64,000 bases of DNA, from the NCBI RefSeq assembly GCF_002014855.1, contig NZ_MUYV01000002.1, positions 101,328 through 165,327 on the forward strand, in the 5' to 3' direction. Made by a program: the position numbers and the translations under genes. Positions 1-64,000 of the stretch are shown here, one piece after another (the first letter of the stretch is position 1; every line of letters starts with the position of its first letter). The DNA is from Moraxella porci DSM 25326 (lineage in GTDB: Bacteria; Pseudomonadota; Gammaproteobacteria; Pseudomonadales; Moraxellaceae). The notes under the pieces are model-generated. The model made no database searches. It was given only the letters and a program-made list of their open reading frames with translations, and was not told the origin of the DNA.

Positions 1-319
1 GTTTGCCTTGGCGGACGCTAGTGATGGTGACATCATCAGGCAAGAAGCTTAGGCTGTCAGCAAGTGCATCTTTGCCCTTGCTACGCAGCTGGGTATCCAG
101 CTCGCTATTGATATCAAAATAGTTCTCAATCGCCATCTTTTGGGCGTGATTGACTAGGACGATATTTTTGATCCCGGCAGCGATGGCTTCTTCGATGACG
201 TACTGGATAGCAGGTTTATTGCCCAGTGGCAACAGCTCTTTTGGCACTGCCTTGGATAATGGCAACATACGCGTACCAAAGCCTGCAACAGGGATAATGG
301 CGTGAGTGATTTTTTTCAT
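1..319 (-). CDS. galU: UTP--glucose-1-phosphate uridylyltransferase, N-terminal part (runs off the window)
   Basis: About 106 N-terminal residues are present; the rest lies beyond the left edge. The protein opens with MKKITHAIIPVAGFGTRMLP and continues with a KAVPKELLPL stretch, the nucleotide-binding signature of bacterial GalU. GalU makes UDP-glucose from UTP and glucose-1-phosphate, the precursor of UDP-galactose. It starts 3 bases after the stop of the upstream glycosyltransferase and is the last visible gene of the capsule operon. UDP-galactose made from its product would feed the UDP-galactopyranose mutase two genes upstream. Identity is firm; whether a second galU exists elsewhere cannot be seen. 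Confidence 0.93.
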   Translation of the reverse strand, partial: MKKITHAIIPVAGFGTRMLPLSKAVPKELLPLGNKPAIQYVIEEAIAAGIKNIVLVNHAQKMAIENYFDINSELDTQLRSKGKDALADSLSFLPDDVTITSVRQGK

Positions 320-322
320 AAT

Positions 323-1231
323 TCAACCTTTAAAATCGTTATTCATATAACCGACAAGTCCATAAATAAATGCCTTCAGCCATAAGCAATAGTTTCTAAC
401 ATCTTTTTTATACACCAAATAAAACCAAGTATATCGCCACCAATGCTTATAGACAATCTTGGATTTTTTAAAAAAATTGATGTCCTGACGCAGTCTTAGC
501 ATATACGCTTGGTTGCGCGTGGAATAAAATAGTTTAAATGGCGAATCCAAATGATGATAACGCTTACCCTTAAGGTAAAAATACTCATTGACAGAGGTGG
601 GATGAAATACGATTACCTTGGTATAAACGGTTGTTTTATAACCTGCATTTAATATTCGCATTTTATATTCTTGTTCGTCGCCACGAATAAAAAACTCCGC
701 TCTTGGCACACCAATTTTTTCTACCACTTTTTTATCAAATAACACACCATTAAACAGTTTAATCTCATTATCCAATAGCTCAATGTATTTAATCTTGTCA
801 ACTTGTGTCAGTTTTTCACCATTAACCTTGTATTCATAAGCCGACAAATGGTGATTATCCATATCCGCCACCAATGCCGAAACAACATCGTGATTATAGG
901 TTTGTTTGATGGCAACCATATCAGCAACAAAATGCTCATCATAGGGATAAGCATCATCATCAAAACTGACAATATAATCACAATCGTCATTCTTGGCAAT
1001 CTCAAACCCCTTGGCGAATCCACCAGCACCGCCTAAGTTTGCGCCCAGTTGATGTAGATAGATTTTATCATTGTGATAGCCATTAATAATACTACAAGTA
1101 TTATCTGAGCTGTTGTTATCCACAATAATAATCCGCCTGACTGGATATGACTGTGATAATAACTTATCAATCAGTCGCCCAATACATTTGGCAGAATTAA
1201 AAGTGGTAATAACAACAGCAATTTTTTTCAT
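323..1231 (-). CDS. GT2-family glycosyltransferase, probable galactofuranosyltransferase
   Basis: A 302-residue protein with a GT-A fold start (MKKIAVVITTFNSA), VDNNSSDNT near residue 38, a glycine-rich LGGAGGFAKGF block at 66-76 and the metal-binding acidic triad FDDDA at about 90-94. The GGAGGF plus DDD combination is typical of GT2 enzymes of the galactofuranosyl- and rhamnosyltransferase type. It starts 3 bases after the stop of glf, so UDP-galactofuranose is the likely donor; that is inferred from context. There is no transmembrane segment, so it should act on the cytoplasmic face during capsule chain assembly. Acceptor and linkage cannot be read from sequence. Confidence 0.85.
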   Translation of the reverse strand: MKKIAVVITTFNSAKCIGRLIDKLLSQSYPVRRIIIVDNNSSDNTCSIINGYHNDKIYLHQLGANLGGAGGFAKGFEIAKNDDCDYIVSFDDDAYPYDEHFVADMVAIKQTYNHDVVSALVADMDNHHLSAYEYKVNGEKLTQVDKIKYIELLDNEIKLFNGVLFDKKVVEKIGVPRAEFFIRGDEQEYKMRILNAGYKTTVYTKVIVFHPTSVNEYFYLKGKRYHHLDSPFKLFYSTRNQAYMLRLRQDINFFKKSKIVYKHWWRYTWFYLVYKKDVRNYCLWLKAFIYGLVGYMNNDFKG

Positions 1232-1234
1232 AAA

Positions 1235-3566
<2,332 letters not shown>

Positions 3567-3572
3567 GAGAGA

Positions 3573-4724
3573 CTAACCATAAGCAAAAAATAACTGATAT
3601 ACATTCATAAAAAATAGCAGAATAATAATTAAACAAAAAACCGCTTTTACAACTAATTTTGTATAACTAAGGGTTTTTCTTCTAAGAGCACGATATTTGA
3701 GATGCCCGCTTGGTGTGATTGTTCTATGATATAAATAGTATGACCGATAAAGCAAAATCCACTTTAAAGCACCTTTGAAATCAAAAGTATTTTTTAATAA
3801 AAAAAAGTCTTTTGCAATATTAAAACTTCCAAAATTACGATCATATAAATTTTTGATTTGATTATAATATTGAATATCCACCTTGTCTTTATTGGCCTTT
3901 CTAGCATCAGATATTGACCAATAAAAGAATTTGTATCCCAAAATCCTAGATTGGTGCGCAATAGCTGGCGAACCTGCATAACGCAAAGCAAGATCATCAT
4001 TAATCAAGGATGGCGCCCTCACCATATCTATATATTTTTGAGGATTCCATGTTGTCATAATAGAATTAGGTCTGATACGATAATTAACAACACTCAATGG
4101 CTCGTACCAAATAGTTTGACTATGAGATAAAATTAACGGTGTCGTTGCAATGTCTTCCATGTACAATCGTGAATGAAATCTAACATCTTGCATGATAGAT
4201 CTTTTTACAAAGAATCTCCAAGCATAAAATGTGCAGTCTTCCAAATATTGAGCAACCACAGAATCATCAACTTGCACTATACATCTTGGCTGAAATGAAA
4301 ACTTACTCATTTCCCTCCAATCATGTTCACTTGAAAATGTATGACTACCAAAATAAATCATGTCAGTTCTAACGGAAAATAGAGTCTCTATAATTTCTTT
4401 TAGGTTATTTTTATTGATATAGTCATCAGAATCCAAAAAGAAAATATATTCGCCTTTTGCATGCCGTACACCAAAATTTCTTGCATCGCTTAAACCAAGA
4501 TTTTGAGTTGGTCTAAGCACTCGAAAACACTCATAATTTCTTAAGATGGATATCGCATCATTTAATGCACGAACTTCAGTATCAACATTAAAGTCATCTA
4601 CTACAATAATCTCAACTGGTGTTTTTTCTAAATCCAAATCCGATAGAGTATCATCAATAGTTTTTAAACACGAATAGATGTACGCACTGCAATTATAATA
4701 AGGTGCAACAATTGTCAAAAACAT
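3573..4724 (-). CDS. GT2-family glycosyltransferase with C-terminal membrane anchor
   Basis: A 383-residue protein with a GT-A domain: MFLTIVAPYYNCSAYI at the start, IIVVDDFNVDTEVRAL at about 39-54, GLSDARNFG at 77-85 and the metal-binding FFLDSDDYI at 95-103. The last 30 or so residues form one hydrophobic helix after a basic stretch, so it is probably tethered to the inner membrane. It lies between the alpha/beta-hydrolase-like gene (3-base gap) and the GT4 gene (6-base gap). It probably adds one sugar of the capsule repeat; which one is not readable. AT-rich like its neighbours. Confidence 0.85.
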   Translation of the reverse strand: MFLTIVAPYYNCSAYIYSCLKTIDDTLSDLDLEKTPVEIIVVDDFNVDTEVRALNDAISILRNYECFRVLRPTQNLGLSDARNFGVRHAKGEYIFFLDSDDYINKNNLKEIIETLFSVRTDMIYFGSHTFSSEHDWREMSKFSFQPRCIVQVDDSVVAQYLEDCTFYAWRFFVKRSIMQDVRFHSRLYMEDIATTPLILSHSQTIWYEPLSVVNYRIRPNSIMTTWNPQKYIDMVRAPSLINDDLALRYAGSPAIAHQSRILGYKFFYWSISDARKANKDKVDIQYYNQIKNLYDRNFGSFNIAKDFFLLKNTFDFKGALKWILLYRSYYLYHRTITPSGHLKYRALRRKTLSYTKLVVKAVFCLIIILLFFMNVYQLFFAYG

Positions 4725-4727
4725 TTT

Positions 4728-6008
4728 TCAACTCTCTAAAATTTTACCCAATATCTTATCTACGACACCAGCGTGATATATCCTATAGCAACCATCTGAA
4801 TGATCAGTACCATAGGGCATAGAGATTGTTTTTACCCTATCGGAAAACAATCTAAGCGCATTAAATTCTTCCGTCTCATTCAATGCATCAAAAACAACGT
4901 AATGCGATACATTTTTCTTTTTTACTTTTAAAAAACGAACAATATCAAGCTCAACACCCTCTTTTGCATAGTCATCTACAATATCATATGTTGGGGTTTT
5001 TGAGCGCTTTTCATCACTCTCTTTTTTCTTCAAGTCTATCAAAAATAACTTATCAATAGAAGACAAAACCTGAATGGCAATTGCATGATAACTAGTGATT
5101 TTATCCTCTTGGGATAAAGTTTCAGCAATCCACATCGCAGCATATCCACCCATAGACATACCAATACATACAATGTTTTTATATTCTCTTGATTTTATCA
5201 GCTGCTTGATTATGTCCATATCATCCAGATACCACCTTGACGGTGCTGATTGCGCCACCCTGATATAATCCAAATCATGCATCAATGGGGTGTTAAAAAA
5301 TTCATATTGTACACTATGTCCATTATACTCCTCTCCGGCAGAATTAAAAATAACCATCAAGGTATCACTTTTATTACTAAAAGATAGGTCAACCTTTAAA
5401 TAATTCAGTGCTTTATTGGAGTTATATTCTTGAGTGAAAGTCAAATGGTGTTTTGCATCCCCATGAATCTGATTCATTGCTAATGACAAAATTTTTTGCC
5501 CAAGTGTAATTTTTTGAGAAACCAAGTTATTTTCCATATTTTGGTTTAAAATATACAATTTATCATTTTCAACTTTCCAATACTTTTCATTGTCATTATG
5601 ATAATTGTATATTTTGCCATCTATGCCAAAAAACAAAGAACCCCACACCTCTCCCTTAGGGCTCTTATATAAAGCGCTTTTATTAGCAATAGCAGAAGTA
5701 ACTGGGTTTGCTGTATCAATCAAATGCTCACCAAGATCTAGAGATGAAAGCAAGACATTATTATTGCTTTTCCGAAAATTAGAAACACTCAACCAAATAT
5801 TAGCTTCTTGAATGTAAGACAACTTGTAGCTTACCTTGTTAAGCTCATCAGAAATAATCAGCTCACCATTAGAATGTAGCCAATTCGCAAATCCTTCTGT
5901 GCCATCACTTTCAATAGTACCGTTTTCTAGAAAAGAAATATTACTATTTTGATACCAACCATTAATGTAAATAGCCCATCGACTATTGATAATATTTTCA
6001 ACTAGCAT
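4728..6008 (-). CDS. capsule-operon protein of unknown function with an alpha/beta-hydrolase-like C-terminal domain
   Basis: A 426-residue protein I do not recognise as a named family. The C-terminal half has a serine-hydrolase nucleophile elbow, IVCIGMSMGGYAAM (Ser about 285), and late histidines in GTDHSDGCYR (about 401-408), with FDALNETEEF before them as a possible acid. The N-terminal half contains two similar stretches, about 26-52 and 127-154, both with the pattern aromatic-x2-DG/NG-x-I, an acidic residue, then W-x4-N-x-L. No signal peptide or membrane segment is seen. Its place between the ABC ATPase and the glycosyltransferases suggests it trims, modifies or transfers the polysaccharide; this is inference. 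Confidence 0.6.
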   Translation of the reverse strand: MLVENIINSRWAIYINGWYQNSNISFLENGTIESDGTEGFANWLHSNGELIISDELNKVSYKLSYIQEANIWLSVSNFRKSNNNVLLSSLDLGEHLIDTANPVTSAIANKSALYKSPKGEVWGSLFFGIDGKIYNYHNDNEKYWKVENDKLYILNQNMENNLVSQKITLGQKILSLAMNQIHGDAKHHLTFTQEYNSNKALNYLKVDLSFSNKSDTLMVIFNSAGEEYNGHSVQYEFFNTPLMHDLDYIRVAQSAPSRWYLDDMDIIKQLIKSREYKNIVCIGMSMGGYAAMWIAETLSQEDKITSYHAIAIQVLSSIDKLFLIDLKKKESDEKRSKTPTYDIVDDYAKEGVELDIVRFLKVKKKNVSHYVVFDALNETEEFNALRLFSDRVKTISMPYGTDHSDGCYRIYHAGVVDKILGKILES

Positions 6009-6016
6009 AATAATCT

Positions 6017-6664
6017 CTACAAAAAATTATAAACAGATATTGCTTCATCTATGTCATCAAAAACAAAAATTCTGCCCTTATCCAAGATAGCAACTTTATC
6101 ACAGTAATCTCTAATATTATGCAGTTCATGCGAAACAATAATCATTGCCTTATGGGCTCTTTTTTCAAATAACTCTTCTTGGCATTTCTGATGAAATTTA
6201 GCATCTCCCACAGAGATGACTTCATCTATCAAATAACAGTCAAAATCAACCGCCATAGAGATAGCAAACGCCAATCTTGCTCGCATACCTGATGAATACA
6301 CCTTAACGGGTTCGTATAAATATTTACCAAGTTCTGCAAACGAATCTACAAGCTCCATAGCTTTTTCATAATCAGTGTTATATACTCGGCACACAAAACG
6401 AACATTATCAGCTCCAGTTAAACTACCCTGAAACGCTCCACTAAAGGCCAATGGCCATGAGATACTCATAGTTCTAGTGATTGATCCAAATGTTGGCAGT
6501 TCAACACCGCCCAACAATCTAATCAAAGTTGATTTACCAGCACCATTTCTACCTAAGATACCTATTTTCTCGCCCATTTTTACGGTTAGATTGACACCAT
6601 CCAAAACATTCCTTCTTCCGCTCTGAACCGGGTAAGATTTTACAACATTTTCTAATCTAATCAA
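6017..6664 (-). CDS. ctrD: capsular polysaccharide ABC transporter, ATP-binding protein (CtrD/BexA/KpsT type)
   Basis: A 215-residue ATPase with Walker A GRNGAGKS at 38-45, the ABC signature [11 protein letters not shown] at 123-133 and Walker B CYLIDEV at 143-149, followed by the switch histidine in IIVSHELHN. Length and the SSGMRARL form fit KpsT/BexA/CtrD, which power export of group 2/3 capsule across the inner membrane. The start codon is TTG at 6664, overlapping the TGA of the permease gene by four bases (TTGA), so the two subunits are probably translationally coupled. Identity is firm; the exact start is less so. Confidence 0.94.
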
Positions 6665-7488
6665 CTGCTCGCTTCCAATTTATTACTAATATGTTTTACC
6701 AAAACCAAGCCGATAAACGACAAACAGATATTAAACCAAATCACATAGCTTGGATTTTCATATGTGGGCACCAAATCACCATAGTATCCATGCCTTAACA
6801 TTTCGGTTGTGTGAACCATAGGTAAATACAAAACTATTTCTTGAACATTGACCGGCAACCAATGTACAAAAAACCCTGCACCAGATACTGGAAACAACAA
6901 ATATGTAACAGCATGCCACAACCTATCAAGCACATCAGACAATTGAAAAATTGCCCCTACCACCAATGATAGCGCAATAGTAAACCAAAAAAGCAAGATC
7001 CAAGCATATACCATCAATAAAAAATTACTTGGGAAATCAATACTGCCTATAGCTATAAAACCCAAGAGTAGCACAACTAAAGAAATAGTTGCTCCTACAG
7101 ACTCTAGCAGTGCGCGAGCTACAAACACATCAATAACTTTTACATTTCTGTGGTACAAAAGGCCAATATTTGCCTCGACCGCATTGCCCACTCTATTTGC
7201 ACTATTACGCCACATCAAGATTGTTGAATAGCCTGTGATTGCAAAAGGAATAATCGAGTATGAAGCTCCATGTGCATCTTTTAAGAAATGCCAAAGCGCA
7301 GCCACACCCAATGTGAAAATCATTGGCTCAACAAACAACCAAGCAAAACCAATATTATGCCGCCCATAGCGTGTGATGATTTCACGCATCAGTAGTGCAT
7401 AAATCACCCGTAGCTGAATTTTTAATGATTTAAAAAATTCAGCCATTTCTTTTGTATAGGATGTTTTTTCATTCATATCGCTAATCAC
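6661..7488 (-). CDS. ctrC: capsular polysaccharide ABC transporter, permease (CtrC/BexB/KpsM type)
   Basis: A 275-residue integral membrane protein with about six hydrophobic segments and the ABC-2 exporter features [16 protein letters not shown] near residue 26 and [13 protein letters not shown] near 48. It forms the inner-membrane channel for the capsule with the downstream ATPase. The first possible start is GTG at 7488, overlapping the ctrB stop by 8 bases and preceded by GAGAG. An ATG four codons later at 7476 has no ribosome site, so the GTG is preferred. The neighbours (ATPase after, periplasmic adaptor before) give the complete inner-membrane export unit. Confidence 0.94.
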
Positions 7489-8602
7489 GATGCTCTCTCA
7501 CACCAGCTACAAACAGTCTTAATACACCCCAAAGCAACAAGCCAAATACAAAACCAGATAAGACATTCTTAATTCGCTCTGGCTTAGCAGCTTCATCAGG
7601 CAGTGATGGCTTGGCCAAAAGCTCAAGATAAAGCTGCTTTTGGTTAAAGTCACTTTTGGCGGATTCATAGCTGCTGATCGCTGCTTCCAGCTGCTTATCA
7701 GCGAGCTGTTTCTCAAGCTGTAGGCCTTGGTACTCAACAGAACGGTTGCTGTACGACACATCAGAGGGTCCAGTGATCTTGGCCGTCTTTTCGGCAATCG
7801 ACTTTTCAATCGTCTTAATATGCACCTCCAGCGGCTGAATCTGCGGATTTTCTGGAGTCAATGCTTTTGCTTGTGCCAACTGCGACTGTGCTTGAATCAA
7901 GGCATCCTGCAGTTTTGAAATCTCTTGCAAAGCAATGGTTGACTGCCCTTCAGGGTTATACAGCTTGTTATCAGTGCGATACTGAGCCAGTTTATCTGCC
8001 GCCTCTCTAGACTTTTGTTTGGCGAGCTCTACTTCTTCGGCTGAGTATTTTAGGATGTCATTTTTGGCATTATTATTAATGCGATTGATGACGACATCAC
8101 CCATCTTTAACAGCTGCTCATTGATCTTTTGAGCTTCTTCGGCACTGAATGCCTGAACCTGCAACTGCGAAATTGACGATGCAGGATCATAAACAATTTT
8201 TACCTTGCCATTAAAGTACTTATAGAAGTTTTCATCTGTTGGACTTTGAAAAAAACTACCAAAGCGACTAAAGGGATCGATAGTATCGCTTGAATAACTG
8301 TCTTTGATTTGCAAGTCATTATTTAGGTTCGCCACCGCATCTCGAGATGTCATATAATCTCGTACCAAATAACTATCATCCGATGATGCATTAAAGCCGA
8401 TGTTTTGTAGCATCACGCTTAGACCAGAGGTTGATTGCTTATTAGGGCTTCTAATGACGAACTTGGACTCTGAGACATATTGATTAGAAGCGATAAGTCC
8501 ATAATAAATCGCCAATAATACAGTTGGTAAAACTACACACAACCAAAACAAGGGATCTTGTTTCTTTAGAAAGCTTCTTTTGTCGTTTTTATACACTGTC
8601 AT
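7481..8602 (-). CDS. ctrB: capsule export inner-membrane/periplasmic protein (CtrB/BexC/KpsE type)
   Basis: A 373-residue polysaccharide co-polymerase-like protein. One transmembrane helix lies near residues 18-38 (WLCVVLPTVLLAIYYGLIA), followed by a Wzz-like ESKFVIRSPN stretch. A long periplasmic, coiled-coil-rich region runs from about 190 to 320, and a second helix near the C-terminus (VLSGFVFGLLLWGVLRLFVAG) follows the PDEAAKPERIKN proline-rich segment. It links the ABC transporter to the outer-membrane exporter. The start at ATG 8602 is chosen because AGGA lies four bases before it; a TTG one codon earlier is less likely. It begins 10 bases after the ctrA stop. Confidence 0.93.
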   Translation of the reverse strand: MTVYKNDKRSFLKKQDPLFWLCVVLPTVLLAIYYGLIASNQYVSESKFVIRSPNKQSTSGLSVMLQNIGFNASSDDSYLVRDYMTSRDAVANLNNDLQIKDSYSSDTIDPFSRFGSFFQSPTDENFYKYFNGKVKIVYDPASSISQLQVQAFSAEEAQKINEQLLKMGDVVINRINNNAKNDILKYSAEEVELAKQKSREAADKLAQYRTDNKLYNPEGQSTIALQEISKLQDALIQAQSQLAQAKALTPENPQIQPLEVHIKTIEKSIAEKTAKITGPSDVSYSNRSVEYQGLQLEKQLADKQLEAAISSYESAKSDFNQKQLYLELLAKPSLPDEAAKPERIKNVLSGFVFGLLLWGVLRLFVAGVREHRD

Positions 8603-8612
8603 CAATTCCTAA

Positions 8613-9854
8613 TTAATTTGCAAGATCGCGAATATTAACAATGGAATAAACGCTTTGGCTAATCATGCCCAAGAATTTACCAAATTCAACCGCAGGCGCA
8701 TTAGAGACATAGATTACATCTTGGTTGTGGATCTCAAAATCACGAGCAATGATGTAGTTCAATGGATCTTTAAGATTCAGACGATATACCACTGGCACTG
8801 ATGTATGATGAAATTGCACTGGGACGCTTTGTAGTTGCTCAGCAGTCAAGACTGCCGGGTTTTCGAAGCGGAAAATAAAAACACCTTGAGCGTCAGCACG
8901 GCTGTCATTCAAACCACCCGCTCGTGCCAAAGCCTGCATCAACGAAATGCCACTGGCTTCAAAATCAATTTCGTCATTTTTGGCGGTTGCGCCCATCACC
9001 ATATAACTGTTGGTTTTGTATTTGACCGAGATTACATCGCCTTGTTGTAGGCGGATATTTTGGCGAGCGTCGTTGATAATCTGTGACAGCAGCATTTCTC
9101 TTGCCTGCCCACCACGAGTTAGCTGCACGCTCACTCGCTCCGCAGCTTGCTTGGCACCACCTGCCGCTGCGATGGCATCCAAAATACGCTCACCCTTGCC
9201 TGTCAGTGGCATTCTTGTGCTATTATTCACTTCGCCAATCACAGTTACATCGGCTGAGTTATTCTTAGTGATACGCACAATAGCACTTGGCTGATTTGCT
9301 TTTTTGCGCAATCCAGCAATGATCATATCCTGCACTTGCTGTGGCGTTTTGCCAATGACATTTAATTTACCGACAAATGGTACGCTGATATAGCCTGACT
9401 TATCAACCATTTGCTCAGGCAGTTTCGTTTCTTTTGTGCCCGAGAAACCATTCAAATCACTCGCCGTACCAAATAATAACGCTGGTGGTGCCTCCCAAAT
9501 CGTGACATCCACAACATCACCAGATGAGATACGATTCATAGCCGTTTGCGCATTGGCAAAATAGTTAGAAAAGGCAACATTAGGTGTCAGATTTTTTGAT
9601 CTGCCTGCAACTTGAGAATCAATATCGATTACCAGCAAGCCATAATTATCACTTGGGTTATTTGTTGGATTGCTAGATGAGGGCACAATCACAGCATTCG
9701 GATTTTTGAAAATTTGACCGCGTGTTGGACCAGAATTGGCCTGCCAATTACTCACTGCTTGACAGCCTGACAAAATCAGTATCAAGCCCAATCCTACAAT
9801 TCCCTTTGCAGAGAAATTGGAGCACTTAAAAATAGTTTTATCTAAATATTGCAT
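8613..9854 (-). CDS. ctrA: capsule export outer-membrane lipoprotein (CtrA/BexD, OMA family)
   Basis: A 413-residue OMA-family polysaccharide exporter. A lipoprotein signal runs from a basic N-terminus through a hydrophobic stretch to LSGC (Cys about 31). The Poly_export domain motif SGDVVDVTIWEAP is at about 112-124, with SLBB-type repeats after it (VTVIGEVNNSTRMPL, GERILDAIAAAGG). Proteins of this size are CtrA/BexD-like, shorter than KpsD. It should form the outer-membrane exit of the capsule machine. It is the first gene of the ten-gene operon; no clear ribosome site precedes the ATG, and an extended -10 (TGCTATAAT) lies about 90 bases upstream. Confidence 0.93.
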   Translation of the reverse strand: MQYLDKTIFKCSNFSAKGIVGLGLILILSGCQAVSNWQANSGPTRGQIFKNPNAVIVPSSSNPTNNPSDNYGLLVIDIDSQVAGRSKNLTPNVAFSNYFANAQTAMNRISSGDVVDVTIWEAPPALLFGTASDLNGFSGTKETKLPEQMVDKSGYISVPFVGKLNVIGKTPQQVQDMIIAGLRKKANQPSAIVRITKNNSADVTVIGEVNNSTRMPLTGKGERILDAIAAAGGAKQAAERVSVQLTRGGQAREMLLSQIINDARQNIRLQQGDVISVKYKTNSYMVMGATAKNDEIDFEASGISLMQALARAGGLNDSRADAQGVFIFRFENPAVLTAEQLQSVPVQFHHTSVPVVYRLNLKDPLNYIIARDFEIHNQDVIYVSNAPAVEFGKFLGMISQSVYSIVNIRDLAN

Positions 9855-9940
9855 AAATCAAATACGCCGTTGGTATGCCAAAATATGGGAATGATTTCTA
9901 GTCCAAAATCTAGCCAAGAGATACAATGGCTCAATATCTC

Positions 9941-9949
9941 ATTATAGCA
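9941..9949 (-). promoter_or_regulatory. candidate promoter of the capsule operon (extended -10)
   Basis: On the minus strand TGCTATAAT gives a perfect -10 hexamer with the TG extension, about 87 bases upstream of the ctrA ATG. No good -35 is visible at 16-18 bases, as is common for extended -10 promoters. No JUMPstart or ops (GGCGGTAGC-like) element was seen in the leader, so RfaH-type control is not supported by sequence. Confidence 0.5.
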
Positions 9950-10098
9950 AATTTTATTAAACCAGATTCGATAAATTTAGCAGCTATGGATACCAATTGT
10001 AACATCTGCATACTTTTTTGATGGTTTGGTGTAAATAATGTATCCAATACACATTTCTGTATCACGCTTGTAAAAATACACCGCTTCGACACAGAGCT

Positions 10099-12648
10099 CT
10101 ACCGCCACCGCTTCTTCTTAATCTCCTGCATCGCAAGCGTAATCTCATCACGGCTTAGGCTTGCCGTGTGGCGTAGTAGCTGCATCATATCAGGATGCAG
10201 GACGAACTTGGCATGCTCAGCGATCTTATCGATGCGCTCATCGAAGGTCAAGAGCCCCGTCTTGTCATCGATGGTGACATAGCCGACGCGTACCAGCGTA
10301 TCGATAAAGCTTGTGAACAATGCCTTATCAAACATATCTGGCAGATCATCAGCATGTAGCACTGACACACGCTGACCAAGCACATAGCACAGATTGACTA
10401 CCTGCTCGGTGTTTAGGCGATTTGAGCCTTGCTCAGACAGCAATGTCAGTGCCATAAAATAGCGCTCAAGACTTTGCTGGGCGGGGCTTGCCAGTACCAT
10501 CAGCTGCTGATACGCTTCAGAGTTGCCCTCGGGGCTGCCGACCACGCCATCACCCAGATCGACGATGACGCCACGCTCGATAAGCAGATTTAGCACGCGT
10601 TCGGCTTGATCAGCAATATTGCGTAGGGCAGTTTTTAGGAACAGCTCACTTTGTAAAAATGGATACAAAAGCTCGGTGATGCTCTCAAGCTTCTCACGGT
10701 AGATACGGCCATTTCGCTGCACCAATGCCGCAAGGAAGCTTGCGATGATAAACACATGCAAGATATTATTTCTAAAATAACTCAGTAGCGGTGCTTGCTT
10801 ATCCGCCACACGGATCATATCGCCTAGGATGTGTGGTGTACGCTCGATAAGCTTAAGCTTAATGCCGTATTCTAAGATCTCTTTTGGGCTCATGTCGGTG
10901 ACATGGGTATCAGGATCATAAGGCAGCGCTTGGGCGATGTGCTGATACAGCTTGATCTGCTCAAGGCATTGGGCTTCATCAAGTGCAGCATTGGGTGTAG
11001 ACAGCAGCACCAGTGCCAGCAGCGACACAGGATTGACCACGGCGGCTTTGTTGATGTTTTGCATCACTTTGACGCCAAGGTTTTGTACCATGGCGTGCGT
11101 CTTGGCGGTATTCTCATCACTACCATCTTGGATGGCAACATCGAATTTAGCCATAAAATCATTGAGATACAACGGCTCGCCAAAAGCCAAATGCACCGTA
11201 CCAAAAATCCGCTCAATCTTACGGGCAGTTTTTAGTAAGCCTAATAAATTCTCGCTTTCTTTTGGCTTGCCTTTGAGCTCACCGACATAAGTCGCCCCTT
11301 CCATGATGCGCTCATAGCTGATATAAGTCGGGATAAATACCACAGGCTTGGCAGGCTCACGCAGATGGCTATTGACCGTCATTGCCAGCATCCCAAGTTT
11401 CGGTGGCAGCAGACGACCCGAGCGAGAGCGGCCACCTTCGATGAAGTACTCGATCGGTGCTTGGCGCTGCATCAGGCTGTGCACATATTCTTTGAACACC
11501 GTGCTGTATAAGGCATTGCCCTTAAAGCTACGACGCATAAAGAACGCCCCACCACTGCGTAAGATCTCGCCTAGGATGGGGATATTTAGGTTCTCACCGG
11601 CAGCGACATGCGGGATGCGCAGACCACGCTTATAAATCACATAAGACAATAATAGATAATCGATGTGGCTACGATGGCATGGCACATAGACAATCTGATA
11701 ATCAGGTGCCAAAGCACGCACACGCTCAAAATGACGCACTTCCACACCGTCATATAGGCGCGTCCATAGCCATGTCAAGAAATGATCAAAAAAACGCACC
11801 ACCGAATGCGAATAGTCGCTCGTGATCTCGCCCAAATAGCCTTGGGCTTCAGCTTTGACAGCGGCGATGGATTTGCCGGTCTCGGCGGCGTGCTTTTCGA
11901 TGGCATCAGCGACCACAGGCGATGACAGGATCGTGCCTGCAATATTGCGCTTATCCGATAAGTCAGGGCCGACGATGCTCGTGCGCTGCTTATCCAGATA
12001 GCCTTTTAGGCGCATGGCGATGGTCACGCTCAGATCCTCGCCCACGCCTGCTTGAGCATCACGGATGAGTGATTGTAGATCCTTAGGCTCGCTAAATCGC
12101 ACAAAGGTATCACGCCCCATCACACCGATGTTAAACAGCTGCTTGGTCTTCGATGGCACTGCCCATTCATCGGCCATCAATAGGCGAAATAATGAATCTT
12201 CCTTATCAGGCGCCCGCCCCCATAAGATCGTCACAGGCACCAGCTGAATCTCAAGCTGTGGATTGGCCAGACAAGCTGCGATCAAGCGCTCTAGCCGCGG
12301 CACTTTGCCATTGATCGCATCCGATCGGCGATCGCGCAAAAAAATCATCGCCGAAGTCTCATGGATGCCATCGGCACGCACTTCAGCCAGTGCTGATGGC
12401 AAACCAAGCACATCGGTCTGCATCCCGACAAGCAGGCTGTTTGATCGAGAGTACGAGCGGATGACATAAAAGGTCGGAATCGATGGATCAAGCTGTGGCA
12501 CTTCACCGATGACTGTTGGCTTGACCGCCAAGGACAATCCTTTGGCCGATGCGCGGCGATAAGGGCTGGGCAGGCGATTGGCGCCAGTTGATGCTAAATC
12601 TTTGTCTTGGGCGCGGTCTTTTTTGAGCCAATTAGAAATTTTTAACAT
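10099..12648 (-). CDS. plsB: glycerol-3-phosphate 1-O-acyltransferase
   Basis: An 849-residue membrane-associated acyltransferase, close to the usual PlsB length of about 810-850. Acyltransferase blocks appear in order: VPCHRSHIDYLL (HX4D, about residue 324), GGAFFMRRSFKGN, EYFIEGGRSRSGR and VFIPTYISYERIMEG. PlsB transfers an acyl group from acyl-ACP or acyl-CoA to sn-1 of glycerol-3-phosphate, the first committed step of phospholipid synthesis. It is transcribed alone, divergent from tesB. The ATG at 12648 is kept because the N-terminus (MLKISNWLKKDRAQ) is plausible for this family. Confidence 0.97.
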   Translation of the reverse strand: MLKISNWLKKDRAQDKDLASTGANRLPSPYRRASAKGLSLAVKPTVIGEVPQLDPSIPTFYVIRSYSRSNSLLVGMQTDVLGLPSALAEVRADGIHETSAMIFLRDRRSDAINGKVPRLERLIAACLANPQLEIQLVPVTILWGRAPDKEDSLFRLLMADEWAVPSKTKQLFNIGVMGRDTFVRFSEPKDLQSLIRDAQAGVGEDLSVTIAMRLKGYLDKQRTSIVGPDLSDKRNIAGTILSSPVVADAIEKHAAETGKSIAAVKAEAQGYLGEITSDYSHSVVRFFDHFLTWLWTRLYDGVEVRHFERVRALAPDYQIVYVPCHRSHIDYLLLSYVIYKRGLRIPHVAAGENLNIPILGEILRSGGAFFMRRSFKGNALYSTVFKEYVHSLMQRQAPIEYFIEGGRSRSGRLLPPKLGMLAMTVNSHLREPAKPVVFIPTYISYERIMEGATYVGELKGKPKESENLLGLLKTARKIERIFGTVHLAFGEPLYLNDFMAKFDVAIQDGSDENTAKTHAMVQNLGVKVMQNINKAAVVNPVSLLALVLLSTPNAALDEAQCLEQIKLYQHIAQALPYDPDTHVTDMSPKEILEYGIKLKLIERTPHILGDMIRVADKQAPLLSYFRNNILHVFIIASFLAALVQRNGRIYREKLESITELLYPFLQSELFLKTALRNIADQAERVLNLLIERGVIVDLGDGVVGSPEGNSEAYQQLMVLASPAQQSLERYFMALTLLSEQGSNRLNTEQVVNLCYVLGQRVSVLHADDLPDMFDKALFTSFIDTLVRVGYVTIDDKTGLLTFDERIDKIAEHAKFVLHPDMMQLLRHTASLSRDEITLAMQEIKKKRWR

Positions 12649-12722
12649 AAATCGATCGATCTATCAACAAAGGAATATGACCTTTTATTTTATCATTCTT
12701 TGGGTGAATTTTTGACAAAAAA

Positions 12723-12731
12723 TGTTATAAT
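12723..12731 (+). promoter_or_regulatory. candidate promoter of tesB (extended -10)
   Basis: TGTTATAAT is a perfect -10 with TG extension about 70 bases before the tesB ATG. The TTGACA just upstream is only 8 bases from it, too close to serve as its -35. Read on the other strand, that element gives TTGTCA, 18 bases from GATAAA, a possible promoter for divergent plsB. Confidence 0.5.
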
Positions 12732-12801
12732 TTTGGCAATTTTACATTTTTTTAAATCCAAATTTCCCAATCACTTTCACCGTTAATCTTGGCAGAGCCT
12801 T

Positions 12802-13767
12802 ATGAAAACTTCTTTTGAACGCTACGCACTGACGCCCGATGCCATGCAGGCAAAAGTCGAGGATCTCTTAAATACCGTCAAGCTTACCGAGCTGTCACCA
12901 GATGTGTTTCAAGGCGCAAGTTTTGATTATGTTGGCCCACGCATCTTTGGTGGCCAAGTCTTGGCGCAAGCTTTGCTGGCAGCGGCCAAAACGCTGAGCT
13001 ATGATAAACCTTGTCACAGCTTACACGGCTATTTTTTAAGAGGCGGTGACATTCGCCTGCCTGTGGTGTATCAAGTGCGTCGCCTACGCGATGGTCGCAG
13101 TCTGTCAGCGCGCGAGGTCATCGCGGTGCAATATGTTGAAACAGTGAATGATGATGGCGAGAAAGTGACCAAAGAACAGGTGATTTTTTCGATGATTGCG
13201 TCATTTTCGCCGATGGAAGGCGGATTAAATTATCAACAAGACATGCCGCAAGTGCCGCCACCTGAAACGCTTAAGACCGAACAAGAGCTTAAGGCTCAAT
13301 ATCTGGATAAAGTCCCAGAGATCCTACAGGCACGCTACCTGCGCCCGCGCCATGTGGAGATTCGTCCTGTCACACCGATGGATCCTGTCGATCCAGCACC
13401 AGCGCGGCCGCATCAAGCCAATTGGCTGCGCATCGCAGACATTGGTGAGCAGCCTGTGGCGATTCATCAGGCGCTGTTGGCATTTGTGTCGGATTTTTAT
13501 TTGGCGGGAACGGCGCTGATCGGTCATGGCATCACTTTTATGACGCGTGGACTGCAAGCCGCCAGCATCGACCACAGCATGCATTTTCACCGTCCCTTTG
13601 ATATCCGCGAATACTTGCTGTATGACATGTGGAGCGACACCACCAGTCATTCCAAGGGCTTAAACCATGGCCAATTTTGGCAAGATGGTCAGCTGATCGC
13701 CACCACCCAACAAGAATGCCTGATGCGCCTACATCCAGATTCTGAGCGTCTCACCAGCAGCAGTTGA
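12802..13767 (+). CDS. tesB: acyl-CoA thioesterase II
   Basis: A 321-residue double-hotdog thioesterase. The N-terminal hotdog has FDYVGPRIFGGQVLAQAL and CHSLHGYFLRGGD. The C-terminal hotdog has ALLAFVSDFYLAGTAL, SIDHSMHFHRPFDI and GQLIATTQQECLMR. Asp, Ser/Thr and Gln in the C-terminal blocks correspond to the known TesB catalytic set. It hydrolyses medium- and long-chain acyl-CoA to free fatty acid and CoA. It stands alone, divergent from plsB, which also uses acyl thioesters; any joint role is inference. TesB proteins are usually about 285-320 residues, so this is full length. Confidence 0.95.
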   Translation: MKTSFERYALTPDAMQAKVEDLLNTVKLTELSPDVFQGASFDYVGPRIFGGQVLAQALLAAAKTLSYDKPCHSLHGYFLRGGDIRLPVVYQVRRLRDGRSLSAREVIAVQYVETVNDDGEKVTKEQVIFSMIASFSPMEGGLNYQQDMPQVPPPETLKTEQELKAQYLDKVPEILQARYLRPRHVEIRPVTPMDPVDPAPARPHQANWLRIADIGEQPVAIHQALLAFVSDFYLAGTALIGHGITFMTRGLQAASIDHSMHFHRPFDIREYLLYDMWSDTTSHSKGLNHGQFWQDGQLIATTQQECLMRLHPDSERLTSSS

Positions 13768-13842
13768 GCGCACACTGCTGGCAATCATCAAGGCAGATTT
13801 GGGTAAAAGTCTTGCGCTTTGGTATATTTTTGTACCCAAGTA

Positions 13843-13871
13843 TTGACGCGATGGCAGGCTGACACTATCAT
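13843..13871 (+). promoter_or_regulatory. sigma-70 type promoter of the DUF1615 lipoprotein gene
   Basis: TTGACG and TATCAT are separated by exactly 17 bases. The expected transcription start is near 13878, which supports the lipoprotein start at 13925 rather than the ATG at 13883, which would leave almost no leader. Confidence 0.62.
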
Positions 13872-13924
13872 AAACTACCTTTATGATCAGACCTGTTTTG
13901 GCTCTTTTTTTGGATGTGACAGTC

Positions 13925-15088
13925 ATGCAAAAACTTTCATTTGTGGCGCTGATGATGGCAACGGCTGCAGTCGCAGGTTGTGATGCCGTCAAACAAACCA
14001 TCTCTGGTGACACCAAAGCACTCACCGATGCCCAAATCGCCAAACTGATCCCCAAACGCGTCAAAAACACCAAAAGTTGGGCTGCCGACATCTCGGCCAT
14101 CTATGATGACTTAAAATTACCCAAAGACGCCAGCAGCATCTGCACCGCCATCGCGGTCATCGATCAAGAATCCAACTTTCATGCCGACCCTGCCGTCCCC
14201 AATCTGGGTAATGCTGCCTTATCCGCGATCGATGAGAAATTAGAAGATAAACTGGGCAAAAATATGGCCAGCGTTTTTCGCACCATGCTAGAGACGCGCC
14301 CCACCAAAGACAATAATTTCATCAAGCAAATCAAAGCAGTAAAAACCGAAAAACAACTCGATGAGCTGTACCAAGAGATTTTTGATTATTTTACCAGCAC
14401 CTATAAAGTTGCCGCCTTAACCAACATCACCAAGCTGTCTGGCCAAGGCATCGATGAACGCGTCAATCCCATCACCACCCTCGGCTCGATGCAAGTACAC
14501 ATCGATTATGCACGCGCACATCGGCGCATGAGCATGAGCGACAGAGATCTACGAGCCGATCTGTACACCCAATATGGCGGTCTGTATTATGGCATCCATC
14601 GCTTGATGGTGTATCAGGCTGATTATGACAAGCCCTTATATCGCTTTGCTGATTATAACTCTGGGATGTATTCTAGCCGCAATGCTGCCTTTCAGCAGCG
14701 ACTGGTGACATTGAGCGGTGAGAAGATTGATATTGATGGAGATTTGTTATTATATAAAGATGGCAGTCCATTGACCAAAAAATCCTCAACCGAAGCCGCC
14801 GCCATCGCCCTGCTAGCGACCGCGCCCACACCCGTGAGTGAACGGCAGATTCGTAATGATTTTAAAAAGGAAAAAACCCAAGCCTTCGAGCAAACGGTGA
14901 CTTATCAAACGGTCAACAAGCTATTTTATGACAAAATGGGGCGTAAAGCCGCTTATGCCATCATGCCAAAAGTCGTCATCTCAGGGCCGAAGCTGAGCCG
15001 AGATTATAATACCAACTGGTTCGCCACTCGCGTCGATGGCCGCTATCAGACCTGCATGGCGACCGCCAAAAAGCAGCGCTTGGTGTGA
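13925..15088 (+). CDS. DUF1615 lipoprotein, lytic-transglycosylase-like
   Basis: A 387-residue lipoprotein. The start at 13925 gives a clean signal, MQKLSFVALMMATAAVAGC, with the acylated Cys at 19; the ATG at 13883 would add 14 residues before it and is rejected. The sequence fits the DUF1615 family, whose function is not established as far as I know. Visible motifs resemble soluble lytic transglycosylases: VIDQESNF (Glu about 82), TTLGSMQVHIDYA and RFADYNSGMYSSRNAAFQ, matching the order ES, GxMQ, YNxG. I infer a peptidoglycan-acting, outer-membrane-anchored protein. It converges on lptG. Confidence 0.72.
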   Translation: MQKLSFVALMMATAAVAGCDAVKQTISGDTKALTDAQIAKLIPKRVKNTKSWAADISAIYDDLKLPKDASSICTAIAVIDQESNFHADPAVPNLGNAALSAIDEKLEDKLGKNMASVFRTMLETRPTKDNNFIKQIKAVKTEKQLDELYQEIFDYFTSTYKVAALTNITKLSGQGIDERVNPITTLGSMQVHIDYARAHRRMSMSDRDLRADLYTQYGGLYYGIHRLMVYQADYDKPLYRFADYNSGMYSSRNAAFQQRLVTLSGEKIDIDGDLLLYKDGSPLTKKSSTEAAAIALLATAPTPVSERQIRNDFKKEKTQAFEQTVTYQTVNKLFYDKMGRKAAYAIMPKVVISGPKLSRDYNTNWFATRVDGRYQTCMATAKKQRLV

Positions 15089-15154
15089 TTTGAGCATCGC
15101 TTGGCATGCTGATTTGGGCGTCGTGAAGCATCAACATCCTGCCCTGCGATGGCT

Positions 15155-16258
15155 TTATTTGGATTTTTTATTTAATAAATACATCCCTGCCAAGGTGCTG
15201 ATCACGATCGGCAGCACCGCCATCAACAGTGGCGGCAATCCTGTCGCCAGTGCCACAAAGCCTGTCAGATCAGTCAAATAGCTAAACAACAAACCTGTGA
15301 GCAGCGCCAATACGATGCGCAAACCCAAGCCTTGCGATCTGAGCGACCCAAACACAAATGATGAGGCCACCAACACCAGTGACAGCACGGCAAATGGCGA
15401 TAACAGCTTCTGCCAAAAAGCCAGCTCATGGCGGATCGACCGCGCGCCTTGATGCTGCATTAGACGATGATGCGCATACAGATCGCTCAAAGACAGATCC
15501 TCAGGCTCGCGCGTGAGCAGATGTACATCGGTGGGTGCGATCGGCAAAGTCAGATAACGCGCATCGGCATGCTGCTGCTCGACGCGATCACTGCCTACCG
15601 TGACCTCATCAACCCCTGACAGCTGCCAAGTATAGCGGGCATCTGTGCCAGCATCAAGCGGCTTTGGCTGATAGGTGCCAGTATCGGCACGAAACGCTGC
15701 GAGCAACTGCCCATCTTTGAGCTGATAGCGCTTGACTTCACCAAGCTTACCCTCACTGTCTGCGTAGCTGATGTACACCACCTCTTGGGTATCGCCCTCA
15801 TTTTGTACCGCCCAATAGCCATCGATGGTGATGAGTTTTTCGTAAATGGTGTCGTTTTTTATGGCGGCGGCATGCTGATTGGCCACAGGCAGCACAAACT
15901 GATTGACCGCCAAAGAGATCGCCACAAAAATAAACGCTGGCAGCATCACCCAGCCGATGATCCGATATAGGCTAATCCCTGAGGCGCGCATGATAACCAG
16001 CTCACTGTGATTGGCAAGCAAGCCCAAGCCGATCACAGCGCCCAGTAGCGCGCCTGTGGGAATAAACTGCACCAAAAAATACGGCGAGCGGTATAAGATA
16101 AATTGTAGCGCATCTTTGAGAGTATAAGTATCGGTGATGTTCTCAAGCTCACCCAAATAAGCAAACACCATCTGCAACAGCCACAGCCCAACGACCGCAC
16201 CTGTCATCGCAAGCAAAGCCGAACGAATCACATATCTGGGCAAGATCCAAGGCTTCAT
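15155..16258 (-). CDS. lptG: LPS export ABC transporter permease LptG
   Basis: A 367-residue permease with YjgP/YjgQ architecture: three N-terminal transmembrane segments, a periplasmic beta-jellyroll-like middle (about 105-265) and three C-terminal segments ending in a basic KKSK tail. The motif VIMRASGISLYRIIGWV at about 88-104 is the coupling-helix region that contacts the LptB ATPase. With LptF and LptB it extracts lipopolysaccharide from the inner membrane. Its ATG overlaps the lptF stop by four bases (ATGA), so translation is coupled. Assigned LptG rather than LptF by its order and shorter length. Confidence 0.94.
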   Translation of the reverse strand: MKPWILPRYVIRSALLAMTGAVVGLWLLQMVFAYLGELENITDTYTLKDALQFILYRSPYFLVQFIPTGALLGAVIGLGLLANHSELVIMRASGISLYRIIGWVMLPAFIFVAISLAVNQFVLPVANQHAAAIKNDTIYEKLITIDGYWAVQNEGDTQEVVYISYADSEGKLGEVKRYQLKDGQLLAAFRADTGTYQPKPLDAGTDARYTWQLSGVDEVTVGSDRVEQQHADARYLTLPIAPTDVHLLTREPEDLSLSDLYAHHRLMQHQGARSIRHELAFWQKLLSPFAVLSLVLVASSFVFGSLRSQGLGLRIVLALLTGLLFSYLTDLTGFVALATGLPPLLMAVLPIVISTLAGMYLLNKKSK

Positions 16259-17454
16259 GCCGCCTCCTTATGCTGCCGCGTCAACTGCATCCGCGCCATC
16301 AGTCGCTGATGGTAGTTCAAATACAGCGCAAAAGCCGTCAGCAGCAGCACCGCCACAAGATAAGTCATCGGCGGCAATTTGCCTTTGCTGATGCTGTCTT
16401 TGAGCGAGATGATCACCAACACGCTCGCCACATAAATAAAAATCGCAGGAATTAATTTGAGCCATCGACCTTGGCGCGGACGCACATAGGATAAAGGAGT
16501 TGCCATCATCACAGCCAGCACGATCAGCCACGGCATGCTCAGCCGATAACCCAGCTCAGCATGGGCCTCGAGTGGATTGTCTCGTGATGCCGTGCCTTGA
16601 ATGATGCCAATGAGCTGCGGCGTTGAGACGCCCTCGATGCGCATGCTGCTGCTGTCTGCAGGTCGATCTGCCGATAAAGTGATGCGATAGCGCTCAAAGC
16701 CGATTTGGCTGTATTGGCGACTCGTCGGATCGACCTCATAGCGCCGACCTTGATATAAATCCAGCTGAATTTGGCCTGCGGTGTTCTCAACTTGAGTGGC
16801 TGATTTGGCAAAAATAATGGAGTCTTTGCTGCTGATTTGCTCTGCGACCGCCTCGGGCAACTCAGCCACCACCTCATCGGCAGGCGTCTGATCAGATGGT
16901 GCAGGCAGTGAAGATCGGCTGTTCATCTGCACGATGATGACATCTTGTAGTGATTCGCGATTGGCGCCGACCTCGCCGACATACAGATGATAATCACCGC
17001 TGCTGATGAATTCTTTTGGGCGAATCAGATCAAACACCTGCGCCATCGATTGCTCTTTCCAGATATTGGTCGCACGCTCCATGCCCCACGGCTTGGCAGC
17101 CATCGACACCCAGCCCTCAACACACATCAGCACGATGACCAGTGGAATCAGCAGTCGTGCGATGCGGCCACGACTGATGCCACTGGCATTGATCACCGCC
17201 ATCTCATGATCTGAATACAGCCGCCCAAATACCAGCATCAAGCCAATAAAAAATGATAATGGCAAAATCAGCTCAAGAAAATACGGCAAATTATAGCCGA
17301 TCAGACTGAATAATACGCCGACATTCAGTCCGCCCTCTGCCGCCATACCAAAATAGCGGATCAGACGGCCACCAAGCAGCATCACCACCAAAAAGCCCAA
17401 GACTAAGGCGGTGGTCGTAGCGACTTGGCTGGTGATGTAGCGGCGTAAAATCAC
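16255..17454 (-). CDS. lptF: LPS export ABC transporter permease LptF
   Basis: A 399-residue permease, MILRRYITSQVATTTALVLG, with the same three-plus-three helix layout as LptG. AVINASGISRGRIARLLIPL (about 89-108) is the LptB-contacting loop, and a longer periplasmic region follows. It is divergent from pepA, a conserved arrangement in many Gammaproteobacteria. It pairs with lptG downstream in a two-gene operon. A possible very small gene and an extended -10 (TGTTATCAT) lie upstream. Confidence 0.94.
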   Translation of the reverse strand: MILRRYITSQVATTTALVLGFLVVMLLGGRLIRYFGMAAEGGLNVGVLFSLIGYNLPYFLELILPLSFFIGLMLVFGRLYSDHEMAVINASGISRGRIARLLIPLVIVLMCVEGWVSMAAKPWGMERATNIWKEQSMAQVFDLIRPKEFISSGDYHLYVGEVGANRESLQDVIIVQMNSRSSLPAPSDQTPADEVVAELPEAVAEQISSKDSIIFAKSATQVENTAGQIQLDLYQGRRYEVDPTSRQYSQIGFERYRITLSADRPADSSSMRIEGVSTPQLIGIIQGTASRDNPLEAHAELGYRLSMPWLIVLAVMMATPLSYVRPRQGRWLKLIPAIFIYVASVLVIISLKDSISKGKLPPMTYLVAVLLLTAFALYLNYHQRLMARMQLTRQHKEAA

Positions 17455-17490
17455 AAAAACACTTTCCCAAAAAGCGATAGCAAATGAGCT

Positions 17491-17499
17491 ATGATAACA
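17491..17499 (-). promoter_or_regulatory. candidate promoter of lptFG (extended -10)
   Basis: On the minus strand TGTTATCAT provides a TG-extended -10, with transcription expected to start near 17484, about 30 bases before the lptF ATG. The -35 region is weak. Confidence 0.4.
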
Positions 17500-17586
17500 A
17501 AAAACCGTTCAAGTTTTAAGCGATTATTCTGATTTGACAGATTAATTTGTTGCTAGGTGTTGCTGTATAGATCAACAAAAACCCAA

Positions 17587-17643
17587 TCAAGCACACAGCG
17601 CCACCAAACCACCCATCAAGCCTGCCATCAGCTCACGATCCAT
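17587..17643 (-). CDS. possible very small protein (18 residues) upstream of lptF
   Basis: On the minus strand an ATG at 17643 opens an 18-codon frame, MDRELMAGLMGGLVALCA, ending in TGA at 17587. AAGGA sits five bases before the ATG, a near-ideal ribosome site. The peptide is mostly hydrophobic with three glycines, so it could be a small membrane peptide or a leader peptide for lptFG, which starts 133 bases further on. It overlaps the promoter region of divergent pepA. No homologue comes to mind, and a short frame with a good ribosome site can arise by chance. Confidence 0.25.
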   Translation of the reverse strand: MDRELMAGLMGGLVALCA

Positions 17644-17654
17644 AAATTTCCTTT

Positions 17655-17681
17655 TTGAAAGCAGGATAAATGTGCTACACT
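17655..17681 (+). promoter_or_regulatory. candidate promoter of pepA
   Basis: TTGAAA, 15 bases, then TACACT with a TG two bases before it. The spacing is slightly short. The pepA ATG follows about 70 bases later with AAGGA six bases before it. Confidence 0.4.
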
Positions 17682-17751
17682 AACCTTATGTTTTATCATC
17701 ATTATCACTGATCATAAAACTACAATTTCACAATATGAATAAGGATTTACC

Positions 17752-19269
17752 ATGCCATCAGCTGCGCTAAAGCTTGGCGTTACCAACGCACTTACCCTAA
17801 AAAAACCAAGTAAAAACAACCCATTACCCACCATCGTCCTGTATGTCAATGATCAAGCCGAGATCTTAGGCGCTTTGGGCGAGGCTGAATATCTCAGCCG
17901 CGCTGAGGCATTAATCGATGGTGCCAATTTTAAAGGCGGCTTGGGGGAGCATGTCAGTGATTATGCGCTGCATGCCAAAGATCTGCCAGCCATCACCCTC
18001 ATCGGCGTTGGCAAATTGGATAAGCTGGGTGCCAATATCGCCAAAGTCGCTGCCAACACTTATGCCGCCATTAAAGGCGCACCAAAAGCTGCGCTGCTGT
18101 GGGGTGATGTGATTTGTCATAAGCATTTCACCCAGTTTGTGCTTGCGCTACAAGCCGCCAGCTACCGCTTTGATCATCATAAGAGCAGCAGCGCCGATGT
18201 CGATGCACTAAAAGAAGTGATTTTGGTTAATAATCGCGATGAATTGGCCGCTTATGAGACTGCGCTGAGCTTTGCCATCGCCACCGATAAAGGCATCAGT
18301 GCCGCGCGCGATGTGGCGAACGAAGCACCGAATGTACTGACCCCCTCTGAACTTGCCAAAAAAGCCAAGCATCTATCCAAAGCATACGCCAACAAAATCA
18401 GCGTCACTGTACTTGGCGAAAAAGAAATGCAAAAAATGGGCATGGGCTGCTTTTTGGCAGTGAGCCAAGGTTCGGACGAAGAGGGCAAAATGGCCGTCAT
18501 CGAATACTACGGCAAAACTGGCAAAGCCAGCAAAAAAGCCCGCCTATCTGACCCGATCGCCTTGGTGGGCAAGGGTTTGACCTTTGACTCAGGTGGCATC
18601 TCGATCAAGCCATCAGCCGGCATGGAAGAGATGAAGTTTGACATGGGCGGCGCTGCCTCGATCTTAGGCACCATCACAGCCATCGCCGAAGCGAATTTGC
18701 CGATCGATGTTGTCGCAATACTCGCCTGCGCTGAAAACATGCCATCAGCACGCGCCACTCGCCCAGGCGATGTCGTCACCGCCATGAATGGGATGAGCGT
18801 CGAGGTGTTAAACACCGATGCTGAAGGTCGTCTGGTGCTTTGCGATGCACTGTGTTATGTTCAAGAAAATTATAAGCCAAAAGCCATCATCGACACCGCC
18901 ACACTCACAGGCGCCTGCGTGATCGCACTGGGCAGTGTGCGCTCAGGTCTGTACAGTAACGATGAAGATCTGTTGTTCGCTTTAGAAGCCGCCAGCGAAT
19001 TCACCAACGATCTGGTCTGGCACATGCCACTTGACGATGGCTATGATGAGCAGCTCAAATCAAAAGTCGCCGACATGCAAAATATCGGCGGTCGTGAGGC
19101 AGGCTCGGTCACGGCAGCATGCTTCTTAAAGCGCTTCATCAAAGACAACCAAGCATGGGCGCACTTAGACATCGCAGGCACAGCTTGGAAAAGCGGTAGC
19201 ACCGCCAGTGCCACTGGCCGCCCTGTGGCACTGCTGACTCAGTATCTGCGCAGCCAAGCTGACAACTGA
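17752..19269 (+). CDS. pepA: leucyl (cytosol) aminopeptidase
   Basis: A 505-residue M17 metallopeptidase. The C-terminal catalytic domain has VGKGLTFDSGGISIKPS (metal-binding Lys and Asp, about 270-286), FDMGGAAS and the family signature NTDAEGRLVL at about 354-363. The N-terminal domain is the less conserved M17 type. It removes N-terminal amino acids, preferring Leu, in a hexamer with two metal ions. In Escherichia coli the same protein also assists Xer recombination; xerD lies about 31 kb away in this window, but no link is implied. AAGGA precedes the ATG, and a strong terminator follows. Confidence 0.96.
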   Translation: MPSAALKLGVTNALTLKKPSKNNPLPTIVLYVNDQAEILGALGEAEYLSRAEALIDGANFKGGLGEHVSDYALHAKDLPAITLIGVGKLDKLGANIAKVAANTYAAIKGAPKAALLWGDVICHKHFTQFVLALQAASYRFDHHKSSSADVDALKEVILVNNRDELAAYETALSFAIATDKGISAARDVANEAPNVLTPSELAKKAKHLSKAYANKISVTVLGEKEMQKMGMGCFLAVSQGSDEEGKMAVIEYYGKTGKASKKARLSDPIALVGKGLTFDSGGISIKPSAGMEEMKFDMGGAASILGTITAIAEANLPIDVVAILACAENMPSARATRPGDVVTAMNGMSVEVLNTDAEGRLVLCDALCYVQENYKPKAIIDTATLTGACVIALGSVRSGLYSNDEDLLFALEAASEFTNDLVWHMPLDDGYDEQLKSKVADMQNIGGREAGSVTAACFLKRFIKDNQAWAHLDIAGTAWKSGSTASATGRPVALLTQYLRSQADN

Positions 19270-19287
19270 TCCACGCCAAGCATCACC

Positions 19288-19316
19288 AAAAACGCAGCCA
19301 AAGTCGCTGCGTTTTT
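19288..19316 (+). terminator. rho-independent terminator after pepA, usable in both directions
   Basis: Perfect 11-bp stem (AAAAACGCAGC / GCTGCGTTTTT) with a 7-base loop. The T-run on one strand and A-run on the other allow it to end both pepA and the converging znuD-like gene. Confidence 0.9.
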
Positions 19317-19379
19317 GACTTTATAAATTTAGCTTTATAAATTTGCCAAGCACAAAGTTTGCTGATGGCAGAATAAGCC

Positions 19380-21875
19380 TTAGAAGCGATAAGTCGCTCC
19401 TAAGCTTACACTGCGCCCCATTTGCGGCTGATACGGCAGATGCGTTTGGTGCGCATAGACGGATTGATTTAGCAGATTATTGGCTTTGATGAACAGATCA
19501 TACTCACCCATGCCCAATGCGCCGTGATAGGTTGCGCCCAAATTCAGCATATCATGGCCATCGGTTTTGCTTTCAAATCTGGCCAATTTATCTTGATCAA
19601 ACACCCGATAATACTCAAGCTCCCCTGACAAGCTTGGCGTCCAATCGGCTTGGATCTTCAGACCCGCTCGCGCAGGCGGCAGACGCGGCGTATATTGCTC
19701 AACTTCATGGACATACACAGGCTCTGTGACCTCCAGATAAGGCTCGATGCCAAGCGTATCTTTGACATAGTTACGCACTCGCCAAGGACGAATCTGCCCT
19801 GCTGCCTGTGTCTGTGCCACCGCTTCAACAAAGGCAGGATTATCAACATAATACACCTTGTCATTCACCCGTCGATCATGCGCAGCAAGCTTACCCCAGA
19901 CGACATCGCCAAAGACTGTGAGGTGATATTTATCCGACAGCGCATAACCAATGCTCGCCTCTAGACCTTTAAATTTGGCAGGTGCTTGCATATAGCGGTT
20001 TACGCGCAGATCGTGATCACTCTTCATGGCGTTTGGGTTATTTGGATCGGCATTGAGGGTCGCAAGATAAATATAATTATCAAAATCATAAGCATAGCCC
20101 GACAGTCGATAATCAAAGCGCTCACCTTGATATGACAAAGCCAGCTCCAAATTGGTTGATTTTTCTTTGTTAAGATCTTTATTGCCCATCTCAAAGGAAT
20201 TGGTGGCAAGGTGCATGCCGTGTGCGTACAACTCTTGGGCGGTGGGCAGGCGCTGCTGATGTGAGGCAGCTAGGCTTAGTGTATGCCGCGGCAAAAACTG
20301 CCAATCGATGCTACTTGCCACAGAAACAGCGGTTTGTTTGTGCGGCTTTGTTAATTGCTGATAATGATCGATCGCTTTTTGGGCTTCGCTGGGCGATGCC
20401 ATCACAGCAGGCAGCGCTGAGTGGTATTCTGCCATCACTTTGTCATGATCAAAGGACTTTTGCACCGTTTGTTTTTCGACCCGTGCAGCGATGTCGGCAC
20501 GCACAGTATCCCATTGGTGGCTTTGTAGGCCGAACGCACTTAAGTTTTGCATGGTGTTGTTGTTGAGTAGCTGCTGCGAACCGCGGTGTGCATGATCACT
20601 GTGAGAATCGGCAGGTGATAGTGCGCTGTTTTGTTGTTTGAGATATTGCACGCCCCACACGCCTGTCAAGCCGCCAATCGGTGCTTGGGTCAGCTCAAGT
20701 CTGGCGACCGTGCCGATGTTTTTAAAGTCATTGCTACGGGTTGTGCCTTCGATTTCGCTGTGCTGATAATGCACGCGACTGCCTATTAGCTCGATTTTTT
20801 CGATGCCTTTAAATGGCTGTTTGATCGACCCTTGAACATCAAAACGGCGACTGCTCAAATCCACAAAAGGCGCAGCAGCCAGATCATGCGCGTGACAGTC
20901 TTTCATGATCACGCCAGGATTGTCCCAAAACACCTGCTCGCTGCTGGCCAGCTCTGGATAAGGATACAGGTGCGGATGGCGCAGCTTGACACCCTCTTCG
21001 ATGATGCGCACATAGCAGCCATCATACAGATGATTGTGCGCAGGTAAGCCATACTGATCCTTGCGATGCGTATAAGCTGCCCCAAGCGACGCCGACTCAC
21101 CGATCCATGCCGCGCCAAGAGTCGCGACCGACGACTCAGCCCAGCTATCAGGCAAATGATCGAGCGTTTGGTAGCTAAGCTTGCGTTTTTGGAAATCCTC
21201 AAGGTCTGCATAAGTGCCGTGCTGATAATCAGGCGTCTGATAATCACCTGCATGACGGCGCAGCCCCTCGACTCTCACCGCCACCTGCTCGCCGATGGGT
21301 ACAGTAATGCCAGCAGCAGCCAGCTTCTCATCATTGGCGCTCATGTGGCGAATCAAGCCTTCTGCTTCGATGCGCTCAGGTATGGCATCGGGGATTTTTT
21401 GATCTCGTACATTTACCACACCTGCTGCGTTGCCAGAGCTGTGCAGCAGCGTACTGGCGCCGCGTATGATCTCAACACCATCAGACAGCACGGTATCGAC
21501 CATCACCGCATGATCTGGTGACATATTCGACATATCGACGACATCGCTGCCGCCTTGCAGCACCTTGATGCGTTTACCCTCTTGGCCGCGAATGATTGGT
21601 GCCGATGCACCGCCGCCAAAATGGCTAGAATGCACGCCCAGCTCGCCTGCCAGTGCATCGCCTAAGGTTGCTGATCGCCTTTGTAGAGCATGCTTGGCGA
21701 CATGTCCATTCAGCGAGCGGCTGCCAGGGATGTTGTTTCGTTGGATGGTGACATTTGCTTCAGGCAGTATGACAGTGCTAAGCAGATCATCTGTGTGAGC
21801 TGCTGTATCGGCAGCATAAGCGGTGGTACTGATGGCTGCGATCAACGACCAGTACAAAGGATGGTAGCGACTCAT
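19380..21875 (-). CDS. znuD: TonB-dependent outer-membrane receptor, probable zinc receptor (ZnuD-like)
   Basis: An 831-residue receptor. The start at 21875 is preferred because MSRYHPLYWSLIAAISTTAYA is a good signal peptide (cleavage about 21) preceded by AAGGTG; an ATG 11 codons upstream adds a poor leader. A plug domain follows (RSLNGHVAKHALQRRSATLGD, then GVEIIRGASTLLHSSGNAAGVVNV), then a 22-strand-type barrel ending in an aromatic residue (GATYRF). His/Asp-rich loops (MKDCHAHDL, DSHSDHAH) fit zinc capture. A Zur-type palindrome overlaps its promoter, independently pointing to zinc. The exact ligand (free zinc, heme or other) is inferred. Confidence 0.88.
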   Translation of the reverse strand: MSRYHPLYWSLIAAISTTAYAADTAAHTDDLLSTVILPEANVTIQRNNIPGSRSLNGHVAKHALQRRSATLGDALAGELGVHSSHFGGGASAPIIRGQEGKRIKVLQGGSDVVDMSNMSPDHAVMVDTVLSDGVEIIRGASTLLHSSGNAAGVVNVRDQKIPDAIPERIEAEGLIRHMSANDEKLAAAGITVPIGEQVAVRVEGLRRHAGDYQTPDYQHGTYADLEDFQKRKLSYQTLDHLPDSWAESSVATLGAAWIGESASLGAAYTHRKDQYGLPAHNHLYDGCYVRIIEEGVKLRHPHLYPYPELASSEQVFWDNPGVIMKDCHAHDLAAAPFVDLSSRRFDVQGSIKQPFKGIEKIELIGSRVHYQHSEIEGTTRSNDFKNIGTVARLELTQAPIGGLTGVWGVQYLKQQNSALSPADSHSDHAHRGSQQLLNNNTMQNLSAFGLQSHQWDTVRADIAARVEKQTVQKSFDHDKVMAEYHSALPAVMASPSEAQKAIDHYQQLTKPHKQTAVSVASSIDWQFLPRHTLSLAASHQQRLPTAQELYAHGMHLATNSFEMGNKDLNKEKSTNLELALSYQGERFDYRLSGYAYDFDNYIYLATLNADPNNPNAMKSDHDLRVNRYMQAPAKFKGLEASIGYALSDKYHLTVFGDVVWGKLAAHDRRVNDKVYYVDNPAFVEAVAQTQAAGQIRPWRVRNYVKDTLGIEPYLEVTEPVYVHEVEQYTPRLPPARAGLKIQADWTPSLSGELEYYRVFDQDKLARFESKTDGHDMLNLGATYHGALGMGEYDLFIKANNLLNQSVYAHQTHLPYQPQMGRSVSLGATYRF

Positions 21876-21955
21876 AGGACACCTTGGATGGATTTGGATG
21901 ATTGGCAAATTGCAGATTCACGGCCGATCGCTTCAATGATCGGCATTGTTTTTGT

Positions 21956-21974
21956 AATGTTATACTATTACATT
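21956..21974. promoter_or_regulatory. Zur operator upstream of the znuD-like gene
   Basis: AATGTTATACTATTACATT is a 19-base palindrome with eight of nine pairs matching around a central C. It closely follows the known Zur box pattern (TGTTATA-N-TATAACA with flanking AA/TT). It covers the -10 hexamer of the znuD promoter, so zinc-loaded Zur would block transcription. Confidence 0.82.
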
Positions 21975-21985
21975 TAAATCGTCAA
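21959..21985 (-). promoter_or_regulatory. promoter of the znuD-like gene
   Basis: On the minus strand TTGACG, 15 bases, then TATAAC, the latter lying inside the Zur palindrome. The leader to the ATG at 21875 is about 75 bases and contains a 7-bp inverted repeat (GCCGATC / GATCGGC, 21923-21944) of unknown meaning. Confidence 0.62.
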
Positions 21986-22165
21986 GTTTTGTTGTCAGAT
22001 CATTTTATTGTGATGACAAGCGATCGATGACTGATGAAGATTGATGGGTTGATTTGAGCCAATTCACACCAAAACTACTACAAAGCGTCAAAAGTGACCG
22101 GACTGCGTCACATCCATGCAAGTCGGCCATTGACGCGAAGTATTTGGCAGATACCGCTTGATGGC
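21986..22165. other. intergenic stretch between the znuD promoter and the aminotransferase terminator
   Basis: About 180 bases with no reading frame of note, no RNA gene and no clear promoter. The only features are scattered GATC sites. It lies upstream of znuD and downstream of the aminotransferase gene. Confidence 0.5.
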
Positions 22166-22167
22166 AC

Positions 22168-22200
22168 AAAAAAAGCCCATTTTCATCACGAAAATGGGCT
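22168..22200 (-). terminator. terminator of the aminotransferase gene
   Basis: On the minus strand AGCCCATTTTC and its complement form an 11-bp perfect stem with a 5-base loop, followed by seven T. It ends 15 bases beyond the stop codon. Confidence 0.93.
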
Positions 22201-22215
22201 GTTCAGATCGGCTGA

Positions 22216-23412
22216 TTATTTCAGCACTTCTGCCATCGCATTAGCGACATATTCGACATTGGCATTATTCAAGCCTGCGATACACATACGGCCATTTTCG
22301 ACCATATACACCGCAAACTCATCACGCAGACGCACCACTTGCTCAGCAGTCAGACCAGTGAAGCTGAACATACCTTGCTGCTTGGTAAAGTAGCTAAAAT
22401 CACGCTCAGGCAGCTTGGCCGATAGCACATCTTGTAGCTTTTGACGCATTTCACGGATACGGTCACGCATCTCATAGACTTCGCCAACCCATTGAGCGAA
22501 TAGTTTTTCGTCATTCATCACGGTGTCAACGACTGCGTTACCGTGTGATGGTGGGCTTGAGTAGATGCGACGCACGGTGAATTTGAGTTGACCGTGGACT
22601 TTGTCCGACTCTTCTTTGGTTGGGCTGACGACTGATAGACCGCCGACACGCTCGCCATATAGTGATAGATTTTTTGAAAATGAGTTGCTGACAAACACAG
22701 GCAAGCCCATCTCAACCGCACGACGGATGGCATAAGCATCACCGTCCATATCGTCGCCAAAGCCTTGATAAGCGATGTCCATAAATGGAATCAGTTTTTG
22801 GTCTTTGACGATTTGTAGTAGCACATCCCACTGCTCACGGGTCAAATCCACACCAGTTGGGTTGTGGCAGCATGGGTGCAGTAGTACGACATCATTTTCG
22901 TTGAGCGTTTTGAAAAATGCACACAGCTCATCAAACTTCACGCCGATGGTTGCAGGGTCGTAGTATGGATATTTACCCACTTCAATGCCTGCACCTTCAA
23001 AGATGCTGATGTGATTGCCCCAAGTTGGGTCTGAGACATAGCATTTGGCAGCTGGGAACCATTGATGGATAAAGTCTGCACCGACTTTAAGCGCACCAGA
23101 GCCGCCCAATGTTGCGATGGTGGCGACACGGCCTTCGGCGACGGCTGGATGGTTTTCGCCAAATAGCAAGTTTTGGCAAGCTTTGCGATAGCCTGGCAGA
23201 CCATCCATCGGCAGATAGCCGCGTGGGCGTGGTGGATTGGCGATGGTCGCTTCAGCTGCCTTGACGCACTCAAGCACTGGCAATTTGCCATCTTCGGTGT
23301 AGTACACACCAACGCCCAAGTTCACCTTAATATCGGTGCGTGGGTCATTGGCAAATTTATCCATCAAACCCAAAATCGGGTCGCCTGCATAGGGGGTCAC
23401 ATGTTCAAACAT
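22216..23412 (-). CDS. aromatic amino acid / aspartate aminotransferase
   Basis: A 398-residue class I PLP aminotransferase of the AspC/TyrB subgroup: MFEHVTPYAGDPILGLMDKF, VNLGVGVYYTEDGKLPVL, HPCCHNPTGVDLT, DIAYQGFGDD and the PLP lysine in SNSFSKNLSLYGERVGG (about 243-259). It exchanges amino groups between aspartate or aromatic amino acids and 2-oxoglutarate. AspC versus TyrB cannot be separated from sequence alone. The ATG has AAGGA seven bases upstream. The leader carries a near-perfect palindrome, and the gene has its own terminator. Confidence 0.93.
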   Translation of the reverse strand: MFEHVTPYAGDPILGLMDKFANDPRTDIKVNLGVGVYYTEDGKLPVLECVKAAEATIANPPRPRGYLPMDGLPGYRKACQNLLFGENHPAVAEGRVATIATLGGSGALKVGADFIHQWFPAAKCYVSDPTWGNHISIFEGAGIEVGKYPYYDPATIGVKFDELCAFFKTLNENDVVLLHPCCHNPTGVDLTREQWDVLLQIVKDQKLIPFMDIAYQGFGDDMDGDAYAIRRAVEMGLPVFVSNSFSKNLSLYGERVGGLSVVSPTKEESDKVHGQLKFTVRRIYSSPPSHGNAVVDTVMNDEKLFAQWVGEVYEMRDRIREMRQKLQDVLSAKLPERDFSYFTKQQGMFSFTGLTAEQVVRLRDEFAVYMVENGRMCIAGLNNANVEYVANAMAEVLK

Positions 23413-23445
23413 GGCTTAATCCTTCTTGTTTGACAATTTTAAAAA

Positions 23446-23472
23446 TGTATTAATCAATTATTAGTTAATACA
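23446..23472. promoter_or_regulatory. operator-like palindrome in the aminotransferase leader
   Basis: TGTATTAA and TTAATACA are exact inverted repeats separated by 11 bases, between the likely -10 (TATACT on the minus strand, 23492-23497) and the ATG. A second short palindrome, ACGCA-AAA-TGCGT (23498-23510), abuts the -10. The spacing does not match the TyrR box known from enterics. The regulator is unknown. Confidence 0.4.
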
Positions 23473-23549
23473 ACAAAATTTAGCATGACTTAGTATAACG
23501 CAAAATGCGTACTTTGTGGATGAAAATTCATCGCCTTCTGCATAATTTT

Positions 23550-23581
23550 AAAATAAAACCGCCAAGCATACGCCTGACGGT
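23550..23581 (-). terminator. terminator of the LysR-family gene
   Basis: On the minus strand ACCGTCAGGC pairs with GCTTGGCGGT (10 bp with two G-T pairs, loop GTAT), followed by TTTTATTTT, six bases after the stop codon. Confidence 0.72.
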
Positions 23582-23586
23582 GGTGA

Positions 23587-24510
23587 TTAAAATTTGGCTG
23601 CTTTGGAATGGCTGACCAAAAATTCGTGCGCATTTTGCTCCAAAAATTCCTTAAATGCCAACGCCGCTGGCGATAGCGAACGGTTTTTGTGGGTATAAAG
23701 CAAAAATTTGCGCTCAACGACAGGATCGGCGATCGGTCGCATCACAAGGCCGTTTTGTTCCACCCATTCGGCAGCATAGAGCAGACACAGGGTCACACCA
23801 AGGCCCATGCGCGTCATGCCAAGTGCCGTCGATAAGAAATTGACCTCAAAATCAGGATTAAAAATGCGGCTGGAGATCTGCGCTGGCAGCTCGTTTTGTA
23901 GGCTTTGGATGAATGGGCCGTTCAATGTGATCAGGCGCTCATTCAACAGATCCGTCCAGCGCACGACATCTTTTTTGGCAAAAGGATGTGTCGCTGGCAG
24001 CACCAAATAAAATGGTGATGAAAATAGCACGCTGGCATCCAAATCATCAGAATGCACGCGCTCGGGTGCCACGCCCAGATCAGCTTCTAGGTTTTCGATG
24101 TGATCGACGACCTGATCCACCGAACAGTCAGTCAGCGTTACTTGAATGTTTGGGTGAATATCACAAAATTTCGCCACAAACTTTGGCATCGCACTCGCCG
24201 ACAGCTGCTGTGAGACTGCCAGACGCACATGCCCTTGGTGCAGTGATTTTAGGTTGCTGACTTTTTCGTTCAGCACACTCATCTCATTCAGCACCCGTTT
24301 GGCTTGGGGCAACAGTCGCATGCCTGCATCAGACAGGTACAGCTTGCGCGTCGTGCGGTCAAACAGTTTGACGCCCAGATTTTGCTCCAGCTCCTTGATC
24401 AGCCCTGACAACGCCGACTGCGTCAAACACAGCGTTTCGGCAGCTTTGGTGAAGCTATTTTGTTCGGCGACGAGCACAAATGCTCTGAGTTGTCGAAGTG
24501 TGGTACTCAC
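23587..24510 (-). CDS. LysR-family transcriptional regulator
   Basis: A 307-residue LTTR. The winged helix-turn-helix occupies the first 60 residues (LRQLRAFVLVAEQNSFTKAA, then ETLCLTQSALSGLIKELEQN), followed by the substrate-binding domain from about 90. The initiator is GTG at 24510 with AAGGA five bases before it and a good sigma-70 promoter. It is not divergent from an obvious target; the next gene downstream is the aminotransferase on the same strand. It may regulate that gene or act elsewhere. The closest named relative is uncertain (CysB/CbbR-like general pattern only). Confidence 0.9.
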   Translation of the reverse strand: MSTTLRQLRAFVLVAEQNSFTKAAETLCLTQSALSGLIKELEQNLGVKLFDRTTRKLYLSDAGMRLLPQAKRVLNEMSVLNEKVSNLKSLHQGHVRLAVSQQLSASAMPKFVAKFCDIHPNIQVTLTDCSVDQVVDHIENLEADLGVAPERVHSDDLDASVLFSSPFYLVLPATHPFAKKDVVRWTDLLNERLITLNGPFIQSLQNELPAQISSRIFNPDFEVNFLSTALGMTRMGLGVTLCLLYAAEWVEQNGLVMRPIADPVVERKFLLYTHKNRSLSPAALAFKEFLEQNAHEFLVSHSKAAKF

Positions 24511-24549
24511 AAATGTCCTTGGGTTACAGCTTAAGATATATAAGCTGAT

Positions 24550-24578
24550 ATTATAAGTTGATAACTTTTTAATTACAA
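24550..24578 (-). promoter_or_regulatory. sigma-70 promoter of the LysR-family gene
   Basis: On the minus strand TTGTAA, exactly 17 bases, then TATAAT. Transcription should begin near 24543, giving a leader of about 33 bases that contains AAGGA. Confidence 0.72.
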
Positions 24579-24611
24579 GCCATAATCACACTAATGTTAT
24601 GTTATAGCCAT

Positions 24612-24648
24612 AAAAAAAATGGCCTGGATCACAGATCACAAGCCATTT
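24612..24648 (-). terminator. terminator of the chaA-like gene
   Basis: On the minus strand AAATGGC pairs with GCCATTT around an 18-base loop holding two GATC, followed by eight consecutive T. Confidence 0.8.
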
Positions 24649-24664
24649 GATACTACTCATCGCA

Positions 24665-25744
24665 TTAAGGCACGATGATGGTAAAGATGTATGCAGCCAA
24701 ATTCACCAGTAGCACGATGCCATACAGCATGTTCGTGCGGCCCTGATTCAGCGACAGCATCACGATAAAGGTCGATAAGCCAAGCAGTACCATCGATTTG
24801 CCATCCAGACCCAGCACCAGCGGAATATCGTATAGCAAGCAAACGATGGTCACCGCAGGAATGGTCAAACCAATACTGGCAAGTGCCGAACCCAGCGCCA
24901 AGTTCAGACTGGTCTGAAAGCGGTTGCGACGCGCTGCATTCAGCGCAGCCAAGCCCTCGGGCAGTAGCACCACCGCTGCAATGATCACACCCACGAGTGC
25001 TGCTGGCGCACCCATCGCTGCCACCATCGATTCGATGCTGGGCGATAAGCTCTTGGCAAGCAATACCACGATCCCCAAACAGACAAGCAAAAAGCCAAAG
25101 CTTGCCGCTGTCACCTTGCCCGATGGTGGCTCAGCATGATGATCCAAGTCATCATCAGCCGCCAAAAAATAATCGCGATGGCGCACCGTCTGCACCATGA
25201 TGAATGAGCCATACAGCACCAACGAGGCGATGGCAACGAAAATCAGCTGCGATGATGCATAGGTGCCTTCAGCAGTACTGGTGGTGAAGTTTGGTAAAAT
25301 CAGTGTCATCACCAAAATCGATACCAGTGTGATCAGCGCTGTGCTGGCCGACTTTTGACCAAAAAACTGCTCACGGTGCTTTAGGCCACCAATCATCAAT
25401 GATAAGCCCAAAATCCCGTTTAAGATCAGCATAATCGCAGCAAATACCGTATCACGCGCCAGATAAGCGGCATTATCGCCACCTGCCACCATCAGCGAGA
25501 TGATGAGCGCCACCTCAATGATGGTGATGGCAAGCGCTAAAATGATCGTACCAAAAGGCTCACCGACTTTATGCGCCACCACCTCGGCATGATAGACCGC
25601 GGACAATACGCTACCGATGAGCAGCACACCGCCCAAGATCTGCAACAGGATGCTGCCTTTGATACCCACAAAATACAAGCCCCAAGCCACCAATGGCAAT
25701 GCCATCGACCACACAGGCAGCCCAAAACGAGCATTTGATGCCAT
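24665..25744 (-). CDS. chaA: Ca2+/H+ (Na+/H+) antiporter, ChaA type
   Basis: A 359-residue cation exchanger with about eleven transmembrane segments. It shows the two inverted exchanger repeats typical of the CaCA superfamily: VGEPFGTIILALAITIIEVALI near residue 60 and VLLPEGLAALNAARRNRFQ near 260, each with the acidic residue used in ion binding. ChaA exports Ca2+, Na+ and K+ in exchange for protons at alkaline pH. The ATG at 25744 is preferred over the GTG two codons earlier because AGGAG lies five bases before it. Monocistronic, with a good terminator. Confidence 0.9.
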   Translation of the reverse strand: MASNARFGLPVWSMALPLVAWGLYFVGIKGSILLQILGGVLLIGSVLSAVYHAEVVAHKVGEPFGTIILALAITIIEVALIISLMVAGGDNAAYLARDTVFAAIMLILNGILGLSLMIGGLKHREQFFGQKSASTALITLVSILVMTLILPNFTTSTAEGTYASSQLIFVAIASLVLYGSFIMVQTVRHRDYFLAADDDLDHHAEPPSGKVTAASFGFLLVCLGIVVLLAKSLSPSIESMVAAMGAPAALVGVIIAAVVLLPEGLAALNAARRNRFQTSLNLALGSALASIGLTIPAVTIVCLLYDIPLVLGLDGKSMVLLGLSTFIVMLSLNQGRTNMLYGIVLLVNLAAYIFTIIVP

Positions 25745-25936
25745 AAACACTCCTATGATTTTTGCTGAATCTTGGTAAATGTCAATTCAGCAGTATATGA
25801 TGCAATGTGTGATCGTACATGATCCCAAGCATCGCCATCAAGTTTCATCAAACAAAAACAGCCATAGTAACATAATCTGATGGATGTTTTGTTATTAAAA
25901 TATTAATTTGGGCAACCTGTCAACGCATTGGCTGAC

Positions 25937-27259
25937 TTAATCATCCTCCTTAAAGATCGGCTTATCTTCCCTAATCAGACGCGTCACCAAGAGCTGGTCA
26001 ATCTTATAATGATCAATGTCCACCACCTCAAATTTATAGCCCTCATGCTCCACCCAGTCCGCTAGGCGGGGAATCTTACGCAAGCGATACATGATAAAGC
26101 CTGCCAAGGTCTCATAATGATCCCAATCTGGAAATTCGTCAATATCCAGTGCGTGCTTGACATCATCAATCGGAGTGATGCCATCGATGAACCAAGAATT
26201 TTCATCACGGCGGATGATCTGCTGATCTTCAGGCTCAGCCGATGCCCAGTCGCCCATCACCGTCATCATGATGTCTGATAGCGTAATCACGCCAACGACG
26301 AGCGCATATTCATTGATGACCACGGCCATTTTCTCGTTACTGGCACGGAATTTGTCCAGTAGTTCTGAGAGCGTCAGCGTATCTGGGATAATCAGGATAT
26401 TGCGGATCGTGGATTCATTGAGCTGAAAAAACGACTGATTTTTCATAATCCGCACCAAGATATCCTTGGTATCGACATAGCCGATGACTTGGTCGATGTG
26501 CTGATTGCACACCAAGAACTTGGAATATGGATAATCAGCAATCTTTTGGCGGATGCTGTCTTCGCTCTCATCTAGGGTAAAAAACACCACATCTTCACGC
26601 GCCGTCATCGACGATGGCACAGTACGCTCTTCAAGCTCAAACACATTTTCGATAAAATGCTGCTCTTGCTCCATCAGCACGCCTGCCTCAGCGCCAGCAT
26701 CGACGATGGCGGAGATGTCATCAAAGGTGATGTTATCATCACGGTTGGTGTTGACCTTAAAGATGCGAAAGGTCAGATTGGCAATGGCATTGATTATCCA
26801 TGCCAACGGCTTGACCAGCGTGATGACCAAGTTGATCGGGTTGATCACCGCCAATGCCACACGCTCAGGATTGATCATCGCGATGCGCTTTGGGATCAGA
26901 TCGGCATATAAGATGAATAATAATGTGACGATCAAAAACGACGCAAAAAACGCGATGCTCTCAAGCCATGGCCCTTGATAGACCATGCCAATCCATTCGG
27001 CAAAATAAGGGCGCAGCGCCCCCTCACCCACCGAACCGCCCAAGATGGCGACGGCGTTCAGGCCAATCTGTGAAGTGGCAAAAAAGTCGGCAGAATTTTC
27101 TTGGAGTCGCAATACCTTGTCAGCGCGTTCGTCGCCTGATTCTGCCAATAGCTTTAGCTTGATCTTACGCGCGCCTGCCAGTGCGATCTCGGAAATGGAG
27201 AAAAAACTGGAAATCAGGATCAGCGCTGTGATGATCAGCAAATTTTGAAATAAACTCAT
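25937..27259 (-). CDS. paeA: CNNM/CBS-domain membrane protein, PaeA (YtfL)-like
   Basis: A 440-residue protein with a DUF21 membrane domain (about 1-190), two CBS domains (about 210-345) and a C-terminal CorC_HlyC domain (about 350-430). Stretches such as FSISEIALAGARKIKLKLL, QIGLNAVAILGGSVGE, FELEERTVPSSMT and MNEYAL-like VINEYALVVGVITLSD match E. coli YtfL/PaeA strongly. That protein is reported to export cadaverine and putrescine; older annotation calls the family hemolysin-related. Function here is by homology. No operon partner. Confidence 0.88.
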   Translation of the reverse strand: MSLFQNLLIITALILISSFFSISEIALAGARKIKLKLLAESGDERADKVLRLQENSADFFATSQIGLNAVAILGGSVGEGALRPYFAEWIGMVYQGPWLESIAFFASFLIVTLLFILYADLIPKRIAMINPERVALAVINPINLVITLVKPLAWIINAIANLTFRIFKVNTNRDDNITFDDISAIVDAGAEAGVLMEQEQHFIENVFELEERTVPSSMTAREDVVFFTLDESEDSIRQKIADYPYSKFLVCNQHIDQVIGYVDTKDILVRIMKNQSFFQLNESTIRNILIIPDTLTLSELLDKFRASNEKMAVVINEYALVVGVITLSDIMMTVMGDWASAEPEDQQIIRRDENSWFIDGITPIDDVKHALDIDEFPDWDHYETLAGFIMYRLRKIPRLADWVEHEGYKFEVVDIDHYKIDQLLVTRLIREDKPIFKEDD

Positions 27260-27303
27260 GCAAATACCAATAATCGATTCAGCTCAACAAAAAAATACAG
27301 ATA

Positions 27304-27858
27304 CTACCGCTTCCAAGAATAATCAGCAACCAACACCGCTGTCACTGGCTGACCTAATAAGATGCCTTCTTTGGCATTGGCGGCAAATCTTGCATCTTGC
27401 TCATATTCATACACACGCCACGCCGCACCCGCCGCTGCGATCTTCTCAGGTTTGATGATATAATCTTTGCCATCAACGAAGTTCATTGTAAATTTTATGT
27501 GTTGATCGCGATGTGTGCCTGCGATGATGGTTTGTTCACCTGCAGGAACATTGATTTTCTCAAACGGCATTTTTAATTCATACACCTGTGAGAATGTATC
27601 CTTAGGGTCGATGATCACCTCATTGATCTGCTTGATATTCATCGGTCGTGGGGAGAGTTGCCCATGACCAAAGGCGGTGACATAAGGATAAATTCTGATC
27701 GTCGCATGCGGCTGATCGTGGGTCGCGGCACGAGTTGCATACGCTTCTACACCTGCCAAAAAATCATGCTGACTTTTGGTGGCATAAGCTGTTAAAGGGT
27801 TGGCGGTACACGCTGTCAAACCCAGCACCGCGCTCATCATCAATAAATTTTTAATCAT
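27304..27858 (-). CDS. putative lipoprotein, unknown function
   Basis: A 184-residue protein with a lipoprotein signal, MIKNLLMMSAVLGLTAC (Cys 17). The mature part has a predicted beta-rich look with no family I recognise; RIYPYVTAFGHG, KINVPAGEQTIIAGTHRDQ and FVDGKDYIIKPEK are its most distinctive stretches. The pattern of a glycine-rich turn followed by a short beta segment recalls small carbohydrate- or metal-binding lipoproteins, but this is weak. It is divergent from another small lipoprotein gene 57 bases away, so the two share a promoter region. Confidence 0.7.
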   Translation of the reverse strand: MIKNLLMMSAVLGLTACTANPLTAYATKSQHDFLAGVEAYATRAATHDQPHATIRIYPYVTAFGHGQLSPRPMNIKQINEVIIDPKDTFSQVYELKMPFEKINVPAGEQTIIAGTHRDQHIKFTMNFVDGKDYIIKPEKIAAAGAAWRVYEYEQDARFAANAKEGILLGQPVTAVLVADYSWKR

Positions 27859-27915
27859 ATTCCAATCTTAGCAAAACTTTATTACAATAGCTAAAACCCA
27901 AACGGAGCTATCAAA

Positions 27916-28398
27916 ATGAAACGATCTTTTCAATCTGTCTGTGTATTGGTATTGTCTTGCTTGGTCATCGCTGGCTGTGCAACCACCAACAAGCGAGCAG
28001 AAAAACACCAAAAGCTACTTAACACGCCTGCCGATTCGATGATTCTGCCTATGGATTACATTGATGCTTTTGCCAATGCTAAGCACAATTACGAAAAATG
28101 CGTCGCCAAAGCCAGTTTTCAAACGCCCATTTATGTCAATAGCATGGGCACCACCATCCAAACCATGACCACCATACCAGGCACTTATGTCAAAACCGAT
28201 CTGGACAGACAAGCTGCCTTGGCGGTCATCGATATCGATACAGGTAATAAACCTAGCTCTGCGCTGCATTTTCGTCCATATGGCGAAAATCAAACCCAGC
28301 TGACGATATACCAAGCCACCAAAAGCACGAAGGTTCGCCAAAAATTTCTAACGAATGCTCAAGCCTATGCCAGCAGTCAATTTGATCGCTGTCCTTGA
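27916..28398 (+). CDS. putative lipoprotein, unknown function
   Basis: A 160-residue protein with the signal MKRSFQSVCVLVLSCLVIAGC (Cys 21). The mature chain has two further cysteines (about 62 and near the end, FDRCP) that could form a disulfide. No family is recognised. A central segment (TTIQTMTTIPGTYVKTDLD) is threonine-rich. GGAG lies nine bases before the ATG. It is divergent from the other unknown lipoprotein and converges on yciK with a 17-base gap. Confidence 0.7.
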   Translation: MKRSFQSVCVLVLSCLVIAGCATTNKRAEKHQKLLNTPADSMILPMDYIDAFANAKHNYEKCVAKASFQTPIYVNSMGTTIQTMTTIPGTYVKTDLDRQAALAVIDIDTGNKPSSALHFRPYGENQTQLTIYQATKSTKVRQKFLTNAQAYASSQFDRCP

Positions 28399-28415
28399 TG
28401 GCTGGATGACACGGC

Positions 28416-29192
28416 TTACTTAGGCTGACAATCCACCACCTGCCCTTTGACACCTGATGCACCATCGGTCATCAGATACACATAGACCGCCATGATGTCT
28501 TCGGGAGTCTTAAGGGTGTTTGGGTCTTCGCCAGGAAAAGCGTGTGCGCGCATGTTGGTGCGTGTCGCCCCAGGATTGATGCAGTTGAAGCGTAGCGCGG
28601 TTAATTTTTGGGTTTCTTGGGTAAAGATGGTAGTCATACCCTCAACAGACTGCTTGGAGAGTGCATACGCTCCCCAAAACGGACGCAAATCATGCCCCAC
28701 GGTACTTGTGGTAAAGACCACCGAGCCACTTTGGGCAGCTTTAAGTAACGGCAACAAGCTTTGGGTCAGCATAAACACAGCGGTTGAGTTCACACGCATC
28801 ACCTGTTCAAAGGTAATCGGATCATACATCTCAAGCGGTGTCAAAGCGCCCAAAATCGCTGCATTATGCAGTACGCCATCTAAATGGCCAAATTCTTTTT
28901 CGATCAGATTGGCAAGCTCTTGCATCTGGGCAAAACTTGCTTTTTCTAAATCCAGTGGCAAAATCGCAGGCTCAGCAAGCCCCAAGTTTTCGATCTCATC
29001 ATACACCGCTTCAAGCTTGGATTGGGTCTTGCCAAGCAGTAGCACGGTCGCACCGCATTTGGCATAGGTCAATGCCGCTACCTTGCCAATGCCGTCGCCT
29101 GCACCGGTGACTAGGATGATTTTGCCTGCCAGGCTATCGGCTTGGTAATCAAAAGCACGCATCTGATCGTGCGTGATGGTTTGCTTTGTCAT
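28416..29192 (-). CDS. yciK: short-chain dehydrogenase/reductase, YciK-like
   Basis: A 258-residue SDR with the NAD(P) motif ILVTGAGDGIGK (TGxxxGIG, about 26-37), HNAAILG, the Ser-Tyr-Lys catalytic set (FTTSTVGHD, then WGAYALSKQSVEGM) and RFNCINPGATRTNMRA. It matches the YciK family in sequence and length; the substrate is unknown. It is the third gene of the ubiG-gph-yciK operon, a conserved order in Moraxellaceae and Pseudomonas relatives. GGAAAATT precedes the ATG. It starts 41 bases after the gph stop. Confidence 0.9.
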   Translation of the reverse strand: MTKQTITHDQMRAFDYQADSLAGKIILVTGAGDGIGKVAALTYAKCGATVLLLGKTQSKLEAVYDEIENLGLAEPAILPLDLEKASFAQMQELANLIEKEFGHLDGVLHNAAILGALTPLEMYDPITFEQVMRVNSTAVFMLTQSLLPLLKAAQSGSVVFTTSTVGHDLRPFWGAYALSKQSVEGMTTIFTQETQKLTALRFNCINPGATRTNMRAHAFPGEDPNTLKTPEDIMAVYVYLMTDGASGVKGQVVDCQPK

Positions 29193-29233
29193 AATTTTCC
29201 AATATACTTATAAACTTAAATACTTTGATAAAC

Positions 29234-29920
29234 TTAAATCTGCCCAAGCACCCACTCACGCAGCTCATCAGGGGTCTCAATGATGGCATCGGCACCCCAA
29301 GTATCAAGGCTTGCCAAATCGTCTTTGGATAAATAACCAAACTTAGCAATCACCGTCGTCATCCCTGCTGCCTTACCTGCCTCGATATCACGATGATGAT
29401 CGCCGATATACAGGCACGCCGTCGGATCGACCTTGAGGGTGTCGCACGCCAGATACATCGGCTCAGGATCAGGCTTGGTATGCGTCACATCATCAGGACA
29501 AACCAACACCGCACAGCGATCGCTTAGGGCAAGTCGATGGAGCAAATTGGTCGCCAAATAGCGAGGTTTATTCGTCACAATCCCCCAAGGCACGCCTTGC
29601 TGCTCAAGCGTCGCCAGTAGCGTCTCTAGCCCTGAAAAGACTTGGCTATCGACACAAATATCAGCCTCATAACGATCCAAAAACGCCTGACGATACGCCA
29701 ACAACTCGGCATCATCATCACTGACATCGTGGAATTTTTCGCCAAAAATCAGCTTCACCATCGCACGAGCGCCTGCCGATACCTGCTCACGAATGGCAGC
29801 ATCCGATGGAGCTTCTCGCCCATCTTCACGGCATAAGTCTTTGATAATACGGATAAAATCAGGGGCAGTATCAATCAGCGTACCATCTAGGTCAAATAAG
29901 ACCGCTTGCAGTTTTTTCAT
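29234..29920 (-). CDS. gph: phosphoglycolate phosphatase (HAD superfamily)
   Basis: A 228-residue HAD hydrolase with motif I FDLDGTLIDTAPD (nucleophile Asp about 10), motif II VTNKPRY, and motif III/IV region PDPEPMYLACDTL then YIGDHHRDIEAGKAAGM. It hydrolyses 2-phosphoglycolate formed during DNA 3'-end repair and other damage-linked reactions. It starts 3 bases after the ubiG stop, a very common pairing. Close HAD relatives with other substrates exist, but the neighbourhood supports Gph. Confidence 0.9.
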   Translation of the reverse strand: MKKLQAVLFDLDGTLIDTAPDFIRIIKDLCREDGREAPSDAAIREQVSAGARAMVKLIFGEKFHDVSDDDAELLAYRQAFLDRYEADICVDSQVFSGLETLLATLEQQGVPWGIVTNKPRYLATNLLHRLALSDRCAVLVCPDDVTHTKPDPEPMYLACDTLKVDPTACLYIGDHHRDIEAGKAAGMTTVIAKFGYLSKDDLASLDTWGADAIIETPDELREWVLGQI

Positions 29921-29923
29921 CAG

Positions 29924-30676
29924 TTACTCGCTTGGCTTAACAAATGCCATCATGTAGTTCACATCGACATTGCGATTGGACAGCCAGTAGTGCTTGGTGA
30001 TGGGGTTGTAGTGTAAGCCTGTCATATCAAATCGGCGAAAACCTGCTCGCAGTGCCATCTGGTCAAGCTCTGCTGGCGTGATGAATTTGTGATAATCATG
30101 CGTGCCTTTATCGACCAAATTGAGTACATACTCAGCACCGACGATGGCGAACAGATAGGATTTTGGATTGCGATTGATGGTACTCATCACGCACACGCCA
30201 CCAGGCTTGGTCAAATCAAAACACGCCTGCACGATCGCCGATGGATCAGGCACGTGCTCAAGCATCTCCATGCAGGTCACCACATCATATTGTTCAGCCT
30301 CATCGCTTGCCAAGACTTCAGCTGGCACACAGCAAAACTGCACCTGCTCGCTCATGCCTGTTTTATCGGCATGGATGGCAGCGGCTTTTAGATTCTCATC
30401 ACCCAAATCGATGCCCAGCACGCTTGCACCACGCACCGCCATCGAGTGCGCCAAAATCCCGCCACCGCAGCCGATATCCACGACTTTTTTGCCCTGCAGC
30501 GGTGATCCCAGATGTTCATTGGTGCGATCTTCGATCCAGTTTAGGCGTAGCGGATTGATGTCATGCAAGGACTTGAACGCCCCCATACGATCCCACCACT
30601 CATCGGCAAGCTTGGTGAATTTGCCAATCTCATCAAAATCGGCGTTATGCGCGGTGGTATCTGCTTGGCTGTGCAT
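29924..30676 (-). CDS. ubiG: bifunctional ubiquinone biosynthesis O-methyltransferase UbiG
   Basis: A 250-residue SAM-dependent methyltransferase. The start at 30676 (MHSQADTTAHNADFDEIGKF) has AGGA six bases before it; an upstream TTG at 30778 would add 34 unconserved residues. Motifs: WWDRMGAFKSLHDINPLRL (UbiG signature), VVDIGCGGGILAHSMA (SAM motif I) and VVTCMEMLEHVPDP. It performs both O-methylation steps in ubiquinone synthesis. First gene of the ubiG-gph-yciK operon. Confidence 0.95.
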   Translation of the reverse strand: MHSQADTTAHNADFDEIGKFTKLADEWWDRMGAFKSLHDINPLRLNWIEDRTNEHLGSPLQGKKVVDIGCGGGILAHSMAVRGASVLGIDLGDENLKAAAIHADKTGMSEQVQFCCVPAEVLASDEAEQYDVVTCMEMLEHVPDPSAIVQACFDLTKPGGVCVMSTINRNPKSYLFAIVGAEYVLNLVDKGTHDYHKFITPAELDQMALRAGFRRFDMTGLHYNPITKHYWLSNRNVDVNYMMAFVKPSE

Positions 30677-30978
30677 AGTGCTTCCTAGGTTATATAAAAG
30701 ATAAATTGGCTCTATCTTACCATTTTTCGATGGTTTTGACCACTTTTGATCACAGTGATGCGCTGAGTTTTTGATCAATTTTGGATAAAAATAGACTTGG
30801 TTTTAGCAACCAAAAATTGACAGTCAGTTTGGCAGCCATGCACAACGGGTAATCTGATTTGTCTTTTTGGATGTTAAAACCGTGTCATCTAAGCTTAACG
30901 ATGAGACAGATTTTTACTCAAAATTGAGGGATGACTACAAAAATTTACACAATTTGCAACGAAGCATTAAGAAAACTA

Positions 30979-31014
30979 TTGCCACATTTGCCAAAAAATG
31001 CGCTAAACTATACC
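30979..31014 (+). promoter_or_regulatory. candidate promoter region of dsbA
   Basis: TTGCCA occurs twice (30979-30984 and 30988-30993) upstream of TAAACT (31004) and TATACC (31009). The spacings are 19 and 15 bases for the best pairs, so the exact promoter is uncertain. Confidence 0.35.
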
Positions 31015-31031
31015 CATTGTATTGATAACCC

Positions 31032-31075
31032 AAAACCCATCACCGACGATGGCTGAGGGTTTTGTTCTTTTTTAT
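31032..31075 (+). promoter_or_regulatory. terminator-like hairpin in the dsbA leader (possible attenuator)
   Basis: AAAACCC pairs with GGGTTTT (31032-31038 with 31057-31063); a competing inner pairing CCATC/GATGG (31037-31041 with 31048-31052) is also possible. A T-rich run (TTGTTCTTTTTTAT) follows, then the dsbA ribosome site. No gene upstream on this strand would need a terminator here. Confidence 0.4.
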
Positions 31076-31105
31076 GTTATGTGTAGCGCAATAAAGGAAA
31101 GACTC

Positions 31106-31726
31106 ATGAAATTTGCTCTAAAAACGACACTGCTGGCGGCCGCTGTTGGCCTTGCGACACTTAGTCACGCCAATTTTGTTGAAGGTAAGGATTATCAGGT
31201 TTTGGCCAATCCTGAGAATATCGCAGGCGATGTCATCGTGGTGCGTGAGTTCTTTTGGTATGGCTGCCCACACTGCTACAACCTAGAACCGCATATGCAA
31301 AAATGGGCAAAAACCCGTGCTAATGATGTGGCATTCTTCCAAACCCCAGCGGCGATGAACCCAATGTGGGAAGTGGCAGCGCGTGGCTTTTATGCCGCTC
31401 AGCAGCTTGGCGCTCAAGAAAAAACCCATCAAATCCTATTTGATACCGTCCACAAAGACGGCAACCGTCGCGTCATCGGCTCACAGTCTGAATTGAGCAA
31501 CTGGTATGCCTCACAAGGCGTGGATAAGGCCAAATTTGACAGCCTATATAACTCATTCGCTGTCACCACCAAAATCGAGCGCGCCAAAGCTGGTGCGATG
31601 CGCTATGGTCTGTCGGGCGTACCTGCCGTCGTGGTACATGGCAAATATGTGGTTTCAGGCGAAGATGCCAAAGTGCCGCAAGTGGTTGATTTTCTAGTCA
31701 ATAAAGTGCGTGAAGAGAAGAAGTAA
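31106..31726 (+). CDS. dsbA: thiol:disulfide interchange protein DsbA
   Basis: A 206-residue periplasmic oxidoreductase. The start at 31106 gives a standard signal peptide (MKFALKTTLLAAAVGLATLS, cleavage after SHA at 22) with AAGGAAA before it; frames extending upstream are rejected. Active-site FFWYGCPHCYNLEP (CPHC at 54-57) and the cis-proline loop GLSGVPAVVVHGKY are both present. It introduces disulfides into exported proteins, and its re-oxidation partner DsbB is not in this window. Followed by a strong terminator. Confidence 0.95.
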   Translation: MKFALKTTLLAAAVGLATLSHANFVEGKDYQVLANPENIAGDVIVVREFFWYGCPHCYNLEPHMQKWAKTRANDVAFFQTPAAMNPMWEVAARGFYAAQQLGAQEKTHQILFDTVHKDGNRRVIGSQSELSNWYASQGVDKAKFDSLYNSFAVTTKIERAKAGAMRYGLSGVPAVVVHGKYVVSGEDAKVPQVVDFLVNKVREEKK

Positions 31727-31739
31727 TTTTCGGTCATTG

Positions 31740-31771
31740 ATCAGCATCTGCCCAACAGATGCTGATTTTTT
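31740..31771 (+). terminator. terminator of dsbA
   Basis: Perfect 11-bp stem ATCAGCATCTG / CAGATGCTGAT with a 5-base loop CCCAA, followed by a run of T, 14 bases after the stop codon. Confidence 0.95.
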
Positions 31772-32129
31772 ATGGTGTTGAAGCACTAAAGTTCCACAAA
31801 AACGCAGGAAAAATTAGACCAAGTGCATTCATTAGCCAAATGATGATTATAAAGTAGATTTAATTATTTTTACAACTCAAAAAATACATCATGTATCTCT
31901 TGTGTGATGGTCGTTTGGCTTTGACTCTAAGCCGTCATTGATAATTAGTTTTTACATTAATTTGCCCAGCACACCAGTCATCGATCGCTTGACTCTACCA
32001 GCCTGATATATGACAACCATCGGATTTAATTTTGCGATGCGTGCCACATTAACATGGATAAACATACATCTGCTTGCTTAAAATTTCGCTAAAAAACACA
32101 AAAAGGGTGGTTAATTTGTATTATTTTTG
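31772..32129. other. intergenic region upstream of the TRAP transporter genes
   Basis: About 360 bases with no credible reading frame, tRNA or known riboswitch. The region is AT-rich with scattered short repeats. It probably contains regulatory sites for the transporter, but none can be named. Confidence 0.45.
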
Positions 32130-32138
32130 TGTTATGAT
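32130..32138 (+). promoter_or_regulatory. candidate promoter of the TAXI-TRAP operon (extended -10)
   Basis: TG-T-TATGAT forms a TG-extended -10. The leader that follows (about 75 bases) holds an inverted repeat TTTGTCC / GGACAAA (32161-32167 with 32182-32188) and ends with AAGGAG five bases before the ATG. Confidence 0.48.
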
Positions 32139-32220
32139 GAGCAGCACAGTTACAAAGCTGTTTGTCCATTAGGACGATGAGGGACAAATATTTGCCCTTT
32201 TAAGATCACAAGGAGTTATC

Positions 32221-33225
32221 ATGAAACTAGCTACCAAAGTTGCGGCTGCCACTTTATCCATCTTCTCATTGGTTGCCTGCAGCAACGAACAAACCACAAA
32301 TAACACCCAAGCAGGCGCTGATAGTGCGCAGACAACTCAAGCCGATAAGCTTGATACACGATTTGTCACCATTGGTACTGGCGGAGCATCAGGCCCTTTT
32401 AACATTATCGGCACTTCTTTGGCCGAAATCTATGCACAACAATTTGGTGTCAATTCCAAAACCCAAACCACAGGCGCATCGGTTGAGAACCTAAACCTGT
32501 TGAACCAAGGCAAGCTTGAAATGGCCTTGGTGATGAATGATGCGCTCAGCGACGCCATCAATGGTACAAACAATTTCCAACAAAAAGTTGAAAATGTACA
32601 AACTGTCGCCAGCCTGTATCCAAATTACATCCAAATCGCCACCTCAGCCAAAAAAGGCATCAATAGCATTGATGATCTGCGCGGCAAACGCATCGCTGTT
32701 GGCGCCCAAGGCTCTGGCGTCGAATCTTCAGCACGCGCTTTGTTGTCGGCACTTGGCATTACTTATAATGACATCACCCCAGACTTCTTAGGCTTTGCCG
32801 AAGCAGCTGATGGTTTGAAAACTGGCAAACTTGATGCAGCTTTCTTTACGAGCGGTCTGCCAAACTCATCATTGATGGAATTACAACAAGGATTCGATCT
32901 ACAAATCGTACCAATTCCAGCTGACAGAGTGGCTCAAGTTGCTGCAGCAAACAACATTTTTGTTGAGCAAACCATCCCTCAAGGCACTTATGGCAACGCC
33001 GCTGACATCCCAACTGCTGCTGTGATGAACAGCTTAGTTGTGCGCAGTGATTTGAGCGAGAATGATGTATACAACCTAACCAAATCATTCTTTGACAATT
33101 TGCCTGCACTGCAAACCGCACACCAAGCAGCTAGCGGCATCAATGCTCAAAACGCTCAGCAAGGTCTGATTGTAGGTCTGCATCCAGGTGCCCAAAAATA
33201 CTACAACGAAATTGGCGCAAAATAA
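32221..33225 (+). CDS. TAXI-family TRAP transporter substrate-binding lipoprotein
   Basis: A 334-residue solute-binding protein with a lipoprotein-type signal (MKLATKVAAATLSIFSLVAC, Cys 20). The TAXI (NMT1-like) domain follows: FVTIGTGGASGPFNIIGTSLA, TGASVENLNLLNQGKLEMAL, GKRIAVGAQGSGVESSARAL and LDAAFFTSGLPNSSL. It delivers the solute to the downstream permease. TAXI systems often carry C4-dicarboxylates or glutamate, but the ligand cannot be told here. A lipid anchor is less usual for TRAP binding proteins, which are mostly soluble. AAGGAG precedes the start. Confidence 0.92.
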   Translation: MKLATKVAAATLSIFSLVACSNEQTTNNTQAGADSAQTTQADKLDTRFVTIGTGGASGPFNIIGTSLAEIYAQQFGVNSKTQTTGASVENLNLLNQGKLEMALVMNDALSDAINGTNNFQQKVENVQTVASLYPNYIQIATSAKKGINSIDDLRGKRIAVGAQGSGVESSARALLSALGITYNDITPDFLGFAEAADGLKTGKLDAAFFTSGLPNSSLMELQQGFDLQIVPIPADRVAQVAAANNIFVEQTIPQGTYGNAADIPTAAVMNSLVVRSDLSENDVYNLTKSFFDNLPALQTAHQAASGINAQNAQQGLIVGLHPGAQKYYNEIGAK

Positions 33226-33246
33226 ACATCCTGACTGATGCCAAAA

Positions 33247-33276
33247 AAATGGTCGGTTATTCATCGGCCATTTTAT
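33247..33276 (+). terminator. intra-operon terminator after the binding-protein gene
   Basis: AAATGGTCGG pairs with TCGGCCATTT (10 bp including two G-T pairs) around a 7-base loop, followed by TTTTATG. It would let the binding protein be made in excess over the membrane subunits. Confidence 0.6.
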
Positions 33277-33304
33277 GTATGCATCTTTCAAGTGTGGTAA
33301 CTAA

Positions 33305-33805
33305 ATGCGTCTAGCGTCATCTACTTCCCATCGCCAGCCTTGGCTTCTCATCCTGCCAATTGTTGTGCTGATAGTGATTATTGGTTATCTTAGCCATCAT
33401 GAGCGTCGTATCGTCATTCGCAGCAGTACTTTTGACTGCGTGTGGGGCGAGCGTGATTTTACGCTCAAATGGCGACATTCTGTCGAAAAGCAGTTTTGGC
33501 AAGAATATTATCAAATGCAAGATGATCAACTACACCTAACCAAAACTTTTATGCAAACCTTTGGGGCTGGCACACCGTCAACAGGTCAAGTCATCCCCGC
33601 ACCTGAAGGCTATGTGGGGCTTTCAAGCAATGTGTTATTACCAAAAATTCATTGGGTCGTTTCAAGCAATATGCAAGGGCAAATCATTGGCCGCCAGGAT
33701 ATTTTTTCTGTTTATGAACATGTTCCTGATTATAGCGAAGTCCAAATTGCTGTAGAAACACACCCAAAGGGCTTTTGGCTTATCAAGGAGAGCTGTCATG
33801 ACTGA
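33305..33805 (+). CDS. DUF1850 protein of the TAXI-TRAP operon
   Basis: A 166-residue protein with one N-terminal membrane helix (LILPIVVLIVIIGYLSH, about 16-32) and an extracytoplasmic domain containing FTLKWRHSVEKQFWQEYY and APEGYVGLSSN, matching DUF1850. Members of this family are typically encoded between TAXI binding proteins and their fused permeases, so an accessory role in transport is likely. No biochemical function is known to me. Its end overlaps the permease start by eight bases. Confidence 0.85.
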   Translation: MRLASSTSHRQPWLLILPIVVLIVIIGYLSHHERRIVIRSSTFDCVWGERDFTLKWRHSVEKQFWQEYYQMQDDQLHLTKTFMQTFGAGTPSTGQVIPAPEGYVGLSSNVLLPKIHWVVSSNMQGQIIGRQDIFSVYEHVPDYSEVQIAVETHPKGFWLIKESCHD

Positions 33806-35795
33806 CACGCAAAATAAAAATGGCACGATGGATGTCAATGCTCAAGCAGTACTTGAGAAATTTGATCGCGAATCTGTCACTCGCAACCCAACCAGCCAAA
33901 CCACCAAGTGGCTGATCGCTGCTATTGCCATCGCCTATTCTTTATTTCATTTGTACATCACTTTCAATCCAATGGCCGAACTGCTACAGCGCTCAATTCA
34001 TGTCGCTGTGGGAGCGGCGCTGATTTTTTTGATTTATCCAGCCTCCAAAAACAGCAGTCGTCGCTCGGTGGCTTGGTATGATTGGATTTGGGTATTGCTG
34101 TCTTTTGTCACAGCAGGCTACTTAATCTATCAATTTGATGCCATCGCTAGCACCCGAGGTGGTATCGCAAACCAAACAGATGTTATTTTTTCCATCCTAA
34201 CAGTACTGGTGGTTCTTGAGAGTGCCAGACGCATTACAGGTTGGATTTTGCCCGCTTTTTCATTACTTTTTTTGGCATATCCTTTCATTAGCCACATGAA
34301 TTTTATGCCAGACAGACTGGTAACACGGCCTTATGATTTGGGCGATATTTTTGGCCAGTTATATCTAAAGACCGAGGGTCTGTATTCATCTGCCATCGGT
34401 GCATCGGTGACTTTTATTTTCCTATTCATCTTATTTGGCGCCTTTTTAGGACGCTCGGGAATGGGTCAACTATTTAATGATTTGGCACTGGCTCTTGCAG
34501 GACATAAGCAAGGCGGTCCTGCCAAAGTCGCGGTAATCTCCAGTGGTTTTATGGGCAGTATTAACGGTTCGGCTGTTGCGAATGTTGTTGGTACAGGTGC
34601 CTTTACCATTCCCTTGATGAAGCGTATTGGCTATCAAAAAGAATTTGCAGGTGCTGTCGAGGCCAGTGCATCTGTTGGTGGGCAAATCCTGCCTCCAATC
34701 ATGGGTGCCTCAGCCTTCATCATGGCAGAAACCACTGGTGTGAAGTACAGTACCATCGCATTGGCTGCCGTACTACCTGCATTGTTGTATTATCTTGGGG
34801 TAATCATGCAGGTGCATTTTCGTGCTGGCCGCCGTGATCTAAAAGGCATCCCCAAGGCGGATCTGCCTCGCGTCAAAGAAGTGCTTAAAGAACGCGGTCA
34901 CATGCTTTTGCCAATTATCGCTCTGATTGTTTTACTTGCCAACAACATTCCCGTCGGCTATGCTGCAGCTTATACCATTGCCTTTACCATCGTCATCAGC
35001 TGGCTAAGACCTGCCACGCGCATGGGATTTAATGACATTTTAGATGCATTGGCAGATGGTGCTAAGCAGTCATTATCGGTAATGGCTGCTTGTGCGGCGA
35101 TCGGCGTGGTTATCGGGGTGGTTAATTTGACCAGTTTCGGTTCGGTCGTGACTTCATCAATCGTCACTTTGGGTGCAGGATCGCTGTTTTTGACACTGTT
35201 GCTCACCATGATTGCCTCAATGATTTTGGGTATGGGACTGCCATCAATTCCTGCTTATATCATTACTGCAACAATGGCCGCTCCTGCCTTGGCAGCCTTT
35301 GATGTGCCAATTCTAGTGGCGCACATGTTCGTGTTTTATTTTGGTATTTTCGCCAACATCACTCCACCTGTGGCTCTGGCAGCATTCGCTGGTGCTGGTA
35401 TTTCAGGCGGTGATCCGATGAAAACAGGTTGGCAGTCTTTAAAGCTGGCTTTGGCAGGATTTATCGTACCTTTTATGTTTGTATACAATCCTAACATGTT
35501 GATGATCGATGTAGCGGATGCCGCGGTCACAGCCAAAGAGTTTTTGCGCCCAGCTTGGCATACCATTGCCATGGTTTCGGCAACCTCTATCATCGGTGTA
35601 ATTGCTTTGTCTGCTGCTGTTGAAGGTTATCTTAAAACTACCATGAATACCTGGCAGCGCATCGTGATGGCAATCGGTGCATTCTGCTTAATTGTGCCTG
35701 AGATGATGACCGACATCATCGGTCTTTGTATTGTAGCAGCCATGTTTATCCTAAACTTGCGTCAAGCCAAACATGCGCCAACAGCCCATGTTTAA
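33798..35795 (+). CDS. TRAP transporter permease, fused small and large subunits
   Basis: A 665-residue integral membrane protein. The first 180 or so residues correspond to the small 4-helix subunit and the rest to the large DctM-like subunit. SSGFMGSINGSAVANVVGTGAFTIP, VEASASVGGQILPPIMGASA and GMGLPSIPAYIITATMAAPAL are characteristic large-subunit blocks. It uses the Na+ or H+ gradient to move solute delivered by the TAXI lipoprotein. AAGGAG precedes the ATG, which overlaps the DUF1850 gene, so coupling is likely. A strong terminator follows. Confidence 0.94.
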   Translation: MTDTQNKNGTMDVNAQAVLEKFDRESVTRNPTSQTTKWLIAAIAIAYSLFHLYITFNPMAELLQRSIHVAVGAALIFLIYPASKNSSRRSVAWYDWIWVLLSFVTAGYLIYQFDAIASTRGGIANQTDVIFSILTVLVVLESARRITGWILPAFSLLFLAYPFISHMNFMPDRLVTRPYDLGDIFGQLYLKTEGLYSSAIGASVTFIFLFILFGAFLGRSGMGQLFNDLALALAGHKQGGPAKVAVISSGFMGSINGSAVANVVGTGAFTIPLMKRIGYQKEFAGAVEASASVGGQILPPIMGASAFIMAETTGVKYSTIALAAVLPALLYYLGVIMQVHFRAGRRDLKGIPKADLPRVKEVLKERGHMLLPIIALIVLLANNIPVGYAAAYTIAFTIVISWLRPATRMGFNDILDALADGAKQSLSVMAACAAIGVVIGVVNLTSFGSVVTSSIVTLGAGSLFLTLLLTMIASMILGMGLPSIPAYIITATMAAPALAAFDVPILVAHMFVFYFGIFANITPPVALAAFAGAGISGGDPMKTGWQSLKLALAGFIVPFMFVYNPNMLMIDVADAAVTAKEFLRPAWHTIAMVSATSIIGVIALSAAVEGYLKTTMNTWQRIVMAIGAFCLIVPEMMTDIIGLCIVAAMFILNLRQAKHAPTAHV

Positions 35796-35812
35796 AACCT
35801 CCAAGCAAGGAC

Positions 35813-35849
35813 AAAAGAATCAGCGCCATCACGGTGCTGATTCTTTTTT
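35813..35849 (+). terminator. terminator between the TRAP permease and the converging thioesterase gene
   Basis: AAAGAATCAGCGCC pairs with GGTGCTGATTCTTT (one G-T pair) around ATCAC, with T-run on the plus strand and A-run on the other, so it can serve both genes. Confidence 0.93.
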
Positions 35850-35861
35850 GTGTCCTTTTAA

Positions 35862-36287
35862 CTAACTCCCCAAAAACTGCACAAACCGCTCCGGCACTTT
35901 CGCTACTTTTTGTTGCTGATAATCAAAAAATACCATGCCATTTTTAACCAAAGCAATCAGCTGATCATCAGCCTTACGCGTGATGGTGGTATAAATCTCG
36001 ATGCCTGAACCCGTGATCTCACCGATTCCGATGGCAAAATCTAGCACCTCGCCATAAAAACTTTGGGCGGCATATTGCACCATCGCGTCCGCCATGATCA
36101 GTCCTGCCCCGCCAGCGTCAAGCTCAGAAAATCCGCCCGTAGCCAACCAGCGTAGACGCGCCTCATGCACCAGTTTTAGTACCGCATCATTGGCCAAATG
36201 GTTGCCATAATTCAAATCCCCGACTTGCACCTGTAGCTGTGTGCGGTACAGTACCGTTGGCGGTGGATTGAGTTTCACGCGAGCCAT
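35862..36287 (-). CDS. hotdog-fold acyl-CoA thioesterase (4HBT family)
   Basis: A 141-residue single-hotdog protein: VQVGDLNYGNHLANDAVLKLVHEARLRWL (the Asp-x2-x-Gly-x-His active-site stretch begins near residue 23) and AQSFYGEVLDFAIGIGEI, matching YbgC/4HBT thioesterases. It probably cleaves an acyl-CoA; the natural substrate is not readable. Monocistronic, with no tol-pal genes beside it, unlike classical ybgC. The start at 36287 has AAGGAGAATGTC upstream, a good ribosome site. Confidence 0.88.
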   Translation of the reverse strand: MARVKLNPPPTVLYRTQLQVQVGDLNYGNHLANDAVLKLVHEARLRWLATGGFSELDAGGAGLIMADAMVQYAAQSFYGEVLDFAIGIGEITGSGIEIYTTITRKADDQLIALVKNGMVFFDYQQQKVAKVPERFVQFLGS

Positions 36288-36712
36288 GACATTCTCCTTA
36301 AGTTTTGCATCCGTGCTTGCATGATAGCGCAGATTCTCATGTTAGACAAGCAGATCGCTGCTTTGTAAGAAAATGCTTACACAGATTGCCGCCATTTGCC
36401 ACTGGCGTACATTCTGGCAATTTGCGATAATGACCATACAGCAAAGGAATACAGTCGATGAAATGACTGACTCATGGATGATGGCTGTATTAAGGAAATC
36501 ACATAGGGCTAAGCCAAGATACGCAAGTTAAACTGCGTACCAAAGCTTTGAACAGGACAAGTAACAATGCCACATGAACCCAATTTCATGTGGCATTGTT
36601 ACATTGAATTGTTACATTGATTAGCGGTCACTTCTGCAGGATGGATGAGCGGCTTGATCGCAGCGCCAAGCTGGCAACAAGGCCATTTTATGGCTGCCAA
36701 TATCACGATCCA
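36288..36712. other. intergenic region with nested inverted repeats, no recognised gene
   Basis: 425 bases lacking a credible reading frame. Present in order: TTGCCA/TGGCAA (36396 and 36415); an extended -10-like TGCGATAAT (36423-36431 region); ATACAGC/GCTGTAT (36436 and 36484) enclosing CAGTC/GACTG (36552-type spacing: 36452 and 36465); TACGCA/TGCGTA near 36521-36540; and a perfect 18-bp inverted repeat at 36561-36602. This could be a structured RNA, a mobile-element remnant or a repeat family. It matches no RNA I recognise (not RNase P RNA, tmRNA, 4.5S RNA). Confidence 0.45.
36561..36602. repeat. perfect 18-bp inverted repeat
   Basis: GTAACAATGCCACATGAA is followed after a 6-base spacer (CCCAAT) by its exact complement TTCATGTGGCATTGTTAC. 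No T-run follows on either strand, so it is not a standard terminator. It is immediately followed by two tandem copies of ATTGTTACATTGA (36595-36620), the first overlapping the right arm. Confidence 0.85.
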
Positions 36713-37216
36713 TCAAGTCGATAAAATCGCCACTTCTTTGACATAGCTATGAAAATCCGCCAAACTCTCATCTAGCAGCTCATCGTCGCTTAAATGCTTG
36801 GCGTATTCGATCCACAGTAGCAGCTGATAAATACTGTTAAACTCACTGGCGTTGAACTGCTTAACAAACTGCTTGATCGTCGCTTCATCTGCCAAATTCA
36901 GACGACTATACCAAGTCTCAATCTTGGCGATCTGCTCTGGTGTAAATTTACATTCAAACAACGCCGCAGTCAAACTATGGCGATCTTCTTCGACGATCAG
37001 CTTGCCGATACGCTTGATTTGGCGGTTTTTGGCGGCCGCTGAGCTGATGCTGGATAACTGTGCCAATTCGTCCAAAAAATACTCGCTGACTGGCAGATTT
37101 TTTTGTTGTTTTTTGGAGAGATTGGCAAGTGGCAAAGCTAGTGCTTGCAAGCGTTCGTGGGATTTTTTGATTTCGGTGCGAGAGACTCGCATATCCATTT
37201 TTGACCAGTCTATCAT
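36713..37216 (-). CDS. darP: ribosome biogenesis factor DarP (YjgA, DUF615)
   Basis: A 167-residue, highly charged helical protein with RVSRTEIKKSHERLQALALPL, KNRQIKRIGKLIVEEDRHSL and a C-terminal YAKHLSDDELLD-like helix, matching DUF615. DarP helps late assembly of the 50S subunit, promoting maturation of the peptidyl-transferase centre. The ATG has GAGAG four bases upstream. It lies downstream of rapZ on the same strand with a 71-base gap; joint transcription is possible. Confidence 0.9.
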   Translation of the reverse strand: MIDWSKMDMRVSRTEIKKSHERLQALALPLANLSKKQQKNLPVSEYFLDELAQLSSISSAAAKNRQIKRIGKLIVEEDRHSLTAALFECKFTPEQIAKIETWYSRLNLADEATIKQFVKQFNASEFNSIYQLLLWIEYAKHLSDDELLDESLADFHSYVKEVAILST

Positions 37217-37287
37217 AAAGCTCTCAAGTTATATTGTTCAATTTTTAATCAGTTTGGCACAGATGGCAAGCCACGCCCAAGGTTTAA

Positions 37288-38190
37288 TCAGCAGCACCAG
37301 TAGCGTTTTTCACGGTGCTTGGTTTTGATCATCATCTCATCAGGCAGCAGCTTGGCAAGCCTATCTTCCACGCCCCGTGTCACATACACCGAGCGATGCT
37401 TACCACCTGTGCAGCCGATAGCAATGGTGAGGCTGTGGCGGTTATTATGCAAGAAATTTGGCAACCACTTACCCAAAAACTCGGCGATATCATCCGCCAT
37501 CGCATCGACCTCTGGATACTGCCCAAAAAACGCCTTCACCGATTCATCTTCACCCGTCTGTGCTCGCAGTGTCTCATCCCAATGCGGATTGGGTAAAATA
37601 CGCACATCAAACACAAAATCGGCATCGATCGGCGTGCCATATTTAAAGCCAAACGACAGCAGATTCACCGTGACCTTTGTCTCAACGCCCAGATGATCAC
37701 GCACGCGCTCTTTGAGTTCATGGGTGTTTAGTAGGCTTGTGTTAATCTTTATATCAGCAAGCTGGGCGATGGGCTCGAGTAACTCAATCTCATTGTGGAT
37801 TGCCTTGGGTAGATTACCTACCGTACCATTTGCCATCAACGGATGCACACGGCGTGTCGCCCCAAATCGTGCCACCAGCACTGGCTCATCTGCCGTGACA
37901 TACAGCACTTTGATGGCGGATTCACCGTATTGGCGAATCAGCTCTTCGTGTACGGTTGGGAAATTAGACAAATCCGCCCCCGGTACACGCACATCAACGC
38001 CCAATGCGATTTTACGGATGTTGGTATCATCGGTCAAGCGAGCCACCGCCCCTGCCAGCAGTGATGGTGGCAAATTGTCGATGACATAATAGCCAAAATC
38101 CTCTAAAATATTGAGCACCGAGGTCTTGCCTGAGCCACTACGCCCTGAGACGATGATGATTGAAATTGGGCTGTCTTGTACCTGTTTCAT
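37288..38190 (-). CDS. rapZ: RNase adapter protein RapZ (YvcJ/YhbJ family)
   Basis: A 300-residue P-loop protein: IIIVSGRSGSGKTSVLNILED (Walker A 16-23), YYVIDNLPPSLL, VDVRVPGADL, and a C-terminal CTGGKHRSVYV motif typical of the family. In E. coli RapZ guides RNase E to the GlmZ small RNA to control glucosamine-6-phosphate synthase; in Moraxellaceae the target is not established, so the role is by homology. AAGG precedes the ATG. The C-terminus (EKRYWCC) is unusual in ending with two cysteines but the length is normal. Confidence 0.93.
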   Translation of the reverse strand: MKQVQDSPISIIIVSGRSGSGKTSVLNILEDFGYYVIDNLPPSLLAGAVARLTDDTNIRKIALGVDVRVPGADLSNFPTVHEELIRQYGESAIKVLYVTADEPVLVARFGATRRVHPLMANGTVGNLPKAIHNEIELLEPIAQLADIKINTSLLNTHELKERVRDHLGVETKVTVNLLSFGFKYGTPIDADFVFDVRILPNPHWDETLRAQTGEDESVKAFFGQYPEVDAMADDIAEFLGKWLPNFLHNNRHSLTIAIGCTGGKHRSVYVTRGVEDRLAKLLPDEMMIKTKHREKRYWCC

Positions 38191-38252
38191 GTGAAACCTT
38201 TTTTGTCATCAATTGACCAACGAATACCGCACCACGACCACAAGTCTGCGCG

Positions 38253-39101
38253 CTATCTTGCTTGGGCCAAATCTACTTCCAGATTATCCAACAGGCGTGC
38301 CTTGCCAAGCCATGCCGCCGCCAAAATCACCAAAGCTCTGTCCGCTTGGCTGACAGTTTGTAATTGTCGATTATAAATTTCTAGATAATCTACCACAAAG
38401 CCTGATTGGATCAGCGTCGCCTTGGCATCATCAATCAAAGCATCATAATCAATGATACTTGCCCGTGCAAGCTTGTCCGCCAATGCTTGCAATGTCTGAG
38501 ATAGCACAGGTGCGACCGCTCGCTCATCGGCACTCAGATACTGGTTGCGTGATGACAATGCCAAACCGTCATCAGCTCGCACGATGTCAGCACCAATGAT
38601 GTCAATACCAAAGTTCAGCTCATCATTGAGCTGTCTGATGATGGCAAGCTGTTGGTAGTCTTTTTTGCCAAAGACCGCCACATCAGGACGCACGATGTTG
38701 AATAATTTACTCACCACCAAACCTACGCCATCAAAATGCGTCGGACGGGATTTGCCGCAGAGTAGCTTGGTAATCTCACCTGAGAGCACCTGCACATTGG
38801 GCGGATAAGTCGGATACATCTCATCGACGCTCGGCGCAAAAACAAAATCTACGCCCACATCACTGAGTGCCGCCACATCTGCATCCAGCGTGCGTGGATA
38901 GCTATCAAAATCCTCACCCACGCCAAACTGTGTCGGATTGACAAAAATACTCACCACCACGACATCGGCATGGGTGCGAGCGATTTTGGCAAGGGTCAAA
39001 TGCCCCTCATGCAGATTGCCCATCGTCGGCACTAAGGCGATTTTGCCTTGTGTCGCAGACAATGCAGATCGCAGCTCAGTGATGGTATGAAAAATTTGCA
39101 T
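38253..39101 (-). CDS. panC: pantothenate synthetase
   Basis: A 282-residue ligase with the adenylate-forming HIGH-type motif PTMGNLHEGHLTL (about 25-37), VSIFVNPTQFGVGEDFDSYPRT, VFGKKDYQQLAIIRQLN and LALSSRNQYLS. It condenses pantoate with beta-alanine using ATP, the last step of pantothenate synthesis. It follows panB with a 30-base gap. The gene for the aspartate decarboxylase panD, which supplies beta-alanine, is not in the window. Confidence 0.96.
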   Translation of the reverse strand: MQIFHTITELRSALSATQGKIALVPTMGNLHEGHLTLAKIARTHADVVVVSIFVNPTQFGVGEDFDSYPRTLDADVAALSDVGVDFVFAPSVDEMYPTYPPNVQVLSGEITKLLCGKSRPTHFDGVGLVVSKLFNIVRPDVAVFGKKDYQQLAIIRQLNDELNFGIDIIGADIVRADDGLALSSRNQYLSADERAVAPVLSQTLQALADKLARASIIDYDALIDDAKATLIQSGFVVDYLEIYNRQLQTVSQADRALVILAAAWLGKARLLDNLEVDLAQAR

Positions 39102-39131
39102 CAGCGTATCCTTATTGTTGTTATTATGGGA

Positions 39132-39959
39132 TTAAAAGGTATGCTCATCGGTTGGGAAAGCTTGGCTCTTGACTGCTTGATGATAAGCAGCAAATGCCCC
39201 TGTGATATCGCCTGTCACATTGGTGCTGTCTGTCATGAAATTTTTGACAAATTTGGCAGGCTTACGAGTATAAACACCCAGCATATCATGCATGACAAGC
39301 ACTTGACCGTCAGTATCCACGCCTGCACCGATACCGATGACTGGCACGCTGACCGATTGGGTTACTTGCTTGGCAAGTGTCGCTGGCACGCACTCAAGCA
39401 GTACCATCGCTGCACCTGCCTGCACCAAAATCTGCACATCCTCCAGTAGCTTGGCAGCAGCTTCATCAGTCTTGCCCTGCACCTTATAGCCGCCAAAGAT
39501 ATTGACAAGCTGTGGCGTCAGCCCCAAATGCACGCAAGTCGGCACGCCTGCTTGTGCCAGTACTCGTACCGTCTCGGCAAGCTCACGACCACCTTCGATT
39601 TTGACGACATTGGCACCAGCTTGCATCACAGCACGGCTACTATTGATGGCATCAGACAAAGTTGCATAACTCAAAAATGGCAAATCGCATAAAATCAGTG
39701 CAGTGCGATTGGCACGGGCGATATTGGCAGTGTGATATGCCATATCCGCCACCGTCACAGGCAGAGTCGAATCATGACCCTGCACCACCATGCCCAGACT
39801 GTCACCGACCAAAATGGTCTCAATCCCTGCTTGATCCATCGTATGGGCAAAACTGGCATCATAGCAAGTTAGGCAAGAGAATTTCTCACCTTTGGCTTTG
39901 AGTTTGTTTAGCGTGCTTAAGGTGACTGGTGGCTTGGCAGGTGTGGCAAGATAGCTCAT
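39132..39959 (-). CDS. panB: 3-methyl-2-oxobutanoate hydroxymethyltransferase
   Basis: A 275-residue enzyme. The start at 39959 ([20 protein letters not shown]) is preferred; the longer frame would add 30 residues without family similarity and run into folK. Motifs: [39 protein letters not shown], and [11 protein letters not shown]. It transfers a hydroxymethyl group from methylene-tetrahydrofolate to 2-oxoisovalerate, making ketopantoate. It stands between folK (a folate gene) and panC, so it links folate cofactor supply and CoA synthesis in one run. Confidence 0.96.
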
Positions 39960-40032
39960 TATTATAATTCCAAAATTGTCATTGCAAAATCTTAGCCAAA
40001 AATGGCTTGGCGATTGCTGGATTAATGGTGGT

Positions 40033-40533
40033 TTATTTTGCCAATTCAAGCCCTTGCCAATCTTGGGCGGCAGGTAGCTGTGCCAATGCTTGCCCCTGCA
40101 CCATCAAGTCAGGCGTCAGCTCAAGTAGTGGAATCAGCACAAAATTACGCAGCATCAGCTCTTTGTGCGGGACAATCAGTCGCTCGCTATCGATCATGGC
40201 ATCGCCATACAGCAGAACATCGACATCTAGACTTCGCTCACCCCAATGGCGTAGCCGTACCCGCCCTGCGCCCGTCTCAAGGCTTTGGCAAAAATCAAGC
40301 AATGCCAAGGGTGATAAGCGGGTCTTTGCCATCAATACCGCATTGACAAAATCAGGCTGATCGGTGACGCCATACGCCTTGGATGTATATAGCGATGACA
40401 CCTTAACACCATCAAAATCATCACTATCTACAAACGCTGTGATGGCGTTACCGATATGCTCGGTGGGCGTGCCAAGCGCATTGCTGATATTGCCACCAAG
40501 TCCGATATAACAAATGGTCATCTGTCCATCCAT
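40033..40533 (-). CDS. folK: 2-amino-4-hydroxy-6-hydroxymethyldihydropteridine pyrophosphokinase
   Basis: A protein of about 166 residues with [13 protein letters not shown] near the start, [37 protein letters not shown] (the HPPK signature with Asp pair) and [13 protein letters not shown]. It pyrophosphorylates 6-hydroxymethyl-dihydropterin in folate synthesis. The start is ambiguous: GTG 40536 overlaps the pcnB stop, ATG 40533 follows at once, and ATG 40521 would leave [11 protein letters not shown], the most family-like N-terminus. The pcnB-folK order is conserved in many Gammaproteobacteria. Confidence 0.93.
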
Positions 40534-42392
40534 CACTCATCTGCCTTCGGCTTGGCATTGGATTTGCGACGGCGGCGTTTTGGCTTGTCTGTCGCATCAT
40601 CCGCCACCACAGTGGCATTGGAGTTGGCTGTTGATTGATTTGCCTTAGCTTTACTGCTTGGCTTGGCAGCTTTGGTGCGTTTGTTGCTGGCTTTTGGCTT
40701 GGACTGCTTGGCCTGACGGCGTTTTGGCGTGGCGCTTTCTTGACTGAATAAGTCATCATCTTGCGCTGCCACATCGCTTTCACTAAGTCCAGCTTCGCGC
40801 TCGATGATAGAAAGGCTTGATGATGGCTTGCGCTTACGATGGCGCGATGGCGGAATGTATGGCTCGTCATTGGCCAGCAATTTGGCAAAATCCGCCTCAC
40901 TAAACTGCACTGGATCAAATACAGGCACAGGCTTAGCCGGCTCAAGCTGCGCTACTTTTAAAGATTTGGCAGCATCTTTGACCACAGCCTCAGCGCCCGG
41001 CACCACGAACAGTGGCTCAGGGCGCGTGGCAATCACCTCATCACTACGCAGTGACAGCTCTCGCAGCTGATCGAGTTCGCGGCTTTTGGCATCTTTATTG
41101 CGCTCACGGCGGCGACGCTTGGGAATGCCTGATTCGGATCCGAAATTCTCAATCATCAGCGCTTTATCGGCAGCCGATGCCTCTTGATAGGCTTGCCACC
41201 ATGCGCCCATGCCATTGGTCGGCTCAGTGAGCGGATGATTGTCATGGCTTTCTCGCAGCACCAAAAAGTCAAATGCCGCGCGAAACTTCGGCAAGCGCTC
41301 AAGATTGGCGATGTCACGCACGTGTGGATTGACAAGCTTTGGCTGCAAGATCCAAATATCGCTGATAAATTGCTCGGCAAACTTTGGAATCGCGGTTTTG
41401 ATGCGCTGGGCATCGATGGTTTTTTCGGCAGCTTTGAGCTGTGCTTCATAAAATGGCAAGCCACGTTTTTTGTATTTTGCCAATTGATGCAGATAATTTT
41501 CCCACAGCATCGCTGCATAAAAGAACGCAGGATTGACGCTTTTGCCCATCGCCACACGACGATCGGTATTGATCGCTACCGCTGTCATCAGCGCAGTCGG
41601 CTCATTTGGCGCATAATTCATCAAGCTGTTCATCGCGCCATGTTCAAATAGTAAAGGCAACAGCGCAGCCAAATAGCCGCCGCCAAACATCTTTTGGCTC
41701 TCGTCATACAAACGATGCGCTGATACTTGCTCAAGTAGCGCCCAATTATCCTCATGAAATTGAGCCGCCAACGCATCATCAAACTCAAAGCCCAATTTTG
41801 CCTTAAAGCGCAATGCGCGCAATAGGCGCACAGGGTCTTCTTCAATGCGTACACGCGCATCACCCAATAGGCGCAAAACCTTATTTTCGATGTCATCGAG
41901 CGCACCACAAAAATCCAGTACCTCGCCTTTGATCGGCTGATAATACAAGGCATTGATACTAAAATCACGGCGCGCAAAATCTTGCTCAATATCACCCCAG
42001 ACATTATCTCGAGTAATCATACCCTCATCCGTGGTGTGCGTGTCATCCTTGGGCGGCGCACGAAAAGTCGCCACCTCAATCATCTCACGGCCTGAATACA
42101 CATGAGCCAGCTGAAAACGACGCCCGATGATACGGCAACGACCGCCAAAAATCGCCTTAATCTCATAAGGTCGTGCGTCGGTGACGGCATCAAAATCTTT
42201 GGGCGCAAGGCCAAGCAAGCTGTCACGCACACCGCCACCGACGATGTACGCTTCAAAGCCTGCTTTATGGAGTGCGCCGATGACCTCGACGATGCTGTGC
42301 GGCAAGCTGCCTTTTTGTAGTTGCAGGGATTTTGCCGAATGCGTGGTACGCATGATTTTCTTTTGTTTTGGCTTTTTAGGCGATCTGCCCAT
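40533..42392 (-). CDS. pcnB: poly(A) polymerase I
   Basis: A 619-residue nucleotidyltransferase: AYIVGGGVRDSLLGLAPKDFDAVTDARP (G-G plus DxD, about 49-75), RRDFSINALYY and ARVRIEEDPVRLLRALRFKAKLGF identify PcnB rather than a CCA-adding enzyme. It adds short poly(A) tails that mark RNA for decay. The last 200 or so residues are Lys/Arg/Pro/Ala-rich and of low complexity, ending in a KPKRRRRKSNAKPK tail; basic C-terminal extensions occur in this family but this one is long (E. coli PcnB is about 465). Start at 42392 gives a basic N-terminus. Confidence 0.94.
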   Translation of the reverse strand: MGRSPKKPKQKKIMRTTHSAKSLQLQKGSLPHSIVEVIGALHKAGFEAYIVGGGVRDSLLGLAPKDFDAVTDARPYEIKAIFGGRCRIIGRRFQLAHVYSGREMIEVATFRAPPKDDTHTTDEGMITRDNVWGDIEQDFARRDFSINALYYQPIKGEVLDFCGALDDIENKVLRLLGDARVRIEEDPVRLLRALRFKAKLGFEFDDALAAQFHEDNWALLEQVSAHRLYDESQKMFGGGYLAALLPLLFEHGAMNSLMNYAPNEPTALMTAVAINTDRRVAMGKSVNPAFFYAAMLWENYLHQLAKYKKRGLPFYEAQLKAAEKTIDAQRIKTAIPKFAEQFISDIWILQPKLVNPHVRDIANLERLPKFRAAFDFLVLRESHDNHPLTEPTNGMGAWWQAYQEASAADKALMIENFGSESGIPKRRRRERNKDAKSRELDQLRELSLRSDEVIATRPEPLFVVPGAEAVVKDAAKSLKVAQLEPAKPVPVFDPVQFSEADFAKLLANDEPYIPPSRHRKRKPSSSLSIIEREAGLSESDVAAQDDDLFSQESATPKRRQAKQSKPKASNKRTKAAKPSSKAKANQSTANSNATVVADDATDKPKRRRRKSNAKPKADE

Positions 42393-42571
42393 GCCTACTC
42401 CTTGATGTTGGGAAATGTCCCATAAAGTTATCTTACTAAACCCTTTATTTTAACGCGTATCTGCCAAAAAAGCGAATAAAAAACACAATTTCATCACATC
42501 ACTGCCCTTTTGAGGCATAGAATGTGCCAGCGCGATACGGTGGCGAACCTGTCAATTTGGCCAAACTCTGG

Positions 42572-42913
42572 TTAGCGAGACATGACGCTTAGGCGATGGC
42601 GATTTTTGTTTAAAGTCGCAGCACCAATGCCCTTGACATATAGCAGCTCATCGACGCTGACAAAGCTGCCATTGGCTTTACGATACTCGACGATGGCAGC
42701 TGCAGTGGTATGCCCGATGCCTGTCAATGAAGTCAGCTCGGCAGCACTGGCGGTGTTGATATTGATGATCTTGGCATGCGTGCGATCATATTCTGTTAAG
42801 GCCTCATAAGCGCTGATGGCATCAGGATAGCACTGCTTGGGCGTGACTGTGTTTGCCAATGACTGATGAGTAATACTTAATAATATCAATATGGATAGCG
42901 CGCATCTTTTCAT
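42572..42913 (-). CDS. ComEA-like helix-hairpin-helix DNA-binding protein
   Basis: About 113 residues: a signal peptide (MKRCALSILILLSITHQSLA) then a ComEA-type double helix-hairpin-helix region with ININTASAAELTSLTGIGHTTA and DELLYVKGIGAATLNKNRH. Such proteins bind DNA in the periplasm during natural transformation. The start at 42913 is chosen for AGGG five bases upstream; it overlaps the mazG stop, so the two genes are coupled. Frames starting at 42916 or 42943 are possible. The E. coli relative YbaV has no known transformation role, so function is inferred. Confidence 0.82.
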   Translation of the reverse strand: MKRCALSILILLSITHQSLANTVTPKQCYPDAISAYEALTEYDRTHAKIININTASAAELTSLTGIGHTTAAAIVEYRKANGSFVSVDELLYVKGIGAATLNKNRHRLSVMSR

Positions 42914-43716
42914 CATAGCCCTGTTGTCTTTGCCAAATCCCACAGCCGATCCATCTCATCAAGCGTCGCATCATTCACCGATTTGTCTTGTTCGATAAGC
43001 CGATCTTCGATAAACTCAAAGCGTCGGCGAAACTTCATCACCGCTCCCAAAGTCGCCATCTCACTATTGACACCAAGCTTGCGAGCGACATTCACCAAGC
43101 TAAAGAAACAATCACCGATCTCATCACTCACCTTTTGGCTATCGATGTTTGCTTTATCCAGATAATTACCCTTGGCATCACGGATCAGCTCAGCAAGCTC
43201 GCCGATTTCTTCATATAGTTTTGCCACAGCACCATCAAGATGATCCCAATCAAAGCCGACTTTGGCAGCGGCTTTTTGGACATCTTGGGCTTGCATAAGA
43301 CTACTGCCTGCATTGACATCCAAGATACGGCGTGGTGGCTTGCCTTGATTTTCAAGCGTTTTAATCTCATCCCAACGGCGTTTGACATCTTCGTCAGTTT
43401 TTAGATTTTCTTTATCAAATACATGGGGATGGCGACGGATTAATTTTTCCATCAGCTGATAAATCACATCACCAAAATCAAACTTACCCTGCTCGCAGTA
43501 CAAATGTGCGTGAAACACGACTTGCAATAGTACATCACCAAGCTCGCCTTTGATATCATCCATATCACCACGCCCGACGGCTTCAGCAAGCTCATAGGCC
43601 TCTTCGATGGCGTATGGCACTAGGCTTTGGTTGGTCTGCTTGGCATCCCACGGGCAGTCTCGTCGCAGGCGCGCCATCAAAGCAAGTAAATCGGCAATGT
43701 CTCGGCTTGGGGTCAT
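42913..43716 (-). CDS. mazG: nucleoside triphosphate pyrophosphohydrolase MazG
   Basis: A 267-residue protein with two MazG domains: LRRDCPWDAKQTNQSLVPYA and EEAYELAEAVGRGDMDDIKGEL in the first, and LYEEIGELAELIRDA plus ISDEIGDCFFSLVNVAR in the second, each with the E-E-x-x-D metal-binding set. It hydrolyses NTPs and dNTPs to monophosphates, including damaged ones, and in E. coli influences ppGpp level. Full length compared with E. coli MazG (263). It leads the short mazG-comEA operon. Confidence 0.95.
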   Translation of the reverse strand: MTPSRDIADLLALMARLRRDCPWDAKQTNQSLVPYAIEEAYELAEAVGRGDMDDIKGELGDVLLQVVFHAHLYCEQGKFDFGDVIYQLMEKLIRRHPHVFDKENLKTDEDVKRRWDEIKTLENQGKPPRRILDVNAGSSLMQAQDVQKAAAKVGFDWDHLDGAVAKLYEEIGELAELIRDAKGNYLDKANIDSQKVSDEIGDCFFSLVNVARKLGVNSEMATLGAVMKFRRRFEFIEDRLIEQDKSVNDATLDEMDRLWDLAKTTGL

Positions 43717-43727
43717 GTGATTATCCT

Positions 43728-43770
43728 AAAATAAAACCATCGATGGGTATGATACCACAATCGATGGTTT
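43728..43770 (-). terminator. terminator of cysK
   Basis: AACCATCGAT pairs exactly with ATCGATGGTT around a 15-base loop. On the minus strand TTTTATTTT follows; on the plus strand six T follow, so it could also work in reverse. Confidence 0.85.
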
Positions 43771-43793
43771 TTTGAGTGTTTTGCCTTGGCGGA

Positions 43794-44723
43794 TTATTGT
43801 GCCAAATCTGCAAACAATGCGGTCGATAAATAACGCTCGCCTGATGATGGGATAATCACCACAATCAGCTTGCCTGCGTTCTCATCACGAGCCGCCAGCT
43901 CCAGTGCCGCTTTTACTGCCGCACCTGATGAAATACCAACAAGCAGACCTTCTTTGGCAGCCAACTCACGAGCCACCTTAAAGGCATCGTCATTCGCCAC
44001 CGTCACAATCTCATCATAAATCTCGGTGTTCAGCACCGCTGGCACAAAGCCTGCACCGATGCCTTGGATTGGATGTGGGCCTTTTTGACCGCCAGAGAGT
44101 ACCGGTGATGCTTGTGGTTCGACGGCGACGACTTGCACACTGTCTTTTTTGGCTTTTAATACTTCGCCCACCCCTGTGATGGTGCCGCCTGTACCCACGC
44201 CTGCGACCAAGATATCCACTTGACCGTCAGTATCATTCCAAATCTCTTGGGCAGTGGTGTCACGATGCACTTGCGGATTGGCAGCATTGTCAAATTGGCG
44301 TGGCATAAAATAACCATCTTGCGCGGCAAGCTCATTCGCCTTAGCGATCGCACCGCCCATGCCCTCAGCTGCTGGTGTCAGTACAAGCTCAGCGCCATAT
44401 GCACGCAGCAGTGCACGACGCTCAAGGCTCATGCTCTCAGGCATGGTGATGACAAGCTTATAACCGCGCGCCGCTGCTACCATTGCAAGGCCAATGCCAG
44501 TATTGCCACTGGTCGCCTCGACGATGGTGGTGTCTTTGGTGATTTGACCTGATTTTTCGGCATCATCAATCATCGCAAGAGCAATGCGATCCTTGACAGA
44601 GCTTGCAGGGTTAAATGATTCAAGCTTCACCACCACACGAGCCTTAAGCCCTGCTGTTAGGTTTGATAGCTCAACCAGCGGTGTATTGCCAACGAGTTCG
44701 GTGATATTTTTGGCGATTTTCAT
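43794..44723 (-). CDS. cysK: cysteine synthase A (O-acetylserine sulfhydrylase)
   Basis: A 309-residue PLP enzyme. The start at 44723 ([20 protein letters not shown]) has AGGGAG seven bases upstream; an upstream frame adding 22 residues is rejected. The PLP lysine lies in [16 protein letters not shown] (about 41), with [13 protein letters not shown] as the substrate loop and [12 protein letters not shown] for phosphate binding. It makes cysteine from O-acetylserine and sulfide. CysK rather than CysM is favoured by the loop sequence. Monocistronic, divergent from the phosphomannomutase gene. Confidence 0.95.
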
Positions 44724-44756
44724 AAAAAACTCCCTAGATGTGATTATTGTGCTATT

Positions 44757-44765
44757 AGCATAGCA
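44757..44765 (-). promoter_or_regulatory. candidate promoter of cysK (extended -10)
   Basis: On the minus strand TGCTATGCT gives a TG-extended -10 about 34 bases before the ATG. The -35 is weak, consistent with an activator (for example a CysB-like protein) that cannot be shown from sequence. Confidence 0.4.
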
Positions 44766-44877
44766 AATTTTTTGATAATTTACCGCCAAATTCTTAGTCC
44801 AAAAATTGATAAACTTATGCGCAGATAAGCACTTTTGTAAAACTTTACCAAATCTAGCTACATCACAGCCTAAGTCA

Positions 44878-44886
44878 TGCTACAAT
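44878..44886 (+). promoter_or_regulatory. candidate promoter of the phosphomannomutase gene (extended -10)
   Basis: TGCTACAAT is a TG-extended -10 about 35 bases before the ATG at 44921. No good -35 is visible. Confidence 0.42.
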
Positions 44887-44920
44887 AGGTCATCATTTGT
44901 TCAACTCATTAGGAAAAATT

Positions 44921-46345
44921 ATGAGCACATACGCCCCAATGACCATCGACTGCTTTAAGGCTTATGATGTGCGTGGCGAGCTTGGCGTCAATCTGGACGA
45001 GTCCATCGCTTATCGCATCGGCCGTGCTTTTGCACAGATTTTGGCAAATAATACCACGCACAACCGGCCTGCCATCGTCATCGGTGCAGACATTCGCCCA
45101 TCAAGCTTTGATCTAAAAGCAGCCGCCATCGAGGGCATCACCGATGCTGGTGTCGATGTGATTGACCTTGGCATGACAGGCACCGAAGAAGTGTATTTTG
45201 CCACCAGTTTTTATGATGCTATCGGTGGCATCGAAGTCACCGCAAGCCACAACCCGATTAATTATAATGGCTTAAAAATGGTGCGTGAAAATTCTCGCCC
45301 AATCAGTGCTGATACAGGACTGGCTGAAGTACGTGCCTTGGCAGAAAGTGGTGAGTTTATTGATGCACCAAAAGGGCGAGTGATTGAAAAATCAGACAAA
45401 ACCGCCTACATCGATAAACTGATGAGCTTTGTGGATACCGCCAAATTCACCGCCAAAAAAATCATCGTCAATAGCGGCAACGGCTCAGCAGGCCCTGTGG
45501 TCGATGCCATCGAAGCACGCTTAGCAGCAGCTGGTGCGCCGATTGAGCTCATCAAAGTGCATCATACGCCTGATGGCAGTTTCCCAAATGGTATCCCAAA
45601 CCCGATGATCATCGCCAACCAAGCATCGACCCGTGATGCTGTGCTTACGCATCAGGCGGATTTTGGTGTGGCGTTCGATGGCGACTTTGACCGCTGTTTT
45701 TTGTTTGATGCTGATGGTCGATTTATCGATGGCAGTTATGTTGTTGGTATGCTTGCGGCGGCATTTTTACAAAAGCATCAGGGCGAGACCATCGTCTATG
45801 ACCCACGCGTGATTTATAACACCGAACACGTCATCGAGCAGCTGGGAGGCACACCAGCGCTGAGCAAATCTGGACATTCATTCATCAAGCAAGTGATGCG
45901 TGAAACGGGTGCCATCTATGGTGGCGAGATGTCAGCACATCATTATTTCAAAGAATTTTTCTACTGCGACAGCGGTATGGTGCCGTGGCTGCTATTGATT
46001 GAGCTGTTATCAGTGACGGGCAAATCTTTGGCAGAGCTTGTCGATGACTATATCACTGCACATCCAAGTTCAGGCGAGCTCAATTTCAAGCTTGGACAAA
46101 CTGACGCCACCACCATCAGCCAAGCTTTAGAGGATAAATATGTCTCACTCAATCCTGCCAAAAACACGCTTGATGGCTTAAGTCTTGACTTTGGCGATTG
46201 GCGATTTAATCTGCGTTCGAGCAACACTGAGCCTTTGATTCGCCTAAATATCGAGACGCGCGGTGATGCGGATTTGCTTGATGAGAAAGTGCGTGAAATC
46301 ATGGCATTGTTAGATGCGCATGGTGCGGTGCGTGCCGACCACTAG
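44921..46345 (+). CDS. manB: phosphomannomutase (possibly also phosphoglucomutase)
   Basis: A 474-residue alpha-D-phosphohexomutase. The start at 44921 (MSTYAPMTIDCFKAYDVRGE) has AGGA six bases upstream. The phosphoserine loop is VTASHNPINYNGLKMVRE, the metal loop is VAFDGDFDRCFLFD, sugar selection is at IYGGEMSAHHYFKEFFYCDSG, and the C-terminal phosphate site is RSSNTEPLIRLNIETR. It interconverts mannose-6-phosphate and mannose-1-phosphate; enzymes of this subgroup may also use glucose phosphates, which would feed GalU. It is not linked to a polysaccharide locus here. Could equally be named cpsG or algC. Confidence 0.9.
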   Translation: MSTYAPMTIDCFKAYDVRGELGVNLDESIAYRIGRAFAQILANNTTHNRPAIVIGADIRPSSFDLKAAAIEGITDAGVDVIDLGMTGTEEVYFATSFYDAIGGIEVTASHNPINYNGLKMVRENSRPISADTGLAEVRALAESGEFIDAPKGRVIEKSDKTAYIDKLMSFVDTAKFTAKKIIVNSGNGSAGPVVDAIEARLAAAGAPIELIKVHHTPDGSFPNGIPNPMIIANQASTRDAVLTHQADFGVAFDGDFDRCFLFDADGRFIDGSYVVGMLAAAFLQKHQGETIVYDPRVIYNTEHVIEQLGGTPALSKSGHSFIKQVMRETGAIYGGEMSAHHYFKEFFYCDSGMVPWLLLIELLSVTGKSLAELVDDYITAHPSSGELNFKLGQTDATTISQALEDKYVSLNPAKNTLDGLSLDFGDWRFNLRSSNTEPLIRLNIETRGDADLLDEKVREIMALLDAHGAVRADH

Positions 46346-46379
46346 GCCAGTTAGAAAACTCATTGATAACATACCCCAG

Positions 46380-46414
46380 CAAAACCCTTTGACAAGTGAC
46401 AGCAAAGGGTTTTG
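46380..46414. terminator. terminator between converging manB and qmcA
   Basis: Perfect 12-bp stem CAAAACCCTTTG / CAAAGGGTTTTG with an 11-base loop, between two converging genes; the T-tract is only partly present on each strand. Confidence 0.78.
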
Positions 46415-46425
46415 GTTTGAGGGTA

Positions 46426-47283
46426 TTAAGACTTAAATTTATCCCCCACCAGTCCTTTGACAGTATTGAGAATATCAGCAGGCAGTACCACAGTTTTGGC
46501 GTTGTTTGACTGCGCCATGTCATTCATCGCCTTAATGTACTGCTCACCCAGCAGATAGACCACTGGCATTTCTTTGCCGTCCATCGCTTGTGAGATCAGA
46601 CGAATCGATTCTTCTGAGCCACGCGCCAGCACCACTTGTGCTTCGGCATCACGACGCGATGCCTCGAGGCGACCATCGGCTTCTAAGATGGCGGCTTGTT
46701 TTTGGCCATCAGCACGCGTCACCATCGCACGGCGTTGACGCTCGGCAGCCGCCTGCTCTTCCATCGCCAGCTGCATGGTCGCTGATGGCTTGATGTCTTG
46801 GATCTCGACAGTCTTTAGGGTGATGCCCCAGTCGGAGATGTCATCGCTGATGGCGTGCTTGAGCTGCGCTTTGATCTGATCGCGACTGGACAATGCTGCA
46901 TCCAAATCCATCTCACCGATGATCGAGCGCAGTGAGGTCTGCACCAGATTGCGGATGCCATGCTCATAATTTTCGATGCCATAGACAGCGTGTTCAGGCT
47001 GCACGATGTTGATATAAGCCACGGCATTGGCGATGATCACGACATTGTCTCGGGTGATGACCTCTTGGCTTGGGATGTCAAGCACGATGTCTTTGGTGGT
47101 GACTTTATAGGCCACCGTATCCACATAAGGAATGATGAAATTCAGACCCGGCTCCAGCGTCTGATGGTATTTACCCAGTCGCTGCACGATCCATTTTTCG
47201 CCCTGGGAGACCATTTTCACCCCTTTATAAATGGTGAAAACCACCAAGGCGATCAACGCCAAACCCACAATGCTCAGCTCCAT
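46426..47283 (-). CDS. qmcA: SPFH-domain membrane protein QmcA (stomatin/prohibitin-like)
   Basis: A 285-residue protein. The start at 47283 has GGGGA upstream and gives an N-terminal membrane helix (MELSIVGLALIALVVFTIYK). The SPFH domain follows with RLGKYHQTLEPGLNFIIPYVD, IPSQEVITRDNVVIIANAVAY and GEMDLDAALSSRDQI, then an alanine- and glutamate-rich coiled coil (MEEQAAAERQRRAMV, DGRLEASRRDAEAQ). Such proteins form membrane microdomain scaffolds and influence membrane protein quality control. It is downstream of nfeD, the standard partner. Confidence 0.92.
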   Translation of the reverse strand: MELSIVGLALIALVVFTIYKGVKMVSQGEKWIVQRLGKYHQTLEPGLNFIIPYVDTVAYKVTTKDIVLDIPSQEVITRDNVVIIANAVAYINIVQPEHAVYGIENYEHGIRNLVQTSLRSIIGEMDLDAALSSRDQIKAQLKHAISDDISDWGITLKTVEIQDIKPSATMQLAMEEQAAAERQRRAMVTRADGQKQAAILEADGRLEASRRDAEAQVVLARGSEESIRLISQAMDGKEMPVVYLLGEQYIKAMNDMAQSNNAKTVVLPADILNTVKGLVGDKFKS

Positions 47284-47339
47284 AATTTTCCCCTTATTAA
47301 TCAATGATAACGATCGTGATGATCCTTTGAATTTGTGCT

Positions 47340-47792
47340 TTATTTTTTGGTGACGATCAGCTCATTGCCCATCACACGGGTGACGATGACGCGCTCGCCC
47401 ACAGCGATGGCTTGACCATCTGCGCTGCGGCACAGCCACTCGGCAGCACCAACTTTTGGCACCGAAAAACGCACGATACCCGTACCACCATCACACACCG
47501 CCTGCGTGATCATACCGATCTCACCGATGATCACCGCGCCGCCCAGACCAGCTTTGGTACGCGTCTTGATGCGTGGCTGCACCAAGCGAAACCACAGTAC
47601 ACAAAACAGCACCGACAGCCCAAGCCACAGCATGACTTGTGCAAGCAGACCCATCGGCACAAGCCAAGACACCACCGAAGTGATGAGCGCCGCCGCCCCA
47701 AACCATAAGGCCGCAAAACTTGGTAAAAATAACTCAAAAATCATGAGCAATAAGCCAATCACTGCCCAATGCCATGGCTGCAATCCCATCAT
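47340..47792 (-). CDS. NfeD-family membrane protein
   Basis: A 150-residue protein with three hydrophobic segments in the first 75 residues (WHWAVIGLLLMIFELF, FAALWFGAAALITSVV, GLLAQVMLWLGLSVLFCVLW) and a C-terminal OB-fold domain (GAVIIGEIGMITQAV to VIVTRVMGNELIV). It is the short NfeD type without a protease domain, which pairs with stomatin-like proteins. The start at ATG 47792 follows AAGGGGG by five bases; an upstream GTG is less likely. It starts the nfeD-qmcA operon. Confidence 0.9.
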   Translation of the reverse strand: MMGLQPWHWAVIGLLLMIFELFLPSFAALWFGAAALITSVVSWLVPMGLLAQVMLWLGLSVLFCVLWFRLVQPRIKTRTKAGLGGAVIIGEIGMITQAVCDGGTGIVRFSVPKVGAAEWLCRSADGQAIAVGERVIVTRVMGNELIVTKK

Positions 47793-47911
47793 CAACACCC
47801 CCTTATGACGCCATCATCCAAGGCGCGCAAGATCCATCGTGAAAGTCAGCACACCAAAAAGCCGATGCGCGGCCATCGCCTCTGGCTTTATGTTGGCCGT
47901 GCTTATTAAGG

Positions 47912-47940
47912 ATTATAAAACAGCCGTTATCAAAAAGCAA
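47912..47940 (-). promoter_or_regulatory. sigma-70 promoter of nfeD-qmcA
   Basis: On the minus strand TTGCTT, exactly 17 bases, then TATAAT. It begins just past the stop codon of the upstream MFS gene and leaves a leader of about 113 bases. Confidence 0.65.
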
Positions 47941-47947
47941 AGCGCAA

Positions 47948-49159
47948 CTAAGCATCGATCTTGCTTTGGCTAGCTGCCCAATAGCCAAACGGCACATTGA
48001 CCAGCATCAATGCTGCCATCACCATCAAAGGCAGCTGCCAGTCGCCCTGCCAAGCATACAGCTTGCCAATGATCAAAGGGCCAAACATGGCAATACTGTA
48101 GCTGACCGCCTGCACCATGCTCGACAGATCGCGCGCACTCTCAGCGCTCGTGGTGCGCAATGAGAACATCATTAGGCTAAGTGTAAATATCAGCGCACAG
48201 CCAAAGCCCATCAGCGCCGACCACAGCCCCATCACGGCAGGCAGCCATAGCATCCCAAGCACACCTGTGACATTCATCACACAGCCTGTCAGCGCCAACG
48301 CTCTGGCCGATGCACCGCGTCGCATCAGCCAAGTCAATATCAGAATCGCAAGCGGCGCCATCAGCTGAAAAACCAATGCCAGATGCGTCGCTTCTTGTAA
48401 ACTTGCCCCAAATCCCATGCCGATGGATGGCAAAAAACTTGCGATGGTATAAAACAAGAATGACTGCAAGCCAAGCAGCACCGCCATTTGCCAAGCGGCT
48501 TTTTTGCGCCAAGGATTCATCATGGCAGCGTTATGCGCCATCTTTGCCGTCTTCGCTGCACCTCTATGAGCCTGATAGATGCGCCACCAAATCAGTGCCG
48601 CCACCACGCCAAACACCGCCCACGCACTCATCGCCATCTGCCAGCCGACATGGTCTGCCAGTGGCACCACAGACCATGCGCCAATGCCAGCCAGCAGCGA
48701 CATACTTAGGCTAAACACACCTGTGGCCAGTGAGATGTTATTTGGGGCATATTGTTTGATGAATGGTGCGGTCAGGGCGTTTAGCATACCGATGGCAAAA
48801 GACAAGATCAGTGTGCCAAAAAACAATGCCGCCACTCCAAACCAGCTGCGCATCGCCACGCCACAAGCCAACAACAGCGTCATCAAAATCATCATCCGCT
48901 CCAGCCCAAAGCGCCGAGCCAGTACCGCCGCCACCAAAGAACCCAATGCAAATAACGGCATCGGCAGCGCGCCCAGATAGCCGATTTGATCAGCACTTAG
49001 GCCAAAATCCCGATCAAGCATCGGTGCGATCGAGCCAATCATCACCAAAGGTGAGCGCATGTTGGCAGCAGCGAAAATCAGTCCGATGACGATCAGCGCC
49101 AAAGATGCAGTAGCAGGTGAAAATGCAGAGGATTGTTGGGTGGTGTGAGAATCAGACAT
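47948..49159 (-). CDS. MFS transporter, CynX/NimT (cyanate/nitroimidazole) family
   Basis: A 403-residue protein with twelve predicted transmembrane segments. NMRSPLVMIGSIAPMLDRDFGLS near residue 33, LGALPMPLFALGSLVAAVLARRFG and GIGAWSVVPLADHVGWQMAM match the CynX/NimT/YeaN group. Substrates in this group include cyanate and 2-nitroimidazole, but most members are unassigned, so the cargo here is unknown. It lies upstream of nfeD-qmcA but has no partner gene of known pathway. Confidence 0.85.
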   Translation of the reverse strand: MSDSHTTQQSSAFSPATASLALIVIGLIFAAANMRSPLVMIGSIAPMLDRDFGLSADQIGYLGALPMPLFALGSLVAAVLARRFGLERMMILMTLLLACGVAMRSWFGVAALFFGTLILSFAIGMLNALTAPFIKQYAPNNISLATGVFSLSMSLLAGIGAWSVVPLADHVGWQMAMSAWAVFGVVAALIWWRIYQAHRGAAKTAKMAHNAAMMNPWRKKAAWQMAVLLGLQSFLFYTIASFLPSIGMGFGASLQEATHLALVFQLMAPLAILILTWLMRRGASARALALTGCVMNVTGVLGMLWLPAVMGLWSALMGFGCALIFTLSLMMFSLRTTSAESARDLSSMVQAVSYSIAMFGPLIIGKLYAWQGDWQLPLMVMAALMLVNVPFGYWAASQSKIDA

Positions 49160-49328
49160 GGCATCTACAGTGGTCGATTGGATTGGTTATGGCAAATTTG
49201 CCATCATCAGCCTCACATTATAGTGAAAATGCCACAATTTTGCCAATGCTGCTGGCAACACCTCCGCAGCCACTTGGGGCAAAAAAAGCCTTGAGCCATC
49301 GCCCAAAGCTTTCGTGCTGGATACTAGT

Positions 49329-50651
49329 TTAGCCATCCCATTTACGGAACAGCAGCGAGCCATTGGTGCCGCCAAAGCCAAAGCTGTTTGATAAGGCAAA
49401 ATTCACACCATCAACACGGCGTGCAGTATGGGGGATGTAGTCAAGCGTGCAGGCCTCATCAGGATTATCCAGATTGATGGTCGGTGGCAGCAGTTGATTT
49501 TGTAGAGCAAGTACAGTAAAGATCGCCTCAATCGCCCCAGCCGCGCCGAGCAGATGGCCAGTCATCGATTTGGTGGAGCTGACCAAGATGTCTTTGCCAA
49601 ACAGCCGCTCGATGGCTTGACTCTCAGCGACATCACCTTGTGGCGTGCTGGTGCCATGGGCATTGATGTAGCCAACTTGGGAAGCTTTGATGCCTGCATC
49701 CTGTAGTGCCGCTGCCATCGCACGCTCAGCACCCTCGCCGCCTGCTGATGGGCTGGTGATGTGATTAGCATCATCACTCATCCCAAAGCCGACCAATTCT
49801 GCCAAGATGATCGCACCGCGTGCCTTGGCATGCGCCAGACTTTCGAGTACCAACGCACCAGCACCATCACCCAAGACAAAGCCATCACGATCCTTATCAA
49901 AAGGACGGCTGGCACGCGTCGGCTCATCGTTACGCGTCGAGAGTGCGTGCATCGCCCCAAAGCCTGACAGCCCAAGTGGTGTTGATGCTTTTTCGCTGCC
50001 CCCGACCAGTACCGCATCACAGTCACCATAAGCGATCAAGCGCGCGCCAAGTCCGATGGCGTGCGTCGATGTGGTGCAAGCGGTGGCGGTAGCAAGGTTT
50101 GCGCCTTTGAGTCCATGACGCATGGCGATCAGGCCAGCTGGCATATTGACGATCGTACCAGGGATGATAAACGGTGAGACTTTTTTGGCACCGTGTTCTT
50201 TTAGGGTGTCTCGGCTGGTCTCGATGGTCTGAATGCCACCGATGCCCGAACCCATCACCACCCCAAAACGCGTGCCATCGACATTAACAGGCAGACTATC
50301 GCCTTTGATGTCATCGATCAAGCCAGCATGATGCAGTGCCATCGCCGCTGCCACTTGTGCATAATGCACAAAAGTATCAAAACGGCGTGCTTCTTTTGGG
50401 TTTAGATAGGCTTTGGCATCAAAATCCTTCACCAAGCCTGCGATCTGCGCGCGAAACTCATCGATCGCCACGGCTTTGTCATCAAAGCCATCAAGCCGCG
50501 TGATGCCACTGACGCCTTGGGTCAGATTCTCCCAAATCTCATCAAGCTGCTGACCTACAGGTGTCAAAGCACCCATCCCTGTGATGACGACGCGCGCTTC
50601 ATCGCTTTTTTCAAAGTAAGCAAGCTTGGCTGGTTTGGCTGGCTGTGTCAT
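49329..50651 (-). CDS. fabF: beta-ketoacyl-ACP synthase II
   Basis: A 440-residue thiolase-fold condensing enzyme. The start at 50651 (MTQPAKPAKLAYFEKSDEAR) has GGA upstream; the longer frame is rejected. The Cys-His-His triad is in ATATACTTSTHAIGLG, YINAHGTSTPQGD and KSMTGHLLGAAGA, with NSFGFGGTNGSLL near the end. It elongates acyl-ACP with malonyl-ACP. The N-terminus is about 25 residues longer than E. coli FabF (413). It is not in a fab cluster, so it may be a second or specialised synthase; that cannot be told here. Confidence 0.9.
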   Translation of the reverse strand: MTQPAKPAKLAYFEKSDEARVVITGMGALTPVGQQLDEIWENLTQGVSGITRLDGFDDKAVAIDEFRAQIAGLVKDFDAKAYLNPKEARRFDTFVHYAQVAAAMALHHAGLIDDIKGDSLPVNVDGTRFGVVMGSGIGGIQTIETSRDTLKEHGAKKVSPFIIPGTIVNMPAGLIAMRHGLKGANLATATACTTSTHAIGLGARLIAYGDCDAVLVGGSEKASTPLGLSGFGAMHALSTRNDEPTRASRPFDKDRDGFVLGDGAGALVLESLAHAKARGAIILAELVGFGMSDDANHITSPSAGGEGAERAMAAALQDAGIKASQVGYINAHGTSTPQGDVAESQAIERLFGKDILVSSTKSMTGHLLGAAGAIEAIFTVLALQNQLLPPTINLDNPDEACTLDYIPHTARRVDGVNFALSNSFGFGGTNGSLLFRKWDG

Positions 50652-50707
50652 GGCGTATCCGTTTATCTGTTTGGTGATCAATGTACTAAGTTTTGGTAAA
50701 TGGTTTT

Positions 50708-50716
50708 ATCTTAGCA
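50708..50716 (-). promoter_or_regulatory. candidate promoter of the fabF-type gene (extended -10)
   Basis: On the minus strand TGCTAAGAT gives a TG-extended -10 about 57 bases before the ATG. The -35 is weak. Confidence 0.42.
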
Positions 50717-50760
50717 TGATTTTTCCCAAAATTACAGTTTACAGATGTATTTTTTTAAGA

Positions 50761-51684
50761 TTAGCCACGCGGATGATGCTTAGCATGCAAACTTTGGAGT
50801 CGCGCGGTGGCGACATGCGTATAGATCTGTGTGGTGGACAAATCACTGTGTCCAAGCAGCAGCTGCACACTGCGCAGATCAGCGCCATGATTGACCAGAT
50901 GTGTGGCGAAGGCGTGTCTGAGCGTGTGCGGTGAAATGGCCGTGCTGATGCCTGCGATCAGGGCGTATTTTTTGATCAAATGCCAAAAATTATGCCGCGT
51001 CATGTAGCCGCCTTGTTCGGTTAGGAACACCGCTTGGCAGTCTTTTTGGCCAATCAGCAATGATCCACGCACCGATAAATACTCTTGTAGCGCCGCTTGG
51101 GCATAGTCGCCAAGTGGAATCAGACGCATCTTATTGCCCTTACCTGTGACCGACAGCCAGCCTGCATTCAAATTCAGCTGCGGTAAGGATAAGCCAGTCA
51201 ATTCGCTGACGCGCAAGCCGCATGCATACAGCACCTCAAGCATCGCCTTATCACGCAGCCCAAGCACGGTGGTGGCATCAGGCGCGGCCAATAAAGCGGT
51301 CACTTGCGCCTCGGATAAGGTTTTTGGCAGTGCTTTACCGATCTTTGGGGTTTTGATCGATTGACAAGGATCATCATCGCGCATGCCGTGATCGATTTGC
51401 CATAAGAAAAACTGGCGCAAACTTGCCAAACTGCGTGCGATCGAGCGTTCGGATTTATCGGCGGCTTTTAGCTTGGCCAGATGCGCCTGCACATCGACAC
51501 TTTGCCATTGGGTGATGGGCAGATCCGATAGACGCAGACACAGGCGCAGATCTTGGCTGTAGGCATTTCTGGTGGCGGTGGACAGACCGCGAGACAGCAT
51601 CGAGGCGCGAAATTGGCTCAGATACTCTGGATCATCGTCATAGATGACCGCGCTGTCTTTTCTGGGTGTAGTGGATTTGGCCAT
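50761..51684 (-). CDS. xerD: tyrosine recombinase XerD
   Basis: A 307-residue tyrosine recombinase. The catalytic residues appear in order: VLYACGLRVSELTGL (Arg), GKGNKMRLIPLG (Lys), HTLRHAFATHLVNHGAD (His-x-x-Arg), LLGHSDLSTTQIYTHV (His and nucleophile Tyr). The N-terminal SAM-like DNA-binding domain starts with YLSQFRASMLSRGLS. With XerC it resolves chromosome dimers at dif. Assigned XerD rather than XerC by overall similarity and the HSDLSTTQIYTHV form. No integron or phage features adjoin it, so it is the housekeeping enzyme. Confidence 0.9.
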   Translation of the reverse strand: MAKSTTPRKDSAVIYDDDPEYLSQFRASMLSRGLSTATRNAYSQDLRLCLRLSDLPITQWQSVDVQAHLAKLKAADKSERSIARSLASLRQFFLWQIDHGMRDDDPCQSIKTPKIGKALPKTLSEAQVTALLAAPDATTVLGLRDKAMLEVLYACGLRVSELTGLSLPQLNLNAGWLSVTGKGNKMRLIPLGDYAQAALQEYLSVRGSLLIGQKDCQAVFLTEQGGYMTRHNFWHLIKKYALIAGISTAISPHTLRHAFATHLVNHGADLRSVQLLLGHSDLSTTQIYTHVATARLQSLHAKHHPRG

Positions 51685-51694
51685 CGAGTCAGAC

Positions 51695-51934
51695 TTAGGC
51701 GAGCTTTTTTTGGATCAGATAGCGATAGCCATCATCGAGCGCCTCTTGGCTGATGAGCGTATGGCCCAGATGGCGACAAAAATTGGGAATATCACGCGTG
51801 GTGGCAGGATCGGTGGCCAATACCTCAATGATCTCGCCTGCCAAAGCCGTACGCACCGCTTTGTGCAGCAGCATCACAGGCTCAGGGCAGATCAGCCCTT
51901 GGGTGTCTAAGGTGTGGTGAATCGTGGTCATCAT
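51695..51934 (-). CDS. tusA: TusA-family sulfurtransferase
   Basis: A 79-residue protein with the TusA fold signature LDTQGLICPEPVMLLHKAV, where Cys16 carries the persulfide, and a C-terminal two-strand half. TusA relays sulfur for 2-thiouridine in tRNA and for molybdenum cofactor. It lies just upstream of xerD with a 10-base gap on the same strand, so they may be co-transcribed. Other TusA-like relay proteins (YedF type) are an alternative; a lone ICPEPVM protein next to xerD or fabF-type genes gives no further hint. Confidence 0.88.
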   Translation of the reverse strand: MMTTIHHTLDTQGLICPEPVMLLHKAVRTALAGEIIEVLATDPATTRDIPNFCRHLGHTLISQEALDDGYRYLIQKKLA

Positions 51935-51955
51935 TTACTCTACTATTTGGTTAAG

Positions 51956-52417
51956 TCATACATCAGGCATGCTTTTGGCTTTTTCATCCAAAAAACTCAA
52001 AAACTTTTTTAAATTCACCCGAAACAAAAACGGCATCCCAAACCATGCAATCATCGCCAAGAACAGCGCCATAAAAAACACCGTATCCGCGCCATGTCGC
52101 AGCCCCCAAGACAGCGCAAAAGCCAGCGTCAAAAGGCCAGTTGCCAACACAGTCAACAAAATGGAGAAATCCACCACCCGATAGCGCATCAATAAAAACC
52201 AATGATACAAGCTCATCGGTATGGTGATCGCAATCAGTGCATAAGGCAGATAATGAAATGCATAATATACCCAAGCGCTGTCTTTAAAGGCGGCAAGGCT
52301 TGCCAATGTGCCAAACACACAAAAGCAAGCGATGGCGAGCAATCCTAAGCGCACAGTCAGATTGGCTTGGTGGATGGCACGGCGAAATTGGGCGCTGATC
52401 AGAGCATGATGCTGCAT
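51956..52417 (-). CDS. small integral membrane protein, unknown function
   Basis: A 153-residue protein with four hydrophobic segments (about 21-45, 57-75, 82-104, 113-132) and a basic C-terminal tail (NLKKFLSFLDEKAKS). Start at 52417 (MQHHALISAQFRRAIHQANL) is chosen; the frame extending upstream would overlap ruvX and lacks support. I do not recognise a family. It lies between ruvX and tusA on the same strand, 65 bases after the ruvX stop, so it may belong to the recN-yqgE-ruvX transcript. Confidence 0.62.
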   Translation of the reverse strand: MQHHALISAQFRRAIHQANLTVRLGLLAIACFCVFGTLASLAAFKDSAWVYYAFHYLPYALIAITIPMSLYHWFLLMRYRVVDFSILLTVLATGLLTLAFALSWGLRHGADTVFFMALFLAMIAWFGMPFLFRVNLKKFLSFLDEKAKSMPDV

Positions 52418-52481
52418 GAGTCGGTTTCCATGATTGATAGACAAAGGATATCCCAAGCCAGATGGCTGGTAGGCACAAAAT

Positions 52482-52958
52482 TCAGTCTTTATGCGTCGGC
52501 TTATGATCGTTGACAAATACCGCAAACTTAGGCTGGCGATAATAGCTGTCAATCAGCAAACACGCGGCGATATCATCGATGGCATCTTTGGGTGATGAGA
52601 TCCATCCTTGTTCCCACGCAGTCTGTCTTGCATCGTTTGAACTTAGGCGCTCATCATAAGTGAACACCGATACCGCTTGACGGCGCTCAGCCAAGCGGTG
52701 CGCCAAGCGTCGAGCGAATTTGTGCGCGCGTTTTGAGATCATCGATTCGCTGCCGTCCATGTTTAATGGCAGCCCAACCAGGATCTGATCAATGCCCCAA
52801 TGCTCGATGATGCCAAGCAAATTATCCCAATCTGGCTGACCATTGTCCATCGCCAAAATGTCAAATGGACGCGCATCCCGCGTGACGCTATTGCCCAGCG
52901 CCATGCCCATTTTTTTGACGCCATAGTCCAAGGCCAAAATCAAACTTGCTTTTGTCAT
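52482..52958 (-). CDS. ruvX: Holliday junction resolvase-like protein RuvX (YqgF)
   Basis: A 158-residue RNase H-fold protein: ILALDYGVKKMGMALGN at the start holds the first catalytic Asp, ILVGLPLNMDGSES the middle loop, VFTYDERLSSNDA the Glu, and the end region SSPKDAIDDIAACLLIDSYY the last Asp. YqgF is needed for 16S rRNA 5' processing in E. coli and resembles junction resolvases. Its ATG overlaps the yqgE stop by one base, the usual yqgE-ruvX coupling. Confidence 0.93.
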   Translation of the reverse strand: MTKASLILALDYGVKKMGMALGNSVTRDARPFDILAMDNGQPDWDNLLGIIEHWGIDQILVGLPLNMDGSESMISKRAHKFARRLAHRLAERRQAVSVFTYDERLSSNDARQTAWEQGWISSPKDAIDDIAACLLIDSYYRQPKFAVFVNDHKPTHKD

Positions 52959-53512
52959 TATGCATATCCAACACTGCTGATCAATCGATTTGGATCGATG
53001 CCAATTTTCTCATAACATGCCGCCAGACGCGCCTCAAACGGCGTAGAAAATAGCGTCGGCAAATCGGCAGCGCACACATGCCAATCACCTGCTGCCAGCT
53101 CCGCGTCCAGCTGCCCTTTGCCCCAATTACAATAACCCATGCACAGCAAATAATGGCGCAGACCATCATAAGACAGCTGAGTTAAGATGTCCTTACTGGT
53201 GGTCAAACAGACATTTTCGGCGATGGCAAATGAGGATTTATAATCAGGCTGCCCTGTATGCAAGATAAACCCTGCCTCAGGGCGCACAGGCCCGCCATCG
53301 AGCGCAGGCGTGCTCATCGCCGCTGCTGTTACAGGCAAATCCAGCTCGCTCAATAGGCCGCCGACGCTGTTCACCAAAGGCTGATTTATGATAAATCCCC
53401 ACGCTCCCTCTGGTGTGTGCCGACAAATATAAATCACCGCACCCTTAAAGCGCTCATCTGTCATCTGCGCACTGGGAATCAAAAAATGATGGATCAAATT
53501 GGCTGCACTCAT
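52958..53512 (-). CDS. yqgE: YqgE/AlgH family protein (DUF179)
   Basis: A 184-residue protein: LIHHFLIPSAQMTDERFKGA, VIYICRHTPEGAWGFIINQPL and GGPVRPEAGFILHTG are DUF179 signatures. Function is unclear; AlgH was linked to alginate regulation in Pseudomonas. It overlaps the recN stop by four bases (ATGA) and the ruvX start by one, so the three genes form a tightly coupled recN-yqgE-ruvX operon here; the yqgE-ruvX pair is widespread, while recN as the first gene is typical of Moraxellaceae and relatives. Confidence 0.92.
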   Translation of the reverse strand: MSAANLIHHFLIPSAQMTDERFKGAVIYICRHTPEGAWGFIINQPLVNSVGGLLSELDLPVTAAAMSTPALDGGPVRPEAGFILHTGQPDYKSSFAIAENVCLTTSKDILTQLSYDGLRHYLLCMGYCNWGKGQLDAELAAGDWHVCAADLPTLFSTPFEARLAACYEKIGIDPNRLISSVGYA

Positions 53513-55227
53513 GACTGCCTCGCTAATGGCTCGGTGTTGGCGGTCAGCTCATCGGCATGGCGAATGTCATCGAGCAGACTTTGGACATGGGCGCGCGTCG
53601 CTGCGGTAATATTCACCCCGCCAGACATGCGCGCCAGCTCATCGATCTGTGCCTCGCCGCTGATCACTTGCATGTCGCTGGTGGTTTGTTGGCCATGTTC
53701 TTTTTGTACCAAAATATGACGATGCGCGGCGGCGGCAACTTGCGCTTGATGGGTGATCGCCAAGAGCTGCTGATGCTTACCCAATGTACGCAGCAGCTCA
53801 CCGACCACCTGCGCTGTGCCACCGCTGATGCCTACATCCACCTCATCAAATACCAAAGTCGGTCTAGAAGCACCACCATCGCCTGCAGCCATCACCTGCA
53901 TGACCAGTGCCATTCGCGACAACTCACCGCCCGATGCGACTTTGTGCAGAGGTTGTAGCGGCATGCCCACATTGGCACTGAATAACAGCGCGATGTCGTA
54001 TGTGCCATGCGCATTGTATTGATCGCTAGGTTTTTTATTGAAGGCAAATTCACAGCGCGCATTGGGCAGTGCCAACGGCAAAAGTCTGGCCTCCAAGCGC
54101 TCACAGATGTCAGGTGCTGCCGCGACGCGTGCTTCATCGAGCGCGCCTGCCGCCGCCAAATACGCTGCATAAGCCTCATCGACCTTGGCATCCATCGTGT
54201 CATTATCAGGCAAGGCATCCAGCATATCAAGCTCTTCTTGCCAACTGGCAGCATCAGCGATCAAGTCAGTGATCGGGGTGTGATATTTACCAGATAAACG
54301 ATGCGCCAGACTCAGCAAAGTATTTAGCTCATCAAGCCTTGCCTCATCAGGCAGCTCGCGTTCGGCAAAGTCAGACAGCTTGGCAGCAGCATCATGAATC
54401 TGCTCTTGGGCGAGCGCCAAAAGCTGACTGCACTCGCCAAAGGTCTTGCTGGCGCTGGCGTGGTTGTCACAAATGCGCATCGCACGGCCAAGCAAACTTA
54501 CGACCGATGGCGCATCATCGTCATTATCGAGCACCGATGCCGCCTCCATCGCCTCACGCATGAGGTTTTCAAGATCGGACAGCTCATCATATTCAGCTTC
54601 GATTTCCTCAAAATTCACCGATAGCAATGGCTCGATGTCGCCAAGCTTGGCAGATAATAGCGCCATGCGATCGGCGCGCTGTGCAGACTGACTGCGCGCT
54701 TCATCGGCTTGTTTTTTGATGGCTTGATATGCCAAAAAAGCTTGCTTGGCTTGCTGCTTTTGGACATCCAGTGCTGCGATGCGATCGAGCCAATCAATGA
54801 CAAATTGTGGCTTTAATAGCTCAAGTCCAGCATGCTGAGAGTGGATATTCACCAAAATCGCCCCAAGGCTCTTAAGCTCGCTGATGCTAGCTGGTACGCC
54901 ATTGATCCAAGATTTGGAGCGTCCTTGGCTGCTGATTTTGCGGCGGATCAACAGCGTATCTTCGTCAAGCGCGCGATCATGCTCATCGAACCACGCTGCC
55001 ACCTCGGCATTATCCGCGACATCAAATTCCCCAAATACCGTCGCCTCATCGCAGCCGTGACGCACCATACCGCTGTCAGCTCTCTCGCCTGCACACAGCG
55101 ATAATGCATCCAAAATCAATGACTTACCTGCACCAGTTTCGCCAGTGATGACATTAAAACGCCCATCAAAGCCGATTTCTTTTGCCTCGATGAGTGCCAG
55201 ATTTTCCAAGGTGAGTGATATGAGCAT
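53509..55227 (-). CDS. recN: DNA repair protein RecN
   Basis: A 572-residue SMC-like ATPase: LTLENLALIEAKEIGFDGRF and NVITGETGAGKSLILDALSL (Walker A about 29-36), a central coiled coil (about 150-400), then the signature HKVASGGELSRMALVMQV and Walker B RPTLVFDEVDVGISGGTA. RecN gathers double-strand break ends for recombination. It starts the recN-yqgE-ruvX operon. No LexA-type box was seen upstream, as expected for Moraxellaceae, where a classical SOS repressor is missing. Length is normal (E. coli 553). Confidence 0.95.
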   Translation of the reverse strand: MLISLTLENLALIEAKEIGFDGRFNVITGETGAGKSLILDALSLCAGERADSGMVRHGCDEATVFGEFDVADNAEVAAWFDEHDRALDEDTLLIRRKISSQGRSKSWINGVPASISELKSLGAILVNIHSQHAGLELLKPQFVIDWLDRIAALDVQKQQAKQAFLAYQAIKKQADEARSQSAQRADRMALLSAKLGDIEPLLSVNFEEIEAEYDELSDLENLMREAMEAASVLDNDDDAPSVVSLLGRAMRICDNHASASKTFGECSQLLALAQEQIHDAAAKLSDFAERELPDEARLDELNTLLSLAHRLSGKYHTPITDLIADAASWQEELDMLDALPDNDTMDAKVDEAYAAYLAAAGALDEARVAAAPDICERLEARLLPLALPNARCEFAFNKKPSDQYNAHGTYDIALLFSANVGMPLQPLHKVASGGELSRMALVMQVMAAGDGGASRPTLVFDEVDVGISGGTAQVVGELLRTLGKHQQLLAITHQAQVAAAAHRHILVQKEHGQQTTSDMQVISGEAQIDELARMSGGVNITAATRAHVQSLLDDIRHADELTANTEPLARQS

Positions 55228-55331
55228 AGTCCATCTCTAAAATGCGCCAATTTTTTATCATAATCAAAGCCGTGTTATTTGACAATGATAAAAATGTTAT
55301 CGGCGCGCATCATTGAATGATCGCCTACGAA

Positions 55332-55367
55332 AATAAAAGCCATTTACTCAAAAAAGGCAAATGGCTT
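55332..55367 (-). terminator. terminator of def
   Basis: On the minus strand AAGCCATTT pairs with AAATGGCTT around a 13-base loop, followed by TTATTTT. It lies 11 bases past the def stop codon. Confidence 0.82.
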
Positions 55368-55377
55368 CAAACAGCGA

Positions 55378-55896
55378 TCAGCGCTTCTCTCGGGCTTTTA
55401 GCACTTTTTTGACCTTATCACGGGCGCGAGATTGCTTGAGTGTCGATAGATAATCAACAAACAGTTTGCCATTTAAATGATCCATCTCATGCTGAATGCA
55501 TACGGCAAGTAGCTCATCGGCATCGATGCTAAATGGCTTACCATCACGATCCAGCGCTTCGATTTTGACACGGGCAGGACGCTCGACTTCGTCATAGACT
55601 TCAGGTACAGACAGACAGCCTTCTTGATACGGCTTAGTCTCATCGGTCAGTGGGGTGATGACAGGATTGATAAAGACCTGCGGCTGTGGGTCTTCGCCAT
55701 CTTTGGCCAGATCCATCACAATCACCTGTACATGGCGATCCACCTGCGTCGCCGCAAGACCGATGCCGCGCGCATCATACATGGTCTCAAACATATCTTC
55801 AATTAAGGTTTTGATGGTCTCATCAACGACCGCCACAGGCTGTGCGATGGTGCGCAGGCGTGGGTCAGGATAAGCCAAAATCGGTAATACTGCCAT
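55378..55896 (-). CDS. def: peptide deformylase
   Basis: A 172-residue metalloenzyme with all three motifs: GIGLAATQV at 44-52, EGCLSVPE at 92-99 (metal Cys) and QHEMDHL at 135-141 (two metal His plus Glu). It removes the formyl group from new proteins. The start at 55896 ([20 protein letters not shown]) is the family-typical one; an upstream frame adds 40 unrelated residues. It is not beside fmt, unlike in many genomes. A good promoter and terminator show it is monocistronic, divergent from hisB. Confidence 0.96.
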
Positions 55897-55944
55897 AATT
55901 TGTCTCGTTGTATTTCTTAACTTGTCTGAAAAAATAAACCGTCT

Positions 55945-55972
55945 ATTATAGCGAAAATGGGGGCAAAAGCAA
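55945..55972 (-). promoter_or_regulatory. promoter of def
   Basis: On the minus strand TTGCTT, 16 bases, then TATAAT, about 49 bases upstream of the def ATG. Confidence 0.6.
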
Positions 55973-56116
55973 AATCTACCAGCCCATTTGCCAAAGTTTT
56001 TCGCAATTTTTATCATTGATTTTATAAAATCATCAATTCATGCATCTAGCAGTTGGCAAGGTGGGTAATTTATGCCAAAATATTGCTTTGTTTAAAAAGT
56101 TAGCAAAGGATCACTT

Positions 56117-56710
56117 ATGAACGCCCGCACCGCCACCATCACCCGCAACACCGCCGAAACACAAATCAGCGTCAGCATCAATCTAGACGGCACTGGTCAA
56201 GGTGTGCTCGATACGGGCGTGCCGTTTTTGGATCATATGCTCGATCAGATCAAACGCCACGGCTTGATTGATCTGGATGTCAAATGCGTCGGCGATACGC
56301 ACATCGATGACCATCACAGCGTCGAAGATGTTGGCATCGCCATCGGTCAGGCATTGAAGGCTGCTTTGGGCGACAAAAAAGGCATTCGCCGTTATGGACA
56401 TTTTTATGCGCCACTTGATGAGAGCCTAAGCCGTGTGGTGGTGGATATTTCAGGTCGTCCAGGGCTGCATATGGATGTGCCATTTACCCGCTCGCACATT
56501 GGCACGATGGATGTCGATTTGTTTTCAGAGTTCTTTTATGGTCTTGTCAATCACGCCTTTATCACGCTACATATTGATAATCTAAAAGGCAAAAATAGCC
56601 ATCACCAAATCGAAAGTGTCTTTAAGGCACTGGCTCGTGCGCTACGCATGGCGGTTGAGTACGATGAGCGCGCTCTGAACCAACTGCCATCCACCAAAGA
56701 ATTGCTATAA
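56117..56710 (+). CDS. hisB: imidazoleglycerol-phosphate dehydratase (monofunctional)
   Basis: A 197-residue enzyme: [37 protein letters not shown], and later [16 protein letters not shown] and [20 protein letters not shown]. The two His-rich loops bind manganese. It converts imidazoleglycerol phosphate to imidazoleacetol phosphate in histidine synthesis. It lacks the N-terminal phosphatase domain of the enteric bifunctional HisB, as in most bacteria. AAGGA lies six bases before the ATG. It leads the hisB-hisH pair; the other his genes are elsewhere. Confidence 0.96.
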
Positions 56711-56720
56711 GGGGAAAATC

Positions 56721-57353
56721 ATGACTGCCCCAAAAATTGCACTGCTTGATTATGGCGTGGGTAATCTGTATTCTGTGGCAAATGCCCTGAGTGTCGCTGG
56801 TGGTGATGTCGTCATCACAAGCGACCCAAAAGTCATCCAATCAGCGGATAAAGTCATGCTCCCTGGTGTCGGTGCGATGCGTGATGCGATGGCAAATATG
56901 GTCGCACATGGCATTGATGTAGCGGTCAAGGATGCGCTGGCAAATAAGCCTGTGATGGCCATCTGTGTCGGTATGCAGGCGATGTTTGATTATTCTGAAG
57001 AAGGGGATGTGCCATGTCTTGGTATCATCAAAGGGGCGGTGCGTCTGTTTGATGAGACTTGGGTCGAGAATGGTCATGCGATCAAAATCCCCCATGTCGG
57101 CTGGAATCGTGTCGATGCTGATACTGATCATGAGTTGTGGGATGGCTGCAATCATGAGCATTTTTATTTTACCCACAGTTATTACTGTGACCCTGTGGCA
57201 GATGACAATCTGATCATCGCCACCACCGAGTATGGCGAGCAATTTTGTTCAAGCATCATTCGAGACAATCTGTTCATCACTCAGTTTCATCCCGAAAAAA
57301 GCCACAACGCTGGGCTAAAACTGTTGTCAAACTTCATTAAGTGGCAGCCTTAA
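56721..57353 (+). CDS. hisH: imidazole glycerol phosphate synthase, glutaminase subunit
   Basis: A 210-residue class I glutamine amidotransferase: LLDYGVGNLYSVANAL, VMLPGVGAMRDAM, the nucleophile Cys82 in MAICVGMQAMFDYSEEG and the His-Glu pair in TQFHPEKSHNAG. It hydrolyses glutamine and channels ammonia to HisF. It follows hisB after 10 bases, with AAGGGGA before its ATG. hisA and hisF, usual followers, are absent: the next gene is on the other strand. Confidence 0.95.
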   Translation: MTAPKIALLDYGVGNLYSVANALSVAGGDVVITSDPKVIQSADKVMLPGVGAMRDAMANMVAHGIDVAVKDALANKPVMAICVGMQAMFDYSEEGDVPCLGIIKGAVRLFDETWVENGHAIKIPHVGWNRVDADTDHELWDGCNHEHFYFTHSYYCDPVADDNLIIATTEYGEQFCSSIIRDNLFITQFHPEKSHNAGLKLLSNFIKWQP

Positions 57354-57374
57354 GCAAGCGGCTCTTACCAAAAA

Positions 57375-58022
57375 TTAGGGCAGCTTAAGATCTTGTAGCA
57401 CCTGCGCCATCTGTGATGGGTGGCGACCTTCGATGCCGCGATAGGCCGACAAGATCACCGCCAAATCCGCCTGATAATCCCCCGTCGGATAGCACACCTC
57501 CAAAAACCGCACTGTCTTGGTCGGATAATCCAGTGCGACAGGGATAATCGGCACACCTGCACCCATCGCCAGATAATAAAAGCCTGTGCGAAAGCTGTCG
57601 GTATACTTACGCGTACCTTCGGGCGCTAGTGCCATAAGTAGCGGTGCACCTGTGGCGAAGCGGTCGATGTTGGCCTGTAATACCGAGCCTTTTTTGTCAC
57701 GGTCGATGGCAATCACTCCCACCCATGTCAAAAACTGCGAGAGTATCGGCACAGAGAACAGCTGTTTTTTGCCCATGACCTTGATGTCCAGCCCCAAAGC
57801 AAGCATGGTCAAAATCGCAGGCACACCATCGACATTGGAAGTATGCGGTGCACCGATGATGACCGCTTGGGGCACATTAGGCAGTTTGCCAAGCAGTCGC
57901 CAGCCTAGCAAGGATAAGAGCCTACGAGCAACTTTGGTGGCAATCGGACGATGACGACGCGGCAACAGCTTACCCAAATCATCATAATCGAGCTTGGCTA
58001 ATGAGCAGGCTGCACCCTTCAT
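57375..58022 (-). CDS. lysophospholipid/1-acyl-glycerol-3-phosphate acyltransferase-like protein (PlsC family)
   Basis: A 215-residue acyltransferase with the HX4D motif GAPHTSNVDGVP (about 58-69), VIAIDRDKKGS, and the APEGTRKYTDSFRTGFYYLA block that holds the glycerophosphate-binding EGTR. The order H-x4-D then EGTR is that of PlsC-type acyltransferases. The substrate may differ from classic lysophosphatidate, as this is a short member. It starts two bases after the parE stop, so it is likely co-transcribed with parE; functional linkage is not obvious. Confidence 0.86.
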   Translation of the reverse strand: MKGAACSLAKLDYDDLGKLLPRRHRPIATKVARRLLSLLGWRLLGKLPNVPQAVIIGAPHTSNVDGVPAILTMLALGLDIKVMGKKQLFSVPILSQFLTWVGVIAIDRDKKGSVLQANIDRFATGAPLLMALAPEGTRKYTDSFRTGFYYLAMGAGVPIIPVALDYPTKTVRFLEVCYPTGDYQADLAVILSAYRGIEGRHPSQMAQVLQDLKLP

Positions 58023-58024
58023 TG

Positions 58025-59914
58025 CTACACCGCCAATTCTGCCAAATCGCCCTTGGTCTCAAGCCAGTGTTTGCGGTCGGCAGAGCGTTTTTTAGCAAGT
58101 AGCATATCCATCACGCCATTGGTGGCACTGATGTCATCCAAATCCAGTCGCACAAGCTTACGAGTGTCAGGATTCATCGTCGTTTCTTTGAGTTGACTTG
58201 GATTCATCTCACCCAAGCCCTTAAAGCGGGTAATTTGTGGTTTTTTGTTGCCAACCTTAGCAAGCACCTGTTCAAGCTCTTCGTTATCGAGTGCATAATA
58301 CACTTCTTTGCCCGCATCGATACGATAGAGCGGCGGCACAGCGACATATAGATGACCTGCTTCAATCAGTGCAGGAAAATGCTTCACAAATAACGCACAA
58401 ATCAAAGTCGCAATATGCAACCCATCACTATCAGCATCGGCTAGGATACAGATCTTATCATAGCGTAGCTCAGATAAATCATCACTAGCAGGATCGACAC
58501 CGATGGCGATGGCGATGTCGTGGATCTCTTGGCTCGATAGCACCGTATCGGACGATACTTCCCAAGCGTTCAAAATCTTACCACGCAGCGGTAAAATTGC
58601 CTGAAACGCATTATCTCGAGCCTGCTTAGCACTGCCGCCTGCCGATTGACCTTCGACCAAAAACAGCTCCGAGCCATCTTTTAGGCGACCACGACAATCC
58701 CACAGCTTACCTGGCAAGGCAGGGCCTTGGGTGATTTTTTTGCGGGCGACTTTTTGAGCGGTGGCAAGGCGACGAGATGCCTTAGAAATAGCAAGCTCGG
58801 CGATGGCTTTGGCACTGTCGGGGTGCTGGTTGAGCCATAGGCTAAAGGCATCTTTGGCAAGCGTCTGCACCAGTGGCGCTGCTTCTCGGCTAGACAGCCG
58901 CTCTTTGGTCTGTCCGCTAAATTGTGGCTCGACGAATTTGAGCGACAAAATATAATTCACCCCATCCCATACATCTTCGCCCGACAGCTTGACCGAGCGT
59001 GGCAATAGGTTGTGAATTTCACAAAATTCTCGCAAGGCTTCCAAAATCCCCGTCCGCAGGCCATTAACATGCGTACCACCTTGGGCAGTGGGGATCAGAT
59101 TGACATAGCTTTCTTGGATTGGTATACCACCCTCTGACAGCCATGAGATGGCAAAAGTCGCTCCACCGCGTTCGCCCTTGGCAGGCTCAACGCTATAATA
59201 AAATGGCTCTTCGGGTAGGCAAGGCATCTCCCCAAGTTGCTCAGTCAGATAACCGACCACACCATCGACGAACTGCCAACTTTCGTTGTCAGCTGGATCC
59301 ATTTCATTAATAAAATCAATCTGCAAGCCTGCTGACAGCACCGCTTTTGCCTTTAGGGTGTGCTTGAGCGCTTTGATGGCAAATTTGGGATGATCAAAAT
59401 ACTGGCCATCCACCCAAAACTGCACTTTGGTGCCACGCTTTTTCTTATTCGATGCTTTATTGGCAATCAGTGGCGTCACCGCATCACCATGCTCGAACGC
59501 CATCGTATGCTCTAGCCCATCACGCCATACAGTGACTTCGACACGGGTCGATAATGCGTTGACCACACTGATGCCCACGCCGTGCAGACCGCCTGAGACT
59601 TGATAGTTTTCGGTGCTAAATTTGCCACCTGCATGCAAGCGAGTCAAAATCAGCTCAACGCCAGACTGGTTGAACTCAGGGTGAATATCTGTCGGCATCC
59701 CACGGCCATCATCTTCGACCGACAGCGATCCATCAGCGTGCAAGCAGACGATGATGTGGCGTGCATAGCCTGCCAAGGCTTCATCGACGGAGTTATCAAT
59801 GACTTCTTGGGCAAGGTGGTTGGGGCGTGTGGTATCCGTGTACATCCCAGGGCGGCGGCGGACAGGCTCAAGCCCTTCTAAGACTTCTAAGTTTTGTGAA
59901 TTATAATTGCTCAT
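58025..59914 (-). CDS. parE: DNA topoisomerase IV subunit B
   Basis: A 629-residue type IIA topoisomerase ATPase subunit. The start at 59914 (MSNYNSQNLEVLEGLEPVRR) is used, as the frame extending 15 codons upstream lacks similarity. Motifs: RRRPGMYTDTTRPNHLAQEV, VEDDGRGMPTDIHP, GGLHGVGISVVNALS, the TOPRIM EGQSAGGSAKQARDN and LADADSDGLHIATL, and RFKGLGEMNPSQL. Length and lack of a GyrB insertion fit ParE. With ParC it decatenates chromosomes. No clear ribosome site precedes the ATG. Confidence 0.95.
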   Translation of the reverse strand: MSNYNSQNLEVLEGLEPVRRRPGMYTDTTRPNHLAQEVIDNSVDEALAGYARHIIVCLHADGSLSVEDDGRGMPTDIHPEFNQSGVELILTRLHAGGKFSTENYQVSGGLHGVGISVVNALSTRVEVTVWRDGLEHTMAFEHGDAVTPLIANKASNKKKRGTKVQFWVDGQYFDHPKFAIKALKHTLKAKAVLSAGLQIDFINEMDPADNESWQFVDGVVGYLTEQLGEMPCLPEEPFYYSVEPAKGERGGATFAISWLSEGGIPIQESYVNLIPTAQGGTHVNGLRTGILEALREFCEIHNLLPRSVKLSGEDVWDGVNYILSLKFVEPQFSGQTKERLSSREAAPLVQTLAKDAFSLWLNQHPDSAKAIAELAISKASRRLATAQKVARKKITQGPALPGKLWDCRGRLKDGSELFLVEGQSAGGSAKQARDNAFQAILPLRGKILNAWEVSSDTVLSSQEIHDIAIAIGVDPASDDLSELRYDKICILADADSDGLHIATLICALFVKHFPALIEAGHLYVAVPPLYRIDAGKEVYYALDNEELEQVLAKVGNKKPQITRFKGLGEMNPSQLKETTMNPDTRKLVRLDLDDISATNGVMDMLLAKKRSADRKHWLETKGDLAELAV

Positions 59915-60001
59915 GATTACAAGTGTTGAAAAATTTTTCCCATTGTACACCAAAGCCAAACCTTTGGGAAATCGGATTTTATCACAGCCATCGATGACTG
60001 A

Positions 60002-60763
60002 TCAGATGGCTTGTTTTTCGGTGAGGTAGCGCCAGTATCGCTTGGGCATCTGCTGGATGTGATGCCTAAGATTCTTACGCTCAGCGATGGTGACATGCTT
60101 AAAATAAGTCTGCCACAGATGCTGATAACGCGCCTCCACTTCGTCATGATGCTTTTTGGGTTGTGCCAAAATGAACGCATCCACATCGACCACCTCAGTC
60201 AGCTGCCTTGTCTGTTTATCATAATAAATGCCAAAATAACGCTTTTCATCAAAAATCAGCCAGCTTTGGTCAGCGAATCGGCGCGCAAAGAAACGCCCAA
60301 TCAGCGGCAAGACATTAAAATCAGGGCTGACTTTGGCAAAATACACCCCACCGACCATCAGCTCAAAGCGCACAAAGGCTTGCATACGATGGCGCTCACG
60401 GCCGACGATTTTGATGGCGCGATGAAAGCTTGCCACCGATGCATCGGTGTGGTGATTTAGGATATTTATTTCAGGCTGTTTGATCTTTTGGCGGATGATG
60501 TGATAAATGTGCGTATAAATATCAGGCTGTTCAGATAAAAACGCCCATAAAATCATATAATTATCACGGCCAAATAATGCTTTTAGCTTATTCCAAACAC
60601 GCTCAGACTTCTGAGCGCTGGTATTAATGTCGACATGCTCTATCAAAAAATCTGGCACAAAATCACGGCGCGCAGTGATCGCACTTACCGCATACGACTG
60701 TGCGTACGCCTCGAACACCGCTGTCAAAAACCCATCAAAGCTGTCATCAAACACCAAATTCAT
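60002..60763 (-). CDS. DUF4130 / TIGR03915-type putative DNA repair protein
   Basis: A 253-residue protein with YDDSFDGFL-like FDDSFDGFLTAVFEAY at the start, RERHRMQAFVRFELM in the middle and MPKRYWRYLTEKQ at the end, matching DUF4130 (TIGR03915). In known genomes this family travels with a radical SAM protein of the TIGR03916 group, and in some it is fused to a UdgX-type uracil-DNA-binding protein, hence the repair label; its biochemical activity is unknown to me. It starts inside the radical SAM stop codon (ATGA overlap at 60760-60763), indicating translational coupling. Confidence 0.85.
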   Translation of the reverse strand: MNLVFDDSFDGFLTAVFEAYAQSYAVSAITARRDFVPDFLIEHVDINTSAQKSERVWNKLKALFGRDNYMILWAFLSEQPDIYTHIYHIIRQKIKQPEINILNHHTDASVASFHRAIKIVGRERHRMQAFVRFELMVGGVYFAKVSPDFNVLPLIGRFFARRFADQSWLIFDEKRYFGIYYDKQTRQLTEVVDVDAFILAQPKKHHDEVEARYQHLWQTYFKHVTIAERKNLRHHIQQMPKRYWRYLTEKQAI

Positions 60764-62016
60764 GCAAACAAATCCAGCTGAGCGGCTTTGCGAAATTTAC
60801 TTGAGGTATCATTCAGCACGATTTGGCGAAAATCATCCTGCTGCAAATATTGCAGCGCTGGATTGGGCGCACGAAACGCCACAAAGTACTTGGCGCGGTT
60901 GGTCGCAACGCCAAATTTTTTGAGGTCATCTAAGGTCAGCGTGGTGAATTTGCGCGCTTGGACGATCTTTTTGGCACTGCGCACACCGACGCCTGGGATG
61001 CGCAGAATCATCCGATACGGCGCGGTCTGTATGCACACAGGAAAATGCGCCTTGTTGCGGATCGCCCACGCCAGTTTCGGATCGCATTCCAAATCCAAAA
61101 ACGGATTGTCCCGATCCAAGATCTCATCGGCTTCAAATTGATAAAAGCGCATCAGCCAGTCGGCTTGGTAAAGGCGGTTTTCACGCACAAACGGCACTGG
61201 CGTATCTTTGGTTGGCAAACGACTGTCCTCAAGCATCGGCACATAGCCTGAATAATACACCCGTTTAAGATCATATTGCTGATAAAAATGGCTCGATAAG
61301 CGGATGATCTGATGGTCGTTTTCATTCGATGCGCCGATGATGAACTGGGTCGATTGACCTGCTGGCACGAATTTTGGGGCGTGCTTGTGGGTTTTTTGGC
61401 TGTCTTTAAAAACGGCGATCTGCGTTTGCACCGTCTGCATCGGCGCTTTCATGTCATCATGGTTCTTCTCAGGTGCCAGCAGCGCAAGGCCTGAGATGGT
61501 CGGAATTTCCATATTCACCGACAAGCGATCGGCATATAAACCCGCTTCTTTCATCAGCTCATCGGATGCACCAGGGATGGTTTTTAGATGAATATAGCCA
61601 TGAAAACGGTGCGTCAAGCGCAGCTCTTTGGCGACGCGTACCAGCCGCTCCATCGTGTAGTCGGGATTTTTGAAGATGCCTGAGGACAAAAACAAGCCCT
61701 CAATGTAGTTGCGACGATAAAACTCCATCGTCAGATCCACCACCTCTTCGACCGTAAAGGCGGCGCGCTCCGTGTCATTGCTACGGCGCGAGGTGCAGTA
61801 GGCGCAGTCATAGATGCAGTGGTTGGTGAGCAAAATTTTTAGTAGCGAGACACAGCGGCCATCTTCGGTGTAGCTGTGACAGATGCCTGATTTGGAGGAA
61901 TCACCAAGGCCGCCGCTGTTTTTGCGATTGCCGCCGCTTGATGAACATGAGACATCATATTTGGCAGCATCGGCCAAAATGGCCAGTTTTTTTGAAATTC
62001 TGTCGTAATTGATCAT
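60760..62016 (-). CDS. putative DNA modification/repair radical SAM protein (TIGR03916-type)
   Basis: A 418-residue protein. The [4Fe-4S]/SAM motif CIYDCAYC is at 67-74 (CX3CX2C). Extra cysteines at 24, 46 and 55 and a Ser/Gly-rich N-terminal segment precede it. A helix-hairpin-helix, ILRIPGVGVRSAKKIV, sits at about 337-352, suggesting nucleic-acid binding, as in SplB-like enzymes. The C-terminus reads AAQLDLFA, a near-perfect beta sliding clamp-binding pentapeptide. The ATG at 62016 has no strong ribosome site. It forms an operon with the DUF4130 gene. Substrate unknown. Confidence 0.9.
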   Translation of the reverse strand: MINYDRISKKLAILADAAKYDVSCSSSGGNRKNSGGLGDSSKSGICHSYTEDGRCVSLLKILLTNHCIYDCAYCTSRRSNDTERAAFTVEEVVDLTMEFYRRNYIEGLFLSSGIFKNPDYTMERLVRVAKELRLTHRFHGYIHLKTIPGASDELMKEAGLYADRLSVNMEIPTISGLALLAPEKNHDDMKAPMQTVQTQIAVFKDSQKTHKHAPKFVPAGQSTQFIIGASNENDHQIIRLSSHFYQQYDLKRVYYSGYVPMLEDSRLPTKDTPVPFVRENRLYQADWLMRFYQFEADEILDRDNPFLDLECDPKLAWAIRNKAHFPVCIQTAPYRMILRIPGVGVRSAKKIVQARKFTTLTLDDLKKFGVATNRAKYFVAFRAPNPALQYLQQDDFRQIVLNDTSSKFRKAAQLDLFA

Positions 62017-62025
62017 ATCAACTAT

Positions 62026-62064
62026 ATTATCTCAATACTCTCTTAATTTATCTTACACTCTTAA
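62026..62064. repeat. two similar direct repeats upstream of the radical SAM gene
   Basis: On the minus strand TTAAGAGTGTAAGATAAA (62047-62064) and TTAAGAGAGTATTGAGATAAT (62026-62046) share TTAAGAG-x-GTA and GATAA and lie side by side just upstream of the ATG at 62016, so they overlap the likely promoter. They look like a tandem operator but match no known factor. Confidence 0.45.
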
Positions 62065-62242
62065 ATAAAATTTGGGTCTATCACTAAGCCTGCGACAAGG
62101 CGCTATCCATCTTAAATTATAACAAAACTACATCCAAAAGATAGCAGCGTATGCCTGAGTTTTTTGGGAATTTTGTGTTAAATTTTACCAAAGCGTATTA
62201 CAATGTGATTGATTTTGATCACTGCTTACAGATCAGCGAAAA

Positions 62243-62256
62243 GGCGATGTATCGCC
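62243..62256 (+). other. short palindrome next to the AlkB-like ribosome site
   Basis: GGCGATGTATCGCC is a 6-bp perfect palindrome with a 2-base centre, 15 bases upstream of AAGGA. It may be a protein-binding site or a small hairpin limiting ribosome access. A -10-like TACAAT lies at 62199-62204. Confidence 0.35.
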
Positions 62257-62275
62257 GATAAAAAAGGACAAATCC

Positions 62276-62914
62276 ATGTCGCAACACGACTTATTTTCAC
62301 CCTTAAACTTAAGCATCGATCCGACGGTGGCTAATCTTTTGCCTTATGATGGCATTGTGCAGGATTGTGGGGTGATTTTTAGGCAAGACGATGCCGATGC
62401 TTATTTTGATGCGCTGTACGATGGGATTGATTGGCAGCATGATGTCCTCAAGCTCTACGGCAAAACCATCACCACTGCAAGGCAAGTAGCGTGGTATGGC
62501 GACGATGGCGTGCAGTATCGCTATTCAGGCAGCACACGCACCGCTTTGCCTTGGCCTGAGCCGTTATTACAACTCAAAGCTGCGATCGAAGCAAGGCTGG
62601 CAGCGATCCATCCTATCAGCTTCAATGCCTGTTTATTAAATCTGTATCACGATGGCAGTCAAGGCATGGGATGGCACAGTGACGATGAGCCAAAGCTGGG
62701 GCAGATGCCGATCATCGCATCCTTAAGTTTGGGCGCCACCAGAAAATTCGTACTGCGCCACAAATCCAGCAAACAAAAGATCGAGCTTTCGTTAGCACAC
62801 GGGCAGCTGATCGTCATGCGCGGCAGCACTCAGCGCTACTGGCAACACGCCTTAATGAAAACCACCAAAGTGCAGCAGCCACGCATTAATCTCACCTTTC
62901 GGCAGATACTGTGA
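62276..62914 (+). CDS. AlkB-like alpha-ketoglutarate-dependent dioxygenase
   Basis: A 212-residue 2OG-Fe(II) oxygenase. The iron triad is MGWHSDDEP (His134, Asp136) and YWQHALMK (His191); the 2-oxoglutarate Arg pair is in PRINLTFRQ (203 and 209). It resembles the ALKBH2/3-type AlkB group found in many bacteria, which oxidatively removes alkyl groups such as 1-methyladenine and 3-methylcytosine from DNA. Residues 3-7 read QHDLF, a clamp-binding-like pentapeptide. AAGGA lies seven bases before the ATG. It is divergent from the radical SAM/DUF4130 operon. No ada or other alkylation genes adjoin. Confidence 0.9.
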   Translation: MSQHDLFSPLNLSIDPTVANLLPYDGIVQDCGVIFRQDDADAYFDALYDGIDWQHDVLKLYGKTITTARQVAWYGDDGVQYRYSGSTRTALPWPEPLLQLKAAIEARLAAIHPISFNACLLNLYHDGSQGMGWHSDDEPKLGQMPIIASLSLGATRKFVLRHKSSKQKIELSLAHGQLIVMRGSTQRYWQHALMKTTKVQQPRINLTFRQIL

Positions 62915-62940
62915 TCGGGACTGATGATCAAAATGAGTGA

Positions 62941-63555
62941 TCATTTGGCAAGCTGATTCACCCAGTCGATCACGGTGGCGACCTGCTGATCATAATCACT
63001 GATACGATGATCACCGCCTGCCTGTGCCAGCACGCCTGCGCCTTTTTGGGTATAAAAATCTTTAGTCGCCTGAGCATCCAACAGCTCATCGCCCAGCTTT
63101 AAGAGGACTTTTAGGCGATCTGGATATGCCGCCTGTAAACGATGGTCATCAAACCACGCCAGATCCCCATAGACGATCTGCCATCCGCCTGTGGTGGTGT
63201 AGATCACCGTATCTGCTTGCAAAGCCTGTCCACCATCATCAGCAAAATTATCCTGCAAAAATCGGCGAAAGCTAAGATCTGGGCGGATGCTAGGATTAAG
63301 CAATACCGCAGGCACGCCGGTCATGTCCGATAATAGATTGGCAAAATAGCCGCCCAAGCTCGACCCGACCAATACCGTATCCACACCATCGCCGATCAGC
63401 TGTGTCAATAACGCCACAACTTCATCAGGCGAGCGGTTCAAATCAGGGCGGATGACAGTGATGTCAGGATGATGCTCTTGGCAATAAGCATCGGTGATCT
63501 GAGCTTTGATGGCATTGCTGTCGCTGTCAAGTCCGTGTAGATAAATCAATCGCAT
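62941..63555 (-). CDS. yqiA: YqiA-like alpha/beta-hydrolase (esterase)
   Basis: A 204-residue UPF0227-type hydrolase: RLIYLHGLDSDSNAIKAQIT at the start, the nucleophile elbow LVGSSLGGYFANLLS (Ser about 84) and a C-terminal GGDHRISDYD with the catalytic His. E. coli YqiA is an esterase with preference for short acyl chains and is encoded near parE; here parE is 3 kb away, so the neighbourhood is loosely kept. Natural substrate unknown. It converges on the AlkB-like gene with a 26-base gap. Confidence 0.85.
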   Translation of the reverse strand: MRLIYLHGLDSDSNAIKAQITDAYCQEHHPDITVIRPDLNRSPDEVVALLTQLIGDGVDTVLVGSSLGGYFANLLSDMTGVPAVLLNPSIRPDLSFRRFLQDNFADDGGQALQADTVIYTTTGGWQIVYGDLAWFDDHRLQAAYPDRLKVLLKLGDELLDAQATKDFYTQKGAGVLAQAGGDHRISDYDQQVATVIDWVNQLAK

Positions 63556-63691
63556 GGGCGTTTCTCTATGTGTTCAAATGTTTAAAAAAATCATTGCCTA
63601 AGCATCACTTCTTAGGATATATTAACAACCAAACCATCTTAACAAATTTTTTGCCAAAATCTAAGTAGTTTTTGGCATAAGCTATCGCATC

Positions 63692-63937
63692 ATGTCGCAA
63701 TTTGAACTATTTGGCATCGACAGCCCTTGCATCGGTGTCTGTACGATGAATAAAAAAGGCTATTGTATCGGCTGTCTGCGTAATCGGACAGAGCGACAGG
63801 CGTGGCATCAGATGAGCGATGATGAAAAGCGAAGAGTCATTCTGCTCATCACACGCCGAGCCAAACGTATCCGCGATCATCGAGCAAGTAAACGAAACGG
63901 AGAATCTATGGCTATAGAACAGTTGGGAATGTTTTAA
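63692..63937 (+). CDS. DUF1289 small Cys4 protein with clamp-motif-like termini
   Basis: An 81-residue protein. Four cysteines form SPCIGVC and GYCIGC (Cys 13, 17, 25, 28), a probable metal-binding knuckle typical of DUF1289. The rest is basic and helical (RRVILLITRRAKRIRDHRAS). Residues 3-7 are QFELF and the last five are QLGMF, both resembling beta-clamp-binding pentapeptides. No strong ribosome site is visible before the ATG; function is unknown. It is divergent from yqiA. Confidence 0.72.
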   Translation: MSQFELFGIDSPCIGVCTMNKKGYCIGCLRNRTERQAWHQMSDDEKRRVILLITRRAKRIRDHRASKRNGESMAIEQLGMF

Positions 63938-64000
63938 TAACTCAGCCGCTTATATCCACCACAACAAATCCTTTATTCTAACCAACAAAAAACCCCCTCA

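Follow-up and report, generated by a model that had tools for sequence, protein, structure and literature searches.

The known clamp-binding motifs of bacteria take the form Q-phi-x-[L/M]-[F/L] or a hexamer, flexible N- or C-terminal tails are among the sites that carry them, and their clients include Pol II, Pol IV/DinB, Pol III alpha, Hda and others, as described in the available part of PMC11139829; APIM is also named there, and no radical SAM or DUF1289 protein appears in that part among the clients. DUF4130 is discussed in the accessible portion of another paper (PMC3765255), the main text of which contains neither the term sliding clamp nor PCNA. The association of TIGR03916, TIGR03915 and UdgX is already known, and the new element considered here is the clamp motif. 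Neither TIGR03916 nor DUF1289 was found described as a clamp client in the open literature, and literature searches returned no assigned function for TIGR03916 or for YdhL-type DUF1289 proteins. To our knowledge, no radical SAM enzyme family has earlier been reported as tethered to the replication clamp. Human ALKBH2 binds PCNA via an APIM at its N-terminus, and the small PCNA ligands p21 and PAF15 carry their clamp-binding peptide in a flexible part of the chain.

The window analysed here is a stretch of 64,000 nucleotides from Moraxella porci DSM 25326 (contig NZ_MUYV01000002.1, positions 101,328 to 165,327). It encodes a TIGR03916 (rSAM_link_UDG) radical SAM protein of 418 residues (60760..62016, minus strand; NCBIfam score 657.5 bits with a cut-off of 343.5, Pfam Radical_SAM) and its TIGR03915/DUF4130 partner (60002..60763, minus strand; 238.5 bits with a cut-off of 112.25), so that each member of the pair exceeds the cut-off of its own family; the stop codon of the former and the start of the latter share an ATGA overlap. 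On the plus strand there follow an AlkB-like 2OG-Fe(II) oxygenase of 212 residues (62276..62914; PF13532, 124.4 bits) and a YdhL-type DUF1289 protein of 81 residues with four cysteines (63692..63937; PF06945, 67.4 bits with a cut-off of 27). Re-reading of the open reading frames confirmed the four terminal pentapeptides on which the original prediction was built. The radical SAM protein ends with AAQLDLFA, its QLDLFA (60763..60780, minus strand) being a predicted clamp-binding motif by conservation of the tail; the AlkB-like protein begins with the clamp-motif-like MSQHDLF (62276..62296, plus strand), where DLF is the conserved part; and the DUF1289 protein carries predicted clamp-binding motifs at both ends, MSQFELF (63692..63712) and EQLGMF (63917..63934, both plus strand), the latter degenerate across the family. 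QLDLF and QLGMF agree with the published consensus, while QFELF, with an aromatic residue at position 2, and QHDLF, with His, fit its loose form only. The reading we prefer, with a probability of about 0.7, is that two or more of the three proteins attach to the DnaN sliding clamp through short linear motifs located in their flexible ends. What the data show is conservation, non-randomness and ends of low confidence (flexible) in the radical SAM and DUF1289 models, and DnaN binding, metal binding, enzyme substrate and cellular role are inferred.

Preservation of the pentapeptides in close homologues had been set beforehand as the test that could refute the prediction, and for the radical SAM protein its outcome was decisive. 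Eighty matches above the cut-off were collected: 249 Pseudomonadota genomes gave 39 and 148 Bacteroidota genomes gave 41. Caulobacter, one of the control genomes, was also positive for TIGR03916. Among the loci sampled in this study some represent the same genome twice (e.g. L060 and L202). Tails were readable in 78 of them, L225 and L338 being cut by contig or fragment ends, and the pattern Q[LMGAVI].[LIFMV] was kept in all 78 (39 Pseudomonadota and 39 Bacteroidota). The published pentamer was registered in 27/39 and 18/39 tails of the two phyla, respectively, and the pentamer or hexamer in 29/39 and 18/39, which gives 47 of 78. The other 31 tails (10/39 and 21/39) are all near variants with the glutamine, and 20 of the 21 non-conforming tails from Bacteroidota have a QLxLPGLF-type form. 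A search for this form in eight genomes matched the tails of four radical SAM genes and six further sites. No open reading frame of more than 235 residues, counted between stops, was among the latter, so that the form was not observed in any other clamp client. The seven DinB-like proteins found in Bacteroidales-type genomes had no comparable tail at the end, which left the QLxLPGLF variant without a match in a proven client there. Another deviant form, QLGFGF, resembles the DinB tails QLEFEF, QLQFDF and QLKFTF, and QLSLGF of the A. baumannii protein resembles QLVLGL of Pol IV, as given in the available part of PMC11139829. The motif was also present in all seven records from a plasmid collection, hand-picked for taxonomic spread from 158 matched (Bacillota, Fusobacteriota, Bacteroidota and Pseudomonadota), where it was followed by 0 to 34 residues. 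The tail of this family is thereby a strong candidate for a clamp-binding motif. In the structural model residues 410-418 have pLDDT below 50 after blocks of 86-94, which points only weakly to disorder because the model is poor overall (mean 65.6, 20 sequences; residues 17-85 are also below 50). A fold search with this low-confidence model gave mostly radical SAM enzymes among the best 50 matches, and a sequence search of solved structures found weak relatives only (best E 0.0091). One sampled locus, L071, has an intact QLALF tail in a match whose length is not divisible by three.

Since the loose motif is short, one can suppose that such peptides arise by chance or, at the end of the radical SAM gene, from nucleotide constraint where this gene runs into the beginning of the next one. 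Among the 60 window reading frames of at least 80 residues, Q..[LM]F occurs within the last 10 residues of two (the radical SAM and DUF1289 proteins) and within the first 12 residues of three, namely the AlkB-like protein, the DUF1289 protein and a HAD-type protein with MKKLQAVLFDLDGT. The HAD-type match was judged a false positive, probably fortuitous. As a background we took 319 unique reading frames of at least 100 residues from 80 related loci with the radical SAM protein removed, and Q..[LM]F was found in none of them, neither in the last 10 residues (0/319) nor in the first 12 (0/319). The published pentamer or hexamer was likewise absent from the last 40 residues of all 319, while the looser Q[LMGAVI].[LIFMV] appeared in 5/319 within the last 17 residues and in 22/319 within the last 40. 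The motif counts observed in radical SAM tails were never reached by shuffled ones (59 tails, 2000 trials). In the Moraxella bovoculi genome Q-[LF]-x-[LF]-F-TRA, a pattern that takes in TAA and TGA stops but not TAG, was detected at 8 places and the reversed control pattern at 5; of the 8 places a single one ends a reading frame longer than 40 residues, and this is the radical SAM gene. At the DNA level the motif is written by 105 distinct 15-mers among 132, and the next gene is not overlapped in 105 of the 132, so that selection on this tail acts on amino acids; under the narrower pattern used here 7 of 139 loci lacked the motif, the glutamine being visible in all 7. Chance and nucleotide constraint are thus refuted for the radical SAM protein and, within its branch, for DUF1289, and as an explanation of the peptides we consider them scarcely credible.

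For DUF1289 proteins the YdhL-type class was set by the core after the cysteines, regardless of the motif, which the search profile also excluded. The matches listed comprised 154 loci, 5 of them from genomes chosen by the authors; of the 75 read first, 40 had been hand-picked before the sequence was seen, and the remaining listed places were then added; 148 were readable (27 YdhL-type and 121 other), and L118, L143, L351, L369, L384 and L412 gave no match to the core pattern. Among these matches listed, Q..[LFIMY]F stands ahead of the first cysteine in 27/27 YdhL-type loci and in 0/121 others, a count free of the bias that affects a set of 120 homologues ranked with their termini included. 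The same pattern was registered in the first 16 residues of 3/319 background reading frames. The strict consensus was matched at this end in only 6 of the 27 YdhL-type loci among the matches listed, since position 4 is mostly F; both QFELF of the window and QLEFF of E. coli YdhL miss it. An alignment (n=44) has Q3 and F7 invariant together with C13, C17, C25 and C28, and the motif lies approximately 5 residues ahead of the first cysteine. At the opposite end the loose or hexamer form was found within the last 26 residues of 18/27 YdhL-type loci and 0/121 others, and the strict form in 4/27, position 2 being often P, Q or R (all among the matches listed). The consensus form was present in 14 of 39 representative C-terminal tails versus 0.86 in shuffles, and the observed count was never reached in 2000 trials. 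The C-terminal motif is looser and degenerate relative to the N-terminal one. Conservation in homologues was therefore upheld at the N-terminus in loose form within the YdhL-type branch, and at the C-terminus in part. E. coli YdhL, a member of the same family with 39% identity to the window protein, has motifs at both ends (EQLEFF...EQPSLF), as does the Proteus protein (EQLEFF...EQLDLF). In the model of the window protein the end blocks have pLDDT 64, 55 and 51 versus 91-93 in the core blocks. A fold search of the PDB with this model gave two matches (best E 8.2), and solved structures searched by sequence yielded no DUF1289 relative (one match, E 0.36). Database names of the homologues include "Fe-S protein".

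Conserved terminal peptides may also serve some partner other than DnaN. The tail of the radical SAM protein could bind DUF4130/UdgX, the N-terminus of DUF1289 its own cysteine module, and the DLF peptide of the AlkB-like protein its own catalytic domain. A relative of DUF4130 is present in 78 of the 80 radical SAM loci, which together with the gene overlap in the window speaks for such a partnership, and in Azospirillum the DUF4130 partner and a UdgX-type uracil-DNA binding domain form one fusion protein. The window DUF4130 protein has no clamp motif at either terminus, and none of four DUF4130/UdgX partners read carried one of the consensus pattern. The closeness of the DUF1289 motif to the first cysteine and its frequent failure of the strict consensus agree with this explanation, as does the lack of glutamine in most AlkB-like proteins. 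However, the variable number of residues that follow the radical SAM motif in the compared records is unusual for a fixed interface, the tails of the radical SAM and DUF1289 proteins are of low confidence in the models, and unrelated families come near to the published clamp consensus. We regard partners other than DnaN as improbable, and tethering to the clamp as the better account of these ends.

The AlkB-like protein fits this account less well. [DE]LF occurs in the first 10 residues of 41/65 representatives versus 1/319 background reading frames, but the N-terminal glutamine is present in only 4/65, and position 2 in the window is His rather than an aliphatic residue. The N-terminus of E. 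coli AlkB reads MLDLF. Thus, in the conservation test DLF was retained and the glutamine was not, which makes the clamp case for this peptide weak although DLF is conserved. The parallel with ALKBH2 that had been drawn for it has some merit, since among solved structures the nearest are those of human ALKBH2 (106 bits), E. coli AlkB scoring lower (29 bits). A short N-terminal peptide is present in both the human and the window protein, but the motif differs, the bacterial DLF being mostly without glutamine. Assignment of the window protein as an AlkB equivalog was rejected, its scores being below the cut-offs (TIGR00568, 37.1 versus 231.05; PRK15401, 53.5 versus 267). In a broad PF13532 sample (30 loci and 6/7 others) N-terminal LF peptides were seen in part of the family; they were left uncounted, as the starts are ambiguous.

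The original prediction had also linked the three genes by position, as a functional group of repair proteins docked on the clamp. They do lie within about 4 kb, but a YqiA-like esterase gene (62941-63555, minus strand) separates the AlkB-like and DUF1289 genes, and their orientations differ. No AlkB or DUF1289 relative was registered in any of the 80 radical SAM loci (tblastn, E <=1e-5, up to 3.5 kb on each side, in some loci less), and in the four genomes with hits to both DUF1289 and AlkB (G001, G002, G004 and G005) these are on different contigs. Clustering in the window is therefore probably a coincidence, and a functional repair cluster is very unlikely, being largely refuted by these data. 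In E. coli ydhL is a divergent gene beside nemR-nemA-gloA, not beside alkB.

If the ends are indeed clamp ligands, the TIGR03916 protein, apparently composed of a radical SAM core, a helical C-terminal domain of helix-hairpin-helix type and a disordered tail ending with Q-L-x-L-F, would dock on the clamp via this tail and, together with its DUF4130 partner, could modify or repair bases on clamp-loaded DNA, i.e. newly made or gap-filled. With such a tether the TIGR03916/DUF4130/UdgX enzyme would sit on DNA that has just been synthesised or repaired, which would narrow the range of substrates to be considered. YdhL-type DUF1289 would be a small four-cysteine module, probably metal-binding, with a near-invariant clamp-motif-like peptide just ahead of its cysteines and another, which evolves faster, where the flexible tail ends, and could fill one or both pockets of the clamp dimer. 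The DLF peptide of the AlkB-like protein, usually without glutamine, may bind more weakly or bind another target. A bolder combination, which we consider possible at best, joins a radical SAM family tethered to the replication clamp with a YdhL-type DUF1289 protein acting as a stress-linked bivalent clamp regulator. Its cysteine-based module would be redox- or metal-responsive, and its two end motifs would occupy the two pockets of a single clamp dimer or link two clients, so displacing polymerases or holding the clamp on DNA in oxidative or electrophile damage. In its mode of action it would be a bacterial equivalent of the small PCNA ligands; the likeness to p21 and PAF15, which are likewise small and have their clamp-binding peptide in a flexible part of the chain, is in idea only.

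Two widespread families thus gain a concrete and cheaply testable hypothesis of action at loaded clamps, and the presence of YdhL in E. coli K-12 makes the idea directly testable there, the DnaN pocket being solved. What is reported on ydhL under stress are screen hits, not mechanism. According to the available part of PMC8228696, one of the clones able to grow at three times the MIC of H2O2 over-expressed ydhL, and the gene was among the candidates for resistance to both H2O2 and HOCl. The accessible portion of PMC5845583 lists 37 mutants in which rifampin-induced persistence to ofloxacin was lost, ydhL being one of them together with recA, recG and ruvA, and ydhL is also a table row in a ciprofloxacin-tolerance screen (PMC13131330, available part).

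Re-reading of the window returned four terminal peptides exactly as the original prediction gave them: QLDLF at the C-terminus of the TIGR03916 radical SAM protein (60760–62016, minus strand), QHDLF at the N-terminus of the AlkB-like 2OG-Fe(II) oxygenase (62276–62914, plus strand), and QFELF and QLGMF at the N- and C-termini, respectively, of the 81-residue DUF1289 protein (63692–63937, plus strand). The radical SAM gene is the first after that of DUF4130/TIGR03915 (60002–60763, minus strand), which overlaps it by ATGA, while a YqiA-like esterase gene (62941–63555, minus strand) lies between the AlkB-like and DUF1289 genes. Only QLDLF and QLGMF satisfy the clamp consensus Q-φ-x-[L/M]-[F/L] or Q-φ-x-[L/M]-x-[F/L], as stated in PMC11139829; QFELF and QHDLF fit only the loose form Q-x-x-[L/M]-F. 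The observation was confirmed, and its interpretation as docking on DnaN is supported in part.

Chance occurrence was estimated from 319 unique ORFs of at least 100 aa in the neighbourhoods of 80 relatives of the radical SAM gene. Q..[LM]F was registered in none of them within the last 10 or the first 12 residues, and the published pentamer or hexamer in none within the last 40. The looser Q[LMGAVI].[LIFMV] was present in the last 40 residues of 22, and Q..[LFIMY]F in the first 16 residues of three. A HAD-type protein of the window also matches the loose motif close to its start, so that a regular expression by itself is no evidence. The pattern Q-[LF]-x-[LF]-F-TRA has eight matches in the M. 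bovoculi genome, and just one, in the radical SAM protein, terminates an ORF longer than 40 aa.

The tail of the radical SAM protein is the best candidate for a functional clamp motif, with a probability of about 0.85. The 80 closest genome relatives, taken from at least 584, belong by their titles to Moraxellaceae and Bacteroidota, plus one Cardiobacteriaceae bin and one record titled Streptomyces; their tails read QL[SATNVG]LF or QMALF, with the exceptions of QLALL (L053), QGELF (L074) and QLNVFG (L084). The record titled Streptomyces (locus L010, BMPS01000001.1, Streptomyces cinereus JCM 3040) contains a radical SAM gene 78% identical to that of the window, while an AlkB-like gene in its genome is 53% identical; the record is probably mislabelled or contaminated. 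In the Psychrobacter sp. JCM 18901 relative (L071) the match length is not a multiple of three, suggesting a frameshift near the start in the assembly; its tail is intact.

The TIGR03916 profile matched 46 of the 249 Pseudomonadota genomes sampled, with 39 above cut-off; for Bacteroidota the figures were 79 of 148, with 41 above cut-off. This sampling is partly dependent on the tail, as the profile ends only at residue 413 of the 418-residue window protein. Q[LMGAVI].[LIFMV] was kept in all 78 readable tails of the 80 matches above cut-off. The published pentamer was found in 27/39 Pseudomonadota and 18/39 Bacteroidota tails, and pentamer or hexamer in 29/39 and 18/39. Among the first 59 tails pentamers occupied the last 10 residues in 21/30 and 15/29, against shuffled means of 0.15 and 0.23, and none of 2000 shuffling trials reached the observed counts. 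Neither published form was present in 10 Pseudomonadota tails (QMLLI, QLQLI, QGSLF, QMALW in three, QMGLWG, QLGFGF in three) and 21 Bacteroidota tails (QLTLW and 20 of QLxLPGLF type, including variants QLVLPGMG and QLLLSGLFA). QLGFGF is similar to DinB tails of Bacteroidota (QLEFEF, QLQFDF, QLKFTF), and QLxLPGLF resembles the Hda form QLSLPL. The QLxLPGLF-type ending replaces QLxLF in 20/39 readable Bacteroidota tails (among loci L215–L228 and L328–L337); a search of eight genomes found its pattern at 10 places, four of them being radical SAM tails and the other six all lying outside ORFs longer than 235 residues.

Seven records of a plasmid collection, chosen by hand for taxonomic spread from 158 matched, agree, with QLKLF (Fusobacterium), QLSLF (Pusillibacter, Subdoligranulum, Spirosoma, Azospirillum), QLSIF (Acetoanaerobium) and QLSLGF (A. 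baumannii). The motif is followed by 3 residues in Fusobacterium and Pusillibacter, 34 in Subdoligranulum, 15 in Acetoanaerobium and none in the remaining three; distance to the end and flanking residues change, while Gln and the hydrophobic positions are constant. Several “plasmid” records (NZ_CP134663.1, NZ_OL790811.1, NZ_AP026896.1) are 4–5 Mb long with few annotated genes and look like whole chromosomes. Across 132 loci the motif is encoded by 105 distinct nucleotide 15-mers, and in 105 of the 132 it does not overlap the next gene, so the constraint acts on the protein. In the structural model (20 sequences, mean pLDDT 65.6) blocks across residues 311–400 scored 86–94, and values fell below 50 in the tail (410–418) and at 17–85. 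A weak match of residues 249–353 to RuvA (E 0.077), together with the sequence IPGVGVRSAKKI, suggests a putative helix-hairpin-helix region. The partner is DUF4130, which in Azospirillum is fused to UdgX; among open-access papers, to which the search was confined, none was found that treats UdgX together with radical SAM.

For DUF1289 the PF06945 profile spans residues 11–56 of the window protein and therefore excludes both termini. It matched 142 of 299 Pseudomonadota genomes; the loci listed from this search and five from chosen genomes gave 154, of which 148 were readable. The YdhL-type core, marked by R-x-x-E-R following the fourth Cys, was present in 27 of these and absent from 121. In 27/27 YdhL-type and 0/121 other loci Q..[LFIMY]F occurred in the stretch of 16 residues that precedes the first Cys. 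The strict consensus was found there in only 6/27, because position 4 is mostly F. Within the last 26 residues, YdhL-type proteins had loose Q..[LM]F in 15/27, loose or hexamer in 18/27 and strict form in 4/27, and the others none of these (0/121). Q-x-[ED]-x-F was present in 119/120 homologues (38/39 at 75% identity), a count biased by a search profile that included the termini; Q3 and F7 were invariant in 44 aligned sequences. Among 39 representative tails 14 had the consensus pentamer or hexamer vs 0.86 in shuffles, and 18 the wide form vs 1.39. E. coli K-12 YdhL reads VAEQLEFF...EQPSLF, and a Proteus protein terminates in EQLDLF. Core blocks of the model scored 91–93 and the ends lower (64, 55, 51). 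The N-terminal peptide is quite probably a functional clamp motif, and for the C-terminal one the balance tips slightly in favour. Psychrobacter- and Moraxella-type tails (proteins P0071, P0092, P0101, P0057, P0017) contain internal hexamers, such as QLELDF in the Psychrobacter type, several also having terminal LF; QLELDF is the core of LQLELDF, the commonest peptide in a phage display described in PMC11139829. Viral contigs L005 and L006 encode YdhL-type relatives with the N-terminal motif, one also terminating in QQELF; the motif is missing from two relatives encoded by phage genomes, which belong to the other DUF1289 kind.

The AlkB-like protein scored below the cut-off for the AlkB equivalog; its closest solved structure is ALKBH2. 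Among 65 representatives of the 120 listed homologues, the first 10 residues contained [LM]F in 58 and [DE]LF in 41, vs 12/319 and 1/319 background ORFs. The family likely has a conserved short N-terminal peptide (MLDLF in E. coli AlkB, MTLDLF in A. baumannii). Gln occupied the first motif position in just 4/65, and a clamp-binding function of this peptide is a tentative suggestion. PDB chain offsets indicate that E. coli AlkB was in several cases crystallised without about 10 of its N-terminal residues; folding thus seems not to require the peptide. In the available portions of open-access papers on clamp binding AlkB comes up through APIM, a motif of eukaryotes, or as a partner of SSB, and none of the open-access papers listed for beta clamp, motif and AlkB contained MLDLF. 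That literature also gave no match for radical SAM proteins tied to the sliding clamp and clamp binding, or for predicted clamp-motif proteins as a topic; priority of the radical SAM/DUF1289 proposal is, on this open-access basis, not proven.

The link between the three genes, which the original prediction inferred from position, was not borne out: none of the 80 radical SAM loci, searched up to 3.5 kb on each side, contained an AlkB or DUF1289 relative. Their clustering in the window is probably coincidence, and it is very improbable that they act as one unit. In E. coli alkB lies 3' of ada; the A. baumannii AlkB-like gene (L318:641-2103), 3' of a methylated-DNA-cysteine methyltransferase gene with a 4-base overlap, is reminiscent of this order. 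E. coli ydhL, with ydhF and sodC downstream, is transcribed divergently from nemR-nemA-gloA (L237:5182-6123). Since honey-adapted lines acquired mutations in the ydhL-nemR intergenic region, according to PMC8127710, ydhL may share electrophile control with its divergent neighbour.
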